From contig CAJWZC010000018.1 in NCBI GenBank assembly GCA_913049915.1, positions 1 through 49,205 of the forward strand: 49,205 bases of DNA, in the 5' to 3' direction. Below the pieces are notes generated by a model. It was not told the origin of the DNA. It did no database searches and saw only the letters and a program-made list of their open reading frames with translations. This DNA comes from an uncultured Colwellia sp. Lineage in GTDB: Bacteria > Pseudomonadota > Gammaproteobacteria > Enterobacterales > Alteromonadaceae. Position numbers and translations under genes: made by a program. Every line of letters starts with the position of its first letter. Within the stretch, counting starts at the first letter, position 1. Of the stretch, positions 1 to 49,205 are shown piece by piece.

Positions 1-2334
1 TTAGAAGATCCGGTTGAAAAAACTCAACGCCTTAAGCTTAAGTATAACAATCAAATCATAAAGCCTATTGATCTGTATCGGGATGAAGGAAAAGGTCGTG
101 ATAATTCTAAAGGTTTAGATTTAACAGATATTAATGAACTTACACCATTAAAAGTATCTTTAGATACTTGGTTTGTTGACCATTTATTAAATAAAAATGA
201 TGTGCCTGTAGGGGCGAATGCCGTAATGAATCCGGCAAATCGTAGTGAAATTATTGGTTTCCATCAGTATGCAAGTAAAGATGATATGTTGGCGATGATT
301 GATAATGCTGAAGCGGCTTTTGATATTTGGTCAAAAACACCAGTTGCTGAACGTGCAGCGTTGCTTTGTCGTATAGCTGATATTTTAGAACGTCATATGG
401 ATGAGCTCATTGCGCTCTGTATCAAAGAAGCGGGTAAAGTCGCTCAAGATGGTATCGATGAAGTCCGCGAAGCGGTAGATTTTTGTCGTTACTATGCTGC
501 TCGTGCCCTCGAATTAAGTGAAGATGACAGACTTGAAGCACGTGGTGTGGTGTTATGTATCAGCCCATGGAACTTTCCGCTAGCTATATTCTTAGGACAA
601 GTTGCCGCTGCAATTGCTACAGGTAATACGGTATTAGCCAAACCAGCAGAGCAAACAGGCTTAATTGCGCTTCGTGCTATTGAGTTGATGAAATCAGTTG
701 GCTTACCTAAAAACGTAGTGCAAGCGGTTATTGCACGCGGTAGTGCAGTAGGTAGTACTATTATTCCTGATAGCCGTATTCAAACGGTAATGTTTACTGG
801 CTCTACAGAAACAGGTACACATATTTCACAAACCCTAGCTGAGCGTGGTGGCGATCAAGTGCCATTCATTGCGGAAACGGGTGGTCAAAACTGTATGATT
901 GTTGACTCAACTGCGTTACCGGAGCAAGTCGTTGATGATGTTATCTCGTCGGGCTTCCAAAGTGCAGGTCAGCGCTGTTCTGCTCTGCGCGTACTATTTT
1001 TACAAGAGGATATAGCGGATAATGTTATTACTATGCTTCAAGGTGCATTGGCTGAGTTACATGTTGGTAATCCTGCTAAATTAAGTACCGATGTTGGTCC
1101 TGTTATCGACCAAAAGGCACTTGATGCATTAAATGCTCATAGCGACTATATGCAATCACACGGAAAATTATTATATCAATGTAAATTTTCTGACGATGTT
1201 GTCGATGAAAATGGTCATTTTTTCTTTGCGCCACGTTTGTATGAAATTGATGATATTAGCGTATTACAAAGAGAAGTTTTTGGTCCTTGTGTACATATTG
1301 TTCGCTTTAAAGGTAATGAAATAGAAAGTGTTGTTGATAAAATTAATGGTACTGGTTTTGGTTTAACTATGGGTATTCATACTCGTATAGAACATAGAGC
1401 TTATGATTTAGCAAGATTGTCACGAGCGGGTAATATTTACATTAACCGTAATATGATTGGCGCTATTGTTGGTGTTCAGCCATTTGGTGGTCGTGGTCTT
1501 TCAGGTACAGGGCCTAAAGCAGGAGGTCCAAACTACTTAACACGTTTAGTGAAAGAAAAATCAACGCCCGATGAAGATAAGTTTAACTCTACAGTAGAAA
1601 AAGTAGCCACATTAAGTGGTAATGCCGCCGATAAGCACGAAGCAACACGCATGATGGATAAAGCAAGTTGGGTAGAAAAAGACTGGCGTTTAACTGAGTT
1701 AAACACCCGTATTTCTTGTGTTCGTCAGTTGCTTGCTAAAATAGCTCATGTTGGTATTGTTGAAGATTTAGCGGACGATTTAAACCGTACTTTAGCTGCG
1801 GCACGTTCACAGCTTATCGATATTGAAAAGCGTTTGAAAAAACCACAACAATTACCAGGGCCAACGGGTGAGTCAAATATCATTTATTTAGAAAATCGGG
1901 GTAATATTATCTGTTACGCGGATGAAAGTGTAAGTTTTGATTTCTGGGTTCTCTCTATTGTGACAGCACTTGCTACCGGTAATACCGTTATTGCTGTAGT
2001 GTCAGACTTGTTCTATCACGAGGCATTAGTGTTTAAAGAAAAATTTGTTGCTACCGGTGCAGATAAAGATGTCTTTCAAGTCGCTAAGTTATGTCATTTA
2101 GAAACAATGCTAGCTCACTCTGCTTTATCAGGTGTTGTCGTTGATAGTAGTTCTGACAGTAAGCATTATGTTAGTGATCAACTAGCACAACGTCACGGTG
2201 CTATTTTACCTGTAATCAGTTCTGAATATTTTGATAACTTGATTCAACGTTTGGTGACAGAAAAAACAGTGAGTATCGACACTACTGCTTCAGGCGGTAA
2301 TACTTCACTGATGACACTGGTAGAAGAAGACTAA
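1..2334 (+). CDS. putA: Bifunctional proline dehydrogenase / P5C dehydrogenase PutA, 3' part
   Basis: The reading frame is open from base 1, so the N-terminal part (proline dehydrogenase and any DNA-binding domain) lies outside the window. What is visible is the aldehyde dehydrogenase domain that oxidises glutamate semialdehyde to glutamate with NAD+. It has the SPWNFP motif near codon 186, the conserved Glu at bases 874-876 and the catalytic Cys at 976-978 in a GQRC context. A second ALDH-like C-terminal region follows, ending in a GGNTSLM motif, as in long PutA proteins. Only the missing N-terminus would tell a bifunctional from a trifunctional (autorepressing) PutA. A strong terminator and an Lrp-type regulator gene follow. 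Confidence 0.95.
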   Translation, partial: LEDPVEKTQRLKLKYNNQIIKPIDLYRDEGKGRDNSKGLDLTDINELTPLKVSLDTWFVDHLLNKNDVPVGANAVMNPANRSEIIGFHQYASKDDMLAMIDNAEAAFDIWSKTPVAERAALLCRIADILERHMDELIALCIKEAGKVAQDGIDEVREAVDFCRYYAARALELSEDDRLEARGVVLCISPWNFPLAIFLGQVAAAIATGNTVLAKPAEQTGLIALRAIELMKSVGLPKNVVQAVIARGSAVGSTIIPDSRIQTVMFTGSTETGTHISQTLAERGGDQVPFIAETGGQNCMIVDSTALPEQVVDDVISSGFQSAGQRCSALRVLFLQEDIADNVITMLQGALAELHVGNPAKLSTDVGPVIDQKALDALNAHSDYMQSHGKLLYQCKFSDDVVDENGHFFFAPRLYEIDDISVLQREVFGPCVHIVRFKGNEIESVVDKINGTGFGLTMGIHTRIEHRAYDLARLSRAGNIYINRNMIGAIVGVQPFGGRGLSGTGPKAGGPNYLTRLVKEKSTPDEDKFNSTVEKVATLSGNAADKHEATRMMDKASWVEKDWRLTELNTRISCVRQLLAKIAHVGIVEDLADDLNRTLAAARSQLIDIEKRLKKPQQLPGPTGESNIIYLENRGNIICYADESVSFDFWVLSIVTALATGNTVIAVVSDLFYHEALVFKEKFVATGADKDVFQVAKLCHLETMLAHSALSGVVVDSSSDSKHYVSDQLAQRHGAILPVISSEYFDNLIQRLVTEKTVSIDTTASGGNTSLMTLVEED

Positions 2335-2380
2335 TTAGTTGAATAAGCGGTTTAGCGCTTAACGACACAGCTAATTAAAT

Positions 2381-2430
2381 AAAAACGCGAATGCATACCT
2401 TAAGGTAGCATTCGCGTTTTTTATTTTTTT
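2381..2430 (+). terminator. Intrinsic terminator of putA
   Basis: Long hairpin: AAAACGCGAATGC is followed by the palindrome TACCTTAAGGTA (2396-2407) and then GCATTCGCG and a run of T. One unpaired A at 2395. It separates putA from the regulator gene downstream. Confidence 0.9.
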
Positions 2431-2491
2431 ACTTTTTTTACTGCGTTTACTATGGCAATATCCAATATCTTCCCTACTAAGTATTGTATTT

Positions 2492-2968
2492 ATGGGTAAT
2501 AACAAAATAAAACCTTTGGATCGTATTGATCTAATGATTCTTTCTACCTTACAAACAGATGGTAGAATTTCTAATGTTGATCTGGCGCAGAAAGTAAGCT
2601 TAAGTGCTAGTCCTTGTTTAGACAGGGTAAAGCGTTTAGAAAATGAAGGCTATATTGAGCGTTATGGTGCTTTTTTAAATGCCAGAAAGCTTAATTATGG
2701 TATGAGTGCTTTTGTGCAAGTAAATTTAAATACAACGACCTCCGATGCTTTTAAACGATTTAATAAAGAAGTAGTTACTATAAAGGAAGTGTCTGAATGT
2801 CATTTAGTAGCAGGGGGTTATGATTACCTGCTCAAAATTCGCTTTGCTGATATTGAAAACTATCGATTAGTGTTAGAAAAAATTGGTGGATTGACTGATA
2901 TCGCGCAAACAACAACTTACATAGTAACTGAGCATATAAAGCAAGATGGTGGTGTACCGTTCAATTAA
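2492..2968 (+). CDS. Lrp/AsnC family transcriptional regulator (PutR-like)
   Basis: A 158-residue protein of normal Lrp/AsnC length. The N-terminal winged helix-turn-helix (about residues 10-60) starts with the family's LDRIDLMIL motif, and the C-terminal RAM ligand-binding domain spans about 70-150. Such regulators sense amino acids and form octamers. Its place directly after putA suggests control of proline catabolism, as with PutR-type Lrp members, but that role is inferred from position only. It has its own transcription unit after the putA terminator. The ribosome binding site before the ATG is weak. Confidence 0.9.
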   Translation: MGNNKIKPLDRIDLMILSTLQTDGRISNVDLAQKVSLSASPCLDRVKRLENEGYIERYGAFLNARKLNYGMSAFVQVNLNTTTSDAFKRFNKEVVTIKEVSECHLVAGGYDYLLKIRFADIENYRLVLEKIGGLTDIAQTTTYIVTEHIKQDGGVPFN

Positions 2969-3137
2969 TATTATTTTAGTAAAGCCACTTGGATAACTTT
3001 TTTAGTGACGAATAGTTTTATTAAATTTAAATAGTATTGTTAAGCTGATAAGGTTTTGCTATATATTTAAATGATTTACCTTTAATAAGCTGACTTTAGG
3101 AAGCTTATTTCTAAAACTGCTAATTTTGAGGTTAACT

Positions 3138-3980
3138 ATGAACGCACATGATTATGCATCACAAGCTGACGGCTCATTTGCTTTGCCAGATGCATGTTTT
3201 AAAGTAAAAGAATTAATGGCTGATGAAAGCTCTGAAATTTCTGATTTTGCCGGTATTATTGGTATTGATCCCTCCATGACTTCGCGTTTGTTACAAATAG
3301 CCAACAGTGCTATTTATAGTTTTCAAGGAGAAATTAGTACAATTTCTCGTGCTATCACTATCATAGGTACACAAGCTATTTATACTATGATGTTAGTCGA
3401 TGTTGCTGCTTCAGCTTTTAAACACTTTGAAAATCAAGCTATTGATTTAAAACGCTTCTGGCGTATGAGTGTTTATTGTGGTTTAGCCTCTAAAAATCTT
3501 GCTATTAGTGCTGGTATCCGTGATATTGAGCGTTTATTCGTTGCAGGTTTATTACAAAATTTTGGTGAGTTATTAGTTGCTAAAATAAATCCTGAGGTTG
3601 CTCAGCAGTGTGAAAAGTACGATAAAAACCAGTTACCTTGGCAGTTACAAGAACATATATTAGGTTTTAATTACACCGATATTTCTGCTGATTTATTAAA
3701 AATCTGGCAAATACCTGAAAAAATTATCTTACCGATTCGCCACTTTAATACAGCATCATCGATAGAGATTAATAAGGATGTTAAGATCCTAAATCTGGCC
3801 TCCCGATTGGCACTCATTGATAGTCATAGTGCAGAATTTTCTTTTGCCGATGTGATTGATGAATCGTTGTGTCGTCCTTTAGGATTATCAGTTGATGAGT
3901 TAACACAAGCCGCTAAATTTGCTGAAAAAGAAGCGACAAGTGTTTTAGCTATTATGAATCCAGCGCTTTTTTCTAGGTGA
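3138..3980 (+). CDS. HDOD domain protein (first copy)
   Basis: A single-domain HDOD protein of 280 residues. The domain covers roughly residues 15-220, with the LLQIANSA and GLLQNFGEL signatures and no recognisable catalytic HD pair. HDOD proteins are non-enzymatic signalling or regulatory proteins, often tied to c-di-GMP or stress responses. The frame extends to a TTG at 3126, but the ATG at 3138 has a TGAGG ribosome binding site at proper spacing and is preferred. A paralogue of the same size and layout lies at 11991-12842. No output or partner domain is present, so its pathway is unknown. Confidence 0.85.
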   Translation: MNAHDYASQADGSFALPDACFKVKELMADESSEISDFAGIIGIDPSMTSRLLQIANSAIYSFQGEISTISRAITIIGTQAIYTMMLVDVAASAFKHFENQAIDLKRFWRMSVYCGLASKNLAISAGIRDIERLFVAGLLQNFGELLVAKINPEVAQQCEKYDKNQLPWQLQEHILGFNYTDISADLLKIWQIPEKIILPIRHFNTASSIEINKDVKILNLASRLALIDSHSAEFSFADVIDESLCRPLGLSVDELTQAAKFAEKEATSVLAIMNPALFSR

Positions 3981-4065
3981 TCTTAGTTAGTAACTCTTAT
4001 GTCTGGTTTGCCTTGTACTCATACCGTTACTTGTAGTTTATTTGACTATTTGAGCAATGTAATAA

Positions 4066-4959
4066 TTAGTAGCTATTTTTTACTGGAATAGCCACGTTAT
4101 ATATTCTTTGGTAGGCTCGATTAAAATTTATTAAATCAGTCTTATCAAAATATTGTATGTGTGCCTTATCAAATGGATAACTACGATAAAGTCTTTGTAA
4201 TTCTCGATTAATATCTTCGATAACTTTCTGTCCTAAAGAAACCTTGTGGCAGGCGATATAGCCTACTATATAATCTGGATAGTTTGCTATTCGTAATGAG
4301 TTGATTTTTATATTTATAGGGATGCTTTTAGCGCTTCATTTATACTGACAGGGTATTTAATTATATAGTCGACTCGGTTTTTTAGCAGCATTTTGATTAG
4401 GGATTTAGTTGCTATACTACCTCACCTTACTATTAGATTGTGCTTTTCAAGCGCAGCTATCTGTTCATCTAAGAAAACACCAAAAGATCGACCTTCATCA
4501 ACACCTAAGACATACGGAGACTTACCGGTAAATAATGACGCTAATGATATTATTTGTAGACTACTAGGAAATGTATTTTGAGACAATACTCCAGATTGAG
4601 TATCTTGTTTAAAATAGAGACGCAAGCCTAGATAAATATTAAGTGATAAACTATAAATACTGTTTTCTAATCATTGCGGCGTTTTCATCCTATTAGGAGC
4701 ACAACTATTAGGAAGTTTTTAAAAGTCGGGTGATACTAGGACTTTGAGCAAATTCACTAATAAATTTATATTGAGGTAGAGATTTCATCAATAAGTGAGT
4801 GGTATCTGCTAAGACGGATATAGATACACTGGTATCTTTAGTTAGCTGAGCAGATCTTTTTGTACTATCAGTAAACCAATAGATTTTATCCTATGCATAA
4901 CTATTAGCGCTATAGTATAAAAAAAATAGTAGCGGGATAATAGATACTGCTTTTTTCAT
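4066..4959 (-). pseudogene. Decayed periplasmic substrate-binding protein
   Basis: Reading the minus strand from an ATG at 4957-4959 gives a signal peptide (MKKAV... ending NSYA). A TAG stop follows immediately, then about 50 in-frame codons. A frameshift and stops occur near 4700-4720. The frame resumes in a 67-codon stretch (4422-4625) whose NIYLGLRLYF and VLGVDEGRSFG segments resemble ABC-type family 3 solute-binding proteins. A further stop at about 4422 and a frameshift near 4320 precede the C-terminal part, which ends at 4066. Reassembled, it is a protein of about 295 residues, normal for the family. At least two stops and two frameshifts make function very unlikely. Confidence 0.75.
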
Positions 4960-5221
4960 GGACAGATGAACCTATAAACTTAGTTAAATATAGTTTTACT
5001 TTATAAAGCGGAAAACGTGAAGATAGGAAAACTTAAAGCAGTATGATTTATTTTCATTCCCACGCGAGAGTATACACAATTTAACTTTACAATTTTAAAA
5101 AAAGACTATTTTTTTGGTAATAGAAAAGCTTAGCTAAAAGAAGACAAAGCCAGTAAAGCTTGTTAGCATCGAGACATAAAGTTTATCACGTTATCAAAAT
5201 AATTATAAAAAAAGGGTAAGT

Positions 5222-6646
5222 ATGTCGGCTTCTAGAGAGCATTTTAGCTCACGCATTGGCTTTATTTTAGCCGCTGCTGGTTCTGCAGTAGGTATCGGTA
5301 ATTTAGTTGGTTTTCCGGTTAACGCCGCTAAAAATGGTGGCGGAGCATTTTTGTTAATGTATGCGCTTTTTGTGTTTCTTATTTGTTTGCCAGTGATGAT
5401 TGCTGAAATGGCTGTTGGGCGTAATACGGCAAAAGAGCCTGTTGGTGCATTTAATACATTGAGTAAAAATAGTAAACTGTGGGGAGCCGCTGGATTTTTA
5501 GGTGTATTAACTCCATTTATGATTGCTGTCTTTTATATGGTGATCACCGTTTGGCTCTTTGGCTATATTGCTTTAACGATCACGGGCCATTTAGACTACT
5601 TAGCAAGTGATGCGGGCTTTGGTGAGTTTATCAATAGTCCGTACCTATACGTTGCTCTAGTGGCGGTAGCTAGTATTGTTAGTTTTATTTTAGCGGCAGG
5701 AGTCAAAGACGGTATTGAAAAAGCTGCTAAAGTATTAATGCCGGCTTTGCTTGGCATGCTAATTGTTATGGTTTTATTTGTATTGTCTCTTGATAATGCC
5801 ATGGCAGGCGTTACCTTCTTCTTAGTTCCAGATATTAATAAAATAACACCAAGCGTAATTAATGGTGCTTTATCACAGGCATTTTTCTCATTGTCTTTGG
5901 GTATGGGCATATTAATAACCTATGGCTCATATATAAATAAACAGACCAATATTCCTAATTCCGCTAAGTTAGTGGCTATTACAGATACTGGAGTAGCTTT
6001 TATTGCAGGTTTGATGATTCTACCTGCTGTATTTTCATTTAACCCAGAAGTTAATCCAAGTGAGCTAAATGATAGTTCAGTGTCTTTGATTTTTACTTTT
6101 CTACCTAAGATATTTTTAGCACTACAAGCGTCTATGGGCTATGTTGGTGCGAGTGCGGTAGCCGTATTCTTTTTCTTATTAGTTTTTTTTGCTGCAATCA
6201 CTTCGTTAGTCTCTATTATTGAAGTACCAGTGTCATATTTAGTGACAGAGAAAAAACAAACACGTAAAAAGGCGTTAGGTTATTTAACAGTGACTGCAGG
6301 TGTTCTTACTTTATTTGCTATAGCATCTTTTGGTATGGTGTCATTCTTTACCGAGTTTACCTCGTATGCTGGCAGTACTAAGTCATTATTCGATATTATT
6401 TATGATGTTTTTTACGATACAATTTTACCGCTTAATGGTTTTCTTTTGTGTGTTTTTGTTAGTTACCGTTGGAAGAATAAACAGTTGTCGGAAGAGTTGA
6501 GCATTGGCAATGAAAACTATAAAGACTCATGGGTAGAAAAGTATATTAACTTCTCATTAGGTACTTTTATTCCTGTTATTGTGCTGCTTATTTTTATTAA
6601 TACCGTAGCAACAAAGTTCTTTGCAGTTAATCTTTTTGGTTTTTAG
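5222..6646 (+). CDS. Sodium-dependent transporter, NSS/SNF family
   Basis: A 474-residue integral membrane protein of the neurotransmitter:sodium symporter family. Its first membrane segment carries the GSAVGIGNLVGFP motif, equivalent to the family's Na+ and substrate-binding GSxxGLGN region, followed by NGGGAF. About eleven to twelve hydrophobic segments are spread over the length, in line with bacterial members. It should import an amino acid or similar small amine with Na+; the substrate cannot be read from the sequence. The ATG follows an AAAGGG ribosome binding site. It is monocistronic and ends at a clear terminator. Confidence 0.92.
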   Translation: MSASREHFSSRIGFILAAAGSAVGIGNLVGFPVNAAKNGGGAFLLMYALFVFLICLPVMIAEMAVGRNTAKEPVGAFNTLSKNSKLWGAAGFLGVLTPFMIAVFYMVITVWLFGYIALTITGHLDYLASDAGFGEFINSPYLYVALVAVASIVSFILAAGVKDGIEKAAKVLMPALLGMLIVMVLFVLSLDNAMAGVTFFLVPDINKITPSVINGALSQAFFSLSLGMGILITYGSYINKQTNIPNSAKLVAITDTGVAFIAGLMILPAVFSFNPEVNPSELNDSSVSLIFTFLPKIFLALQASMGYVGASAVAVFFFLLVFFAAITSLVSIIEVPVSYLVTEKKQTRKKALGYLTVTAGVLTLFAIASFGMVSFFTEFTSYAGSTKSLFDIIYDVFYDTILPLNGFLLCVFVSYRWKNKQLSEELSIGNENYKDSWVEKYINFSLGTFIPVIVLLIFINTVATKFFAVNLFGF

Positions 6647-6717
6647 TCGGCACCCATCAGTATAAAAAAGAGCTTCTCCTTTACATTGAACGGCATAAAC
6701 GTTTTAACTCATTTAAA

Positions 6718-6756
6718 TACCTAATAATATCAATGTTATTATTAGGTATTTTTTAT
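6718..6756 (+). terminator. Intrinsic terminator after the NSS transporter
   Basis: Perfect 12-bp inverted repeat TACCTAATAATA (6718-6729) / TATTATTAGGTA (6737-6748), followed by a T-rich run. It lies just before the next gene. Confidence 0.85.
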
Positions 6757-6780
6757 TATTAATTATCCGATACTATAACC

Positions 6781-7680
6781 ATGATTGAACATATTACCAG
6801 CACTGATTTTACCGATGTCCAACGATTATTTCATGGTCGAGGGCATGCATATCCTAACTTGAACCACATTAATATTGATTGGTTCTCTCCTGTTATTCTT
6901 ATCACCTTATACCAAGCTGTTGATAGTGAATGGCTCGTAGCACAAGCAAGTACATTAAAAGCCCTGATTAAGGAATGTCGCTCTGTTCAAGTACAGCATC
7001 GCTATGAAAGTTTTTCACCTACTGAGTTATTACTTGGAGAAAAAATAAATCATACTATCGTGAGCGAGCAGGGACTTAATTATCATATTGAATTTGGAAA
7101 GGCACAAAATAGTGGCTTGTTTTTAGATATGAGTAATGGTCGAAAATGGTTAAAGCAGTATGCTGAAGGGAAGAGTGTGCTAAATCTTTTTGCTTATACG
7201 TGTGCTTTTTCTTTAAGTGCCATTGCTGGTGGCGCTAGTAAGACTGTTAATATCGATCTAAGTAAATCGTCATTAAGTAAAGGTAGAGAAAATCACCAAC
7301 TTAACAAGTTGGCGAAAAAAGAAGGTAAGCAAGTTATCTTTGAAGGGGTAGATATTTTCAAATCTAATAGCCGTATTAAAAAATATGGTCCTTATGATAT
7401 TTTAGTGTGCGATCCTCCGTCATTTCAAAAAGGTAGTGTTAATATTCAGCGTGATTACGCTAAAATAATTCGCCGTATCCCACAGTGGATGAACCCTGGC
7501 GCTACATTGATGTTATGTTTAAACTCCCCTGATTTAGATGAAAACTTCTTAAAAACGGAAGTTGCGCGTGAATGCCCTGATTGCCACTTTGAACATCGAC
7601 TTGAAAATCCCGCTGTATTTAAAGAAGTAAATGAAGGCAAGGGTCTTAAAGTATTAATTTTTACGTATCAGCCTAAATAA
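6781..7680 (+). CDS. Class I SAM-dependent methyltransferase, RlmI/RlmK-like
   Basis: A 299-residue protein with a Rossmann methyltransferase core. It shows GLFLDMSNGRKWL, then the SAM-binding segment VLNLFAYTCAFSLSA (about residues 134-148), an acidic residue ending the second strand (NIDLS) and the catalytic-type DPPSF motif near residue 211. These features match the COG1092 group of 23S rRNA m5C/m7G methyltransferases, but the N-terminal PUA domain of RlmI is absent. RNA methylation is therefore likely and the exact target unknown. The ATG begins 24 bases after the terminator hairpin of the previous gene; no strong ribosome binding site is visible. Confidence 0.85.
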   Translation: MIEHITSTDFTDVQRLFHGRGHAYPNLNHINIDWFSPVILITLYQAVDSEWLVAQASTLKALIKECRSVQVQHRYESFSPTELLLGEKINHTIVSEQGLNYHIEFGKAQNSGLFLDMSNGRKWLKQYAEGKSVLNLFAYTCAFSLSAIAGGASKTVNIDLSKSSLSKGRENHQLNKLAKKEGKQVIFEGVDIFKSNSRIKKYGPYDILVCDPPSFQKGSVNIQRDYAKIIRRIPQWMNPGATLMLCLNSPDLDENFLKTEVARECPDCHFEHRLENPAVFKEVNEGKGLKVLIFTYQPK

Positions 7681-7754
7681 CATTATGAGTTAGGGTTATA
7701 CGATTTAGAATTATGTGAACTGGTCCTATATGATGTAGCGCTATTATTAGCTAA

Positions 7755-8627
7755 TTAGTCGGTTGTCTTTACCCGCCAAAACCGGGCGAATCTTGGTATA
7801 CCAGCATCGGTAAGTCCATTATATTTAAAGGTGATGATAGTGCCCACTTTAGGTGGATTGGCACGCTGAACATCACTAAAGCCCGAGCCAATTTTGAAAA
7901 CTATGCCATCTACCGTTTCGACCTCAATTGCGCCGAGCAGGTCTTGATACTTACCTTTGCCTTTAGTATGACCAATGACTATTGCTTCTGTATCTTGATG
8001 TTTCTTTAATTTCATCAAGGCAGTGTTTCGGCCTGTTTTATAGTAAGCGCTGGCGAGATGTAGCATAAGTCCTTCGCCTTGAGTTGCTATGACTTCATCT
8101 AGTTTGTTATCAAGTTCGCTTATCTCTTTAAGTTTGACTTGGCTAATCATAGCTAAATAAGGAGAGGAAACTTGTTTTAATAAACGCTGCATTTTATCTA
8201 CTCGTTCAGTAAAATCGCCTTTATTTTTAGGAAGATCAAACATCATAAAGCGTATATTTATCCAACAGCTTATTATTTTATTTTCTTCTGGATTATGCTT
8301 GCTTACACAGGACTGTAATGCTTGGAATTTGCCTTTATCAATCCATAGTTCACCATCAATTGGAAATATAGGCCATTCTCGAGTAAACCAACTTGGACTA
8401 TTGATTAAATTTCCTTGGCGTGTAAGTAATTGTTTACCATCCCAATAGCCACGGACACCATCAAGTTTTTCAGAAACATAGTATTGATTAATGTTGGCGA
8501 CTTTCTTATATGTTACGCCATGCTGGATATCAGGTTTGAGAACTCGTGTAGACTGCTGTGCAGTCAAAGGCAGATGTACGGTAACGGCTAAAATAAATAA
8601 AACCAATAAGTAATAACTCTTCATCAT
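7755..8627 (-). CDS. Periplasmic ATP-dependent DNA ligase, LigE type
   Basis: A 290-residue minimal ATP-dependent ligase with an N-terminal signal peptide (cleavage after about LTAQ, residue 24). The nucleotidyltransferase motif I is KLDGVR, with the adenylated Lys at residue 54. FPIDGELW and GEGLMLH are the motif III and IV regions, followed by a short OB-fold domain ending near FARFWRV. Export plus minimal size is characteristic of the LigE group in Gram-negative bacteria, proposed to seal DNA in the periplasm during uptake or in biofilm. Two adjacent ATG codons exist; the second (8622-8624) is better spaced from GGAAG. It is transcribed divergently from the lysine-rich exported protein gene. 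Confidence 0.9.
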   Translation of the reverse strand: MMKSYYLLVLFILAVTVHLPLTAQQSTRVLKPDIQHGVTYKKVANINQYYVSEKLDGVRGYWDGKQLLTRQGNLINSPSWFTREWPIFPIDGELWIDKGKFQALQSCVSKHNPEENKIISCWINIRFMMFDLPKNKGDFTERVDKMQRLLKQVSSPYLAMISQVKLKEISELDNKLDEVIATQGEGLMLHLASAYYKTGRNTALMKLKKHQDTEAIVIGHTKGKGKYQDLLGAIEVETVDGIVFKIGSGFSDVQRANPPKVGTIITFKYNGLTDAGIPRFARFWRVKTTD

Positions 8628-8757
8628 GAACTTCCATGTAATGTGATGCTAGTAAAAAGTAAAGTTTAGTCTATATTTAAAAAATGGAAACCCTATTGAT
8701 TAAGGTCAATGACTGAGCTGTATTTGGCAAAGTTAATGAAATTTAGTAAGGATTGCT

Positions 8758-9306
8758 ATGATGAAGAAATCAACCAATATCGTTATTTTTTGTTTCACTG
8801 TTGTACTATTTGCTATTTGTTATAGTCCGACTTCACTTGCTAAAAAACGATGCAAACCTTTTCTAGAGAAACTGCACAACATTCAAACTATGCAACGTAA
8901 AGGTTATTCTTTAAAGCGAGGCGAAAGCTTAAAGGCTAAAGAAGATAAAGCGAGAGATAAATGGTGGCAGTGTGAGAATAGTTCTAAAGCAAAATTTAAA
9001 GCTAAATATGGAGCAACAAAAAAGAAAGCTAAAAAATATAAAAATAAAAAGACAGTAAAAAATAAGACTTATTACACCACAATGAAGAAGACTTCAGCCT
9101 ACCCAAAACATAAGGTGACAACCTTTAATCAAAGTAGTGCTATTGTTATTAGAACAAAATATCAAGGGCATAAGAAGCAATCTTGGTTAGATTTTTATGA
9201 TAAACCGGTTAAATGCCAGCGTCCCAAAAGTATGTCTGTATTCGCTTATTGCAGTGAACATAAATTACAACAACAAAGCGAATTTGAACAAAACTATCGC
9301 GATTAA
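8758..9306 (+). CDS. Exported lysine-rich protein of unknown function
   Basis: I do not recognise a family. The 182-residue product has a clear signal peptide (hydrophobic residues about 7-26, cleavage after SLA). The mature part is strongly basic, with about one residue in five lysine and KKKAKK-type clusters between residues 75 and 110. Four cysteines remain after cleavage, enough for two disulfides. The start ATG follows an AAGGA ribosome binding site. It is divergent from the exported ligase gene and shares its 130-base promoter region. The charge suggests binding to DNA, lipopolysaccharide or another polyanion in the periplasm, but this is inference only. Confidence 0.75.
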   Translation: MMKKSTNIVIFCFTVVLFAICYSPTSLAKKRCKPFLEKLHNIQTMQRKGYSLKRGESLKAKEDKARDKWWQCENSSKAKFKAKYGATKKKAKKYKNKKTVKNKTYYTTMKKTSAYPKHKVTTFNQSSAIVIRTKYQGHKKQSWLDFYDKPVKCQRPKSMSVFAYCSEHKLQQQSEFEQNYRD

Positions 9307-9347
9307 GTAAAACTGATAGAGTCAGCTTACTCAACTAAATATTAAAC

Positions 9348-10070
9348 TTAAGACGAGTAACTTTTTTTACTTTCTCGGTACTGGCAAACCATAGCGTCTA
9401 TTGACTCTTGCTCATACGAACGAAGACCACTCAATAACATATGTTTCTTACCATGACCAATCACTTCGCCATTTGATAATAAGTCAAACTCAAGCCAAGC
9501 ATCACCACGCTTGCCGTCAATACTTAAACTAGTTTTTGCCAGCTTTAGCGTGACTGACTCAGCATCTAAGGTATGTAAATCGATAGACATTGATTGGTAC
9601 ATAACCATTGGACGTGCAGGATTGATCATGACACTATTTTCAGACATTAACTTGACTAATATATCGGGGAAAGTATGTCCAGAAAAGTCTACATAAGCTT
9701 TTGTTAGTGCGTTAATGAGTACTGGGTTATGTGTGGGTTCACCGCTAACGCTGACGCTTAGACACGTTTTATCTTTATCATCTTTAATATCAAAGCTGTT
9801 ATCAATTTTCTGTGGAAAAGTGAGGTTAACATTATCACTAACCATGCCTGAAAAATCGAAGGTCATTTTTTTATGAAGCCCTGACTTAGCGATAATGATT
9901 GAAAAAAGTAAATCGCCAGGCACACAAAAGCGTTTAGCATCAATATTGTGCAATGGATTAAAATCATTAGCCACTTTTTTGGCAAAGTCACTACCTTGTT
10001 GGCGAGTGAAACTGATTTTATCAGCGTTAAGTGGGCAATAGCTCTCAATAAACATTTCTTTTATAGACAT
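9348..10070 (-). CDS. DUF3581 family protein
   Basis: Matches from memory the DUF3581 family of marine Gammaproteobacteria: TRQQGSDFAKKVANDFNPLHN near the N-terminus, then RFCVPGDLLF, a FSGMVS segment, a YVDFSGHTFPDILVKLM block and INPARPMVMYQSM. The DFNPLH segment recalls hot-dog dehydratase/thioesterase folds, so a fatty-acyl-related role is possible but unproven. The frame extends to a TTG at 10079. ATG codons exist at 10068-10070 and 10053-10055, and homologues as I recall them begin like the latter (MF...). No signal peptide; cytoplasmic. Confidence 0.8.
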   Translation of the reverse strand: MSIKEMFIESYCPLNADKISFTRQQGSDFAKKVANDFNPLHNIDAKRFCVPGDLLFSIIIAKSGLHKKMTFDFSGMVSDNVNLTFPQKIDNSFDIKDDKDKTCLSVSVSGEPTHNPVLINALTKAYVDFSGHTFPDILVKLMSENSVMINPARPMVMYQSMSIDLHTLDAESVTLKLAKTSLSIDGKRGDAWLEFDLLSNGEVIGHGKKHMLLSGLRSYEQESIDAMVCQYRESKKSYSS

Positions 10071-10175
10071 CAGATACAACTTTATTTTTTAGGAAAACAT
10101 ATTCGATCACCGCAGTCTAACAGTACTTTGATGCTAAATCGAAAAAAAGTACAGATATCTAACTAAGCAGACCAG

Positions 10176-10454
10176 TCAGGTTTTGTTATACTCACTGACC
10201 AGTTGCTCTTTCTTGAATTTAGTAAGGTGCCTGATTTGATACTCTTTTTGACAAGCAGTGCTTTTGTTACTGGCTGCTTCGAGGTAAGCCAAGCTAACGG
10301 GTCTCCTTGCTCGTGTATATTTTGCGCCAAGTTTACTGTTATTATGCTCATCTATACGACGATGAATATCTGTGGTAACACCAGCGTATAAGCTATTATC
10401 GTTACAGCGTAATAAATAAACCCACCAAGCGCCTGTTTCACTGCGTTTTGTCAT
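10176..10454 (-). CDS. GIY-YIG nuclease superfamily protein (UPF0213/YhbQ-like)
   Basis: A 92-residue protein from the ATG at 10452-10454; the longer frame starting at a TTG (10517) would overlap the divergent arfB gene and is not supported. The domain is complete and small: WVYLLRC then LYAGVTTD (GIY-YIG equivalents), RRIDEHN, and a C-terminal EYQIRHLTKFKKEQL helix. YhbQ-type proteins are linked to DNA repair or processing, without a settled reaction. It is divergent from arfB, with 47 bases between starts. Confidence 0.85.
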   Translation of the reverse strand: MTKRSETGAWWVYLLRCNDNSLYAGVTTDIHRRIDEHNNSKLGAKYTRARRPVSLAYLEAASNKSTACQKEYQIRHLTKFKKEQLVSEYNKT

Positions 10455-10501
10455 ATTGCGCGATTTTACATAGACTAAAGATAACCTAATGGTAAATAAA
10501 A

Positions 10502-10915
10502 GTGCTTGAGATATCAAACAATGTCAGTTTAGCTGATTGGGAAGTAGATCTTACTGGAATAAGGGCCACCGGAAATGGAGGCCAACGAGTAAATAAAGTT
10601 GAAACAGCTATACATTTACGTTTTGATATCAAGCGTTCAACATTACCTTCTCTATACAAAGAACGGTTATTAAAGTTGTCTGATAGTCGAATATCAAGTG
10701 ATGGTATTATTATTATTAAAGCCCAATCATTTAGAACTCAGTCAATGAACAAAGACGATGCACTCAAACGACTTAAAGAATTAATCGTATCTGCTATGAT
10801 TGTTCAAAAATCCAGGCGACCAACCAAGCCAACTAGAGGGTCAGTGCAAAGGCGCTTAACAGGGAAGTCGAATAGAAAAGATGTTAAAAAAACACGAAAA
10901 AAAGTACAGTTGTAG
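10502..10915 (+). CDS. arfB: Alternative ribosome-rescue factor ArfB (YaeJ)
   Basis: A 137-residue release-factor-like hydrolase. The catalytic GGQ is at residues 26-28 in GNGGQRVNKV, followed by AIHLRFDI. The basic C-terminal tail (from about residue 103, rich in Arg and Lys) is the part that probes the empty mRNA channel of stalled ribosomes. It frees stalled ribosomes by hydrolysing peptidyl-tRNA without a codon. The start is a GTG whose following residues align with the N-terminus of E. coli ArfB; no strong ribosome binding site is seen. Monocistronic. Confidence 0.93.
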   Translation: MLEISNNVSLADWEVDLTGIRATGNGGQRVNKVETAIHLRFDIKRSTLPSLYKERLLKLSDSRISSDGIIIIKAQSFRTQSMNKDDALKRLKELIVSAMIVQKSRRPTKPTRGSVQRRLTGKSNRKDVKKTRKKVQL

Positions 10916-11034
10916 TCAATATTAATTTCCCCTCACGTAGGTGTAATTAGCTGTTGGGGTTTTATTCAATAGCAACTTAAATATCCAAACGAACGAAACA
11001 TAAATAACTAAACGACATAAAATAGAGAGCAATC

Positions 11035-11886
11035 ATGCCAATCAGTGACATTGGTGCAGTAGAGAAACTTACCGCACAACTTGATAGTAATAATTTAGTT
11101 CAGTATCAACTTCCCTTGGTTAGTCTTAATGGTGATGGCACTAAACAGAGTATTGAATTAAACCCATTAATAGGTAAAGAAATAAGTTTACATTTCTCTG
11201 GTACTATTGCCTGTAAGCACTGTGGCAAGCGCACTAAAAAAAGTTACTCGCAAGGATATTGCTATCCTTGCATGGCTAAACTACCCCAATGTGACATGTG
11301 CATTATGAAGCCAGAAACCTGTCATTTTCACTTAGGTACATGCCGAGATTCCGAATGGGGTGAAAGCAACTGTATGGTTGATCATTATGTTTATTTAGCT
11401 AATAGTTCAGGTTTGAAAGTTGGTATAACGCGACACACTCAATTACCTACTCGCTGGATTGACCAAGGTGCCTGTCAAGCATTACCTATATTTAAAGTGA
11501 GCACCCGCTTGCAGTCAGGGCTAGTAGAAACTGCCTTAGCAGAATTTATTAGTGATAAAACAAATTGGCGTGCCATGTTAAAAGGTGAACCAGAGCCACT
11601 AGATTTAAAGGCTAAAGCAGAAGAGTTAATCCCTGAGATCAGTTTACGCTTATCGCAACTTAGACTTAAATTTGGTAGTGATGCTGTGCAAGAGCTAAAT
11701 GCAAGTGTGCAAGAAATTAAATACCCAGTAAGTCAGTACTTAACTAAAATAAGCTCTTTTAATTTTGATAAAACTGATACGGTTACAGGAGTGTTGTTAG
11801 GTATTAAAGGTCAGTATTTGATTTTTGATAAAGGTGTTATAAATATGAGAAAGTTTAGCTCATATCAGGTAAGTATTGAATATTAG
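11035..11886 (+). CDS. DUF2797 family protein with zinc-finger-like cysteines
   Basis: A 283-residue protein matching DUF2797. The N-terminal part has paired cysteines (CKHCG near residue 60, CYPC near 77, CDMC near 86, then CHFHLGTC) that probably hold zinc. It is followed by HYVYLANSSGLKVGITR and RWIDQGA, which resemble the first motifs of GIY-YIG domains. The C-terminal half is helical and ends in a small beta-rich segment. No function is established to my knowledge; nucleic acid binding is plausible from the zinc ribbons. ATG preceded by AGAGAG. Confidence 0.8.
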   Translation: MPISDIGAVEKLTAQLDSNNLVQYQLPLVSLNGDGTKQSIELNPLIGKEISLHFSGTIACKHCGKRTKKSYSQGYCYPCMAKLPQCDMCIMKPETCHFHLGTCRDSEWGESNCMVDHYVYLANSSGLKVGITRHTQLPTRWIDQGACQALPIFKVSTRLQSGLVETALAEFISDKTNWRAMLKGEPEPLDLKAKAEELIPEISLRLSQLRLKFGSDAVQELNASVQEIKYPVSQYLTKISSFNFDKTDTVTGVLLGIKGQYLIFDKGVINMRKFSSYQVSIEY

Positions 11887-11990
11887 TCGTTTGAACTTGA
11901 GAATAAATCTTTATGTTTCGCCAAAGAGCGGATATATTTACTTAGTAACTTATATATCAAATTATAGATCGTTGTATTTAAGGTAAAAGA

Positions 11991-12842
11991 ATGACCGTAG
12001 ATGATTATGTAGAGCAGGCCAGTGAGGTTTTTGTCTTATCAGATTCTTTTATTAGAATTAGAGAATTAATTGATGATGAAGCATCGACTATTGATGATAT
12101 TTCAGAAGTAATCCTGATCGATCCTGCTCTTTCTGGAACGGTATTAAAATTAGCAAATAGTCCCTTTTTTAATTATCCGGGTAAAATAGATACTATTTCG
12201 AAGGCTGTTTTAGTCTTAGGTATTACTGAAGTTTATAATCTTGTTATTACCTATTTTACTACTGAAGTATTTAAACAAATTGATGCAAACCAAGATTATC
12301 TTGATGATTTTTGGATTAAAAGTGTTGATTGTGCGTTGTTGATGAAGTTTCTAGGTACTAGCCTAGGTATTACTCATGCTGAACGTCTATTTATTTTAGG
12401 ATTATTACATAATTTAGGTGAGTTAGTTGTCCATCAGGTTGCTATTGAAAAACAGAAAATTTGTGAAAGTCAGGATATTAATTTATTACCTTGGTTGAAG
12501 CAGCAAGACATTTTAGGATTTACTTTTGGACAATGTTCTGCTGAATTATTAAAGCAATGGCAACTGCCTTATAGTATTTTTGCACCTATTCGTGATCAGG
12601 ATGTCGAAGACTTAAGTCAATACAACGCAGAAACGCAGTTGTTATATGTAGCTAAACGGGTAATGACTAGGAATCAGGTCTTTAAAGGCCAAGACTTAGA
12701 TTATAGTGATTTATTAACTAAAGAAGAGTTAGCTTCGCTTTGTATTGATAAATCGATGATAGATAATGCTGTTAATTATTGTGACCTAGAGCGCTTAGGT
12801 TTATTATCAATTTTAAACCCTAAGTCTTCAATACTTTACTAG
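11991..12842 (+). CDS. HDOD domain protein (second copy)
   Basis: A 283-residue single-domain HDOD protein, paralogous to the one at 3138-3980. It shares the layout (DDYVEQAS start, ILIDPALSGTVLKLANSPF, GLLHNLGELVVHQV, and a C-terminal SILNP). Here the GLLHNLGE segment keeps one His of the ancestral HD site. Like its paralogue it should be a non-catalytic signalling protein. Start ATG has AAGG upstream. It ends in a strong terminator that also faces the convergent oxidase pseudogene. Confidence 0.85.
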   Translation: MTVDDYVEQASEVFVLSDSFIRIRELIDDEASTIDDISEVILIDPALSGTVLKLANSPFFNYPGKIDTISKAVLVLGITEVYNLVITYFTTEVFKQIDANQDYLDDFWIKSVDCALLMKFLGTSLGITHAERLFILGLLHNLGELVVHQVAIEKQKICESQDINLLPWLKQQDILGFTFGQCSAELLKQWQLPYSIFAPIRDQDVEDLSQYNAETQLLYVAKRVMTRNQVFKGQDLDYSDLLTKEELASLCIDKSMIDNAVNYCDLERLGLLSILNPKSSILY

Positions 12843-12892
12843 TGGTCAGTACTAGCGTTCAGCCTTAGCAGGTAGTGAAACTTAATTACACC

Positions 12893-12925
12893 AAGCCTGA
12901 TAAATAGGCATTTATCAGGCTTTTT
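12893..12925. terminator. Terminator between convergent genes
   Basis: Perfect stem AGCCTGATAAA (12894-12904) / TTTATCAGGCT (12911-12921) with T5 on the plus side and AA-rich sequence on the other. Serves the HDOD gene. Confidence 0.88.
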
Positions 12926-12944
12926 AATAGATAAATTATTAAGC

Positions 12945-14611
12945 CTAGTTAGGATTGTATCGTCCTTGGCTTAGAATATTATGGGGATCAAAGCTGATGA
13001 TTGACTGTTTGCCAGAAATCACTGTCCTTATTAAGTAACCACTGTTGTTGATCGATATTTAGACGATAGGGTACAAAAGCCTTTTTTTAGTCCTTCTTCT
13101 ACCAGTTCTTTTAAGCAATTATGAGCATTAGTTACGGCATGAGGATTACTTAGGTCAAAGACTATTGGAATTGTGCTATTAACACAGTCGTGTTTAAGAT
13201 TAGTGAAAGTTATAAAAGCCTCAATATTAAACTTTGGGCAAGTTTCTCTACTAAATTCGATAAATTCTCGCATTTTATTTACTTTCATTGTTATCAAATG
13301 AGCATAACAGAGTAAACCGTCCCATCCTTTCCTGGAGATAGTTTATCTTTATCAAATTTTTGTGCGTCTTTATGACGCCAATAGGCCAGTTTTAAGGCAA
13401 CCTTATTAGGCTTGCCGAGCATAATATCCTTAGCCTTATTAAACGGATCAAGTTGTTCTGATACTTTAGCTAGAGTCGGGATTTTATTAGTGACCAATCA
13501 GGTAGGTTATTAATAATTTTATTAGTTAAAATAATAGTAAGGCTATTTGAATATACTCGCTTACATGGTAATTGTTTAAAAATAACATCAATCTCTTTTT
13601 GTACGACACCGACAACGCCTTTGCTGCCGTAGATACTGCCAACAATAGTCCAACTAGGAGCCTGTGATTCTTTAGCTAACCTTTTAATCTCGTGATTATC
13701 CATTACTTGGTCGGCTTCATTACCTTTTGGGTGTTTGGCAAACATTGATAATAAACGCCGTTGATCCATTAAGTTAATAGATCCTACAATACCTTCATAG
13801 TCTTGTAATACTTGTCTTATTAATGGAACCGCTTTTTCAAGTAAGGTTTCATCTTGCATCTGGATAAAAAAAGAAGTGAAATCAGCCTTTTTTTTAGCTA
13901 AACGTATAGTCATTTGGCTAACTATGCCAAGATTAGACTGAGTAAATAGTGCTTCTAAATAAGGACCAAGGCTCCATTTTAAAGTTTTGTCTACAAACTT
14001 ATCATCACTGGTATCTAGTTCATTGATTGCAGACTGATAAGGTCTACCATTCGCCCAATAGCCTTGAATACTAGTTACTGTACTGAAATGGTCGGTATAA
14101 GGTGTTACGCCGTAACCTCGCTCTAACGTATTAGCTAATATGGAGCAATCAGGACCAGCACCTGTAGCAGGTACCATATAATCATGATTGTTTAACTGTA
14201 AATAATCACTCAGTTGTTGCTGAGTGATTCCAGGTTCAATCGTTACCAAGCCAAGTTCACTGTCGAAGTGTTTTATGTCGGCCAATTTAGCTAGAACGAC
14301 AAGAATAATATTTTTGCTTAAGCCTGTGGGCTGGCTAGTGCCATAACCCCAGTTTTGTCCCGTGCTAATTGGGTAAATGGAAAATGAGAGAGTTTCATCT
14401 GTCGCACATTGATTAGCTAAATCAAGTAGGGCCTTAATCTCATAAGATTGAGTTAGTGTAATAACGGCCATTAACGCTCTTTTTTATTCTAAAAATACTC
14501 TAACCCTCTAGTGCCAAGCATAAAGCGTGATAGTTGTTGGGGATCAAGCGATAGACTTGAATTAGTAGTTAATATATTTTCAAGAAGGGAGATAAGTTTT
14601 ATCGACACCAT
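12945..14611 (-). pseudogene. Vanillyl-alcohol oxidase/4-cresol dehydrogenase family flavoenzyme, broken
   Basis: Pieced together from ATG 14609-14611 to TAG 12945-12947, the gene would encode about 555 residues, the usual length of VAO-family enzymes. The FAD-binding domain is well preserved: PISTGQNWGYG, VTIEPGITQQQL, LANTLERGYGVTPYTDH and LFTQSNLGIVS. The C-terminal substrate domain ends SFDPHNILSQGRYNPN. The frame is lost near 14475-14500, 13480-13495, 13300, 13080 (a T run) and 12993, so at least five indels separate the parts. VAO-family enzymes oxidise para-substituted phenols. The gene starts only 7 bases after the acyltransferase gene ends, suggesting a former two-gene operon. Multiple lesions point to real decay rather than a single read error. 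Confidence 0.85.
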
Positions 14612-14617
14612 AGGTAC

Positions 14618-15379
14618 TTAGCGACTGTCCACGATTAACTTTATTGAGGTTAAGTTTAGTTGATTCAATTGTAGGCAAATATCTTTTTCAATAGTTTTAT
14701 AAAGGCTTTTAAAGTCAGGAGAAAGATTATTTATAAAAATTTCAGGATTAATATAATAGGGCGCGCGTAAGCCGTGATAGTCAATTGGTTCACTGAGTTG
14801 CTTAAACGTAATACCAATAAATTTCATACTGCGGGCAAGTCGTGGCTCCATCATGACATAAACATGACGAATACCTGTATGCATAGCCATAGTCGCCGCG
14901 GCCATATATAAACCTATGGCGATGAAGGGAAAGCAACGTAACTCAGTTTCAGAATAGCTGATTTCACTAATAACCCCAGTACCAGAACCTTTAAAGCTAT
15001 CGGCTTTACGGCGTCTAAAATCAGATTTAACAGCTAAACGAGATATCTCTCCTATTTGAGTACGATTAAAGCGTTTAGGACTAAGGTTTTCGTTTGTAAT
15101 GGACCCCGTACAATATTTTTCAATAGGAAGCAATTCATTAGGACCATTTGAGGTGACTAAACGCATGCAACTAGTGAACGTTTCAGAAGGAATATGTTTG
15201 ATTAACGAAAAAATTGATTGATGATCAAACTCATCTGATTTTTGACTATTATCTCTCATATCTTCAAATGCCAGTTCCTCACAATAAACATTATGACGAA
15301 TTTTAAATGCTTTTTCTTTTAATGCTTGGTCAACGGCAACATGGGGTTGTAAAAACTCAGTGAAAATATTGTTTACCAA
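14618..15379 (-). CDS. N-acyl amino acid synthase-like acyltransferase (PEP-CTERM/exosortase-associated family)
   Basis: A 253-residue GNAT-like protein. FKIRHNVYCEELAFED at residues 25-40 and GEISRLAVKSDFRRR at 110-124 are signatures of the TIGR03694 family, related to autoinducer synthases and to N-acyl-tyrosine synthases such as FeeM. It should join an acyl group from acyl-ACP to an amino acid. No exosortase or PEP-CTERM protein is present here, so the association name is only historical. The only in-frame start is a TTG (15377-15379) with no good ribosome binding site and a stop two codons upstream, so the start itself may be damaged. Its neighbour is the broken VAO-family oxidase. Confidence 0.8.
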   Translation of the reverse strand: MVNNIFTEFLQPHVAVDQALKEKAFKIRHNVYCEELAFEDMRDNSQKSDEFDHQSIFSLIKHIPSETFTSCMRLVTSNGPNELLPIEKYCTGSITNENLSPKRFNRTQIGEISRLAVKSDFRRRKADSFKGSGTGVISEISYSETELRCFPFIAIGLYMAAATMAMHTGIRHVYVMMEPRLARSMKFIGITFKQLSEPIDYHGLRAPYYINPEIFINNLSPDFKSLYKTIEKDICLQLNQLNLTSIKLIVDSR

Positions 15380-15468
15380 ACATCATTTTAAAGTGTTTTT
15401 TATGGGTATAGTTTCAGGTGGTATTTGTTTTTAATAATAAAGTTCGCTTAATTTACTTAGGAAAAATT

Positions 15469-16233
15469 ATGTTTAGAGATATAGCTTCATTACTTATTAT
15501 TGTTTCTTTATTTATGTCATATGCCTGAGCAGAGTTTGTTGACGTTGTTGCTAAAATTAAACCTTCTGTGGTTGGTATAGGTATACATACGCCTACCAGT
15601 CGCCCACAAAATATATTACGTGGCACAGGGTTTGTTATTGGCGATGGCCGTTACATTGTTACCAATGATCATGTATTACCAACCTTATTAAATAAAAATT
15701 TATTACAAAAAATAGTAGTTTTCATCGGTACAGGCAGAGACGCTAAAGTAAGAAAAGTAGAAGTTGTTGCTACGTCAAGTTTATATGACTTCGCCATTTT
15801 AAAGATATTTGGAGCAGCCTTACCTGCAATGACCCCAGCAAGTAGTGAACTTTATGCAGATGGCAGTAGCGTTGCTTTTATAGGATTTCCCATGGGTGGT
15901 GTTTTAGGCTTATACCCGGTAACTCATAGAGGTATTATAGCCAGTATTACACCAACGGTTATTCCTGCAGTTTCCACTGAACAAATAAACTTGAAAATGC
16001 TTAAACGTATGCAAAACCCATATTTGGTTTATCAGCTTGATGTAACCGCTTATCCAGGTAATAGTGGTAGCGCTATGTACGATATGAAAACAGGTAAGGT
16101 AGCGGGTATAATCAATAAGGTATTTGTGCAAGCAACTAAAGAGACGGTTATAAGTAATCCTAGTGGTATTACCTATGCTATTCTTGTGAAATATTTACAT
16201 AAAGTACTTCAAGATAACAAAATTAAATTTTAG
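15469..16233 (+). pseudogene. Trypsin-like serine protease with stop codon after the signal peptide
   Basis: ATG 15469 has an AGGA ribosome binding site and encodes a signal peptide ending MSYA. The 20th codon is TGA (15526-15528), and the same frame continues unbroken to 16233. The rest is a complete S1/HtrA-type protease domain without PDZ: TGFVIGDGRYIVTNDHV with the catalytic His, a DFAILKI Asp and GNSGSAMY with the nucleophile Ser. Without the signal peptide the enzyme would not be exported. The single nonsense change (for example TGG to TGA) may be recent or a sequence error. Expression could only arise by re-initiation, for example at GTG 15568, which lacks a ribosome binding site. Confidence 0.8.
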
Positions 16234-16289
16234 AACAACGGGTCTGTTGTATAACGTCGACCAGCTGCTCTAATGTCTTTAATACTAAT

Positions 16290-17066
16290 TTATTCGCTAA
16301 TAGCGATCACTTTACTGATATTTTTAACGAGATATAAACTGGATAATGGCACTAATTCGATACCATGTAACTTTAATGTCGGGATCAACTTATTTAGTGT
16401 TTCTACTGTTTCAGGGTGTGGGTGAGCGATAGCTATAGCTGTTTTATTTTTTTGAGCGAAATTAATAAGTTGCTTAAATTGTTGACTAATATACTCATCA
16501 GTTAATACATTATCTAGAAAAATATGCCTTGATTTTACTGGTACGCCAAAATCACTAGCAGCCTGTTCTGCTTTTGAATGAGGACTGGTTTTACTATCTA
16601 AAAAAATCAAATGATTCTGTTTTAAAAACGCCATAGTCCAGGCCATAGGTTGGTAAAGTTGTGTGAGGTAGCTACCCATATGGTTATTAATACCAATGGC
16701 AAATGGAATTTCAGCGAAAGAATCTGTTAAGCTTTGTCTAAATTCTTGCTCATCCATACTACTTGTTAGCGCACCAGGACCTAATTTTTTTCTGTTTTCA
16801 GACTCCATAGGTATATGAATTAAAACATCGTGATGAGCATTATTTGCTTGAACTGCAAGTTTTCTACCATAGGTAGTATGGGGTAGAAAAGCATAAGTAA
16901 TTGCTCCAGGTAAGGTTAATGCATGTTTATCGGTGTAACGGTAGCCCATATCATCAATGATGATAGCAACTCGATTAGTTTTCGCGTTGATTTTAACACT
17001 GAATGACATCAAAAAAAGTATTAAAAAGGAATGTGTCGAGATGATTTTTAAAAGAGTATTTAGCAC
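16290..17066 (-). CDS. yibQ: Divergent polysaccharide deacetylase family protein YibQ
   Basis: A 258-residue exported protein: hydrophobic signal at about residues 8-27, then VAIIIDDMGY, the start of the NodB-like barrel. Further motifs are LIHIPMES, GINNHMGS, FLDSKTS and IAIAHPHPETV, all typical of the divergent polysaccharide deacetylase (DUF610) group. Periplasmic; its chemistry is not settled. The start is a GTG (17064-17066). It follows envC and gpmI in the same order as in E. coli, which suggests a role in envelope maintenance. Confidence 0.88.
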   Translation of the reverse strand: MLNTLLKIISTHSFLILFLMSFSVKINAKTNRVAIIIDDMGYRYTDKHALTLPGAITYAFLPHTTYGRKLAVQANNAHHDVLIHIPMESENRKKLGPGALTSSMDEQEFRQSLTDSFAEIPFAIGINNHMGSYLTQLYQPMAWTMAFLKQNHLIFLDSKTSPHSKAEQAASDFGVPVKSRHIFLDNVLTDEYISQQFKQLINFAQKNKTAIAIAHPHPETVETLNKLIPTLKLHGIELVPLSSLYLVKNISKVIAISE

Positions 17067-17216
17067 TGAGTATTATTTATCCTTTTAATTATCATAATAA
17101 TAAAGCGTTGCAGTTGTTTAGTTAAAAAATATAAAGTTTTAACTTAATGAAGTAAAGAGATTACGTACTGTTAAGTTGTTTTGTTGAATAATATTGTTTA
17201 ATAGAGCGTTCAATAC

Positions 17217-18401
17217 TTACCGACACCAAAGCTTAGGATTGAGAGCTTTGCCTTGGTGGCGGATTTCAAAATAGAGACCAGACTGGTCTAAGCCGCCACT
17301 TTGACCGATTAAAGCAATTGGCTCTCCTGTTTCGACGCGATCACCGACAGATTTCAATAAGGTCTGGTTATGCGCGTAAAGGCTCATATAACCATTGCCA
17401 TGATCAATCACTGTTAATAAACCATACCCTTTAAGCCAATCTGAAAAGAGTACGGTACCATTATGGATGGTTTGTACTTGCCAGCTAATAGGTGCTGTAA
17501 TTAAGACGCCTTTCCACTTTAAATAACCTTGCTTTCTCGTACCAAAACGGTGCAATATACGGCCTTTAACGGGCCAAGATAACTTGTTTTTTAATTTACT
17601 TAAACCCGTTAAATTTATTTCGGCTTGGATAATGGCGCTTAATTTCTTTAAGGCTTGGTTTAAGTTATTTTCTTCTGCTTTTAGTTTATTCAATTGTTGT
17701 TGACTGGAAAGTAATTTACGACCTAATTTTTCTAAGGTTTTATTTCGTTGCGCTTTACTGGTTCGAAATTGAGTATCTTGCTTTAATTGCTCGTCCTTAA
17801 GTTGTTGTAAATACTCAATCTGTGTTTGATGCTCAGTACTGACTTCTAGCAGTTGGGCGATGATAGCCTGAAAGTTATCTATTTCTTTAGTTCTTGCTTG
17901 GTTTAAATATTGATAATAGCTGATAGTACGCTGAATTTTTTCACTTTGATCTTGGTTTAGTAATAGTTTTAGGTAGTCATGCTGCCCAGTGGTATAGGCA
18001 GATCTAAGCTGCTGTGCGAGTAAAGACTCTTGTCTTTTTTTAGCAATGGTTAATTGCTTTTTCTCTATTGCTAAGACAGATATTTTATTTTGAGTCGTAC
18101 TGAGTTCGACTTCTATTTTGTTAATCGCTTTTGCTACTTTTGAAATAGCTAAGTCATCAGTTTTTAGTTGTTGCTCTGTGCTACTGCGTTGTTTATTAGC
18201 ATCAAAAATATTAGATTCTTGTTTGGCGATAGCTTTTTGAATATCAGTGAGTTTTTCACGGCTTTGTTGCTGAACATTTTCATTACGACTACTTTCTTCT
18301 GCTTGCAATGGCAAAACAAACAACAAGTTTAGTAATACTAAGCTTGTTGTTATATGCGATAGGCGCTTACTTGATAAATACGTGTGGATAAAAAATTCCA
18401 T
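17217..18401 (-). CDS. envC: Murein hydrolase activator EnvC
   Basis: A 394-residue periplasmic protein with a signal peptide (cleavage near LQAEE, residue 34). A long glutamine-rich coiled coil follows (about residues 45-265), then a C-terminal LytM/M23 domain (about 275-394) ending in GKALNPKLWC. EnvC is recruited to the septum by FtsEX and activates amidases AmiA and AmiB; its own LytM site is degenerate. Lies between gpmI and yibQ, the conserved gammaproteobacterial order. Confidence 0.93.
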   Translation of the reverse strand: MEFFIHTYLSSKRLSHITTSLVLLNLLFVLPLQAEESSRNENVQQQSREKLTDIQKAIAKQESNIFDANKQRSSTEQQLKTDDLAISKVAKAINKIEVELSTTQNKISVLAIEKKQLTIAKKRQESLLAQQLRSAYTTGQHDYLKLLLNQDQSEKIQRTISYYQYLNQARTKEIDNFQAIIAQLLEVSTEHQTQIEYLQQLKDEQLKQDTQFRTSKAQRNKTLEKLGRKLLSSQQQLNKLKAEENNLNQALKKLSAIIQAEINLTGLSKLKNKLSWPVKGRILHRFGTRKQGYLKWKGVLITAPISWQVQTIHNGTVLFSDWLKGYGLLTVIDHGNGYMSLYAHNQTLLKSVGDRVETGEPIALIGQSGGLDQSGLYFEIRHQGKALNPKLWCR

Positions 18402-18459
18402 AATCGATTATGGTAATAAATCAAAAAACTAATATATCACTTAGCTTATTGATTTAATA

Positions 18460-20022
18460 TCACTTAGTTAACTGCATTAGTACTGAGCCAGTCATTTCTT
18501 CAGGTTGTTCTATACCCATTAAATTTAATAGGCTTGGCGAAATATCACTCAAGGTGCCTGTAGCTGCTGGTGTGGCATTTCGGCCAACATAAATAAGTGG
18601 TACCGGTTCACAGGTATGAGCGGTATGTGCTTGGCCTGATACTGGATCTTGCATTTGTTCAGCGTTGCCATGATCCGCAGTGATGAAACATTCACCCTCG
18701 TTATCTTTTAATGCTTTAACAACACGACCAACACAAGTATCAACTGCTTCACAAGCCTTTACTGCCGCATCAAAGCTACCAGTATGGCCAACCATGTCGC
18801 CATTAGGGTAATTGCAAACAATAAAGTCATATTTACCACTTTCAATGGCTCCAACGAGTTTATCGGTAAGTAGCGTTGAGTTCATTTCAGGCTGTAAATC
18901 GTAAGTTGCCACATCAGGTGAAGGCACTAAAATCCGATCTTCGCCAGTGAATTCATCTTCTTGGCCACCACTAAAGAAAAAAGTGACATGGGCGTATTTT
19001 TCTGTCTCAGAAATACGTAATTGAGTTTTATTGTTTTTAGCTAACCATTCACCCATAACGTTATTAAGCGGTGTAGGAGCAAAAGCTGATGGTGCATCAA
19101 TATTTGCAGAATATTGTGTCAACATAACAAATTCACTTATTGCTGGAATATTCTTTCGTGTAAAGCCATCAAAGTTCTCTTCAGTAAAACAACGGCTAAA
19201 CTGACGCGCACGGTCAGCTCTAAAATTCATAAAGATTAATGCATCACCATCATTTATCTTAATACTTTCACCTGATGGTTTTGTTATAGCACTAGCACCA
19301 ACAAATTCATCATTTTCATCTCGTTCGTAGGCAGCTGAGAGAGCTTCTAAGGCGTTGTTATATTGATGTAAACCTTCGCCGTTAACCATCAAGTTATAAG
19401 CAGCTTCAACACGATCCCAACGCTGATCTCTATCCATGGCATAATAACGACCAATAACAGACGCGATTTGCCCTTCGCCAGTCTCGCTTTCAGTAAATAG
19501 CTCCGAAAATTTCTGCTGTGCTTTTTCTATAGACGATTGGGCACTGCGTGGCGGTGTATCTCTGCCGTCTAAAAATGCATGTAAGTAAACTTTTTGGGCG
19601 CCACGATTTTTAGCTAGTTCCATCATGGCGAAGATATGTTCTTCATGGCTATGGACACCCCCAGGAGAAAGTAAACCAAAAATATGTACTGCATTATCGT
19701 TTGATACAGCGTTATCTACTGCTTGGCACAACGTAGTGTTTTCAATAAATTCACCATCACTAATCGCTTTAGTAATACGAGTAAAGTCTTGATAAACAAC
19801 ACGACCAGCGCCTAAGTTCACATGACCAACTTCAGAATTACCCATTTGTCCTTCTGGTAGGCCAACGGCCATGCCTGAAGTATCGATAAGCATATTTGGG
19901 TAGTTAGCTTTTAAATCATCCAATACTGGTGTGTTCGCTTGAAGAATAGCGTTAGAACTCAATTCTTCTCTATATCCCCAACCATCTAGAATCATCAGCA
20001 CCGTTGATTTCTTATTCGCCAT
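18460..20022 (-). CDS. gpmI: 2,3-bisphosphoglycerate-independent phosphoglycerate mutase
   Basis: A 520-residue metalloenzyme of the alkaline phosphatase superfamily that interconverts 3- and 2-phosphoglycerate in glycolysis. Metal ligand Asp13 lies in LDGWG and the phosphorylated Ser63 in [30 protein letters not shown] and the late ITADHGNAE metal site are all intact. The frame extends 15 codons further up, but ATG 20020-20022 has a GGGA ribosome binding site and matches family N-termini. First gene of the gpmI-envC-yibQ group. Confidence 0.95.
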
Positions 20023-20071
20023 TTTTTTTCCCGTTAAATTTAATAAAATTGGTATTCTTATGGGCAAGTAC

Positions 20072-20392
20072 TATATACCCTTTACCAATCAAAGTGCAGA
20101 ATTTCAGTGGGAGTTAAAAAAAATTTAAGTAAGGCATTAAATTTAGAGAATGGTTCTTCCATTGTCCAATTTAATAACGTGGTATAAATTATTTTTAAAC
20201 CTATCAAAAAAGCGCTTGAGTAATCCCACTGATTCGTTTTAGTTACTTGTAATAACGCTATATGGATGTAGCCTATTAGAGAATACAGGAGCATATTCTC
20301 CTGAATAACCATTACCACATAACTGCGCCTTGTATTGGAATCACTCAAGCACTCTGAAACCTGCATCTTCAATGGTAAAGGGTATGTACCCT
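20072..20392. repeat. MITE-like element with imperfect terminal inverted repeats
   Basis: The ends are inverted relatives: the left reads ATACCCTTTACCAAT from 20075 and the right, on the other strand, reads ATACCCTTTACCATT. Similarity extends over about 35 bases (GTGCAG...TTTCAG). The 320-base interior is A+T rich, codes for no plausible protein and holds short palindromes such as one around GGAGCATATTCTCC near 20290. A 60-base element with similar ends lies at 23520-23579. The remaining stretch to the yibN promoter (20393-20532) holds nothing recognisable. Confidence 0.6.
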
Positions 20393-20532
20393 AAGATTGG
20401 GTTATTCACTAAGGATTTAACATAGAAATGTTCCATGTAGGGTTACTCAATTTGTATATTTCAGAGTTTTGGGCCATTTTATTTTTTACGTAGCGATTAA
20501 ATAAGGGTTATTTCCTATTTCATTGCATACGC

Positions 20533-20560
20533 TCGCAATTCTAGGTGATTTGCGTATAAT
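20533..20560 (+). promoter_or_regulatory. Candidate promoter of yibN-grxC-secB-gpsA
   Basis: Perfect -10 TATAAT at 20555-20560, with a weak -35 (TCGCAA, 20533-20538) at 16-base spacing. About 38 bases before the yibN start. Confidence 0.5.
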
Positions 20561-20598
20561 GTGCCGATTCGAATTTTGATAATAAAGGTCTTTTATTT

Positions 20599-21024
20599 AT
20601 GGAACAATTAATTGCTTTCGCAAGTAGTAATGGCATGCTGAGTGCTGTTTGGGTTGCCTTAGTGGTAATGATACTCGTAACGACAATTAGAATGAAAATG
20701 TCACCAATTAAACAAATTAGTACGCAAGATTTAACTCTGTTGATGAACAGAGAAGAAGGCGTTGCGCTTGATATCCGTAAGGAAAAAGAGTTTAAAGCGG
20801 GCCATATTCTTGATGCAATCAACTTACCAAGTGAAAAAATTAGTAAAAGTGGTATTACTAGTCTTGAAAAACACAAAGACAAACCCATCATTGTAGTATG
20901 TGCTGCAGGTATGAGCGCTGTACAAATTGCTAATGATTTGTTCAAAGGTGGTTTTACCCGTGTCAGCGTACTTAAAGGTGGCATGAATAGCTGGACTAGC
21001 GCAGGTTTACCTGTCGCTAAATAG
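20599..21024 (+). CDS. yibN: Membrane-anchored rhodanese-like protein YibN
   Basis: A 141-residue protein with one N-terminal membrane segment (about residues 12-30) and a single cytoplasmic rhodanese domain (about 40-140). The active-site loop is CAAGMSA with Cys101, so sulfurtransferase chemistry is possible. LKGGMNSW is the typical closing motif. It heads the conserved yibN-grxC-secB-gpsA cluster, divergent from gpmI. Its exact substrate is not known. Confidence 0.92.
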   Translation: MEQLIAFASSNGMLSAVWVALVVMILVTTIRMKMSPIKQISTQDLTLLMNREEGVALDIRKEKEFKAGHILDAINLPSEKISKSGITSLEKHKDKPIIVVCAAGMSAVQIANDLFKGGFTRVSVLKGGMNSWTSAGLPVAK

Positions 21025-21066
21025 TACCTTCACTATCCATAAAACTAGTAAATAAAGAGTGATAAA

Positions 21067-21327
21067 ATGGCAAAAGTTGAAATATATACCAAAGCATACT
21101 GCCCTTATTGTACTCATGCCCTTGCCTTATTAAAAAATAAGTCGGCTGATTATAATGAAATTAAGATTGATGGTGATATGGCAATGCGTAGCACTATGAT
21201 CAAACGCAGTAATGGTGGTTATACCGTGCCACAAATATTTATTAATGACGTTCTTGTCGGCGGTTGCGATGAGTTAGTCGCCTTAGAACGAAATAACCAA
21301 TTAGATGCGCTTTTAGACGCTAAATAA
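21067..21327 (+). CDS. grxC: Glutaredoxin 3
   Basis: An 86-residue class I dithiol glutaredoxin with the CPYC active site at residues 12-15, the TVPQIFIN cis-proline segment and GGCDEL glutathione-binding motif. It reduces disulfides and mixed disulfides with glutathione in the cytoplasm. Located 42 bases after yibN and just before secB, as in E. coli. Confidence 0.96.
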
Positions 21328-21368
21328 TACTAAATTTAACTAAAAAAACTATAATAAAGGAGCCTCTC

Positions 21369-21866
21369 ATGGCTGAAGAAAATGAAGTAGAGAACAGTGA
21401 AGCAGCACAACAATCTCCAGAGTTCGCAATTCAACGCATTTATACTAAAGATGTTTCTTTTGAAACGCCTAATTCTCCAGCTGTATTTCAATTAGATTGG
21501 AAACCAGAAATCAAATTAGATCTTGATACGCGCTCAACTAAGCTAGCTGATAATACTTATGAAGTTATTTTATCAGTAACGGTTACAGCTACGGTAGAAG
21601 ATAAAACAGCTTTTTTAGCTGAAGTACAACAAGCGGGTATCTTTACTATTGGTAACTTACCTGAAGCTCAATTAGCTCATACTATTGGTGCTTTTTGTCC
21701 TACAACATTGTTCCCATACGCCCGTGAAACTGTAGCAAGCTTGGTAAATCGTGGTTCTTTTCCACAATTTAATTTAACGCCTGTTAACTTTGAAGGCTTA
21801 TACGCTTCTTACGTACAACAACGTGCCACACAAGAAAATATCGCACAAAGTACCGAAACGCACTAG
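21369..21866 (+). CDS. secB: Protein-export chaperone SecB
   Basis: A 165-residue SecB: the [19 protein letters not shown] segment near the N-terminus and [11 protein letters not shown] in the middle are family hallmarks. The protein forms a tetramer that keeps preproteins unfolded and hands them to SecA. Length is slightly above the E. coli protein because of acidic N- and C-terminal tails. An AAAGGAG ribosome binding site precedes the ATG. Part of the yibN-grxC-secB-gpsA operon. Confidence 0.97.
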
Positions 21867-21909
21867 CAAATATACCAAAAATAATATTAGCTTATAAATA
21901 GGGTTATAT

Positions 21910-22914
21910 ATGTCTTTAGCCGCGAAAATCACAGTGCTTGGTGCCGGGTCTTATGGCACAGCTCTGGCAATTTGTTTAGCCAGAAATGGTCATGAAACTT
22001 TATTGTGGGGACGTGATACTAATCATGTCGCAGCGATGAAGCAGGATAAAGAAAACAATAAATATCTTGCTGAGTGTCCTTTTCCTGCAAATTTGGTTCT
22101 AGAAAGTGATTTAACAAAGGCGGTACAAGCGAGCGATAATATATTAGTTGTTGTACCAAGTCATGCGTTTGCCGATATGCTTAAAAAAATTAAGCCAATG
22201 TTAACTGGTAAAACTAAAATTGCTTGGGCTACCAAAGGTTTAGATCCGCAAACGGGTGATCTATTACAAAATGTAGCAAGGACAGTTCTTGGTCATAGTG
22301 TATCTTTAGCTGTTTTATCAGGACCTACTTTTGCTAAAGAAATGGCTTCAGGTTTACCTACCGCTATTTCATTGTCTTCTGAGGATGATGATTTTGTTGC
22401 TGAATTATCTGATTTACTACATTGTGAAAAACGTTTTCGAGTTTACTCTAATAAAGATTTTATTGGCGTACAACTTGGAGGTGCGGTTAAAAATGTTATC
22501 GCTATTGCCGCAGGCATAGCTGATGGTATAGGTTTTGGTGCTAATGCACGTACCGCGTTAATTACCCGTGGATTAGCTGAAATGACCCGTTTAGGTTTAG
22601 CATTAAATGCCGAGCCTGCTACTTTTATGGGTATGGCCGGTTTAGGTGATTTAGTGCTTACTTGCACTGATAATCAATCGCGTAACCGACGATTTGGTTT
22701 AGCGTTAGGTCAAGGCAGTGAGGCTGAACAAGCGATGAATGATATTGGTCAAGTTGTTGAAGGCTATAGAAACACTAAAGAAGTGTATATGCTAGCACAA
22801 CGACATGGAGTAGAAATGCCTATTGTTGAGCAAGTATATCAAGTACTTTATCGTGGGAAAAATGCTAAATTAGCCGCTGCTGATTTACTCTCACGTGATA
22901 AGAAATTTGAATAG
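21910..22914 (+). CDS. gpsA: NAD(P)H-dependent glycerol-3-phosphate dehydrogenase
   Basis: A 334-residue enzyme that reduces dihydroxyacetone phosphate to sn-glycerol 3-phosphate for phospholipid synthesis. The nucleotide-binding GAGSYG is at residues 11-16. SGPTFAKE, the catalytic-region [13 protein letters not shown] and the C-terminal [11 protein letters not shown] are all intact. Last gene of its operon, followed by a terminator. Confidence 0.97.
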
Positions 22915-22959
22915 CTCTTTTATACTGTAAAGAGATTCAATGAAGATAGACGTGAAAAT

Positions 22960-22998
22960 AAAGCTGTAATTCGGGTTAACTTGATTTACAGCTTTTTT
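22960..22998 (+). terminator. Terminator of the secB-gpsA operon
   Basis: Stem AAAGCTGTAA (22960-22969) / TTACAGCTTT (22986-22995) followed by more T. Lies between convergent gpsA and trmL and may serve both. Confidence 0.85.
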
Positions 22999-23021
22999 AT
23001 TACAGAATTAGTATCTTTATT

Positions 23022-23486
23022 TTATACTGCGTTAGGAAAGCCTAGTTGACGCCATGCATCGTAAACTATTACAGCGGCGGCGTTTGATAAATTCATACTG
23101 CGACTTTCTTTTAACATCGGAATTCTAATTTTATCTTTATCAGGGATCTGTACACGAACTTCTTCAGGTAAGCCTGCTGTTTCTGAGCCAAATAATAAAT
23201 AATCACCTGCTTCAAAGTTGACATCACCATAGAAATTATTAGTTTTGGTAGTAATCGCTAATACTCGCTTTGGTTGTTCTTTCTCCATAAAAGCATTGAA
23301 GTTTGCATGACGCTGTATGGCTGCAAATTCATGATAATCTAGACCTGCGCGACGTAATTTTTTATCCTCTAAATCAAAACCTAATGGTTCTATTAAGTGC
23401 AAGCGAAAACCTGAGTTTGCGCATAAGCGAATTATATTACCAGTATTTGGTGGAATTTGTGGTTGGAAAAGAACAACATCTAGCAT
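23022..23486 (-). CDS. trmL: tRNA (cytidine(34)-2'-O)-methyltransferase TrmL
   Basis: A SPOUT-class methyltransferase of 154 residues from ATG 23484-23486, which matches the MLxxVL start of E. coli TrmL; two further ATGs lie 9 and 12 bases upstream. Knot-forming motifs are [30 protein letters not shown] and [22 protein letters not shown]. It methylates the wobble ribose of some tRNA-Leu species. Convergent with gpsA; E. coli also has trmL a short way downstream of gpsA. Confidence 0.94.
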
Positions 23487-23519
23487 AACAATCATCATGT
23501 GATAAAATTTTTGTTATTA

Positions 23520-23579
23520 TATACCTCTTACCAATTAAAGTGCACGCTCAAACATACATATTGAATGGTAACGGCTATA
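23520..23579. repeat. Short palindromic repeat element related to the 20072-20392 element
   Basis: Left end TATACCTCTTACCAATTAA (23520-23538); right end on the other strand TATAGCCGTTACCATTCAA (14 of 19 identical). The left end also matches the left end of the larger element, including the AAAGTGCA that follows. It sits between trmL and fieF. Confidence 0.5.
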
Positions 23580-23624
23580 ACTAATAATAACTTTCAGTTC
23601 TTAATTTTTCTCCAAGGATTCGGC

Positions 23625-24530
23625 ATGGCTACAAAAAACTCAACAGACGATTATGCATTTTGGGTACGTTTAGCGGCTATATTTTCGACCTCTACCGCTT
23701 TAATCTTAGTGGTAATCAAACTGTATGCTTGGTTGGTAACAGACTCTAGTGCCATGCTTGCTTCGACCACTGACTCTATTTTAGATTTATTTGCTTCAAT
23801 CATGAGTATAGTTATTTTACGCTTTGCTTTAGCTCCAGCGGATAAAGAGCACAGTTTTGGCCACGGTAAAGCTGAAAGTTTAGCTGGATTGGTGCAAGCC
23901 TCTTTTGTGCTTGGTTCTGCCATTATACTTATTTTTAATGGTATATCTCGGGTGCTTAATCCGCAAGTAATAGTACAGAGTGAAGTGGCTATTTGGGTAA
24001 CAATCATTTCTCTTATCTTAACACTTATTTTAGTGGTTTTTCAGAGGTACGTAATAAAACGTACAGGCTCAATTATTATCAGTGGGGACGCATTACATTA
24101 CCAGTCTGATATATTCCTAAATTTAGGTGTTTTAGCGGCAATTATTTTGAGTCAGGGAATATGGTTACAAGCAGATGGAGTTTTTACTATCTTGGTTGCC
24201 TTATACCTAGTGTTTGGTGCAGGTCAAATAATGGTACAAAGTGTTTCGCAATTAATGGATAGTGAGTTGAGTGATGAAGAGTTAGCCCAAATTAGAACTA
24301 TTGTTTTAACACATAATCAAGCCATTGGTATTCATGAGTTACGTACCCGACAATCAGGAGTGCAGAAATTTATTCAATTTCATTTAGAGCTAAGTGACGA
24401 CTTATCGCTATTGGAGGCACATAGTATAGGTGACGAGATTGAGGCAAGAATTTGTAATGCTCTAGCCCCTTGTGAGGTCTTTATTCACCAAGATCCTACT
24501 TCAGTCGTGCAAAATGCCCAGTTAAAATAA
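23625..24530 (+). CDS. fieF: Cation diffusion facilitator FieF
   Basis: A 301-residue CDF exporter with six membrane segments and a cytoplasmic C-terminal domain. Metal-site residues are seen in DSILD (about residues 45-49), HSFGHGKAESLAGL and HYQSD. The C-terminal LRTRQSG and IHQDP motifs match FieF (YiiP), which exports Zn2+ or Fe2+ with proton antiport. The frame runs up to 23565 inside a repeat element; ATG 23625 with AAGGA seven bases upstream is the better start and aligns with homologues. Confidence 0.94.
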   Translation: MATKNSTDDYAFWVRLAAIFSTSTALILVVIKLYAWLVTDSSAMLASTTDSILDLFASIMSIVILRFALAPADKEHSFGHGKAESLAGLVQASFVLGSAIILIFNGISRVLNPQVIVQSEVAIWVTIISLILTLILVVFQRYVIKRTGSIIISGDALHYQSDIFLNLGVLAAIILSQGIWLQADGVFTILVALYLVFGAGQIMVQSVSQLMDSELSDEELAQIRTIVLTHNQAIGIHELRTRQSGVQKFIQFHLELSDDLSLLEAHSIGDEIEARICNALAPCEVFIHQDPTSVVQNAQLK

Positions 24531-24549
24531 GTTATTAGATAGTGAAATA

Positions 24550-25554
24550 TTAGTTATACTTTTTAAACCAGTTAAGGCTTTGAAAAATTGCTTGGTTTCT
24601 ATAATTATCGGTTTCAAAAAACAACTCATGGTAGGCTTGTTCAATTCTACTAGGAATACCGTTTGGACAAGACTGCGGTTGTAATACATGTAATTGTTGG
24701 CAAAAATCATTTTGGGCTTGTTGGCAAACTACTTTATCACTACCAGCTTGAAGTAATAATATAGGGGTTTTAAGTTGAGATATCTTAGTGAAGATGATTT
24801 TTTGGGCTTCAATACTTTGTGCTAACCAGTGAGTAGTAACTCCACCAAGTTGGATGATTTTGTTATCTTTATATAAATTGACAAAGTGTTGGTAACGTTG
24901 CGAGGAGTGAGTAAGATTATTCTTAGTAAAATTAACTGGTGAATAGCCCTTTTGCCCGATAAAATACCAAGGTGTTTTACTGACAAGTTTATTTAGCTGG
25001 TACTTAATGGCTACGAGTAGTTTAGCTATACTTTTTGGTACCAAAGCAGAATTAAAGCCCAACATAGGTGATGAGATTACTGCTGCTTTAATTGCATTGG
25101 GGAAATCTTGCATAAATCGAGTTGCAATAGTTCCACCCATTGAATGTGCTAATAGGTATGGTTTACCGGAGATTTGTTGCGTAACTATCTCTTTAATAAA
25201 ATACTGTAAATCATCAACATAATCTTGAAATTTGGTGACATAACCTTTGTTTATGTTGGTAAGTAGCCGTCCTGATAACCCTTGGCCTCGGTGATCAATA
25301 ACAAAGATATTATAACCTTGATGGTATAAATCAAAGGTTAATTCCTGATATTTTAAGTAACTTTCACAGCGACCAGGTACAACAACTATTGTTGGAGCTT
25401 TATGTTTTTTTTGAATAAACTGTGCATAATGAATGTCTACTCCATCAATGCCAAAGAATGAGTCAAAATCGCCTTGTTGCCAAAATGAAGTAACTTTACT
25501 GGAGTGTTTGTTATTGATATTTTCTTCTTGATTAAATTGATGGCATTTACTCAA
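24550..25554 (-). CDS. Alpha/beta hydrolase, lysophospholipase (PldB-like)
   Basis: A protein of about 334 residues with the monoacylglycerol lipase/PldB fold. VVVPGRCESYLKY is the oxyanion region, DHRGQGLSGR follows, and the nucleophile Ser lies in AHSMGG. An Asp (AGSDKVV) and a C-terminal His (AYHELFFE) complete the triad. No signal peptide. No ATG fits. The frame opens at TTG 25573-25575, but TTG 25552-25554 follows AAGGGG at good spacing and is preferred. It probably hydrolyses lysophospholipids at the inner membrane. Confidence 0.85.
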   Translation of the reverse strand: MSKCHQFNQEENINNKHSSKVTSFWQQGDFDSFFGIDGVDIHYAQFIQKKHKAPTIVVVPGRCESYLKYQELTFDLYHQGYNIFVIDHRGQGLSGRLLTNINKGYVTKFQDYVDDLQYFIKEIVTQQISGKPYLLAHSMGGTIATRFMQDFPNAIKAAVISSPMLGFNSALVPKSIAKLLVAIKYQLNKLVSKTPWYFIGQKGYSPVNFTKNNLTHSSQRYQHFVNLYKDNKIIQLGGVTTHWLAQSIEAQKIIFTKISQLKTPILLLQAGSDKVVCQQAQNDFCQQLHVLQPQSCPNGIPSRIEQAYHELFFETDNYRNQAIFQSLNWFKKYN

Positions 25555-25631
25555 AAATATCCCCTTGAATAGCAAATCACCTTAAGGTGATTTGTACATA
25601 GTTCAGTTAGAAGTTAAGTATTTAGTGACTA

Positions 25632-27797
25632 TTAGGCATGTAAGCTAAAAGAGAATATTTTTGTCATTTTACTTTCAACCTTGCGGTTATTTTTTGTCGC
25701 AGGACTAAATCGCCATTTTCGAATAGCTGATCGAATAGCTGATTTGAAATAAATAAGCTTACTTTGCTGGGCGAAATTAATATTTTTTACTTTACCGTCT
25801 TTATCTATAATGAAGTCTACCTTTACTTCCATCTCTATTCCTCTGCGTTTTGCAAGACTTGGGTAGATTGGATTAATGGAATTCAGTAATTTAGCTTCTA
25901 ATGTGCTGGGTATTTGTAATACGGGTTGCGTCAACTTTACTCTTTGGTTCGTCACTTCTAACGGCTGATTTTCTATATTTCTAATGTTATATGAAGACTG
26001 ATAAAGGTTATCTTGCATAGACAAATCATTAATTTCTTGACGATATTTTAGTTGGCGATAAGGAGCTTCTTTTATATTTAAACCTTTATCTAACGCGAGT
26101 GAGAGTTGCTTATTCTCGTCTTGAGAAAGTTTATATAATACTGTTTCAATATTGAGCGTTTCTGCTTTTATTGATGGTAATATTACTGGAGCTTGTGTTG
26201 CTATAACTGTTGGGTTTTTCTTTTTAGTGTTTGAGGATAAACTTATTTTAGCTTCAATTGACGCATTAATTACAGGTGTAAATACATCGGTTTTTTTGTT
26301 TGTATTATTCATGCTTTCAGCTAAGCTAGTCAGTTCTTTTTTATACTTAACTTTACTTATATTAGTCATCTGCTTTTTATCAACAGTTGCTGCTGGTTGT
26401 CTATACAGCGCTATTTCTTTTGTGGCTTCAGTGAAACGTTGACTGTTACTGAGCGTTAAAGGCGTGATAATCGCTGTCGTTACTGCAATATACTCTTCTA
26501 GTAAGTAATCTGGTATGTCCTGAGCATAATGTTTTTCTACAAATAAGCTCTGATGCATCGTATTTTGACGAGCTAATAGCTGTTGAGCTATAGAGTCATT
26601 TTTGAGTGGGCTACTTTGTCTCGTTGCATCGGCTTTATTTAAGCCCATAGCTGAAACTTTTGTACTCATCACATTTTTATTAAAAGTGTCTTGCCATGGG
26701 AATTGATTATTTAGCTGTTGTGCAAAAGGCATTGTTAGTAATTGATTAATACTTAGCAATTGATTAATACTTAGCAATTGATTAATACTTAATAATGTTA
26801 GCGTTAAAACTAAACTCATTGCTGCGAGTAACTTACTGGTATTGTTCGTTGGCGCACAGTGATGGTCAACAAGTCGAAGTACTCTCGTTTTTAAATCACC
26901 ACCTGATGCCGCCATAGCCATGGTTGGTATAGTATGGAAGTGACCTTTTGAACATAAAGAAGCGGTATCAGTCAACGTGTGAGCATAGGCAATTGCATCG
27001 CCACAATGTTCTACGGCAATATCATCACTACAATATTCACGCTCGTTACGCATTTGCTTGCCGATCCAATGAACACTTGGATGAAAGAAAAAGAGCAATT
27101 CAATGAGTATTTGAAAAAAGTTAACTAAATAATCATGACGACGTATATGTGCAAGTTCGTGCAGAATAAGCATTTCAAGTTGAGCAGAGTTTAACCCTGT
27201 TACCATAGTCGCAGGTATTAACACAACTGGTTTTAACCACCCTATAGCCATAGGTACTTCAGTCTTTAAAGAAATAAGTAATTTTGGCGTATGAGTTAAC
27301 ATTATTTGTTTAGCTAATTCATCAAAACGTGCAGATAGTGCTGAAGATGGAGAAATACTCGAATGCCTGGGCAAATTATTTACGTTAATAATCTCAATAA
27401 GTAGCTTACTAGTAAGGATACTAATCGTAGCTAACCAAAATAATGAAAGATAAGGCAATGAATGGGCTAATATCGAGGGCAGTAATTCCTGATAAGTGAA
27501 TAATGCGTTTTGCTGGGTTAACTCATTAACTAAACTCGTCAGTGGGATAGGGCTGAGGTTACTATCCATAACTGAACTTGTGTCAGGATAGACCATAGTA
27601 TAGGTTAGTACAGCGAGTATGCCGTTTGCTAACATTGCTAAGGTAGCTAAGGTATATCGTAATTTTGATTTATTTTTATCAACTATAGATAACAAAGACT
27701 TTAAGACAAGCGCCACCAGCAAACCTTGCCATAAAAAATGCACTAGGGTTAGCGATAAGCTATATAAAAAAGGACTGTTAAATAATTGTTCAAACAT
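25632..27797 (-). CDS. BlaR1/MecR1-type M56 peptidase fused to a TonB C-terminal domain
   Basis: A 721-residue membrane protein. Four membrane helices lie in the N-terminal 330 residues, and the zinc-protease motif HELAH is at 213-217 with REYCSDDIAVE downstream, as in M56 peptidases. Instead of the penicillin-binding sensor of BlaR1, the periplasmic part is a long low-complexity linker ending in a TonB C-terminal domain (about 635-721, PSLAKRRGIEMEVKVDFIID). An 18-base unit is repeated three times (26740-26793), giving SINQLL repeats next to the last membrane helix. It follows a BlaI-type repressor by 17 bases, so the two form a sensor-protease/repressor pair; the inducer is unknown. Confidence 0.88.
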   Translation of the reverse strand: MFEQLFNSPFLYSLSLTLVHFLWQGLLVALVLKSLLSIVDKNKSKLRYTLATLAMLANGILAVLTYTMVYPDTSSVMDSNLSPIPLTSLVNELTQQNALFTYQELLPSILAHSLPYLSLFWLATISILTSKLLIEIINVNNLPRHSSISPSSALSARFDELAKQIMLTHTPKLLISLKTEVPMAIGWLKPVVLIPATMVTGLNSAQLEMLILHELAHIRRHDYLVNFFQILIELLFFFHPSVHWIGKQMRNEREYCSDDIAVEHCGDAIAYAHTLTDTASLCSKGHFHTIPTMAMAASGGDLKTRVLRLVDHHCAPTNNTSKLLAAMSLVLTLTLLSINQLLSINQLLSINQLLTMPFAQQLNNQFPWQDTFNKNVMSTKVSAMGLNKADATRQSSPLKNDSIAQQLLARQNTMHQSLFVEKHYAQDIPDYLLEEYIAVTTAIITPLTLSNSQRFTEATKEIALYRQPAATVDKKQMTNISKVKYKKELTSLAESMNNTNKKTDVFTPVINASIEAKISLSSNTKKKNPTVIATQAPVILPSIKAETLNIETVLYKLSQDENKQLSLALDKGLNIKEAPYRQLKYRQEINDLSMQDNLYQSSYNIRNIENQPLEVTNQRVKLTQPVLQIPSTLEAKLLNSINPIYPSLAKRRGIEMEVKVDFIIDKDGKVKNINFAQQSKLIYFKSAIRSAIRKWRFSPATKNNRKVESKMTKIFSFSLHA
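26740..26793. repeat. 18-bp tandem repeat, three units, inside the M56 peptidase gene
   Basis: Units at 26740, 26758 and 26776 read AATTGATTAATACTTAGC, the third differing in its last two bases. In frame, it encodes repeated SINQLL. Confidence 0.9.
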
Positions 27798-27814
27798 AGT
27801 TAAAGTTAATTATA

Positions 27815-28198
27815 TTATTTATTATCTAGAGAGTTTAATAATTGGCGAATATCATTAATTTCTTCATCGCTAGTTGAATCATCGATAGCACGCATCACTA
27901 GCTTTGAGGTAGAGCCACCAAACGCTTTAGTTATTAAGTCTTTAATCAAGGAGGACTGCGTTTGTGTTTGGCTGTTTGCTGTAGCATAAATATGGGCACG
28001 ATTACTTTCATCGCGTATGACTAGCGATTTTTCATGCATGATTTGAAGTATTTTTAATACGGTAGTATAGCCAGTCTTTTGGGTAATACTTACGACATCG
28101 TGAATTTGTCTTACCGTTGCAGGGCCCATCTTCCAGAGCACATTAAGTAGTGTTAACTCGGCTTCTGTGGGTTTGACTACAGAATGTTCATGCGCCAT
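27815..28198 (-). CDS. BlaI/MecI/CopY family transcriptional repressor
   Basis: A winged-helix repressor of 127 residues from ATG 28196-28198, which has AAGGA at seven bases; an ATG two codons earlier is too close to that site. The DNA-binding part is about residues 8-75 (LTLLNVLWKMGPATVRQIHD, TGYTTVLKILQIM) and the C-terminal dimer domain has the usual site region for cleavage by an M56 protease. It should repress its own operon with the downstream peptidase gene. A perfect inverted repeat lies upstream. Confidence 0.92.
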   Translation of the reverse strand: MAHEHSVVKPTEAELTLLNVLWKMGPATVRQIHDVVSITQKTGYTTVLKILQIMHEKSLVIRDESNRAHIYATANSQTQTQSSLIKDLITKAFGGSTSKLVMRAIDDSTSDEEINDIRQLLNSLDNK

Positions 28199-28233
28199 GT
28201 ACATATCCTTATTAGATAGTTTTATAAGTTAGA

Positions 28234-28263
28234 GGCTAAATACGAATACGGTCGTATTTAGCC
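28234..28263. promoter_or_regulatory. Candidate operator of the BlaI-type repressor
   Basis: Perfect 12-bp inverted repeat GGCTAAATACGA - six bases - TCGTATTTAGCC, about 36 bases before the repressor start. It overlaps the likely -35 region of a promoter whose -10 would be TATAAA on the minus strand. No T run follows, so it is more likely an operator than a psd terminator. Confidence 0.55.
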
Positions 28264-28323
28264 TTAGCTTATATCGAGTACACTAAATGAGCAACCGTTT
28301 TGTTTGCTGCTTATTTTAGTTAA

Positions 28324-29211
28324 TTATTTTTTATCTAATGTTGCATAAAGCTCACCAAGGCGAGTAACAGTACCTGGTCCAGCATCCTCTGCAAATTCAC
28401 TGATCATCTTAGGTGCGAAAGTACTAACTACGGTTGAACCTAGCTTAAAGCGGCCCATTTCATCGCCTTTATTAAAGGTAATTGCATCGGATCCTCCTTC
28501 AGGGTACTGCCATCGGAATATATCTTTACCTGCCGGAGGCGTAATCGTACCTGCCCAAGTTGTTTCTATGCTGGCAACGATTGTTGCACCGACTAATACC
28601 ATGGCAAGCTCGCCCATTTTAGTATCAAAAATGGCAACTACACGTTCATTTCGAGCAAAAAGATCGGGTACATTTTCAGCGGTAAGTGGGTTGACTGAAA
28701 ATAGTTCACCTGGAATATAAATCATCTCACGTAATGTTGCGGCCATCGGCATATGAATACGGTGATAATCTTTCGGTGCTAAGTAGATACAAGAGAACTT
28801 TCCACCTTGAAAAGGTGCTGCTGTTTTTTCATCACCACCGAGTAAAGAACTTAAACTGTAGTTAAAACCTTTTGCTTGAATCAGTTGACCGTCGATAATG
28901 TCACCCTGTTGGCTAATAGCGCCATCTACTGGATAACATATAGTATTATCATCAACATGAATCGTTCGAGCACCTTCTTCTAATTCACGGGTGAAAAAGT
29001 TATTAAAGGTGTCAAAGTCACTAGCTTTTTTAAGCTTAGCTTCGCTCATATTGATACCATAAGAGTCAATAAAAAGCTTGATAAGCTTAGTAGTTAACCA
29101 ACCCATTTTTGCTTCCGCTAATTTACCAACTAAACGTGAAATAGCATGTTTAGGCATGATGTACTGCAAGGTGATTTTAATTTTATCACTAAGATTATTT
29201 TGTGAAGACAC
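28324..29211 (-). CDS. psd: Phosphatidylserine decarboxylase proenzyme
   Basis: A 295-residue proenzyme that makes phosphatidylethanolamine at the inner membrane. The self-cleavage motif LGST is at residues 257-260; Ser259 becomes the pyruvoyl group of the small subunit. PADG-like YPVDG, the KDYHRIHMP His region and the ARNER motif are conserved. The start is a GTG (29209-29211) with AAGGA eight bases upstream. Ten bases separate it from rsgA, so the two are co-transcribed, as in many Gammaproteobacteria. Confidence 0.96.
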
Positions 29212-29221
29212 TCATTTTTCC

Positions 29222-30280
29222 TTAATTATTAAAACGTGAGGTTAATTTATTATCATTGAGGCTAGCTAATATACGCTGAAAACTTGCTAAGCGAGCAGGG
29301 TTAATCTCTTGCTTTTCTTCTGCAGCTATTAGGGCACAGCCTGGGTCTGTTTGATGTTTACAATCTCTAAATTTGCACAAACCAAGGAATTCAGAGAACT
29401 CAACAAAGCCATGACAAACTTGTTCTGGCGTTAAATGCCATAAACCAAATTCGCGAATACCAGGTGAGTCAATTAAATCACCACCTTCATTAAAGTGGTA
29501 TAAACGTGCCACGGTAGTAGTGTGTTGCCCTAAACCAGAGTTATCTGAGACTTCTTTGGTTAATATCCCTAAATCTGGCATAAGGGCATTCACTAAGGTT
29601 GATTTACCAACACCTGATTGACCAACAAATATACTAGTATGCTGTGTAAGCTGCATTTTTAGTTTACTTATACCATCACGGGATTTACTGCTCGCATAAA
29701 GTACTTGATAGCCAATATCTTTATAAATTTTTAGTTGTTTTGCTATTTCCTCTTGTTCGTCAGTACTAATACTGTCTAATAAATCAGTTTTATTGAGTAC
29801 AATAACTGGCGTAATACCGGTTTGCTCAGCAGCCACTAGGTAACGGTCAATAATATCGCTATTAAAAACAGGTAACACAGAAGAAACAATGAGAATTTGA
29901 CTGATATTTGCTGCGATAGGCTTAACACCATCATAAACATCTGGACGACTTAGTACAGAGTCACGTTCATGAACGGCCTCTATTATGCCAGTGATACTAT
30001 GCTGAGTTTCTCTGCCAAGACGCCAAAGTACTTTGTCTCCACAGACAAGTGAGCTAATAGAACGGCGTAAATTACAACGGTATATATCACCAAGGTTGCT
30101 TTCGACATCGGCATGTTGACCAAATCGACTAATAATAACGCCTTGTTGAGGAGCGCCTAAGTCGTCATCTTCCCATTGCACTTTATCTTTGTTTTTGGTG
30201 GTTTTACCATGCAATCTATTATCATGATTGGCCTTAATGCGCCTTTGCTGACCTTTGGTCAGTTTTTTTACTTTAGACAA
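29222..30280 (-). CDS. rsgA: Ribosome small-subunit-dependent GTPase A
   Basis: A 352-residue circularly permuted GTPase for 30S subunit maturation. The OB-fold is at about residues 45-115, NKTD (G4) at 163-166 comes before GQSGVGKS (G1) at 220-227, and a C-terminal zinc site has CKFRDCKH and a further Cys. It is divergent from orn and upstream of psd, the classical arrangement. Confidence 0.96.
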
Positions 30281-30320
30281 GAGACATATTCATACGATTT
30301 AATTTGATCCAACATTTAAT

Positions 30321-30348
30321 TTGACCCGACTTGGTTGTGGCGTATTAT
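30321..30348 (+). promoter_or_regulatory. Promoter of orn
   Basis: -35 TTGACC (30321-30326), 16-base spacer, -10 TATTAT (30343-30348). Ends 48 bases before the orn start. Confidence 0.6.
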
Positions 30349-30396
30349 ACTAACAATTATATACTAATGTTTATGCATTTTTTTTAAGGGAAGTTT

Positions 30397-30942
30397 ATGG
30401 CGAGTAATGATAATAATTTAATTTGGCTTGATTTGGAAATGACAGGGTTAGAGCCAGCGCACGATGTGATTTTAGAGATTGCTATCATTATAACCGACAG
30501 CAATTTAAATACCTTAGCGCAAGGGCCAATATTTGCCATTAATCAAAAAGATGATGTGTTAGATAATATGAGTGAATGGTGTATTGAACATCATGGTAAC
30601 TCAGGTTTAACTAAACGTTGCCGAGACAGCAAGATTAGTTTGGCTCAAGCAACTGAGCAAAGTCTCGTTTTTATACAACAATGGGTACCTCAGGGTAAAT
30701 CACCTATGTGTGGTAATAGTATTGGCCAAGACAGACGTTTTATTAATAAGTATATGCCTGATTTTGAAAATCATTTTCATTATCGTAATATCGATGTAAG
30801 TACGATAAAAGAGCTGGCGAGACGTTGGAAACCTGAAGTATTAGATGTGGTAGTTAAAACAGGTGCCCATTTAGCTTTAGATGATATTAAAGAGTCAATC
30901 GCTGAGTTAAAAGTATATAGAGAGCTCTTCTTCAAATTATAA
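30397..30942 (+). CDS. orn: Oligoribonuclease
   Basis: A 181-residue DEDDh 3'-5' exonuclease that degrades very short RNAs, including pGpG from c-di-GMP turnover. Asp12 and Glu14 in [10 protein letters not shown], an Asp in [10 protein letters not shown] and the late [11 protein letters not shown] block with the catalytic His and Asp are intact. AAGGGAA ribosome binding site. Divergent from rsgA. Confidence 0.96.
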
Positions 30943-31053
30943 TTTGAACCCCGCTTTATTTGAAGTGGATTAACAATGAAGGTACAAATTATTTACGTCA
31001 TGAAGATAGATAAATAGTTATTATGGTATCCTTTTTATTTTTGAGTATATTCA

Positions 31054-32853
31054 ATGAAAAATATAATCACTTACCTAGTGTTTTTACTGATTAATATCGT
31101 CCAGATAAATTATAGTTATGCCAATAACTTAGTAGATAATAGTATTAATTCTGACCAACAATTAGCCAGTATTATCAAAGTTCATGAGCAATTTTATCTC
31201 AAATCAAGTCCTTTCAATCAGCCTAATATTGATAGTAATAACGCTAAGTTACCAGATTTTTCGGCTAATTCTCTACTCGTTAAGTACCAGCAAGGTTTGG
31301 TTATTTATCAGCAGTTAATCGCAATAGATATTGAAAAGTTAACACAAGAGAATCAGATTAACTTATCGGTACTTAGTTACAGCTTAAAAAATCAGTTAGA
31401 TAGTTATACCAATAAAGAACACTACATGCCACTCACTGCAGAGTCAGGCTTTCATGTTTGGATAGCAAATATTTCAAAGCAAGTCGATTTTAAAACCTAT
31501 ACAGATTATCAAGATTACCTAGCACGTCTATCAGCTCTTCCTCGATATTTTGACCAACAAACTCATTGGATGAAGTTAGGACTTGCCAGTGGTATTAGTC
31601 AGCCGAAAATAGTGCTTGAGGGATTTGAAAAATCTATTACTGCATATATAAAAGAGAATGTTACAGAAAGTTCTTATTATTTACCGTTTAGAAAAATGTC
31701 AGCTTTTATTACGCCGACTGAGAAAGGTGAGTTACAGCGACAAGCTAAGCATATTTTAACTACTAAAGTTATGCCCGCATATCATAGCTATTATGACTTT
31801 ATGGTGAATGAATATAAGCCAAATGCTCGTGATAATATTGCCGCTAGTTCTCTTCCTAATGGTAAAAGATACTATCAAAATAGGCTAAGACATTATACCA
31901 CGTTACCCTTAACGGCAATACAAGTTCACCAACAGGGATACACTGAAGTAAAGCGTATACGAGCCGAAATGGACAAAATTATTAAGCAAGTAAGTTTTGA
32001 TGGTAGCTTCAGTGATTTTGTACAATTTTTACGTACCGATCCTCAATTTTATGCTTCTACACCCACAGAACTATTAAAAGAAGCATCCTTTATTGCTAAA
32101 AAGATGGACGCCAAATTACCTACTCTATTTAAGACGTTACCCAGAACACCCTATGGTGTAATGGCTGTACCTGCTAATATAGCGCGTAAATATACAACGG
32201 GACGATATGCAGGTTCATCACGAGATGACCAACCAGGAAATTATTGGGTCAATACTTATAGATTAGATCGTCGACCACTTTATGTCTTAACGGCCCTGAC
32301 ACTTCATGAAGCTGTACCTGGCCATCACTTACAAATATCGTTAGCCAAAGAGATGAAGGATGTAGCAAAGTTTAGAAATAGAACCTACATATCTGCTTTT
32401 GGTGAAGGTTGGGGCTTGTATTCTGAATATCTAGGAATAGAGGCAGGTATGTATGAGGACCCTTACCATGACTTTGGTCGTTTGACCTATGAAATGTGGC
32501 GAGCTTGTCGCTTAGTTGTCGATACAGGAATACATACCCAAGGGTGGAGTCGTGCTAAAGCAATAGATTTTTTAGCGAGTAACACCGCATTGTCACTTCA
32601 TAATGTAAAAACGGAAATAGATCGTTATATCTCATGGCCGGGACAAGCTTTATCTTACAAAGTAGGTGAGTTAACGATTAAGCGTTTACGAAAAGAGGCG
32701 GAAAAAACTTTAGGTGGGGACTTTGATTTACGAGACTTTCATGATGAATTGTTGAAACGCGGCTCAATGCCATTATCTATGTTAGATAGAATAATAATGC
32801 ATTATATTAGTAAGAAGAAAACTCTTCATAATAAATTGAAACAAGCGCTGTAA
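31054..32853 (+). CDS. DUF885 family exported protein, putative metallopeptidase
   Basis: A 599-residue DUF885 protein with a signal peptide (cleavage after SYA, residue 23). The HEAVPGHHLQ motif near residue 421 and EGWGLYSEYLG about 30 residues later look like a zinc-peptidase site of the gluzincin kind. The C-terminal half (GQALSYKVGELTI) is typical for the family. Periplasmic or outer-membrane-facing, substrate unknown. The Shine-Dalgarno sequence is weak. The gene is followed by the riboswitch RNA on the opposite strand. Confidence 0.85.
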   Translation: MKNIITYLVFLLINIVQINYSYANNLVDNSINSDQQLASIIKVHEQFYLKSSPFNQPNIDSNNAKLPDFSANSLLVKYQQGLVIYQQLIAIDIEKLTQENQINLSVLSYSLKNQLDSYTNKEHYMPLTAESGFHVWIANISKQVDFKTYTDYQDYLARLSALPRYFDQQTHWMKLGLASGISQPKIVLEGFEKSITAYIKENVTESSYYLPFRKMSAFITPTEKGELQRQAKHILTTKVMPAYHSYYDFMVNEYKPNARDNIAASSLPNGKRYYQNRLRHYTTLPLTAIQVHQQGYTEVKRIRAEMDKIIKQVSFDGSFSDFVQFLRTDPQFYASTPTELLKEASFIAKKMDAKLPTLFKTLPRTPYGVMAVPANIARKYTTGRYAGSSRDDQPGNYWVNTYRLDRRPLYVLTALTLHEAVPGHHLQISLAKEMKDVAKFRNRTYISAFGEGWGLYSEYLGIEAGMYEDPYHDFGRLTYEMWRACRLVVDTGIHTQGWSRAKAIDFLASNTALSLHNVKTEIDRYISWPGQALSYKVGELTIKRLRKEAEKTLGGDFDLRDFHDELLKRGSMPLSMLDRIIMHYISKKKTLHNKLKQAL

Positions 32854-32949
32854 CTTATTTTAGAAAGTGTCGGGTACATAAATACTGTTTTAGACGTTAG
32901 TGATATAAATAATGATGAGTGCTTTTAAGAAGTAAGTAAATCAGTAAAT

Positions 32950-33030
32950 AAAAAAGGGAGGGGCGACGCAAAGAAAACGGAAGAAACAGATAGTGAATTA
33001 TCGAATTAAGATAAGCCCCCACTATATCTA
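32950..33030 (-). terminator. Expression platform/terminator-like 3' end of the riboswitch RNA
   Basis: On the minus strand, after the aptamer come GGGGGC (33015-33020), a nested hairpin built on ATAGTG/CACTAT and TTATC/GATAA, then CTTTGCGTC (32965-32973), GCCCCTCCC and six T (32950-32955). GCCCC can pair with GGGGGC to end the RNA at the T run. CTTTGCGTC is a perfect complement of GACGCAAAG inside the aptamer, as expected of a switching helix. Confidence 0.65.
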
Positions 33031-33116
33031 AACTTGGCAGTCCCGCTATCATAGGTTTCCCTTTAGACCGGTAACTTTGCGTCTCTAATTTTCACTAGAT
33101 TTGCCCTTAGCAAGCT
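33031..33116 (-). ncRNA. c-di-GMP-I (GEMM-I) riboswitch aptamer, no gene downstream
   Basis: Minus-strand sequence fits the GEMM-I consensus (Vibrio Vc2 type). Closing stem AGCTTG (33111-33116) / CAAGTT (33031-33036); AGGGCAAA; a perfect 6-bp stem TCTAGT/ATTAGA around a GAAA tetraloop (33084-33099); GACGCAAAG (33075-33083); ACCGGTCTAAA; and ATAGCGGGACTGCC near the 3' end. These RNAs bind cyclic di-GMP in a three-way junction. Transcription from the promoter at 33136-33163 would give about 180 bases. No open reading frame follows on this strand; the RNA runs into the 3' end of the opposite-strand DUF885 gene. Confidence 0.85.
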
Positions 33117-33135
33117 ATAAAGCTTAGCTAACAAT

Positions 33136-33163
33136 ATTATAGGATGAATTTGATAAATGTAAA
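33136..33163 (-). promoter_or_regulatory. Promoter of the riboswitch RNA
   Basis: Minus-strand -35 TTTACA (33158-33163), 16-base spacer, perfect -10 TATAAT (33136-33141). Predicted start near 33129, about 13 bases before the aptamer. Confidence 0.75.
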
Positions 33164-33256
33164 CAAAAAATACTATTTTTTGTTTATCTTTTGGAAGGTC
33201 AATACAGTAATGAGTAATGTTCAATTGTATTTTATTCAATAACTAACGGTATTAAT

Positions 33257-35167
33257 ATGATGAAAAAACGGTTGTTTCAGTTGATAAAATTTACTTTTAA
33301 AGTGTATTTATTGTCTCTTCTTGTAGTGAGTACCTCTATGGCACAGTTATCCTCTGAGCAAGCCGTACTTAGTAATCAAGTAGAAGAATTATTAAAAGTA
33401 AATGATGAAATAGTTGATATTGAGACGGTTAAATCTCTGTTAGAAAAAATACTGAATAATAGGGAATATTACTCAAATGATATTCTCGCCAAAGTTTATT
33501 TACTCTCTGCAAGGGGTGCTAGTAATCAAGGAGATATCAATAACGTTTTAGAATTTTCTCAAAAAGGTTTAACAGCTAATAGTTTAGATAAAAAAATTCA
33601 ATTAGCATTATTACTGAAATTAGCCGATGTATATGTTGCCAGAAAGCAACATCAGAAATTGCTTGAACTGACTCAAATAGCGGTAAAAAATAGTGAGCTG
33701 TCAGGTAGTATTAAATATCAATTACTTTCGCTGAGTTATCGCAGCGTCGCTTTTGCAATGTTAGGAATGCACCAACGGGCTTTAGCTGATTTACAGAAAG
33801 TTGAGCAGGGTATCAGCAAAAGTGAATTGACAGAGCATATTGATTTATTAACGACTTTAGCTTTGGCTTATCATCATTTAGGTGATTTTCAAACATCAAG
33901 AATAATGCAATTAAATATATTAAAATTAAGTGTTGAGATGGGACGAAAAAGAAATGTTGCTCAAACTTATTTATACTTAGGATGTGCTTATTTTTACTTG
34001 CAACGTTTTGATGATGCATATAATGCCTTTTGGGAGTCTAAAAAATATGCTGAAAATAAAGGGGCTTCTATTCATGTTGCTTACGCAGATAAATGGTTAG
34101 GTATAGTTCTAATAGCACAAGATCAATTTCATGAAGCAATTGTGCCATTACAGCAAGCAATTGATATATATAAGCAACATAATATGCTTGCTGATCGTAT
34201 AGAAAGTTCTGTGGCTTTAGTAAAAGCGAAGCTAGGTATTAAAAAAATAACTGAAGGTTATACTTTATTGACAGGAATAGTACAGCTTCTTGATGGTAAG
34301 GATATTTCATTAGATTTTTCAGGGTTTTATCGAATGGTTGCTGAAATGCACTTCGCGCAAAATAATTATCAATTAGCGTATCGTTGGCGCGAAAAATATA
34401 GTCAAGTATTACTTGATAAGATCAATCATAAGAAAAAAGCTTCCCTTATAGCACCAAGCCTCTCTCAGCTATTTTTAAGTCAGGTAACCCAAATTGAACC
34501 CATTGAAGAATCAAAAAGGTTAATAGTTAAATTGGCGGAAACCAGTGAGTTATCAGTTAGCTTTGTTGGAAAGTATAAAAAACAACGAGTCATCATCATA
34601 AGTTTGTCGGTATTAGTCTTTGTCTTACTACTCACCTTAGTGGGCTTCTTTTTGAGACTAAGAGCACAGAAAATGAAGCTGGCCTATGAGGAAATTGAAA
34701 AGCCAACTTATGTTATAGCTACGCCCATTCAAACAAAGTGTAATTATCAATTAGTCTTTCACAAGGCAAGGAAATTTAACTACCCTCTCAATGTCGGTTA
34801 TCTTATTATAGATAATCTTCAGGAGCTCTCTTTTCACCTCAATAAAAAAAGTATTACTGAGGTGACTAAAGAAATCGCTAGTCTTATTAATGATCACATC
34901 ACTGAATTTGATTATGCGGGCTTGTTAAATGAAGGAGAGTATTTGTTATTATTTGAGCACCAACGTAGTCAAGAAACTAGTATAAAGCTCGATAATCTGG
35001 TGCAAGCTATAAATACCAGAGCCTTTGTCACTCTGGGCGATTTTTCAGTAACGATGAAATACTCGTTAAATACACCTAGTTTTAAAGATATCGATCCATA
35101 TCTATTTTTGGCCCGCATTGCTGAATCTGTTAATATTAAAAAAGTTAACCAGTCTAAGGTAATTTAA
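33257..35167 (+). CDS. TPR membrane protein with degenerate GGDEF domain
   Basis: A 636-residue protein: signal peptide or anchor (about residues 9-29), periplasmic tetratricopeptide-like repeats (about 60-390), one membrane segment (about 448-470) and a cytoplasmic domain of about 150 residues. That domain aligns with GGDEF, but the signature is NEGEY (558-562) and the other substrate residues are missing, so diguanylate cyclase activity is not expected. The layout resembles TPR-GGDEF receptors common in Alteromonadales. The stop overlaps the next start by one base (TAATG), showing translational coupling. Divergent from the c-di-GMP riboswitch RNA. Ribosome binding site weak. Confidence 0.75.
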   Translation: MMKKRLFQLIKFTFKVYLLSLLVVSTSMAQLSSEQAVLSNQVEELLKVNDEIVDIETVKSLLEKILNNREYYSNDILAKVYLLSARGASNQGDINNVLEFSQKGLTANSLDKKIQLALLLKLADVYVARKQHQKLLELTQIAVKNSELSGSIKYQLLSLSYRSVAFAMLGMHQRALADLQKVEQGISKSELTEHIDLLTTLALAYHHLGDFQTSRIMQLNILKLSVEMGRKRNVAQTYLYLGCAYFYLQRFDDAYNAFWESKKYAENKGASIHVAYADKWLGIVLIAQDQFHEAIVPLQQAIDIYKQHNMLADRIESSVALVKAKLGIKKITEGYTLLTGIVQLLDGKDISLDFSGFYRMVAEMHFAQNNYQLAYRWREKYSQVLLDKINHKKKASLIAPSLSQLFLSQVTQIEPIEESKRLIVKLAETSELSVSFVGKYKKQRVIIISLSVLVFVLLLTLVGFFLRLRAQKMKLAYEEIEKPTYVIATPIQTKCNYQLVFHKARKFNYPLNVGYLIIDNLQELSFHLNKKSITEVTKEIASLINDHITEFDYAGLLNEGEYLLLFEHQRSQETSIKLDNLVQAINTRAFVTLGDFSVTMKYSLNTPSFKDIDPYLFLARIAESVNIKKVNQSKVI

Positions 35168-35709
35168 TGTTTTTTGTTGTAGTTGTAACAGTTGTTTTTG
35201 TCATCATCAGTATCTACTTCTTTTTTCGTGCAGAAAATCTGCAAAGACAACTAATAAGTCAGCAACGTGAAAGTTTGCTTACCCTGAAGGAAAATAAATT
35301 ATTAGTGGAGTCTATTACACTTGTCGCCACGCGAGAACAGGAGTTCTCTAAAGCAAAATTACAACGTTTAAAAGTGTATGCTAAAGAAAGCTTTAACGAG
35401 AAAATTGCATTACACACAGAATTAATCAGTCCATTAATTAACAATTATAGCATCATTTTTAGAGAGTGTTTGAAAGGGAAAGGTAGACTCAAATTGGTTA
35501 GCCAAAAATGTTTTGAAAATCAGGATAGCTCGGCTTATAAAAAATTTGTAGCATTGATTGTAACAAGTGATAAAAAATTAAAACGTTATTGGTCTAGTGA
35601 TAACCTCAATGGGTTTCTTTTTTTAGTTGATGCCCTACTAACTATGGATGATGATAAGAATAACGCTGATCTACCTATTGAAATTAAGAAAAGTAATTGT
35701 AACTCCTAA
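35167..35709 (+). CDS. Small membrane-anchored coiled-coil protein, unknown
   Basis: I do not recognise a family. The 180-residue product has one N-terminal membrane segment (about residues 2-20) and a charged helical region (about 22-90, RAENLQRQL... pattern) likely to be a coiled coil. A cytoplasmic C-terminal part with three Cys follows. Its ATG overlaps the stop of the TPR/GGDEF-like gene, so the two proteins are made together and may form one complex. Confidence 0.7.
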   Translation: MFFVVVVTVVFVIISIYFFFRAENLQRQLISQQRESLLTLKENKLLVESITLVATREQEFSKAKLQRLKVYAKESFNEKIALHTELISPLINNYSIIFRECLKGKGRLKLVSQKCFENQDSSAYKKFVALIVTSDKKLKRYWSSDNLNGFLFLVDALLTMDDDKNNADLPIEIKKSNCNS

Positions 35710-35806
35710 GATAACAGCTTCATAATTTGTTATATCTGTACAAAAGCACGTATTTTTATTAGGCTAGGCTATTACTTTGATTAGATTTCCTAGGATGGGG
35801 ATATAT

Positions 35807-37414
35807 ATGAATCGTTTTAACGCCAAGTACATTTTATTATTTATTATGCTTATTGTTGGTCTATCTACACTGTTTGCCAAACATTATAGTGAAAGTTTTC
35901 CGTTTAGTTTGGCCGCTATTATTGGTTATCTTGTAACGGTTGTTACCACGACTGTAGTTTCTCTGTTATTTATTCAAAAATCACTCAGCCCAACTGCTTT
36001 AAAGACTAATACTGACATTATTAGTGCTGAAGATTTATTTTCTTATACCCATGACCCTGCAACAAATTTACCAACAGCACAGCAAGCTCAAAAAACTTTT
36101 GAAGCTGCTATTAAGTCTGATACTGGACAACGTTATGCTGCCGTAGTTTTTAAGCCAGTTAATTTTCAACAGGTAAATAGTTTACTGGGTCATCATAATT
36201 CTGACTTATTATTATTGCAGCTTGCGTACTGTTTACAACAAAAAATATCGGATAATACAAGTTTATTAAGCTTTGGCTTTAGTCCAGAGCCTGTCCGTAT
36301 TGCCCGTTTGCAAAGCTTACAGTTTTTGGTGATATATAATTTAACGGATAGTCGTTTTGATGATGAGATTATGCTTGATGAGGTATGTCATCAATTAGCT
36401 GATGCTGTGCCTGATGCTATGAGTTTTAAGAGCTTTTCTTTAAATTTTGAACTTGTTTTTGGTATCGCAATTTCGGGTGTACATGGTGATAACTTTGATG
36501 AAATTATCGCCCATGCAGGTGATGCTTTACTTCACGCTTCAAAGACACAACAACAAATTAATTATTTTGATAAAAGTAGTGTTTTATATAACCAAAGTGA
36601 GTTGGCCCGTATAGAGGCGCTACGTCATGATATTAAAGAAGATAAGTTATTCTACTATCTACAACCTCAAGTAAATATTAATAATCACAACGTTATAGGT
36701 TTCCAATTAAGGGTTAATTGGTATGAAAATGAGTTGACGAAACCAGTAGAGTTGTTTGACTTTTCTTATCTTGCTGAACATAGTGGCGAGTTATATTTAT
36801 TGACAAAACAGATGTTGACAGTCGCATTTTTAACTCTTAATAGTTTACATGAAATTGGAGTATATCAACGCATATCTGTAACGTTGTCGAGTGCAAGTTT
36901 GTTTGAAGTAGATCTGGTTGACTTTATCGAACAACAATTACAAAAATATAATATTTCAGGTAAATATTTAATGATTGAACTGAGTGAAAAAGTAATGCTT
37001 AGTGCGAGTAATAGAGTCAAAGTAATTATTGATCAGCTTAAATCATTTGATATAAATATTTCTATCACTAACTTTTCAGGTAGTTATGAATCATTACGTT
37101 ATGTAAGGAAAATGGCAATTCATCAACTTAAAATCAATTGCCAGCAATTAACTAACGATAGTAGTAATCGAGTTGATAAAGCAATAACAAATGCACTTGT
37201 TACGTTGACTCGAAGTATGAAAATCCCACTTATTGGCACGCACATTGATAGGCATGAAGCTTCAGAAGCTTATATAGCCATGGGTGGAAAGCTAATTCAA
37301 GGTGATATTATTCATCCAGGTGTAGTACCTGATGAAATCGAAATATGGTTAGAAAAATGGTACTTACAGCATCCTGAATCAATACCTCCTGAAGCACGAC
37401 CTTCGATATATTAA
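35807..37414 (+). CDS. Membrane protein with degenerate GGDEF and EAL domains
   Basis: A 535-residue protein from ATG 35807, which has GGGG seven bases upstream; the frame opens earlier at TTG 35777. Two membrane segments (about residues 6-24 and 33-57) precede a GGDEF-like domain with RLQSLQF in place of RxGGDEF (about 167-173). The EAL-like domain that follows has QLR for EAL (300-302), ELSEK for the ExTE(N) site and TNFSGS for DDFGTG (421-426). Both active sites are lost, so it is presumably a binding or scaffold protein, in the manner of LapD or CsrD, though not clearly an orthologue of either. It follows the coupled pair by about 100 bases. Confidence 0.8.
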   Translation: MNRFNAKYILLFIMLIVGLSTLFAKHYSESFPFSLAAIIGYLVTVVTTTVVSLLFIQKSLSPTALKTNTDIISAEDLFSYTHDPATNLPTAQQAQKTFEAAIKSDTGQRYAAVVFKPVNFQQVNSLLGHHNSDLLLLQLAYCLQQKISDNTSLLSFGFSPEPVRIARLQSLQFLVIYNLTDSRFDDEIMLDEVCHQLADAVPDAMSFKSFSLNFELVFGIAISGVHGDNFDEIIAHAGDALLHASKTQQQINYFDKSSVLYNQSELARIEALRHDIKEDKLFYYLQPQVNINNHNVIGFQLRVNWYENELTKPVELFDFSYLAEHSGELYLLTKQMLTVAFLTLNSLHEIGVYQRISVTLSSASLFEVDLVDFIEQQLQKYNISGKYLMIELSEKVMLSASNRVKVIIDQLKSFDINISITNFSGSYESLRYVRKMAIHQLKINCQQLTNDSSNRVDKAITNALVTLTRSMKIPLIGTHIDRHEASEAYIAMGGKLIQGDIIHPGVVPDEIEIWLEKWYLQHPESIPPEARPSIY

Positions 37415-37513
37415 ACCTTAGGTAGAAAATACTGCAGGTCAGTATTGCTCTCAATTCGATTAGCCTACTATTACTTCATCGAGCTATAAGATTAGAGTTT
37501 AATTTAAAGGGTA

Positions 37514-37850
37514 TTATTTAATATCGAGAGCTTCTTCTGACAGGATAATATTCACATTATCAGTATAGATATGGTCATCAGGTAGAAAGATAATCTCTGC
37601 AAAATTAAGAGCAACATCGGTTTCTCCAATAATTTACTCCCTTGCCCTAACAAGAATTGTCATGTGTGCTTAGATACTGAGGTCTACACTTTGCTAATGC
37701 ATTCAGTCTTTCCATAACCAACTATTCTTTCCTGCCTTTATTTGTAGCACATTGTTCAATACTTATATTAATAAGCGCTCGTCGTATCAATCTGACATCC
37801 TCAATGACAAATACTTTACCAGTGCCATCTGTTTTGACGAATTTATTGAT
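37514..37850 (-). pseudogene. Possible coding remnant
   Basis: In the 780-base gap before the next gene, the minus strand has broken coding-like stretches. One includes KVFVIEDVRLIRRAL (about 37760-37820), which recalls the first strand and helix of a response-regulator receiver domain. Another ends [11 protein letters not shown] at a TAA (37514-37516). Frames change between them. I cannot assign a family with confidence; the rest of the gap (37415-37513, 37851-38196) shows nothing clear. Confidence 0.25.
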
Positions 37851-38196
37851 CAAGTCTCAATTTTTAAATCATTTTAACGTAATAATTTTTCCGTAAAATG
37901 AGCTACGTCTACCATAATGATAAAAACCAGATCGAAAACATCAATTAAATGTGTATAAAACAACTATTTCAGAGGTGTTATAATGCATAAGAGTTCTACT
38001 TCTCTTGAGAATAAAGGGCTTTATCACTATAGGTTTTAGATAATAAAATAAAATCTATTATATATTTTACTGGTATTACTTGAATTTAAAGATAAAAGCC
38101 TTTTTAATAGTACTAAAGATCCAGTGGTTACACAGAAACACTTTAAAAGCATATTCGTTAAAAAGGTATATTAATAGCTATGATTAAAGTTGTATT

Positions 38197-40224
38197 ATGA
38201 TCGAATACATAACACCCCGAACTTCTTTGTTTTTTACACAAGCTGTTGTTTTTTCGGTTCTTTTATTTATTTTTTATACTTATTATCGTACGTTTTTTCG
38301 TAAATATATTAAATATTGGTTAGTGAGTATTGGGGCATTATGTTTTAGTTATTTTATAAAATCCGTTGTACCGTATTCGAGTAGTCACCTTTCAGGTGAT
38401 TATTGGCTGATTCTAGCAGGATTATTACTCCAGATTTGTCAATATTCATTTTTGGTGTTCCTTGGTTGTGGCGTTTTTAATGCAAAAAAGAATAAGGAAG
38501 TTCCTAAGAATGTATTAAGGGGGGTGGTGGCTTTAATTGTCGGGCTGAGTTTTGTCACAACAGTATTTTTTGCTTTTGATTCTAATCAGGTATTTAACCA
38601 TTTTTATTTAACGGTTAGTTTTCCGAGTTTTATCTTTGGTTGCGTACTTCTTTCTTTAGCTGGCTTCATTTTATTTGATAAAAAAAACTACTTTTCAAGT
38701 AAAGTCTTAATGTATTTTTCAGCTGTTTTTGGCTTACGCTATTTAATTTACTCTTTTATTTCAATTGTGGCTTTAACCGAGCCCTGGTTCCGTCAAATAG
38801 AGGTATTCTTGTTGTATTTTGATGTTGCCGCACATAGTATCCTTGGCTTTACTTTACTTATTTGGATGCAAGGAGCTGAAAGGTTTGTCGCTTTAAATGC
38901 TATAAATAGAGCACAATACCTTGGTAAGCATGATTCATTAACGGGGGCACTTAATCGTGAACAAGTGATGGCGAAATTGTCAGATAAAATGCTCGAACTG
39001 ACACAAACAAATAATATAAATAAGAGTCAGGTAAAACTGGTGATTTTTTTAATAGATATAAAGCAGTTTAAATTTATCAATGACACTTATGGCTTAAAAA
39101 TAGGAGACTTTATCCTTGGAGAAATGGCCAGTCGTCTAAATAATAGTGTATTTATACCACAAGCGGTAGGTCGTTTAAGTGGAGACTCATTTATGTTTGT
39201 CATCGAATTTGAACAGCTATCGCATGTCGAACGAGCAGTAGACCATCTTCATCAACTTATTGAGCGCGGTTTCCACTATGAGCAGCAAGAAATAACAATT
39301 CAAGCTAGTGTCGGCTATTGCTTTTATCCAGATGATGCTGATAAATCAGAAGATTTACTACAAAAAGCTAACCTTGCGTTGCATCACGCAGAAACTAATA
39401 ATATATCAACTGTTGCTTTTGAAGAAGGTATGCAAGCACAAGGTCGACATTTAGTCTTGATGGAAAAGCAGTTAAGATTGGCATTAGAAAATGATGAATT
39501 CATTTTACATTACCAGCCACAATTAAACTTATTAACTAACAAGCTTGAAGGGGTAGAAGCGTTAGTACGTTGGCAGCACCCTGATAAAGGCTTGCTCTCA
39601 CCGTGTGATTTTTTATCTGAGTTGGAAGCTTTAGGTATGCATAATGAGTTTGATAACTATATTTTAGACAAAGCCTGCCAAGCAAGTGAGCGCTGGTTTA
39701 AATTATATCAACGTCGTGTAGCCATTGCTGTAAATATAACTGCTGTAGAATTTCAAGATGAGCAATTGGTTACTAATATGCAAATGTTATTACAAAAATA
39801 TGGTATTCCTTCTAAATACATTGAACTAGAGATTACTGAAAACGTTGTTATGACTGATATTACTATGGCAATGAATAGTATTATAAAATTGCAAAGTATG
39901 GGTATTAAAGTATCCATTGATGACTTTGGTACAGGTTATTCGTCTTTGGCCTATTTACGAGACTTACCGATAGACAAAATAAAAATTGACCGAAGCTTTA
40001 TTCAAGAAGTAGAAAGCAATGATTCAGATCTTACTATTGTTAAGTCGATGATTGAACTTTCACATGGATTAGGTAAAAGAGTTTTAGCTGAGGGTGTTGA
40101 AACAATAGAACAACTCAATTTACTACGTCATTTAGGTTGTGATGCAGTGCAAGGTTATTATATTAGCAGACCGCTGCCTGAAGATAAGTTAGCACGATAT
40201 CTTGAAAGGAAAGAAGCTAAATAA
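38197..40224 (+). CDS. GGDEF-EAL protein, probable c-di-GMP phosphodiesterase
   Basis: A 675-residue protein with seven to eight hydrophobic segments in residues 10-225 acting as a membrane sensor. A GGDEF domain follows (about 240-410) with signature SGDSF (328-332) instead of GGDEF. The EAL domain (about 420-670) has EALVRW (454-459), EITEN, DDFGTG (575-580), EGVE (632-635) and QGYYISRP. All key EAL residues are intact, so it should hydrolyse c-di-GMP, while the cyclase half is probably inactive or regulatory. The ribosome binding site is weak. It stands after a 780-base gap and before a chemoreceptor remnant. Confidence 0.88.
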   Translation: MIEYITPRTSLFFTQAVVFSVLLFIFYTYYRTFFRKYIKYWLVSIGALCFSYFIKSVVPYSSSHLSGDYWLILAGLLLQICQYSFLVFLGCGVFNAKKNKEVPKNVLRGVVALIVGLSFVTTVFFAFDSNQVFNHFYLTVSFPSFIFGCVLLSLAGFILFDKKNYFSSKVLMYFSAVFGLRYLIYSFISIVALTEPWFRQIEVFLLYFDVAAHSILGFTLLIWMQGAERFVALNAINRAQYLGKHDSLTGALNREQVMAKLSDKMLELTQTNNINKSQVKLVIFLIDIKQFKFINDTYGLKIGDFILGEMASRLNNSVFIPQAVGRLSGDSFMFVIEFEQLSHVERAVDHLHQLIERGFHYEQQEITIQASVGYCFYPDDADKSEDLLQKANLALHHAETNNISTVAFEEGMQAQGRHLVLMEKQLRLALENDEFILHYQPQLNLLTNKLEGVEALVRWQHPDKGLLSPCDFLSELEALGMHNEFDNYILDKACQASERWFKLYQRRVAIAVNITAVEFQDEQLVTNMQMLLQKYGIPSKYIELEITENVVMTDITMAMNSIIKLQSMGIKVSIDDFGTGYSSLAYLRDLPIDKIKIDRSFIQEVESNDSDLTIVKSMIELSHGLGKRVLAEGVETIEQLNLLRHLGCDAVQGYYISRPLPEDKLARYLERKEAK

Positions 40225-40289
40225 AAGTTATCGATTACATTGCTACCCGTTCTACTTAAGTATGCTCCCTCAAGTAGCTTATCTGTATT

Positions 40290-40773
40290 TATTAATGATG
40301 TTATTCGTGGAAACTAACTTACTCGCTTTAAATACTGCTATTGAAGTGGCTAGAGTGGGTTAGTAATGATTAGGTTTTGCTGTTGTTGCTGATGAAGTTA
40401 TAATGCTTGCGAGTAGAACTCAAGACACAACTCAAGAAATTGAAACCATCATTGCTCTATTGCAAAACGTACTCACGAGATTGTAGTATTAATGGCACAA
40501 TGCCGTAATCAAGGAAAAGAAAGTGCGGAGGAAGCTAGTTCAGCTGGTACTATGCTCGATGAAATAGCGTAAGATGTTTCGTTAATCATGTAAATGAATA
40601 GTACTTTCATTTGCTATTCAAGAACAAAGTACCGTTGCCTCAGAAGTTAATCAACATGTCGTGATGACCAGAGATGTGGCAGAGCAATCTGGTAACTCAG
40701 CTAAACAAAGTGAGCACATGAGTGAAGAGTTGTCTCAACGCTAACCACCGAAGTGAGCCGCTTCAAGGTTTAA
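40290..40773 (+). pseudogene. Remnant of a methyl-accepting chemotaxis protein
   Basis: The plus strand holds pieces of an MCP signalling domain in several frames. NLLALNTAIEVARVG is followed by two stops, then GFAVVADEV, LASRTQDTTQEIE, AEEASSAGTMLDEIA and EQSGNSAKQSEHMSEELSQ, and the usual end TTEVSRFKV with TAA at 40771-40773. Only about 160 residues of the C-terminal tip remain; the sensor and membrane parts are gone. Multiple stops and frameshifts exclude function. Confidence 0.8.
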
Positions 40774-40795
40774 ATTATGGTGTAGGCTAATATTA

Positions 40796-41043
40796 GGGTC
40801 TGTTGATCTTCCACTATTCAATTTTGTTTGATATAAAAGCGTTTTAATCGCGGCGGGTATTATGTAGCCTAGTTACTCTAAGCAAATACTACTCAACAAA
40901 GAGTAAAACGCTTTTAGCCGAATCGTTCGGACAGCGTTTTTTAGCCATTTTACAGCGTTATCACCTTTTTATGTTGAATAACCATATTACCAAGGTTCTG
41001 CCTTGTATAAATACCCAAAAAATATCGAAAGATCGACAGACCC
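40796..41043. mobile_element. MITE of 248 bp with TA target-site duplication
   Basis: Ends are GGGTCTGTTGATCTT and, on the other strand, GGGTCTGTCGATCTT (14 of 15 identical), flanked on both sides by TA (40794-40795 and 41044-41045). Inside, TAAAAGCGTTTTA (40834-40846) and TAAAACGCTTTTA (40904-40916) form a perfect inverted pair. No coding capacity. TA duplication fits mobilisation by an IS630/Tc1-mariner-type or related transposase in trans; no such gene is in the window. Confidence 0.7.
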
Positions 41044-41059
41044 TAGTAATGATATAAAT

Positions 41060-41096
41060 AAAAAGACCCTAATTCTTTTAGAACTAGGATCTTTTT
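41060..41096. terminator. Bidirectional terminator after DUF971 gene
   Basis: Stem AAAAAGACCCTA / TAGGATCTTTTT (one mismatch) with inner TTC/GAA pairing. T-rich on both strands. Lies downstream of the minus-strand hslU-DUF971 group. Confidence 0.7.
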
Positions 41097-41147
41097 GATT
41101 GCGCTAAAAATATAAAGTCATTATATTTAGTCGACTAAATTGGCTAG

Positions 41148-41519
41148 CTATAACTGTTTGAAATTAATCATGGTTTCACGGGAATGACCACTAGTTTCTA
41201 ATTCATTTAAGTAATTCTGCCAACGGATCTTATATTCCAGTGCTAATGTTTGGACATAGGCTTCACTATAGATAGCGCTATGCTCATCATCAAAAATAAA
41301 GCGATAACCATGCTTTGCTACGCTCTCAATATTGGTTAACAATACATCTTTTTTATGAGTAGTAACTTGACTCGTCTTTGATTTTTTAGTTGAGTTCGCT
41401 GGGGAGCTAATACGTAAATATTCAAAGCTAAGTTGTATGTTTTCTATCGCTACATCAGCAGAGAACTCAATAGTTAGATTGTTTAGGGTATTATCTATAA
41501 GAAAACGGGCTATTTTCAT
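41148..41519 (-). CDS. DUF971 family protein (gamma-butyrobetaine hydroxylase N-terminal-like)
   Basis: A 123-residue protein matching DUF971: LSFEYLRISSPA, IESVAKHGYRFIFDDEHSAIYS and a C-terminal WQNYLNEL segment. The domain is found alone in bacteria next to hslVU, as here, and at the N-terminus of eukaryotic butyrobetaine hydroxylases; its bacterial role is not established. About 100 bases after hslU on the same strand, so possibly co-transcribed. Confidence 0.85.
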   Translation of the reverse strand: MKIARFLIDNTLNNLTIEFSADVAIENIQLSFEYLRISSPANSTKKSKTSQVTTHKKDVLLTNIESVAKHGYRFIFDDEHSAIYSEAYVQTLALEYKIRWQNYLNELETSGHSRETMINFKQL

Positions 41520-41617
41520 GGTAGTGAACCCTCTAACCTTTTATTTAATTATCTGAGATAATACCAAACGGATTAATAAACTAGCCCGGTTAGTATCACA
41601 TTTATAGTATATGACTA

Positions 41618-42949
41618 CTAAAGAATAAATCGACTTAAATCTTCGTCTTTAACAACTTCGCTTAGTATTTTAGAAACATAAGCCTTATCTATACTAATTA
41701 CTTCACCACTTCGTTGGTCAGCATTAAATGATAAATCTTCTACTAAACGCTCCATCATAGTATGTAAACGACGAGCACCTATGTTCTCAGTCGTTTCATT
41801 AACTTGCCAAGCTGCATCAGCTATAGCTTTAATGCCATCATCTGTAAAGGCTACAGTAACGCCTTCAGTAGCCAGTAATGCAATATATTGTTCAGTAAGC
41901 GAAGCAAAAGGTTCAGTTAAAATACGAACAAAATCATCAGCTTTTAATGCTTGTAATTCAACACGAATTGGCAAACGTCCCTGTAACTCTGGAATGAGAT
42001 CAGATGGTTTTGACATTTGAAAAGCGCCAGAGGCAATAAACAAAATGTGATCAGTTTTAATCATACCGTGTTTAGTACTAACCGTAGAGCCTTCAACTAA
42101 AGGTAGTAAATCCCGTTGTACGCCTTCACGAGAAACATCTCCACCGCCTGAATTCTCAGCACGCTTACATATTTTGTCAATTTCATCGATAAAGACAATA
42201 CCATTTTGCTCTACTGCATAAATAGCTTTTTGCTTAATGTCCTCGTTATTAACAATCTTAGCGGCTTCTTCTTCTTGCAACGCTTTAAGGGCATCTTTAA
42301 TTTTAAGTTTACGCTTGTTGGTTTTCTCACTGGACATATTCTGGAACATGTTTTGTAATTGAGAAGTCATATCCTCCATACCTGGAGGTGCCATGATTTC
42401 AACACCCGCTGAAGGTGCAGCTAAATCAAGTTCAACTTCTTTGTCGTCTAATTTACCTTCACGTAATTTTTTACGAAAAACCTGACGAGTATTACTATTA
42501 TCGCTTGCTTCATCATTACCAAAACCGTCACGAGCAGGAGGTAAAAGCACATCTAAAATACGTTCTTCAGCCGCTTCTTCAGCAAGATGTTTTACGCGGT
42601 CCATCTCATTTTCTTTGACCATTTTTATTGCCATATCAGCAAGGTCACGAATGATAGTTTCAACTTCTTTACCGACATAGCCCACTTCGGTAAACTTAGT
42701 CGCTTCCACTTTAATAAATGGTGCATTGGCTAGTTTGGCTAAGCGGCGAGCAATTTCAGTCTTACCAACACCTGTTGGCCCTATCATTAGGATGTTTTTA
42801 GGGGTAACTTCGTTACGCAAGCCCTTGTCTAATTGCATTCTGCGCCAGCGATTTCTTAAGGCAATTGCAACAGCGCGTTTGGCGTCACTTTGGCCAACAA
42901 TATGGCTGTCTAATTCATGAACGATTTCACGTGGGGTCATATCTGACAT
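41618..42949 (-). CDS. hslU: ATP-dependent protease ATPase subunit HslU
   Basis: A 443-residue AAA+ unfoldase that feeds substrates to HslV. Walker A GPTGVGKT is at residues 57-64; the I domain spans about 110-230; Walker B and sensor regions include VFIDEIDKI, the [12 protein letters not shown] segment and the [10 protein letters not shown] sensor 2. The C-terminus DLSRFIL is the tail that docks into HslV. Follows hslV by 75 bases. Confidence 0.97.
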
Positions 42950-43024
42950 TATTTATTCCTCGTAGCCACCTTAGGAGATTTTTACTCATACTTAGGTCGC
43001 ATGTTAATCAATTTCAGCTTAGCA

Positions 43025-43543
43025 CTATAGTTCGTCTATAGTTTGCTCTTGGTTGGTAAATACACAGATGTTACCAGCGATAGTAAGTGATTTTTCTACT
43101 ATTTCTTTAGCACTTAATTCTGTATTTTCTAAGAGGGCAGTGGCCGCAGATTGGGCAAAGTTACCACCACTCCCAATAGCGATAAGATCGTGTTCAGGCT
43201 GAATAACATCACCATTACCTGTGATTATTAAAGAGGCTGTTTCATCAGCAACAGCTAATAAGGCTTCAAGTTTTCTTAAGGCTCTATCACTTCGCCAGTC
43301 TTTAGCTAGCTCAACCGCAGCTTTAGTTAAATGCCCTTGGTGTTGCTCTAATTTACTTTCAAAACGCTCAAATAAAGTAAAAGCATCGGCTGTACCACCG
43401 GCAAAACCAGCGAGTACTTTACCATTGTATAAACGGCGAACTTTACGAGCATTGCCTTTCATTACGGTATTACCAAGTGATACTTGACCATCTCCACCAA
43501 TAGCCACTTTGCCATTACGTCTTACTGAAACAATAGTAGTCAC
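43025..43543 (-). CDS. hslV: ATP-dependent protease peptidase subunit HslV
   Basis: A 172-residue proteasome-beta-like peptidase. After removal of the initiator residue, Thr2 becomes the N-terminal nucleophile ([19 protein letters not shown]). The start is GTG with GAGG five bases upstream. Forms the HslVU heat-shock protease with the next gene. A good sigma-32 promoter lies upstream. Confidence 0.97.
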
Positions 43544-43581
43544 ATTAACCTCATCTTAACTGAATTCTTTAATGCTAATGT

Positions 43582-43609
43582 AATTGGGGTATTTATAGTT
43601 TTTTTCAAG
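43582..43609 (-). promoter_or_regulatory. Sigma-32 heat-shock promoter of hslVU
   Basis: Minus-strand CTTGAAA (43603-43609), 13-base spacer, CCCCAATT (43582-43589). Close to the sigma-32 consensus CTTGAAA - CCCCATnT. About 39 bases before the hslV start. Confidence 0.75.
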
Positions 43610-43643
43610 GATTGAGGAGAATATATTAATCGCGTTGTTATTG

Positions 43644-44219
43644 TTACTGCCAAAACCAAATTTGACAGCCATTAATATTATTACGTTTTAGTTTATGTTT
43701 ATCTTTTTCTGCGAGGCGTTTACGAGGGTATGGGCCTAAAAAAACTTTATACCAGGTACCTGTTTTACCAACGACACTTTTTACTTGGGCTTCAAGGCCT
43801 GAAAAGGCTATGTTAGCTTTTAGAGTCTCTGCTTGTTTTGCTGTTCTAAATGAGCCACATTGCATCTTATATGGGCCTTTTTCTTTAACCTCATATTCGC
43901 CTACTTCAATCTCTTTAGTTTCTAAATCTTTAACATAAGTCCACTTTTCTTTAGGTAATTCAGGTAATTCGTCCACTTTGTTTTTAGATTTTATTTCTGT
44001 CGTGGTTTGAATAGACTCAACTAATGGCGTTTTAGTACTTGGATCTGTTTTTAACGACCATAAGCCATAAGCGAATCCAGAAATTAGAATGATAAGTATC
44101 AGGCTGACTAATTTTGATTTAAGTGGGATTTTATGCGCTTTTTTAGCCGTTTTTTTACCATTACGGTTATTCGTTTTCTTTTTTGCAGGTGCGCGGGAAA
44201 CATAATCTTGATTAGCCAT
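43644..44219 (-). CDS. ftsN: SPOR domain cell-division protein, FtsN-like
   Basis: A 191-residue bitopic membrane protein: basic cytoplasmic N-terminus (about residues 1-34), one membrane helix (about 36-52), a short linker and a C-terminal SPOR domain (about 112-191, MQCGSFRTAKQAETLKANI). SPOR domains bind denuded septal peptidoglycan. Its position between priA and hslVU matches ftsN in other Gammaproteobacteria. Shorter than E. coli FtsN because the periplasmic linker is brief. Confidence 0.82.
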   Translation of the reverse strand: MANQDYVSRAPAKKKTNNRNGKKTAKKAHKIPLKSKLVSLILIILISGFAYGLWSLKTDPSTKTPLVESIQTTTEIKSKNKVDELPELPKEKWTYVKDLETKEIEVGEYEVKEKGPYKMQCGSFRTAKQAETLKANIAFSGLEAQVKSVVGKTGTWYKVFLGPYPRKRLAEKDKHKLKRNNINGCQIWFWQ

Positions 44220-44303
44220 GAAATAGGGAGAGTCGATAAGGAAAAATTTTAGCTAGTGTAACCGAGCTAACATGAAAAAACACGATTACCTTCGGCTTTT
44301 TTA

Positions 44304-46514
44304 TTACCAGTTTAAATCAATTGGATCGATATCTAAGCTCCAACGTACTTTACCTTGCCACTCATTCTTGGGTATCAATGCCAGTAGCTGTAAAATTCCG
44401 TAGTGCAATTCTTTTCGTGATTTCGCTTGAATGATCAAGTGATACCTAAATTTACCTGCTTTTTTCTCCATTGCTGCAGGTACTGGTCCAGCAAACTCAC
44501 AACCAGTTAGTGGTTGCTGAGTTAGTGCTCGTAAAAAATTTTCTGGGTAATAAGGATAATTTGCATCAGCCCGCAACAAGGCTTGAAAAGTAAAGGGTGG
44601 TAGTCGTGCCTGTTTTCGTTCAGTCAGTGCTTGGTGAGCAAAATGGTGATAGCCATTGTGTACTAAATCTTGCAATAAAGGATGATCAACAAAGCTACTT
44701 TGTACTAATACTTGGCCAGGTTTACTAGCACGTCCAGCACGTCCAGCTACTTGAATCATAAGCTGGGCCATTTGTTCACTGGCACGAAAATCAAAGCTGA
44801 ATAAAGCACCATCAACATCAAGCACCGCAACTAAGGTTACATCGGGAAAATGATGTCCTTTGGCAAGCATTTGGGTACCCACCAGTAGTTGATGTTTTTT
44901 ATCACTCACTTCTTGTAGTAATTTTGCTAATTCCCCTTTTTTGCGAGTACTATCTCGATCTATACGCACAATAGAGCTGTCAGGGAATAACTCTTCTAAA
45001 CGAGATTCTAATTGCTCAGTACCTTGACCTAATGGCGCTATACGGACACTACCACAACTTGGGCATTGAGGAGGTATACGCTTTTGACTGCCACAATGAT
45101 GACAAATCAGTAATTGTTGTTTTTGGTGTAAAGTGTAAGGTTTATCACAACGTTGACAATCAGCAAGCCAATGGCACTCTTGGCAATTGATTGCTGGTGC
45201 ATAACCTCGTCTGTTTAAAAATAATAATACTTGCTCACCGCGAGCTAAGGTTTTTTTCATTTCATGCTTAAGTGTACCAGACAAGCCAAATTCAACTTGC
45301 TGTTGGTTCATATCAATAAGCGTAATTTTCGCTTTAACACTTTTACCGGCACGGTTATGAAGTTGGTGGTAGCTATATTTACCTGATAACGCATTTTGTA
45401 AAGACTCAAAGCTTGGCGTCGCGCTACCCAAAACAATAGGAATATCAAGCTGTCGAGCGCGAAGAATAGCCATATCTCGGCCATGGTAGCGAAAACTATC
45501 TTGTTGTTTTAATGAAGAGTCATGTTCTTCATCGATAATAATTAAACCGAGGTTATGTAAAGGTGTAAAAATTGCCGATCGCGTGCCAATGATAATTGCA
45601 GCACAACCCTGTTGAGCGCTTAACCAAGTAGTAAGACGTTCTTTATCATTTAATCCTGAATGATGCAGAGCAATAGGTACGTTAAAACGTTGCTCGAAGC
45701 GGCTTAGTGTTTGTGGTGTTAAACCAATCTCCGGTACTATCACTAAAACTTGTTGATTATTGGCAAGTACATCTTCCATGGCTTGCAAATAGACTTCAGT
45801 TTTACCACTACCGGTAACGCCATCAATCAAATGACAAGAGAAACTTGCTAATGAGCTATTAATAGCGCTGACGATAATAGCTTGTTCACTTGAAAGTACT
45901 AACTTATCAGCTTGGTTGAGCGTGTCATCTTGCCAAGTAAACTGGCTAACTACTTGCTCTTTTTCAATGATCAAATCTTTACTATGTAAAGCGTTTAATT
46001 GTGCTTTGCTATAACCCAAAGTACGAAGCTCTACCCAGCTAATACCATGATGACTTTGAATCATTTGATAAAGATCATATTGCTTTGTTGCTTTCTTTAC
46101 TAGCTTAGCCAATATATTTTTTTTGTCTTCATTTGGCGTTTGCACTTGCCATACCATGGGGGGGCTTAAGCTTATATTTTCTATTTTTCTGAGTAATATA
46201 GGTAAAGCTTGTTGGAAGACATCACCAACGGGGTGGTGGTAATAATGGGCGCATAATTGTAAAAAACTAACCAGTGACTTACTTAAATTAAAGTTATCAT
46301 TCAGACGACCAGCAATATTTTTAACTTTTTTTACGTCGAAATTACATTGAGCTTGTGCGTCGATAACAATACCAATAACCTTGCGCGAACCGAAAGGGAC
46401 CGCGATTCGCTCACCGACTTTAATCTTAGGTAAACTCAGTGTTTCAGGTACTTGATAAGTAAATAGCTGTCTCATAGGGACAGGAATAGCAACTTGAATG
46501 TATTGTTCAGGCAC
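44304..46514 (-). CDS. priA: Primosomal protein N' (replication restart helicase PriA)
   Basis: A 736-residue superfamily 2 helicase that reloads DnaB at stalled forks. The DNA-binding domain is N-terminal; Walker A GVTGSGKTE is at 232-240; DEEH in IIDEEHDSSLK is motif II; and a zinc-binding region has four CxxC pairs (CQECHWLADCQRC, CHHCG, CPSCG). The C-terminal QVAGRAGRA is motif VI. Divergent from rpmE, as in many relatives. Confidence 0.97.
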   Translation of the reverse strand: MPEQYIQVAIPVPMRQLFTYQVPETLSLPKIKVGERIAVPFGSRKVIGIVIDAQAQCNFDVKKVKNIAGRLNDNFNLSKSLVSFLQLCAHYYHHPVGDVFQQALPILLRKIENISLSPPMVWQVQTPNEDKKNILAKLVKKATKQYDLYQMIQSHHGISWVELRTLGYSKAQLNALHSKDLIIEKEQVVSQFTWQDDTLNQADKLVLSSEQAIIVSAINSSLASFSCHLIDGVTGSGKTEVYLQAMEDVLANNQQVLVIVPEIGLTPQTLSRFEQRFNVPIALHHSGLNDKERLTTWLSAQQGCAAIIIGTRSAIFTPLHNLGLIIIDEEHDSSLKQQDSFRYHGRDMAILRARQLDIPIVLGSATPSFESLQNALSGKYSYHQLHNRAGKSVKAKITLIDMNQQQVEFGLSGTLKHEMKKTLARGEQVLLFLNRRGYAPAINCQECHWLADCQRCDKPYTLHQKQQLLICHHCGSQKRIPPQCPSCGSVRIAPLGQGTEQLESRLEELFPDSSIVRIDRDSTRKKGELAKLLQEVSDKKHQLLVGTQMLAKGHHFPDVTLVAVLDVDGALFSFDFRASEQMAQLMIQVAGRAGRASKPGQVLVQSSFVDHPLLQDLVHNGYHHFAHQALTERKQARLPPFTFQALLRADANYPYYPENFLRALTQQPLTGCEFAGPVPAAMEKKAGKFRYHLIIQAKSRKELHYGILQLLALIPKNEWQGKVRWSLDIDPIDLNW

Positions 46515-46659
46515 TTTTAATCAGCAGGTATGGTTAGCAATAGTTAGTACTATTTTGCCCGCTGTAATCAATACTGCCAAGTAACAATGCTGCTTTCTTT
46601 CTAAATAACACTAATAAGCCCTTTTTTAGTCAGTTTTAGTCAGTTTTAGCTGATTTATG

Positions 46660-46688
46660 TTGCAGTTATTTAGGCTATCCTTTATTAT
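46660..46688 (+). promoter_or_regulatory. Promoter and leader of rpmE
   Basis: -35 TTGCAG (46660-46665), 17-base spacer, -10 TATTAT (46683-46688). The leader of about 145 bases to the ATG carries two small hairpins: AAGAG/CTCTT near 46740-46756, and TCTCTTTAAAGAGA (46818-46831) just ahead of the ribosome binding site. Confidence 0.65.
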
Positions 46689-46841
46689 TCGCCCCCATTA
46701 ATTTTTAACTACGTATGGTGCTTAGCATTTCGGTTATCTTAAGAGAATGAACTCTTGAAGGGTGTATTCTTTAAAGTAAATAATAAGTAAATGGCTAAGT
46801 GGCGATGCGCCCAATTTCTCTTTAAAGAGATAGAGGTTCCC

Positions 46842-47054
46842 ATGAAAAAAGATATCCATCCTAATTACGTTGATTTCAAAGCAACTTGTTCTTGTGGTAA
46901 TGTGATCACTACTCGTTCTACTGTAGGTAAAGACCTTCACTTAGACGTATGTTCTGCTTGTCATCCATTCTATACTGGTAAGCAAAAAGCTGCTGAGACC
47001 GGTGGTCGTGTTGATAAATTTAACAAACGTTTTGCTGCAATGGGTAAGAAGTAA
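46842..47054 (+). CDS. rpmE: 50S ribosomal protein L31, zinc-binding type
   Basis: A 70-residue L31 with the four zinc ligands Cys16, Cys18, Cys37 and Cys40, so it is the zinc-dependent form rather than the zinc-free paralogue. The frame opens upstream at 46791, but ATG 46842 with a GAGG site eight bases before matches the conserved MKKDIHPNY start. Terminated by a strong hairpin. Confidence 0.97.
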
Positions 47055-47079
47055 ATTCTTATTAACTTGCAATAAACGT

Positions 47080-47107
47080 AAAAAAGCGCCTTTTGGCGCT
47101 TTTTTTG
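47080..47107 (+). terminator. Terminator of rpmE
   Basis: AAAAAGCGCC - TTTT - GGCGCTTTTTTT, a compact GC-rich hairpin with a long T run. Confidence 0.93.
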
Positions 47108-47163
47108 TGTCTATAAATTGATAACTGTTCTTACCGTCGAGTTCATGAATTCATCTGTCTAAA

Positions 47164-47372
47164 CGTCTAGACATGAGAAAGCCCAGACAATAAATACTGA
47201 TTTCAGCCTTAAATCAAGTGTTTTCGGTGATATAGATAACAACATTACTAAAGATAAAACTGAGCATGATGAATATTGCCCAGGCGCTAAATTAAACTTT
47301 TAAACAATCAACGGTAGTGCTTTAGTTAGAGTATCGATGGTTAATGGTAACGTGCAGGTTAGTAGTAAGTAA
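47164..47372 (+). pseudogene. Possible coding remnant between rpmE and dnaB
   Basis: One plus-strand frame is open from about 47164 to a TAA at 47370-47372, apart from one internal TAA. It reads like the end of a secreted protein (SSVFGDIDNNITKD... INGSALVRVSMVNGNVQV). It has no start codon or ribosome binding site. I cannot name a family. The rest of the gap to dnaB (47373-47553) shows nothing clear. Confidence 0.25.
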
Positions 47373-47553
47373 TCTATTTATCCATAATGCTCTTTTTTGG
47401 ATAAACTCCTATATTCCCAAAGGGCAAATTCTGCTACATTAGCAATCCTTTTTTAAATACTCGTCTGTGTTTTTTACCTTGCTTAGAGCAAGAGTCAAAG
47501 CAAAAATTAAAACAAGCGCGAGTATGGTGATGTAGCAGAGTAGGGTTAAGGTA

Positions 47554-48972
47554 ATGGCCGACAAAAAGCCACGTAAATTTGCAAAAGAACAGCAATTTAT
47601 TCGCGATAAACAAATTGATGAATTAAAAGTACCTCCACACTCTTTAGAAGCAGAGCAATCAGTTCTTGGTGGGTTGTTACTTGATAATGAAACCTGGGAT
47701 CGCGTTGCTGAGAAAGCCGTTGCCGCTGATTTTTATAGTCGCTCACATCGTCTTATTTTTGAAACAATTGGTAGCTTAATTGAATTAGGTGAACCTGTTG
47801 ATTTGATTACTCTTTCTGAAGCTTTAGAAAACGATCAAAAGCTTGATGATGCAGGCGGTTTTGTTTATCTCGCCGAGATGATGAAAAACACGCCAAGTGC
47901 AGCAAACATTACCGCTTATGCCGACATTGTACGTGAACGAGCGGTAACCCGTGAAATGATCAGTGTGGCTAATGAAATTGCTGAAGCAGGTTATGATACC
48001 CAAGGTCGAAGTAGTGCGGATTTACTAGATTTTGCTGAAACTAAAGTGTTTGCGATAGCTGAAAAACGTGCCAATAAAAATGAAGGTCCAGAAAGTCTTA
48101 ATTCAGTATTAGAAAAAACTGTTGATAGAATCGAAAAGCTTTGTTCAACACCATCAGGGGGCGTTACTGGTGTACCCAGTGGTTATGCTGATTTAGATAA
48201 AATGACTGCTGGTTTACAAAAATCTGATTTGATCATTGTTGCTGCACGTCCATCGATGGGTAAAACAACCTTTGCAATGAACTTGGCTGAGCATGCAGCG
48301 ATGACACAAGAATATCCTGCGCTTATTTTCAGTTTAGAGATGCCTGCCGATCAAATCATGATGCGTATGTTGGCTTCCTTAGGACGCATCGATCAAACCA
48401 AGATTCGTACCGGTCAGTTAGAAGATGAAGATTGGGCTCGTCTTTCTTCAACCATGGGTTTACTCATGGAAAAAGGTAAAATGTTCATTGATGATGCTGC
48501 GGGTTTAACGCCGACAGAAGTTCGTTCAAGAGCGCGAAGAATTCATCGCGATCATGGTGGTATCAGTATGATCATGATTGATTATTTACAATTAATGCGT
48601 GCACCACAATTTTCTGACAACCGTACCTTAGAGGTTGCTGAAATTTCTCGTTCACTCAAAGCTTTAGCGAAAGAATTAAAAGTGCCTGTTGTTGCACTAT
48701 CTCAGTTAAACCGTGGCTTAGAGCAACGTTCGGATAAACGCCCAATTAACTCAGATTTACGTGAGTCAGGTTCGATTGAGCAGGATGCTGATTTAATAAT
48801 GTTTATTTATCGTGATGAAGTTTATAACGATGACAGTGAATTTAAAGGCATGGCAGAGATTATCATTGGTAAGCAACGTAACGGACCGATTGGTCGCGTG
48901 CCACTAACTTTCCAAGGTAAGTATTCGCGTTTTGACAATTACGCCGGGCCACATGTTCTAGAAGAAGATTAA
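47554..48972 (+). CDS. dnaB: Replicative DNA helicase DnaB
   Basis: A 472-residue helicase: the N-terminal primase-interacting domain has PPHSLEAEQSVLGGLLLD and a helical hairpin. A linker follows, then a RecA-like domain with Walker A ARPSMGKTTFA near residue 230, Walker B IMIDYLQLM, and the C-terminal KQRNGPIG and LTFQGKYSRFDN motifs. Start ATG follows AAGG. The last 35 codons plus downstream bases are tandemly repeated after the stop. Confidence 0.97.
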   Translation: MADKKPRKFAKEQQFIRDKQIDELKVPPHSLEAEQSVLGGLLLDNETWDRVAEKAVAADFYSRSHRLIFETIGSLIELGEPVDLITLSEALENDQKLDDAGGFVYLAEMMKNTPSAANITAYADIVRERAVTREMISVANEIAEAGYDTQGRSSADLLDFAETKVFAIAEKRANKNEGPESLNSVLEKTVDRIEKLCSTPSGGVTGVPSGYADLDKMTAGLQKSDLIIVAARPSMGKTTFAMNLAEHAAMTQEYPALIFSLEMPADQIMMRMLASLGRIDQTKIRTGQLEDEDWARLSSTMGLLMEKGKMFIDDAAGLTPTEVRSRARRIHRDHGGISMIMIDYLQLMRAPQFSDNRTLEVAEISRSLKALAKELKVPVVALSQLNRGLEQRSDKRPINSDLRESGSIEQDADLIMFIYRDEVYNDDSEFKGMAEIIIGKQRNGPIGRVPLTFQGKYSRFDNYAGPHVLEED

Positions 48973-49205
48973 TATAGTTCATATTTGGTGGTTCATAGCG
49001 GTAAGCAACGTAACGGAATAAACCTGTTCTGGTCGCGTGCCACTAACTTTCCAAGGTAAGTATTCGCGTTTTGACAATTACGCCGGGCCACATGTTCTAG
49101 AAGAAGATTAATATAGTTCATATTTGGTGGTTCATAGCGGTAAGCAACGTAACGGAATAAACCTGTTCTGGTCGCGTGCCACTAACTTTCCAAGGTAAGT
49201 ATTCG
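48868..49205. repeat. Tandem repeat of the dnaB 3' end, runs off the window
   Basis: Starting at GGTAAGCAACGTAACGGA (48868), the end of dnaB with its stop codon and 27 downstream bases is repeated. Unit 1 is 48868-48999 (132 bases, inside and just after dnaB), unit 2 is 49000-49138 (139 bases) and unit 3 begins at 49139 and is cut by the window end. Units 2 and 3 carry ATAAACCTGTTCT where unit 1 has CCGATT; otherwise they are identical. No ribosome binding site or start accompanies the copies. Confidence 0.9.

Follow-up and report, generated by a model that had tools for sequence, protein, structure and literature searches.

A selected, stand-alone RNA of the Colwelliaceae with a c-di-GMP-I aptamer and a probable function in trans

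A stretch of DNA of 49,205 nucleotides from an uncultured Colwellia sp. (assembly GCA_913049915.1, contig CAJWZC010000018.1; hereafter, the window) carries a c-di-GMP-I aptamer inside what appears to be a conserved noncoding RNA gene and not an mRNA leader. Riboswitches are usually regarded as leaders of genes. Comparison of this locus with its relatives points to an RNA that is under selection, stands alone, and is probably responsive to c-di-GMP and trans-acting. We put at roughly 0.6 the probability of the full reading, namely a conserved noncoding RNA gene in which aptamer and platform form a two-state device switched by c-di-GMP, with an output in trans.

An Rfam scan of the whole window returned a single match at the gathering threshold, the c-di-GMP-I (GEMM-I) family RF01051, at 33033–33115 on the minus strand (76.9 bits versus a gathering score of 35; E = 1.8e-13), spanning the full model (positions 1–87). 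It is preceded by a promoter (33136–33163, minus strand) built of TTTACA (33163–33158), a 16-nt spacer, and TATAAT (33141–33136), i.e., 11 of 12 consensus bases. The count of promoter-like sites around the RNA is by itself within chance (five found versus 4.5 expected); the promoter call nevertheless stands because identical hexamers at the same spacing precede the RNA in 66 of the 74 complete copies introduced below. With the transcription start placed from the position of this promoter, the RNA would be about 170–180 nt long; it has a 5′ terminal hairpin at 33109–33129 (minus strand; core stem 33112–33125). No minus-strand gene lies behind the RNA in the window, where the next gene is a convergent DUF885 gene ending at 32853. 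An earlier note, made from the letters of the window, had described a full GEMM-I aptamer on the minus strand, a near-perfect promoter, and the absence of a gene behind them, and all three descriptions hold. The aptamer of the window does not sit in the 5′ leader of a gene that it could control, as a cis-acting riboswitch would. An own promoter combined with the lack of a conserved downstream ORF, the arrangement of a merRNA-like RNA, is found in the window and its clade but not at 16 loci where a GGDEF gene follows the RNA.

Of the 74 copies, 73, among them that of the window, have a G at the position that we take to be G20, where a G presumably separates c-di-GMP from cGAMP types. One copy (L067, genome G010) is naturally decayed, with a C at this position, a weaker promoter hexamer (TTTATA), and an aptamer score of 55.8 bits; its GGDEF gene is still there, about 2 kb on. 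At L024, L041, L051, L052, L053, and L068, an A replaces the second G of GGGC in the 5′ strand of the aptamer, which we take to be a mark of cGAMP-type GEMM-Ib riboswitches.

RF01051 matches occur in 78 of the 118 genomes searched, counting the window's own. Within the genus, 38 of 39 genomes (again including the window's) have the RNA, the exception being G017, which lacks any RF01051 match. Sorting of the first 73 loci yielded 48 copies of the RNA, 46 of them recognized by RF01051 plus the neighboring TPR gene and two (L016 and L065) added by eye. All 46 loci chosen without reference to the loop described below carry that loop (46/46), and the 48 copies have TAGTGGGGGCT behind the aptamer in common. 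The 25 other aptamer loci among these 73 all have a same-strand frame that is 70 aa or longer and starts no more than 310 nt away; none has the conserved 3′ domain with its invariant loop, and TAGTGGGGGCT is found at 0 of 25. The window genome itself holds two more c-di-GMP-I matches, L002 (G000:C68) and L003 (G000:C47), each with a same-strand frame close behind, of 134 codons in the first case and long and lipoprotein-like in the second.

A search with a pattern built on this shared sequence, in a collection that represents 84,980 species by a single genome each, gave 68 stretches, in genomes named Colwellia, Cognaticolwellia, Thalassotalea, Litorilituus, and Thalassomonas, genera that NCBI places in the Colwelliaceae, as well as in MAGs labeled Alteromonadaceae. 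One match labeled Endozoicomonas is the same as L004, and one labeled Chloroflexi (L099) was dropped as a chance match, having neither the promoter nor CUUUGC. Removal of duplicates and of the chance match left 76 distinct loci, 74 of them with a complete aptamer; L097 and L118, whose aptamers are cut by contig ends, are outside the 74-copy counts, and rows L093, L095, and L141 of the 74-copy alignment are incomplete at the 3′ end. The strict pattern occurs in 53 of 196 genomes of the window's family group, and a model of the 3′ domain, applied to the best 10 candidates per genome, finds at least 10 of 394 genomes of the order, all within that family group. The RNA is kept, mostly at one locus, across the Colwelliaceae.

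Behind the aptamer, the RNA is built of a loop hairpin and a strand complementary to the aptamer. The hairpin, AGAUA-UAGUGGGGGCU-UAUCU (33009–33029, minus strand), exposes an 11-nt loop (33014–33024) that is identical in 74 of 74 copies, on a stem that has changed on both sides at three of its five pairs. The same is true of three of five pairs in the 5′ hairpin and of five of six pairs in aptamer helix P1b. On the tree, the replacement of A-U by G-C in the loop stem traces to a single event. In G060, a divergent copy (inspected by eye) has the same loop on a different stem and keeps CUUUGC. A loop that stays constant on a stem that covaries is consistent with a binding site. The adjoining 3′ strand (32966–33008, minus strand) ends in CUUUGCGU (32973–32966), which is complementary to the aptamer core ACGCAAAG. 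Predicted pairing probabilities lay this strand along the 3′ half of the aptamer, with CUUUGCGU opposite ACGCAAAG, so that the predicted ligand-free fold is a rod burying the aptamer in 74 of 74 copies. In every one of the 74, this anti-aptamer fold surpasses the aptamer fold in stability, by a mean of 13.9 kcal/mol at 37 °C and 17.2 kcal/mol at 10 °C, in energies computed without ligand, pseudoknots, or cotranscriptional folding. RNAalifold alone pairs CUUUG with the 5′ flank of the aptamer instead, an alternative that would likewise compete with ligand binding.

When the rod is given as the structure, its pairs are formed in 84.2% of cells, versus at most 46.1% when it is slid. The observed values were reached by 14 of 500 shuffles for doubly changed pairs and by 42 of 500 for pair types. 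On the tree, columns 133/206 provide four independent pairs (2.6 the same way, 0.1 the opposite way) and columns 143/196 provide seven (1.1 the same way, 0.3 the opposite way, the rest not differing). Tree-aware support for covariation of the rod is at most suggestive; the core anti-aptamer pairs cannot covary because they hardly vary.

The letters of the window also contain a GGGGGC...GCCCC pairing followed by six T, which had been described as terminator-like. The GC pairing and the T run are there; against a terminator, the pairing would enclose about 50 nt, a terminator scan of 32600–33500 detected no intrinsic terminator (0 sites), and the T run is not conserved, as 28 of 74 copies have an unbroken run of five or more T within the following 60 nt. 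The terminator as first described is doubtful. What is conserved at the 3′ side is CUUUGCGU followed by a pyrimidine tract, with 98% pyrimidine at +10 to +14 from the start of CUUUGC in the 74 copies. In the window, the tract GCCCCUCCC and the six T after it (32950–32964, minus strand) are a possible RNA 3′ end and a possible partner of the GGGGGC loop. In the 74-copy alignment, the ~70 nt behind the RNA are poor in G and richer in C. A 51-aa minus-strand frame (32897–33052) begins inside the aptamer; with its ATG in only 54 of 74 copies and a length varying from 7 to 73 codons, it was rejected as a conserved gene. A coding function for the RNA was rejected too, as none of the 74 copies has a frame that stays open from one end of the RNA to the other.

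Read in the direction of the RNA, the locus consists of a divergent TPR protein gene, the RNA, a convergent DUF885 gene, and a same-strand GGDEF gene, of the c-di-GMP synthase type, the last two being present at some loci only; in Colwellia loci where the examined stretch reaches that far, orn comes next, on the strand opposite to the RNA. The TPR gene (33257–35167, plus strand, in the window) lies outside the RNA and is found at 71 of the 74 loci with enough upstream sequence. The DUF885 gene (31054–32853, plus strand, in the window), likewise outside the RNA, is found at 57 of 76 loci, between 78 and 547 nt away from the RNA. At the other 19 loci, what follows the RNA is an immediately adjacent same-strand GGDEF gene (16 loci), orn (L037 and L048), or a helicase gene with the orientation of the RNA (L129). 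At least 25 of the 76 loci have a GGDEF gene on the same strand ~2 kb on, beyond DUF885. Loci were accordingly assigned to classes D (16, GGDEF gene directly behind), I (25, DUF885 between), and O (20); the other 15 of the 76 fall outside these classes within the examined stretch, and genome coordinates put four of them in class I. No TPR gene was detected beside the RNA at L113, L115, L129, and L172. Each neighbor is therefore dispensable, which argues against a purely cis role. In G018 (C26, L173), the RNA stands between phosphoglycerate-dehydrogenase-like and helicase-like frames (named by eye), away from the TPR, DUF885, and GGDEF genes, with the GGDEF gene on another contig; this genome is a MAG, and misassembly is possible. 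Beyond the TPR gene, the window has a gene with GGDEF and EAL domains (35777–37414, plus strand; PF00990, E = 3.1e-12; PF00563, E = 2.2e-34), which makes the locus rich in c-di-GMP-type genes.

The GGDEF gene of the locus was detected in at least 32 of 118 genomes and at least 18 of 39 genus genomes, with the best 18 candidates per genome scored. Its GGDEF motif is variable (i.e., SGGDEF, SAGDEF, SGHDEF, FNYDEF, and others), and several of the proteins are therefore probably inactive as enzymes. Where present, the gene is often preceded by CACTTT-N12-TAGAGAAT, which is promoter-like but not of the usual sigma-70 form. Under a strict score, this motif occurs at 20 of 41 loci versus 4 of 820 mononucleotide shuffles, made up of 9 of 25 displaced and 11 of 16 adjacent loci, the latter count not being independent because the motif was derived by eye from the adjacent loci. 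Several displaced loci have TAGAGAAT with a different upstream hexamer. A full-score motif 55–73 nt before the first aligned GGDEF codon was seen at L018, L077, L081, L083, L086, L110, L118, and L133.

Every candidate was scored in the genomes of the window's clade with the L045 protein as query, and a GGDEF orthologue was absent from 20 of 20; the remainder in six of them is a paralogue of 25–27% identity. The same search recovered the orthologue in G018 and G028, as expected. These 20 genus genomes, with the RNA and without the GGDEF gene, form one branch with local support of 1.0 in a midpoint-rooted FastTree of the TPR protein, and their sister is L045, in which the GGDEF gene is right behind the RNA. 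A second lineage with the RNA and no GGDEF orthologue is G046 (L140), and DUF885 has been lost too at L037 and L048. With the GGDEF gene directly behind the RNA at 16 of 76 loci, the orphan state of the window RNA is probably derived. The earlier note had held that close relatives with a gene right behind the aptamer would mark the RNA as a relic of a deletion. The first half of this is borne out by the 16 loci; against the second, the RNA has not decayed, and the GGDEF gene has its own promoter-like motif at 20 of 41 loci. From these comparisons, we read the window RNA as a former neighbor of a GGDEF gene and not as a decaying relic.

Divergence within the clade without the GGDEF gene tells how the RNA has been maintained. 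Among the 20 genomes, the mean pairwise difference is 3.2% for the aptamer and 6.0% for the whole RNA, while fourfold sites of the TPR gene differ by 57% (residues by 36%) and those of DUF885 by 54% (17 loci). The loop hairpin differs by 1.3% and CUUUGCGU by 0; values are higher for the 3′ strand of the rod (10%), the 5′ hairpin (22%), and the pyrimidine tract (38%). All 20 genomes have the same promoter hexamers at the same spacing, with a spacer that differs by 27% on average, and the stretch just behind the RNA differs by 47%. A mutational cold spot is an unlikely cause of the low divergence because the flanks diverge. Taken against fourfold sites, the 6.0% of the RNA indicates that it is under purifying selection in genomes that have no GGDEF gene. 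The free-standing RNA first proposed from the window alone is in this respect supported: the RNA is conserved family-wide, and these 20 genomes have retained it.

In the mechanism that we favor, the RNA would be transcribed and switched by c-di-GMP, with the aptamer fused to its own expression platform. In the absence of ligand, the 3′ half would pair with the aptamer to form a rod with the UAGUGGGGGCU hairpin at its tip; if c-di-GMP binds while the RNA is being transcribed, the aptamer would stay folded and the 3′ strand (CUUUGCGU and the pyrimidine tract) would remain unpaired. The output in trans would come about when the invariant loop, or else the 3′ strand once set free, touches a protein or an RNA, and in the window's clade the RNA would have outlived the neighboring GGDEF gene. 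A more specific version, a Colwelliaceae family of independent genes for c-di-GMP-gated trans RNAs that alternate between rod and open form and engage a protein or mRNA through the loop or 3′ strand, is offered tentatively, with the odds somewhat against it. A trans target bearing the full 11-nt complement of the loop was sought in the 39 genus genomes and rejected, as no such site is conserved outside the RNA itself. The complement occurs in 39 of 39 genomes, in 38 of them in the RNA itself, at the same place as the RF01051 match, and in G017 at one other site. In the window genome, it is found only in the RNA; some other genomes have extra sites, and the ten that were read all lie in differing contexts.

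An abundant RNA might instead soak up c-di-GMP as a store or sponge, with no target. The conserved consensus promoter and 5′ hairpin would suit such a role, as would the lack of a downstream gene in the window and the precedent of merRNA, in the passages of its description that bear on this point (PMC3627812). A sponge needs only an aptamer, yet in the clade the loop hairpin (1.3%) and CUUUGCGU (0) differ less than the aptamer (3.2%), and the conservation of these two elements argues against a pure sponge; to judge from the fold energies, the anti-aptamer strand would also lower the affinity. The conserved parts outside the aptamer favor regulation over mere buffering, and we regard the sponge as unlikely.

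We consider it unlikely that the RNA is an antisense-acting riboswitch, in which c-di-GMP would control read-through into DUF885 or else a long transcript running antisense through DUF885 and in the sense direction through the GGDEF gene beyond it. The orientation fits, Rho might act on the G-poor, C-richer ~70 nt that follow the RNA, and a 2023 survey, in the portion that treats the subject, names c-di-GMP riboswitches as the family most prone to antisense position (PMC9943018). An antisense riboswitch implies a conserved convergent target gene, and DUF885 is present at only 57 of 76 loci, its place being taken by orn at L037 and L048 and by the own-strand helicase gene at L129, while the GGDEF gene has its own promoter-like motif at 20 of 41 loci. 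The suggestion that the RNA is antisense to the DUF885 mRNA end was for these reasons (gene not found at 19 of 76 loci, distance varying from 78 to 547 nt) rejected as a conserved role.

Two further readings involve the other neighbors. Back-to-back promoters could let transcription of the RNA tune expression of the divergent TPR gene, making the RNA a cis element of that gene. The TPR gene is divergent and adjacent at 71 of 74 loci, and the C-termini of two of six TPR homologues, L072 (E = 0.0024) and L090 (E = 4.9e-5), have weak GGDEF-like Pfam matches. Both matches fall below the curated Pfam cut-off, and at the thresholds used the window's own protein and the remaining four homologues had none; the C-terminus may be a degenerate GGDEF domain. 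A cis element of this kind would leave the conserved RNA structure unexplained, and the RNA is retained at the four loci with no detected adjoining TPR gene; we regard this reading as unlikely. That the RNA is a now functionless leader riboswitch of a deleted GGDEF gene is the least probable of all and was rejected for the window's clade: the gene is right behind the RNA at 16 of 76 loci, behind DUF885 at 25 or more, and absent from the clade, and one decayed copy exists (G010/L067), but the promoter hexamers and an aptamer with very few changes are retained in 20 of 20 clade genomes, against a fourfold-site difference of 57%. At the 16 loci, the RNA might control the GGDEF gene in cis.

The RNA resembles the c-di-GMP-I riboswitches of RF01051 in aptamer sequence and fold and in the G at the G20-equivalent, and differs from them in having no gene behind it in the window and a conserved 3′ domain of its own with an invariant loop. 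In kind, its closest precedent by analogy is merRNA of Bdellovibrio bacteriovorus, described in the relevant passages of PMC3627812 as a stand-alone RNA of 445 nt that contains a c-di-GMP riboswitch and has no conserved downstream ORF, without conservation outside Bdellovibrio, and proposed by its authors to store c-di-GMP. The comparison covers the aptamer and the gene-free state. Unlike the 445-nt merRNA, reported from Bdellovibrio only, the Colwelliaceae RNA is ~170–180 nt, family-wide, and has a traceable gene history; with merRNA confined to one genus in that account, selection on it cannot be read from distant relatives. In mode of action, EutX and Rli55 are the closest analogues: the parts of PMC7602753 that concern them present small RNAs under a B12 riboswitch that sequester EutV, with riboswitch and protein-binding element within one sRNA unit. 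An aptamer and a separate recognition element in one RNA are also what the favored model proposes. These RNAs differ in ligand and hosts and in having a known protein partner, and their ligand stops synthesis of the sRNA, whereas the Colwelliaceae platform would refold the RNA instead. The antisense-acting riboswitches of the survey, as far as its pertinent sections describe them, are like our RNA in that the aptamer lies where a convergent gene has its 3′ end (PMC9943018); at the Colwelliaceae locus, in contrast, the convergent gene is exchangeable or missing and the RNA stays. For Colwellia, those sections mention one gene of unknown function, in Colwellia sp. PAMC 21821. The open-licence literature, as distinct from subscription papers and supplementary tables, yielded no description of the Colwelliaceae RNA.

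In that same literature, as represented by the portions of it consulted, merRNA is the one gene-free c-di-GMP riboswitch RNA found described. The Colwelliaceae add a comparison across a family, in which the GGDEF gene lies behind the RNA, is displaced from it, or, in one clade, is missing altogether, and the RNA is kept in all three settings. Whether a second-messenger aptamer can act as a free RNA is a question that can be put to a direct test in Colwellia, where natural variants would serve as controls.

Follow-up and report, generated by a model that had tools for sequence, protein, structure and literature searches.

A gene-free c-di-GMP-I riboswitch RNA of Colwellia and its relatives, with a conserved tail predicted to pair with the ligand pocket

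Riboswitches are generally taken to control the gene behind them. Then, what is the role of a c-di-GMP-I aptamer that has a promoter of its own and no nearby same-strand gene downstream? The question is raised by a locus in the window, by which we mean the whole 49,205-base stretch of Colwellia DNA that was analysed. On the minus strand, positions 33033-33115 match the c-di-GMP-I aptamer family RF01051 over its full length with 76.9 bits (E 1.8e-13; gathering score 35 bits), which confirms the full GEMM-I aptamer that a first-pass annotation had read from the letters. Among the matches listed it is the only one at gathering level in the window. The near-perfect promoter of that annotation also held up, with its boxes TTTACA (33163-33158) and TATAAT (33141-33136) separated by 16 nt. 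The 5' end of the transcript is predicted about 7 nt past the -10 box and the 3' end in a pyrimidine/T tract. The part between the aptamer and the RNA end measures about 80 nt and closes in this tract, which includes six T. The features of the locus and its surroundings are the following.

33136..33163, minus strand: sigma-70 type promoter TTTACA-16-TATAAT, 11 of 12 consensus matches in the window
32950..33129, minus strand: predicted transcript of about 180 nt, both ends predicted from the promoter and the end of the block conserved in relatives
33112..33125, minus strand: 5' hairpin P0, AAGCT-TTAT-AGCTT (covariation, 77 loci)
33033..33115, minus strand: c-di-GMP-I aptamer (RF01051, 76.9 bits)
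33103..33106, minus strand: pocket strand 1, GGGC, which pairs with GCCC of the tail in the predicted closed fold
33075..33082, minus strand: pocket strand 2, ACGCAAAG, which pairs with CTTTGCGT of the tail in the predicted closed fold
33009..33029, minus strand: hairpin P4 with GGGG loop, AGATA-T-AGT-GGGG-GCT-TATCT (helix 5 of the covariation count)
32961..32973, minus strand: anti-aptamer tail CTTTGCGTC-GCCC, 13 predicted pairs with the pocket strands
32950..32960, minus strand: pyrimidine-rich 3' end with six T (from the sequence; the pyrimidine bias is common to relatives, the T run is not)
31054..32853, plus strand: DUF885 gene, convergent neighbour (Pfam DUF885, 552.9 bits)
33257..35167, plus strand: TPR-repeat protein gene, divergent neighbour (family search)
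35777..37414, plus strand: GGDEF-EAL protein gene (family search)

The first-pass annotation was also right that the RNA has no gene of its own in the window, where the next feature downstream is the 3' end of the DUF885 gene on the plus strand. A hidden gene inside or behind the RNA was considered and rejected. The candidate, a 51-aa frame at 32897-33052 that starts within the aptamer, is not conserved; 54 of the 77 loci aligned below have an ATG at its start, and the frames opened by these ATGs run from 7 to 73 codons. The same genome holds two more c-di-GMP-I RNAs, both ordinary in look. One directly precedes a 133-aa ORF. The other (L003) stands some 65 nt ahead of an ORF of at least 478 aa (1650-3083), lipoprotein-like and by impression similar to a secreted carbohydrate-active protein.

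Is the locus a peculiarity of one genome? Searched with RF01051, 38 of the 39 genomes of the genus yield one c-di-GMP-I RNA or more, and a sequence-only model of the part behind the aptamer, built from 37 sequences, likewise finds that part in 38 of the 39. A single genome (G034) has neither an aptamer nor a tail match. Under stricter filters the tail model matched 82 of 295 genomes in a sample of the family, with one match per genome and 18 of 52 genera represented. In a sample of the order, 10 of 394 genomes matched, all 10 from the same family, the 394 including family members in a share not given. The genus and family samples together gave 104 tail-positive genomes, from which 77 loci (38 of the genus and 39 others) were aligned. 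The RF01051 aptamer lies directly upstream of the tail in all 27 tail-positive genomes outside the alignment, and the 14 other-genus loci scanned with Rfam all carry an aptamer (13 RF01051 and one RF03167, a sister family of the same clan). A search of a named collection with a 20-base pattern returned 64 loci, Colwellia, Cognaticolwellia, Litorilituus and Thalassotalea among them, and in 60 an aptamer core lies at most 130 nt upstream. Three of the matches lacking the core, titled Fermentibacteria, Sulfolobales and Paenibacillus, look like chance; the fourth is cut by the locus edge. One genome (G131, genus g14) has nine c-di-GMP-I matches. With 77 orthologous copies that covary, as described below, more than chance is at work. 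Judged by its sequence, the RNA locus is more than a local accident and shared within the genus and by part of the family, so the free-standing unit with its own promoter, as first annotated, is one that relatives keep.

The alignment shows the same order of parts throughout: promoter, 5' hairpin, aptamer, P4, spacer and TTTGC tail. In 67 of the 77 loci the promoter agrees with the consensus at 11 of 12 positions, scored as the best match within an 87-base stretch, which slightly favours high scores, and its spacing is 16 in 71 of 77. The motifs GGC and CGCAAA, which we take to be the ligand-pocket motifs of the c-di-GMP-I aptamer, are intact in every row except L103. P4, with the consensus AGAUA-u-AGU-GGGG-GCU-URUCU, is nearly invariant, and the spacer between P4 and the tail varies from genus to genus. 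A TTTGC tail stands behind P4 in 77 of 77 loci and GGGGG and TTTGC are missing from no fetched tail-positive locus, an invariance that is partly by construction because the two motifs served as cutting anchors. The changes in P0 over the 77 loci preserve pairing, with G-C, G-U and A-U exchanged at one type of position, C-G and U-A at another, and U-A and A-U at a third.

For the whole open structure, 96.6% of the cells are paired, a figure favoured by drawing the structure from one row (L095), which bears much less on the double changes. On both sides 16 of the 31 pairs change, and such double-sided changes occur in all five helices. The covariation of the open structure was reached by 0 of 500 shuffles, with loci counted, here as in all shuffle and swap statistics below, without a correction for kinship; slid versions of the structure gave 33-47%.

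The unit also stays constrained where no cyclase gene is seen nearby (the neighbours are described below). Among 20 such loci of the genus the mean pairwise identity is 96% for the aptamer, 98.7% for P4, 85% for the spacer, 83% for the tail and 75% for the 5' hairpin. The controls at the same loci are lower: 27% in the first 80 nt past the tail, 54% ahead of the promoter and, measured in 16 of the 20 loci, 59% for third positions of DUF885 codons. In 32 loci of other genera that have the cyclase, identity is 86% in the aptamer, 94% in P4, 40% in the spacer and 57% in the tail, against 24% downstream and 44% at DUF885 third positions. To judge from these identities, the RNA unit is maintained for itself, independently of the neighbouring genes. 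The one damaged copy, L103 (genome G021, about position 4961), has the pocket strand GGGC changed to ACGC and an altered P3; P4 and most of the tail are kept, and the aptamer still scores 55.8 bits.

What, then, could the conserved part behind the aptamer do? The two strands of the ligand pocket both find a complementary sequence in its tail. In the predicted fold of the window RNA, GGGC and GACGCAAAG pair with CUUUGCGUCGCCC, giving 13 pairs around an intact P2 hairpin. Over the 77 loci the pairing probability of core and tail averages 0.96, compared with 0.26 for dinucleotide-shuffled tails; it lies above all 20 shuffles in 61 loci and does not in 16. The tail core hardly varies and the core helix includes five pairs without any variation, so that the pairing of the core rests on complementarity rather than on covariation. 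For the closed structure as a whole 81.6% of the cells are paired, and for its outer helix 69%, read in a fixed alignment register. Both its 112 double-change cells and its covariation score exceed all 500 shuffles, and its pairs with double changes were equalled in number by 15 of 500; the number of pair types was no better than in shuffles (235 of 500). In a swap test, in which one row (L115) had a misplaced tail anchor, the 5' pocket strand preferred its own tail over those of other species (0 of 5000 permutations), and for the core helix alone the own tail was mildly better (186 of 5000).

The fold with the tail is predicted to be more stable than the tail-less RNA by 19.7 kcal/mol on average, in energies that take in neither ligand nor tertiary contacts. 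The folding model predicts that the tail gives a ligand-free fold in which both pocket strands are buried. With so much stability on the side of the closed form, any switching would have to happen kinetically, in a decision taken during synthesis before the tail exists.

The neighbours of the RNA were surveyed by tblastn in the 77 aligned loci. A convergent DUF885 gene lies behind the RNA in 56 of them, split or partial in L040 and L042. In 30 of these 56 a GGDEF diguanylate cyclase (identified in L086 by Pfam GGDEF at 98.4 bits) follows beyond DUF885 on the strand of the RNA, and in the other 26 no cyclase is seen within the fetched stretch, which for L067 ends at the contig. The RNA is kept with no adjacent DUF885 in 21 loci; the same-strand cyclase is the next gene in 18 of these and both genes are missing in three. 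In genera with the cyclase directly behind the RNA, DUF885 separates the two at other loci.

A quick tree of the TPR-repeat protein covers 65 of the 77 loci, 12 having been dropped where the TPR frame is absent, split or too short, including all seven of genus g52, which is also without the cyclase at the RNA locus. On this tree the presence of DUF885 takes nine changes and that of the cyclase two, with the long branches L089 and L101 unsure. The tree itself gives no direction. The fact that DUF885 has the same place and orientation wherever it is present makes repeated loss likelier than repeated insertion, in which case a convergent gene already stood behind the RNA in the ancestor.

Upstream of the cyclase lies a separate conserved element, promoter-like, roughly AGCACTTT...TTACTAGAGAATA and unlike a standard sigma-70 site, noticed for example in L086, L091, L095-L098, L109 and L115. 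Allowing one mismatch at most, a sequence near CTAGAGAAT marks it in 38 of the 48 loci, against 3% of shuffled regions; 26 of the 30 loci with DUF885 in between have it and 12 of the 18 without, and at that stringency it is absent in 10 of the 48.

The terminator-like end of the first-pass annotation fared less well than the promoter and the aptamer. The GC tracts (GGGGGC at 33020-33015 and GCCCC at 32964-32960) and the six T (32955-32950) are present, but a strict terminator scan of 32500-33700 found none, and a run of at least six T occurs in only 9 of 77 loci (at least four in 41). A canonical terminator, with a stem and then a T run, is not conserved among the 77. Common to the relatives is a pyrimidine bias, 82% in the 20 nt past the tail core against 55% further downstream. 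Because the strict scan was empty, the GC tracts are about 50 nt apart and the six-T run is rare, the RNA's own end is the weakest part of the observation.

How do these parts fit together? We lean, by a modest degree, towards a stand-alone small RNA in which a c-di-GMP-I aptamer is wired to its own 3' tail and which, gated by c-di-GMP, would act in trans. If little c-di-GMP is around during transcription, the tail would invade the aptamer, and the RNA would fold up into one long duplex that is inactive. At high c-di-GMP, the ligand would already have locked the aptamer by the time the tail emerges, so that the pyrimidine tail and the G-loop would remain accessible. In this open state the RNA could work in trans; the simplest way would be to pair with mRNAs, where ribosome-binding sites rich in purines are candidate partners of the pyrimidine tail, and another would be to hold a protein. 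In such a scheme c-di-GMP would gate a regulatory RNA rather than a downstream gene. The broader claim, that a family-wide RNA turns the c-di-GMP level into an RNA activity on distant mRNAs or a protein without a protein receptor, we hold tentatively, at not quite an even chance. The start regions of nine local gene families (TPR, u180, GGDEF-EAL, DUF885, cyclase, orn, rsgA, DUF523 and TesB) show pairing near chance (mean z -0.43 to +0.90, 13 to 56 loci each), and at the cyclase start region the own tails were not clearly better than swapped ones over 48 loci (355 of 3000 permutations as good).

An action in cis is the chief competitor, and here the tail would be an attenuator. c-di-GMP would decide between a stop at the tail, with the closed hairpin or the GGGGGC/GC-pyrimidine stem as terminator, and read-through, which would make antisense RNA to DUF885, more cyclase mRNA, or both. 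The anti-aptamer tail does resemble an expression platform, the cyclase follows on the same strand at once in 18 loci or beyond DUF885 in 30, and the two other c-di-GMP-I RNAs of the source genome sit right before genes. Yet no cyclase is seen in the 26 loci with DUF885 only and the three with neither gene, the genus members among which stay constrained; the cyclase has its own upstream element; and the stem with a T run is not conserved. We therefore regard attenuation as unlikely, though it deserves to be kept in mind. A store of ligand would need no cis gene. As proposed for the merRNA of Bdellovibrio in passages of PMC3627812, an abundant aptamer would take up c-di-GMP and free it later, with the tail aiding stability or release, and the near-consensus promoter in 67 of 77 loci and the lack of a constant cis gene would suit this. 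Two features, however, would be superfluous in a simple store: the competition of the tail with the ligand, and the GGGG-loop hairpin, which lies beyond the aptamer and hardly varies. We consider a mere store improbable.

Two further readings were rejected as general explanations. The first-pass annotation had also suggested an antisense RNA to the end of the DUF885 mRNA. The convergent gene is indeed next to the RNA in 56 of 77 loci, and c-di-GMP riboswitches are the most over-represented among riboswitches placed antisense in a published survey (PMC9943018). As a general function, however, this suggestion falls with the 21 loci that keep the RNA without DUF885 and is further weakened by the split or partial DUF885 in L040 and L042 and by the 27% identity in the genus over the 80 nt behind the tail, which are not conserved; we give it very little credence. 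A relic of an ordinary riboswitch that lost its gene appears the least probable of all, hardly worth entertaining. In its favour are the 18 loci with the same-strand cyclase right behind, the damaged pocket strand in G021 (with an aptamer that still scores) and the lack of an aptamer or tail match in G034; against it stand the strong constraint over 20 species with no cyclase seen and the presence in 18 genera. Relatives with a normal gene right behind the aptamer, which the annotation would have taken as the sign of a deletion relic, do exist as these 18 loci, but such a relic does not follow from them, since the cyclase has its own element, the same genera have loci with DUF885 in between, and the RNA is constrained where the cyclase is not seen. 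The persistence of the RNA while its neighbours change, together with this constraint, is what makes both the relic and the general antisense device unlikely. A fold conserved in this way points to a regulatory RNA under signal control and away from a leftover.

The RNA shares with the ordinary c-di-GMP-I riboswitch (GEMM-I, RF01051) the same aptamer, at full length and with intact pocket motifs. It differs in lying outside a gene leader and in adding a 5' hairpin, P4 and a tail complementary to the pocket. A cis-regulatory riboswitch has the same-strand gene that it controls directly downstream; the window has none there, and among the 77 loci the RNA is followed first by a same-strand gene in 19, 18 times the cyclase and once another gene (L050). 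Of the marks of a trans-acting small RNA, a promoter of its own and a constraint independent of the neighbours are found in the Colwellia RNA.

The closest precedent, as far as the passages of PMC3627812 describe it, is merRNA of Bdellovibrio bacteriovorus, a gene-free c-di-GMP riboswitch of 445 nt that is massively expressed, is proposed to be a reservoir, and is reported there without conservation beyond the Bdellovibrio lineage. Likened by that description, the Colwellia RNA is gene-free by position and carries a c-di-GMP aptamer too; unlike merRNA, as described in those passages, it has a predicted length of about 180 nt, is spread over 18 genera in the sample of one family and bears a conserved tail complementary to the pocket. 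Riboswitches that reach distant mRNAs or proteins are named as rare in a passage of PMC7266159, which cites Loh 2009, DebRoy 2014 and Mellin 2014 for trans-acting riboswitch RNAs. As in those RNAs, an aptamer is joined to a part that acts elsewhere, in the Colwellia RNA by prediction. Their ligands are reportedly other than c-di-GMP.

Among titles and abstract openings of the open-licence literature we recognised no earlier description of the RNA as a conserved small RNA. A survey of antisense-placed riboswitches found c-di-GMP to be the most enriched family, with 152 cases, and shows a Colwellia example, colw-A3Q33_07785, whose riboswitch class goes unnamed in the part of the text concerned (PMC9943018). 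That riboswitch may be the same as the present RNA. Like the antisense-acting riboswitches in that part of the survey, our RNA lies at the 3' end of a convergent gene; unlike them, RNAs of the Colwellia type are kept without a convergent DUF885 in 21 of 77 loci. Antisense control, which would be the survey's reading as far as that part goes, is disfavoured here because of these loci.

A conserved gene-free c-di-GMP riboswitch with a putative built-in switch, present once per genome in many related marine bacteria, makes the idea of independent, signal-gated riboswitch RNAs directly testable, and some strains carry it without confusing neighbour genes. If the action in trans is true, an RNA effector arm would be added to c-di-GMP signalling.

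Two further observations concern the surroundings. The TPR-repeat protein (33257-35167) and a 180-aa protein (35167-35709), for which no family match was found at E 0.001, stand together beside the RNA in many loci. Around the RNA, the window between 30397 and 37414 is rich in c-di-GMP functions, with an oligoribonuclease-type exonuclease (RNase_T domain) and the GGDEF-EAL protein, to which relatives add the GGDEF cyclase.
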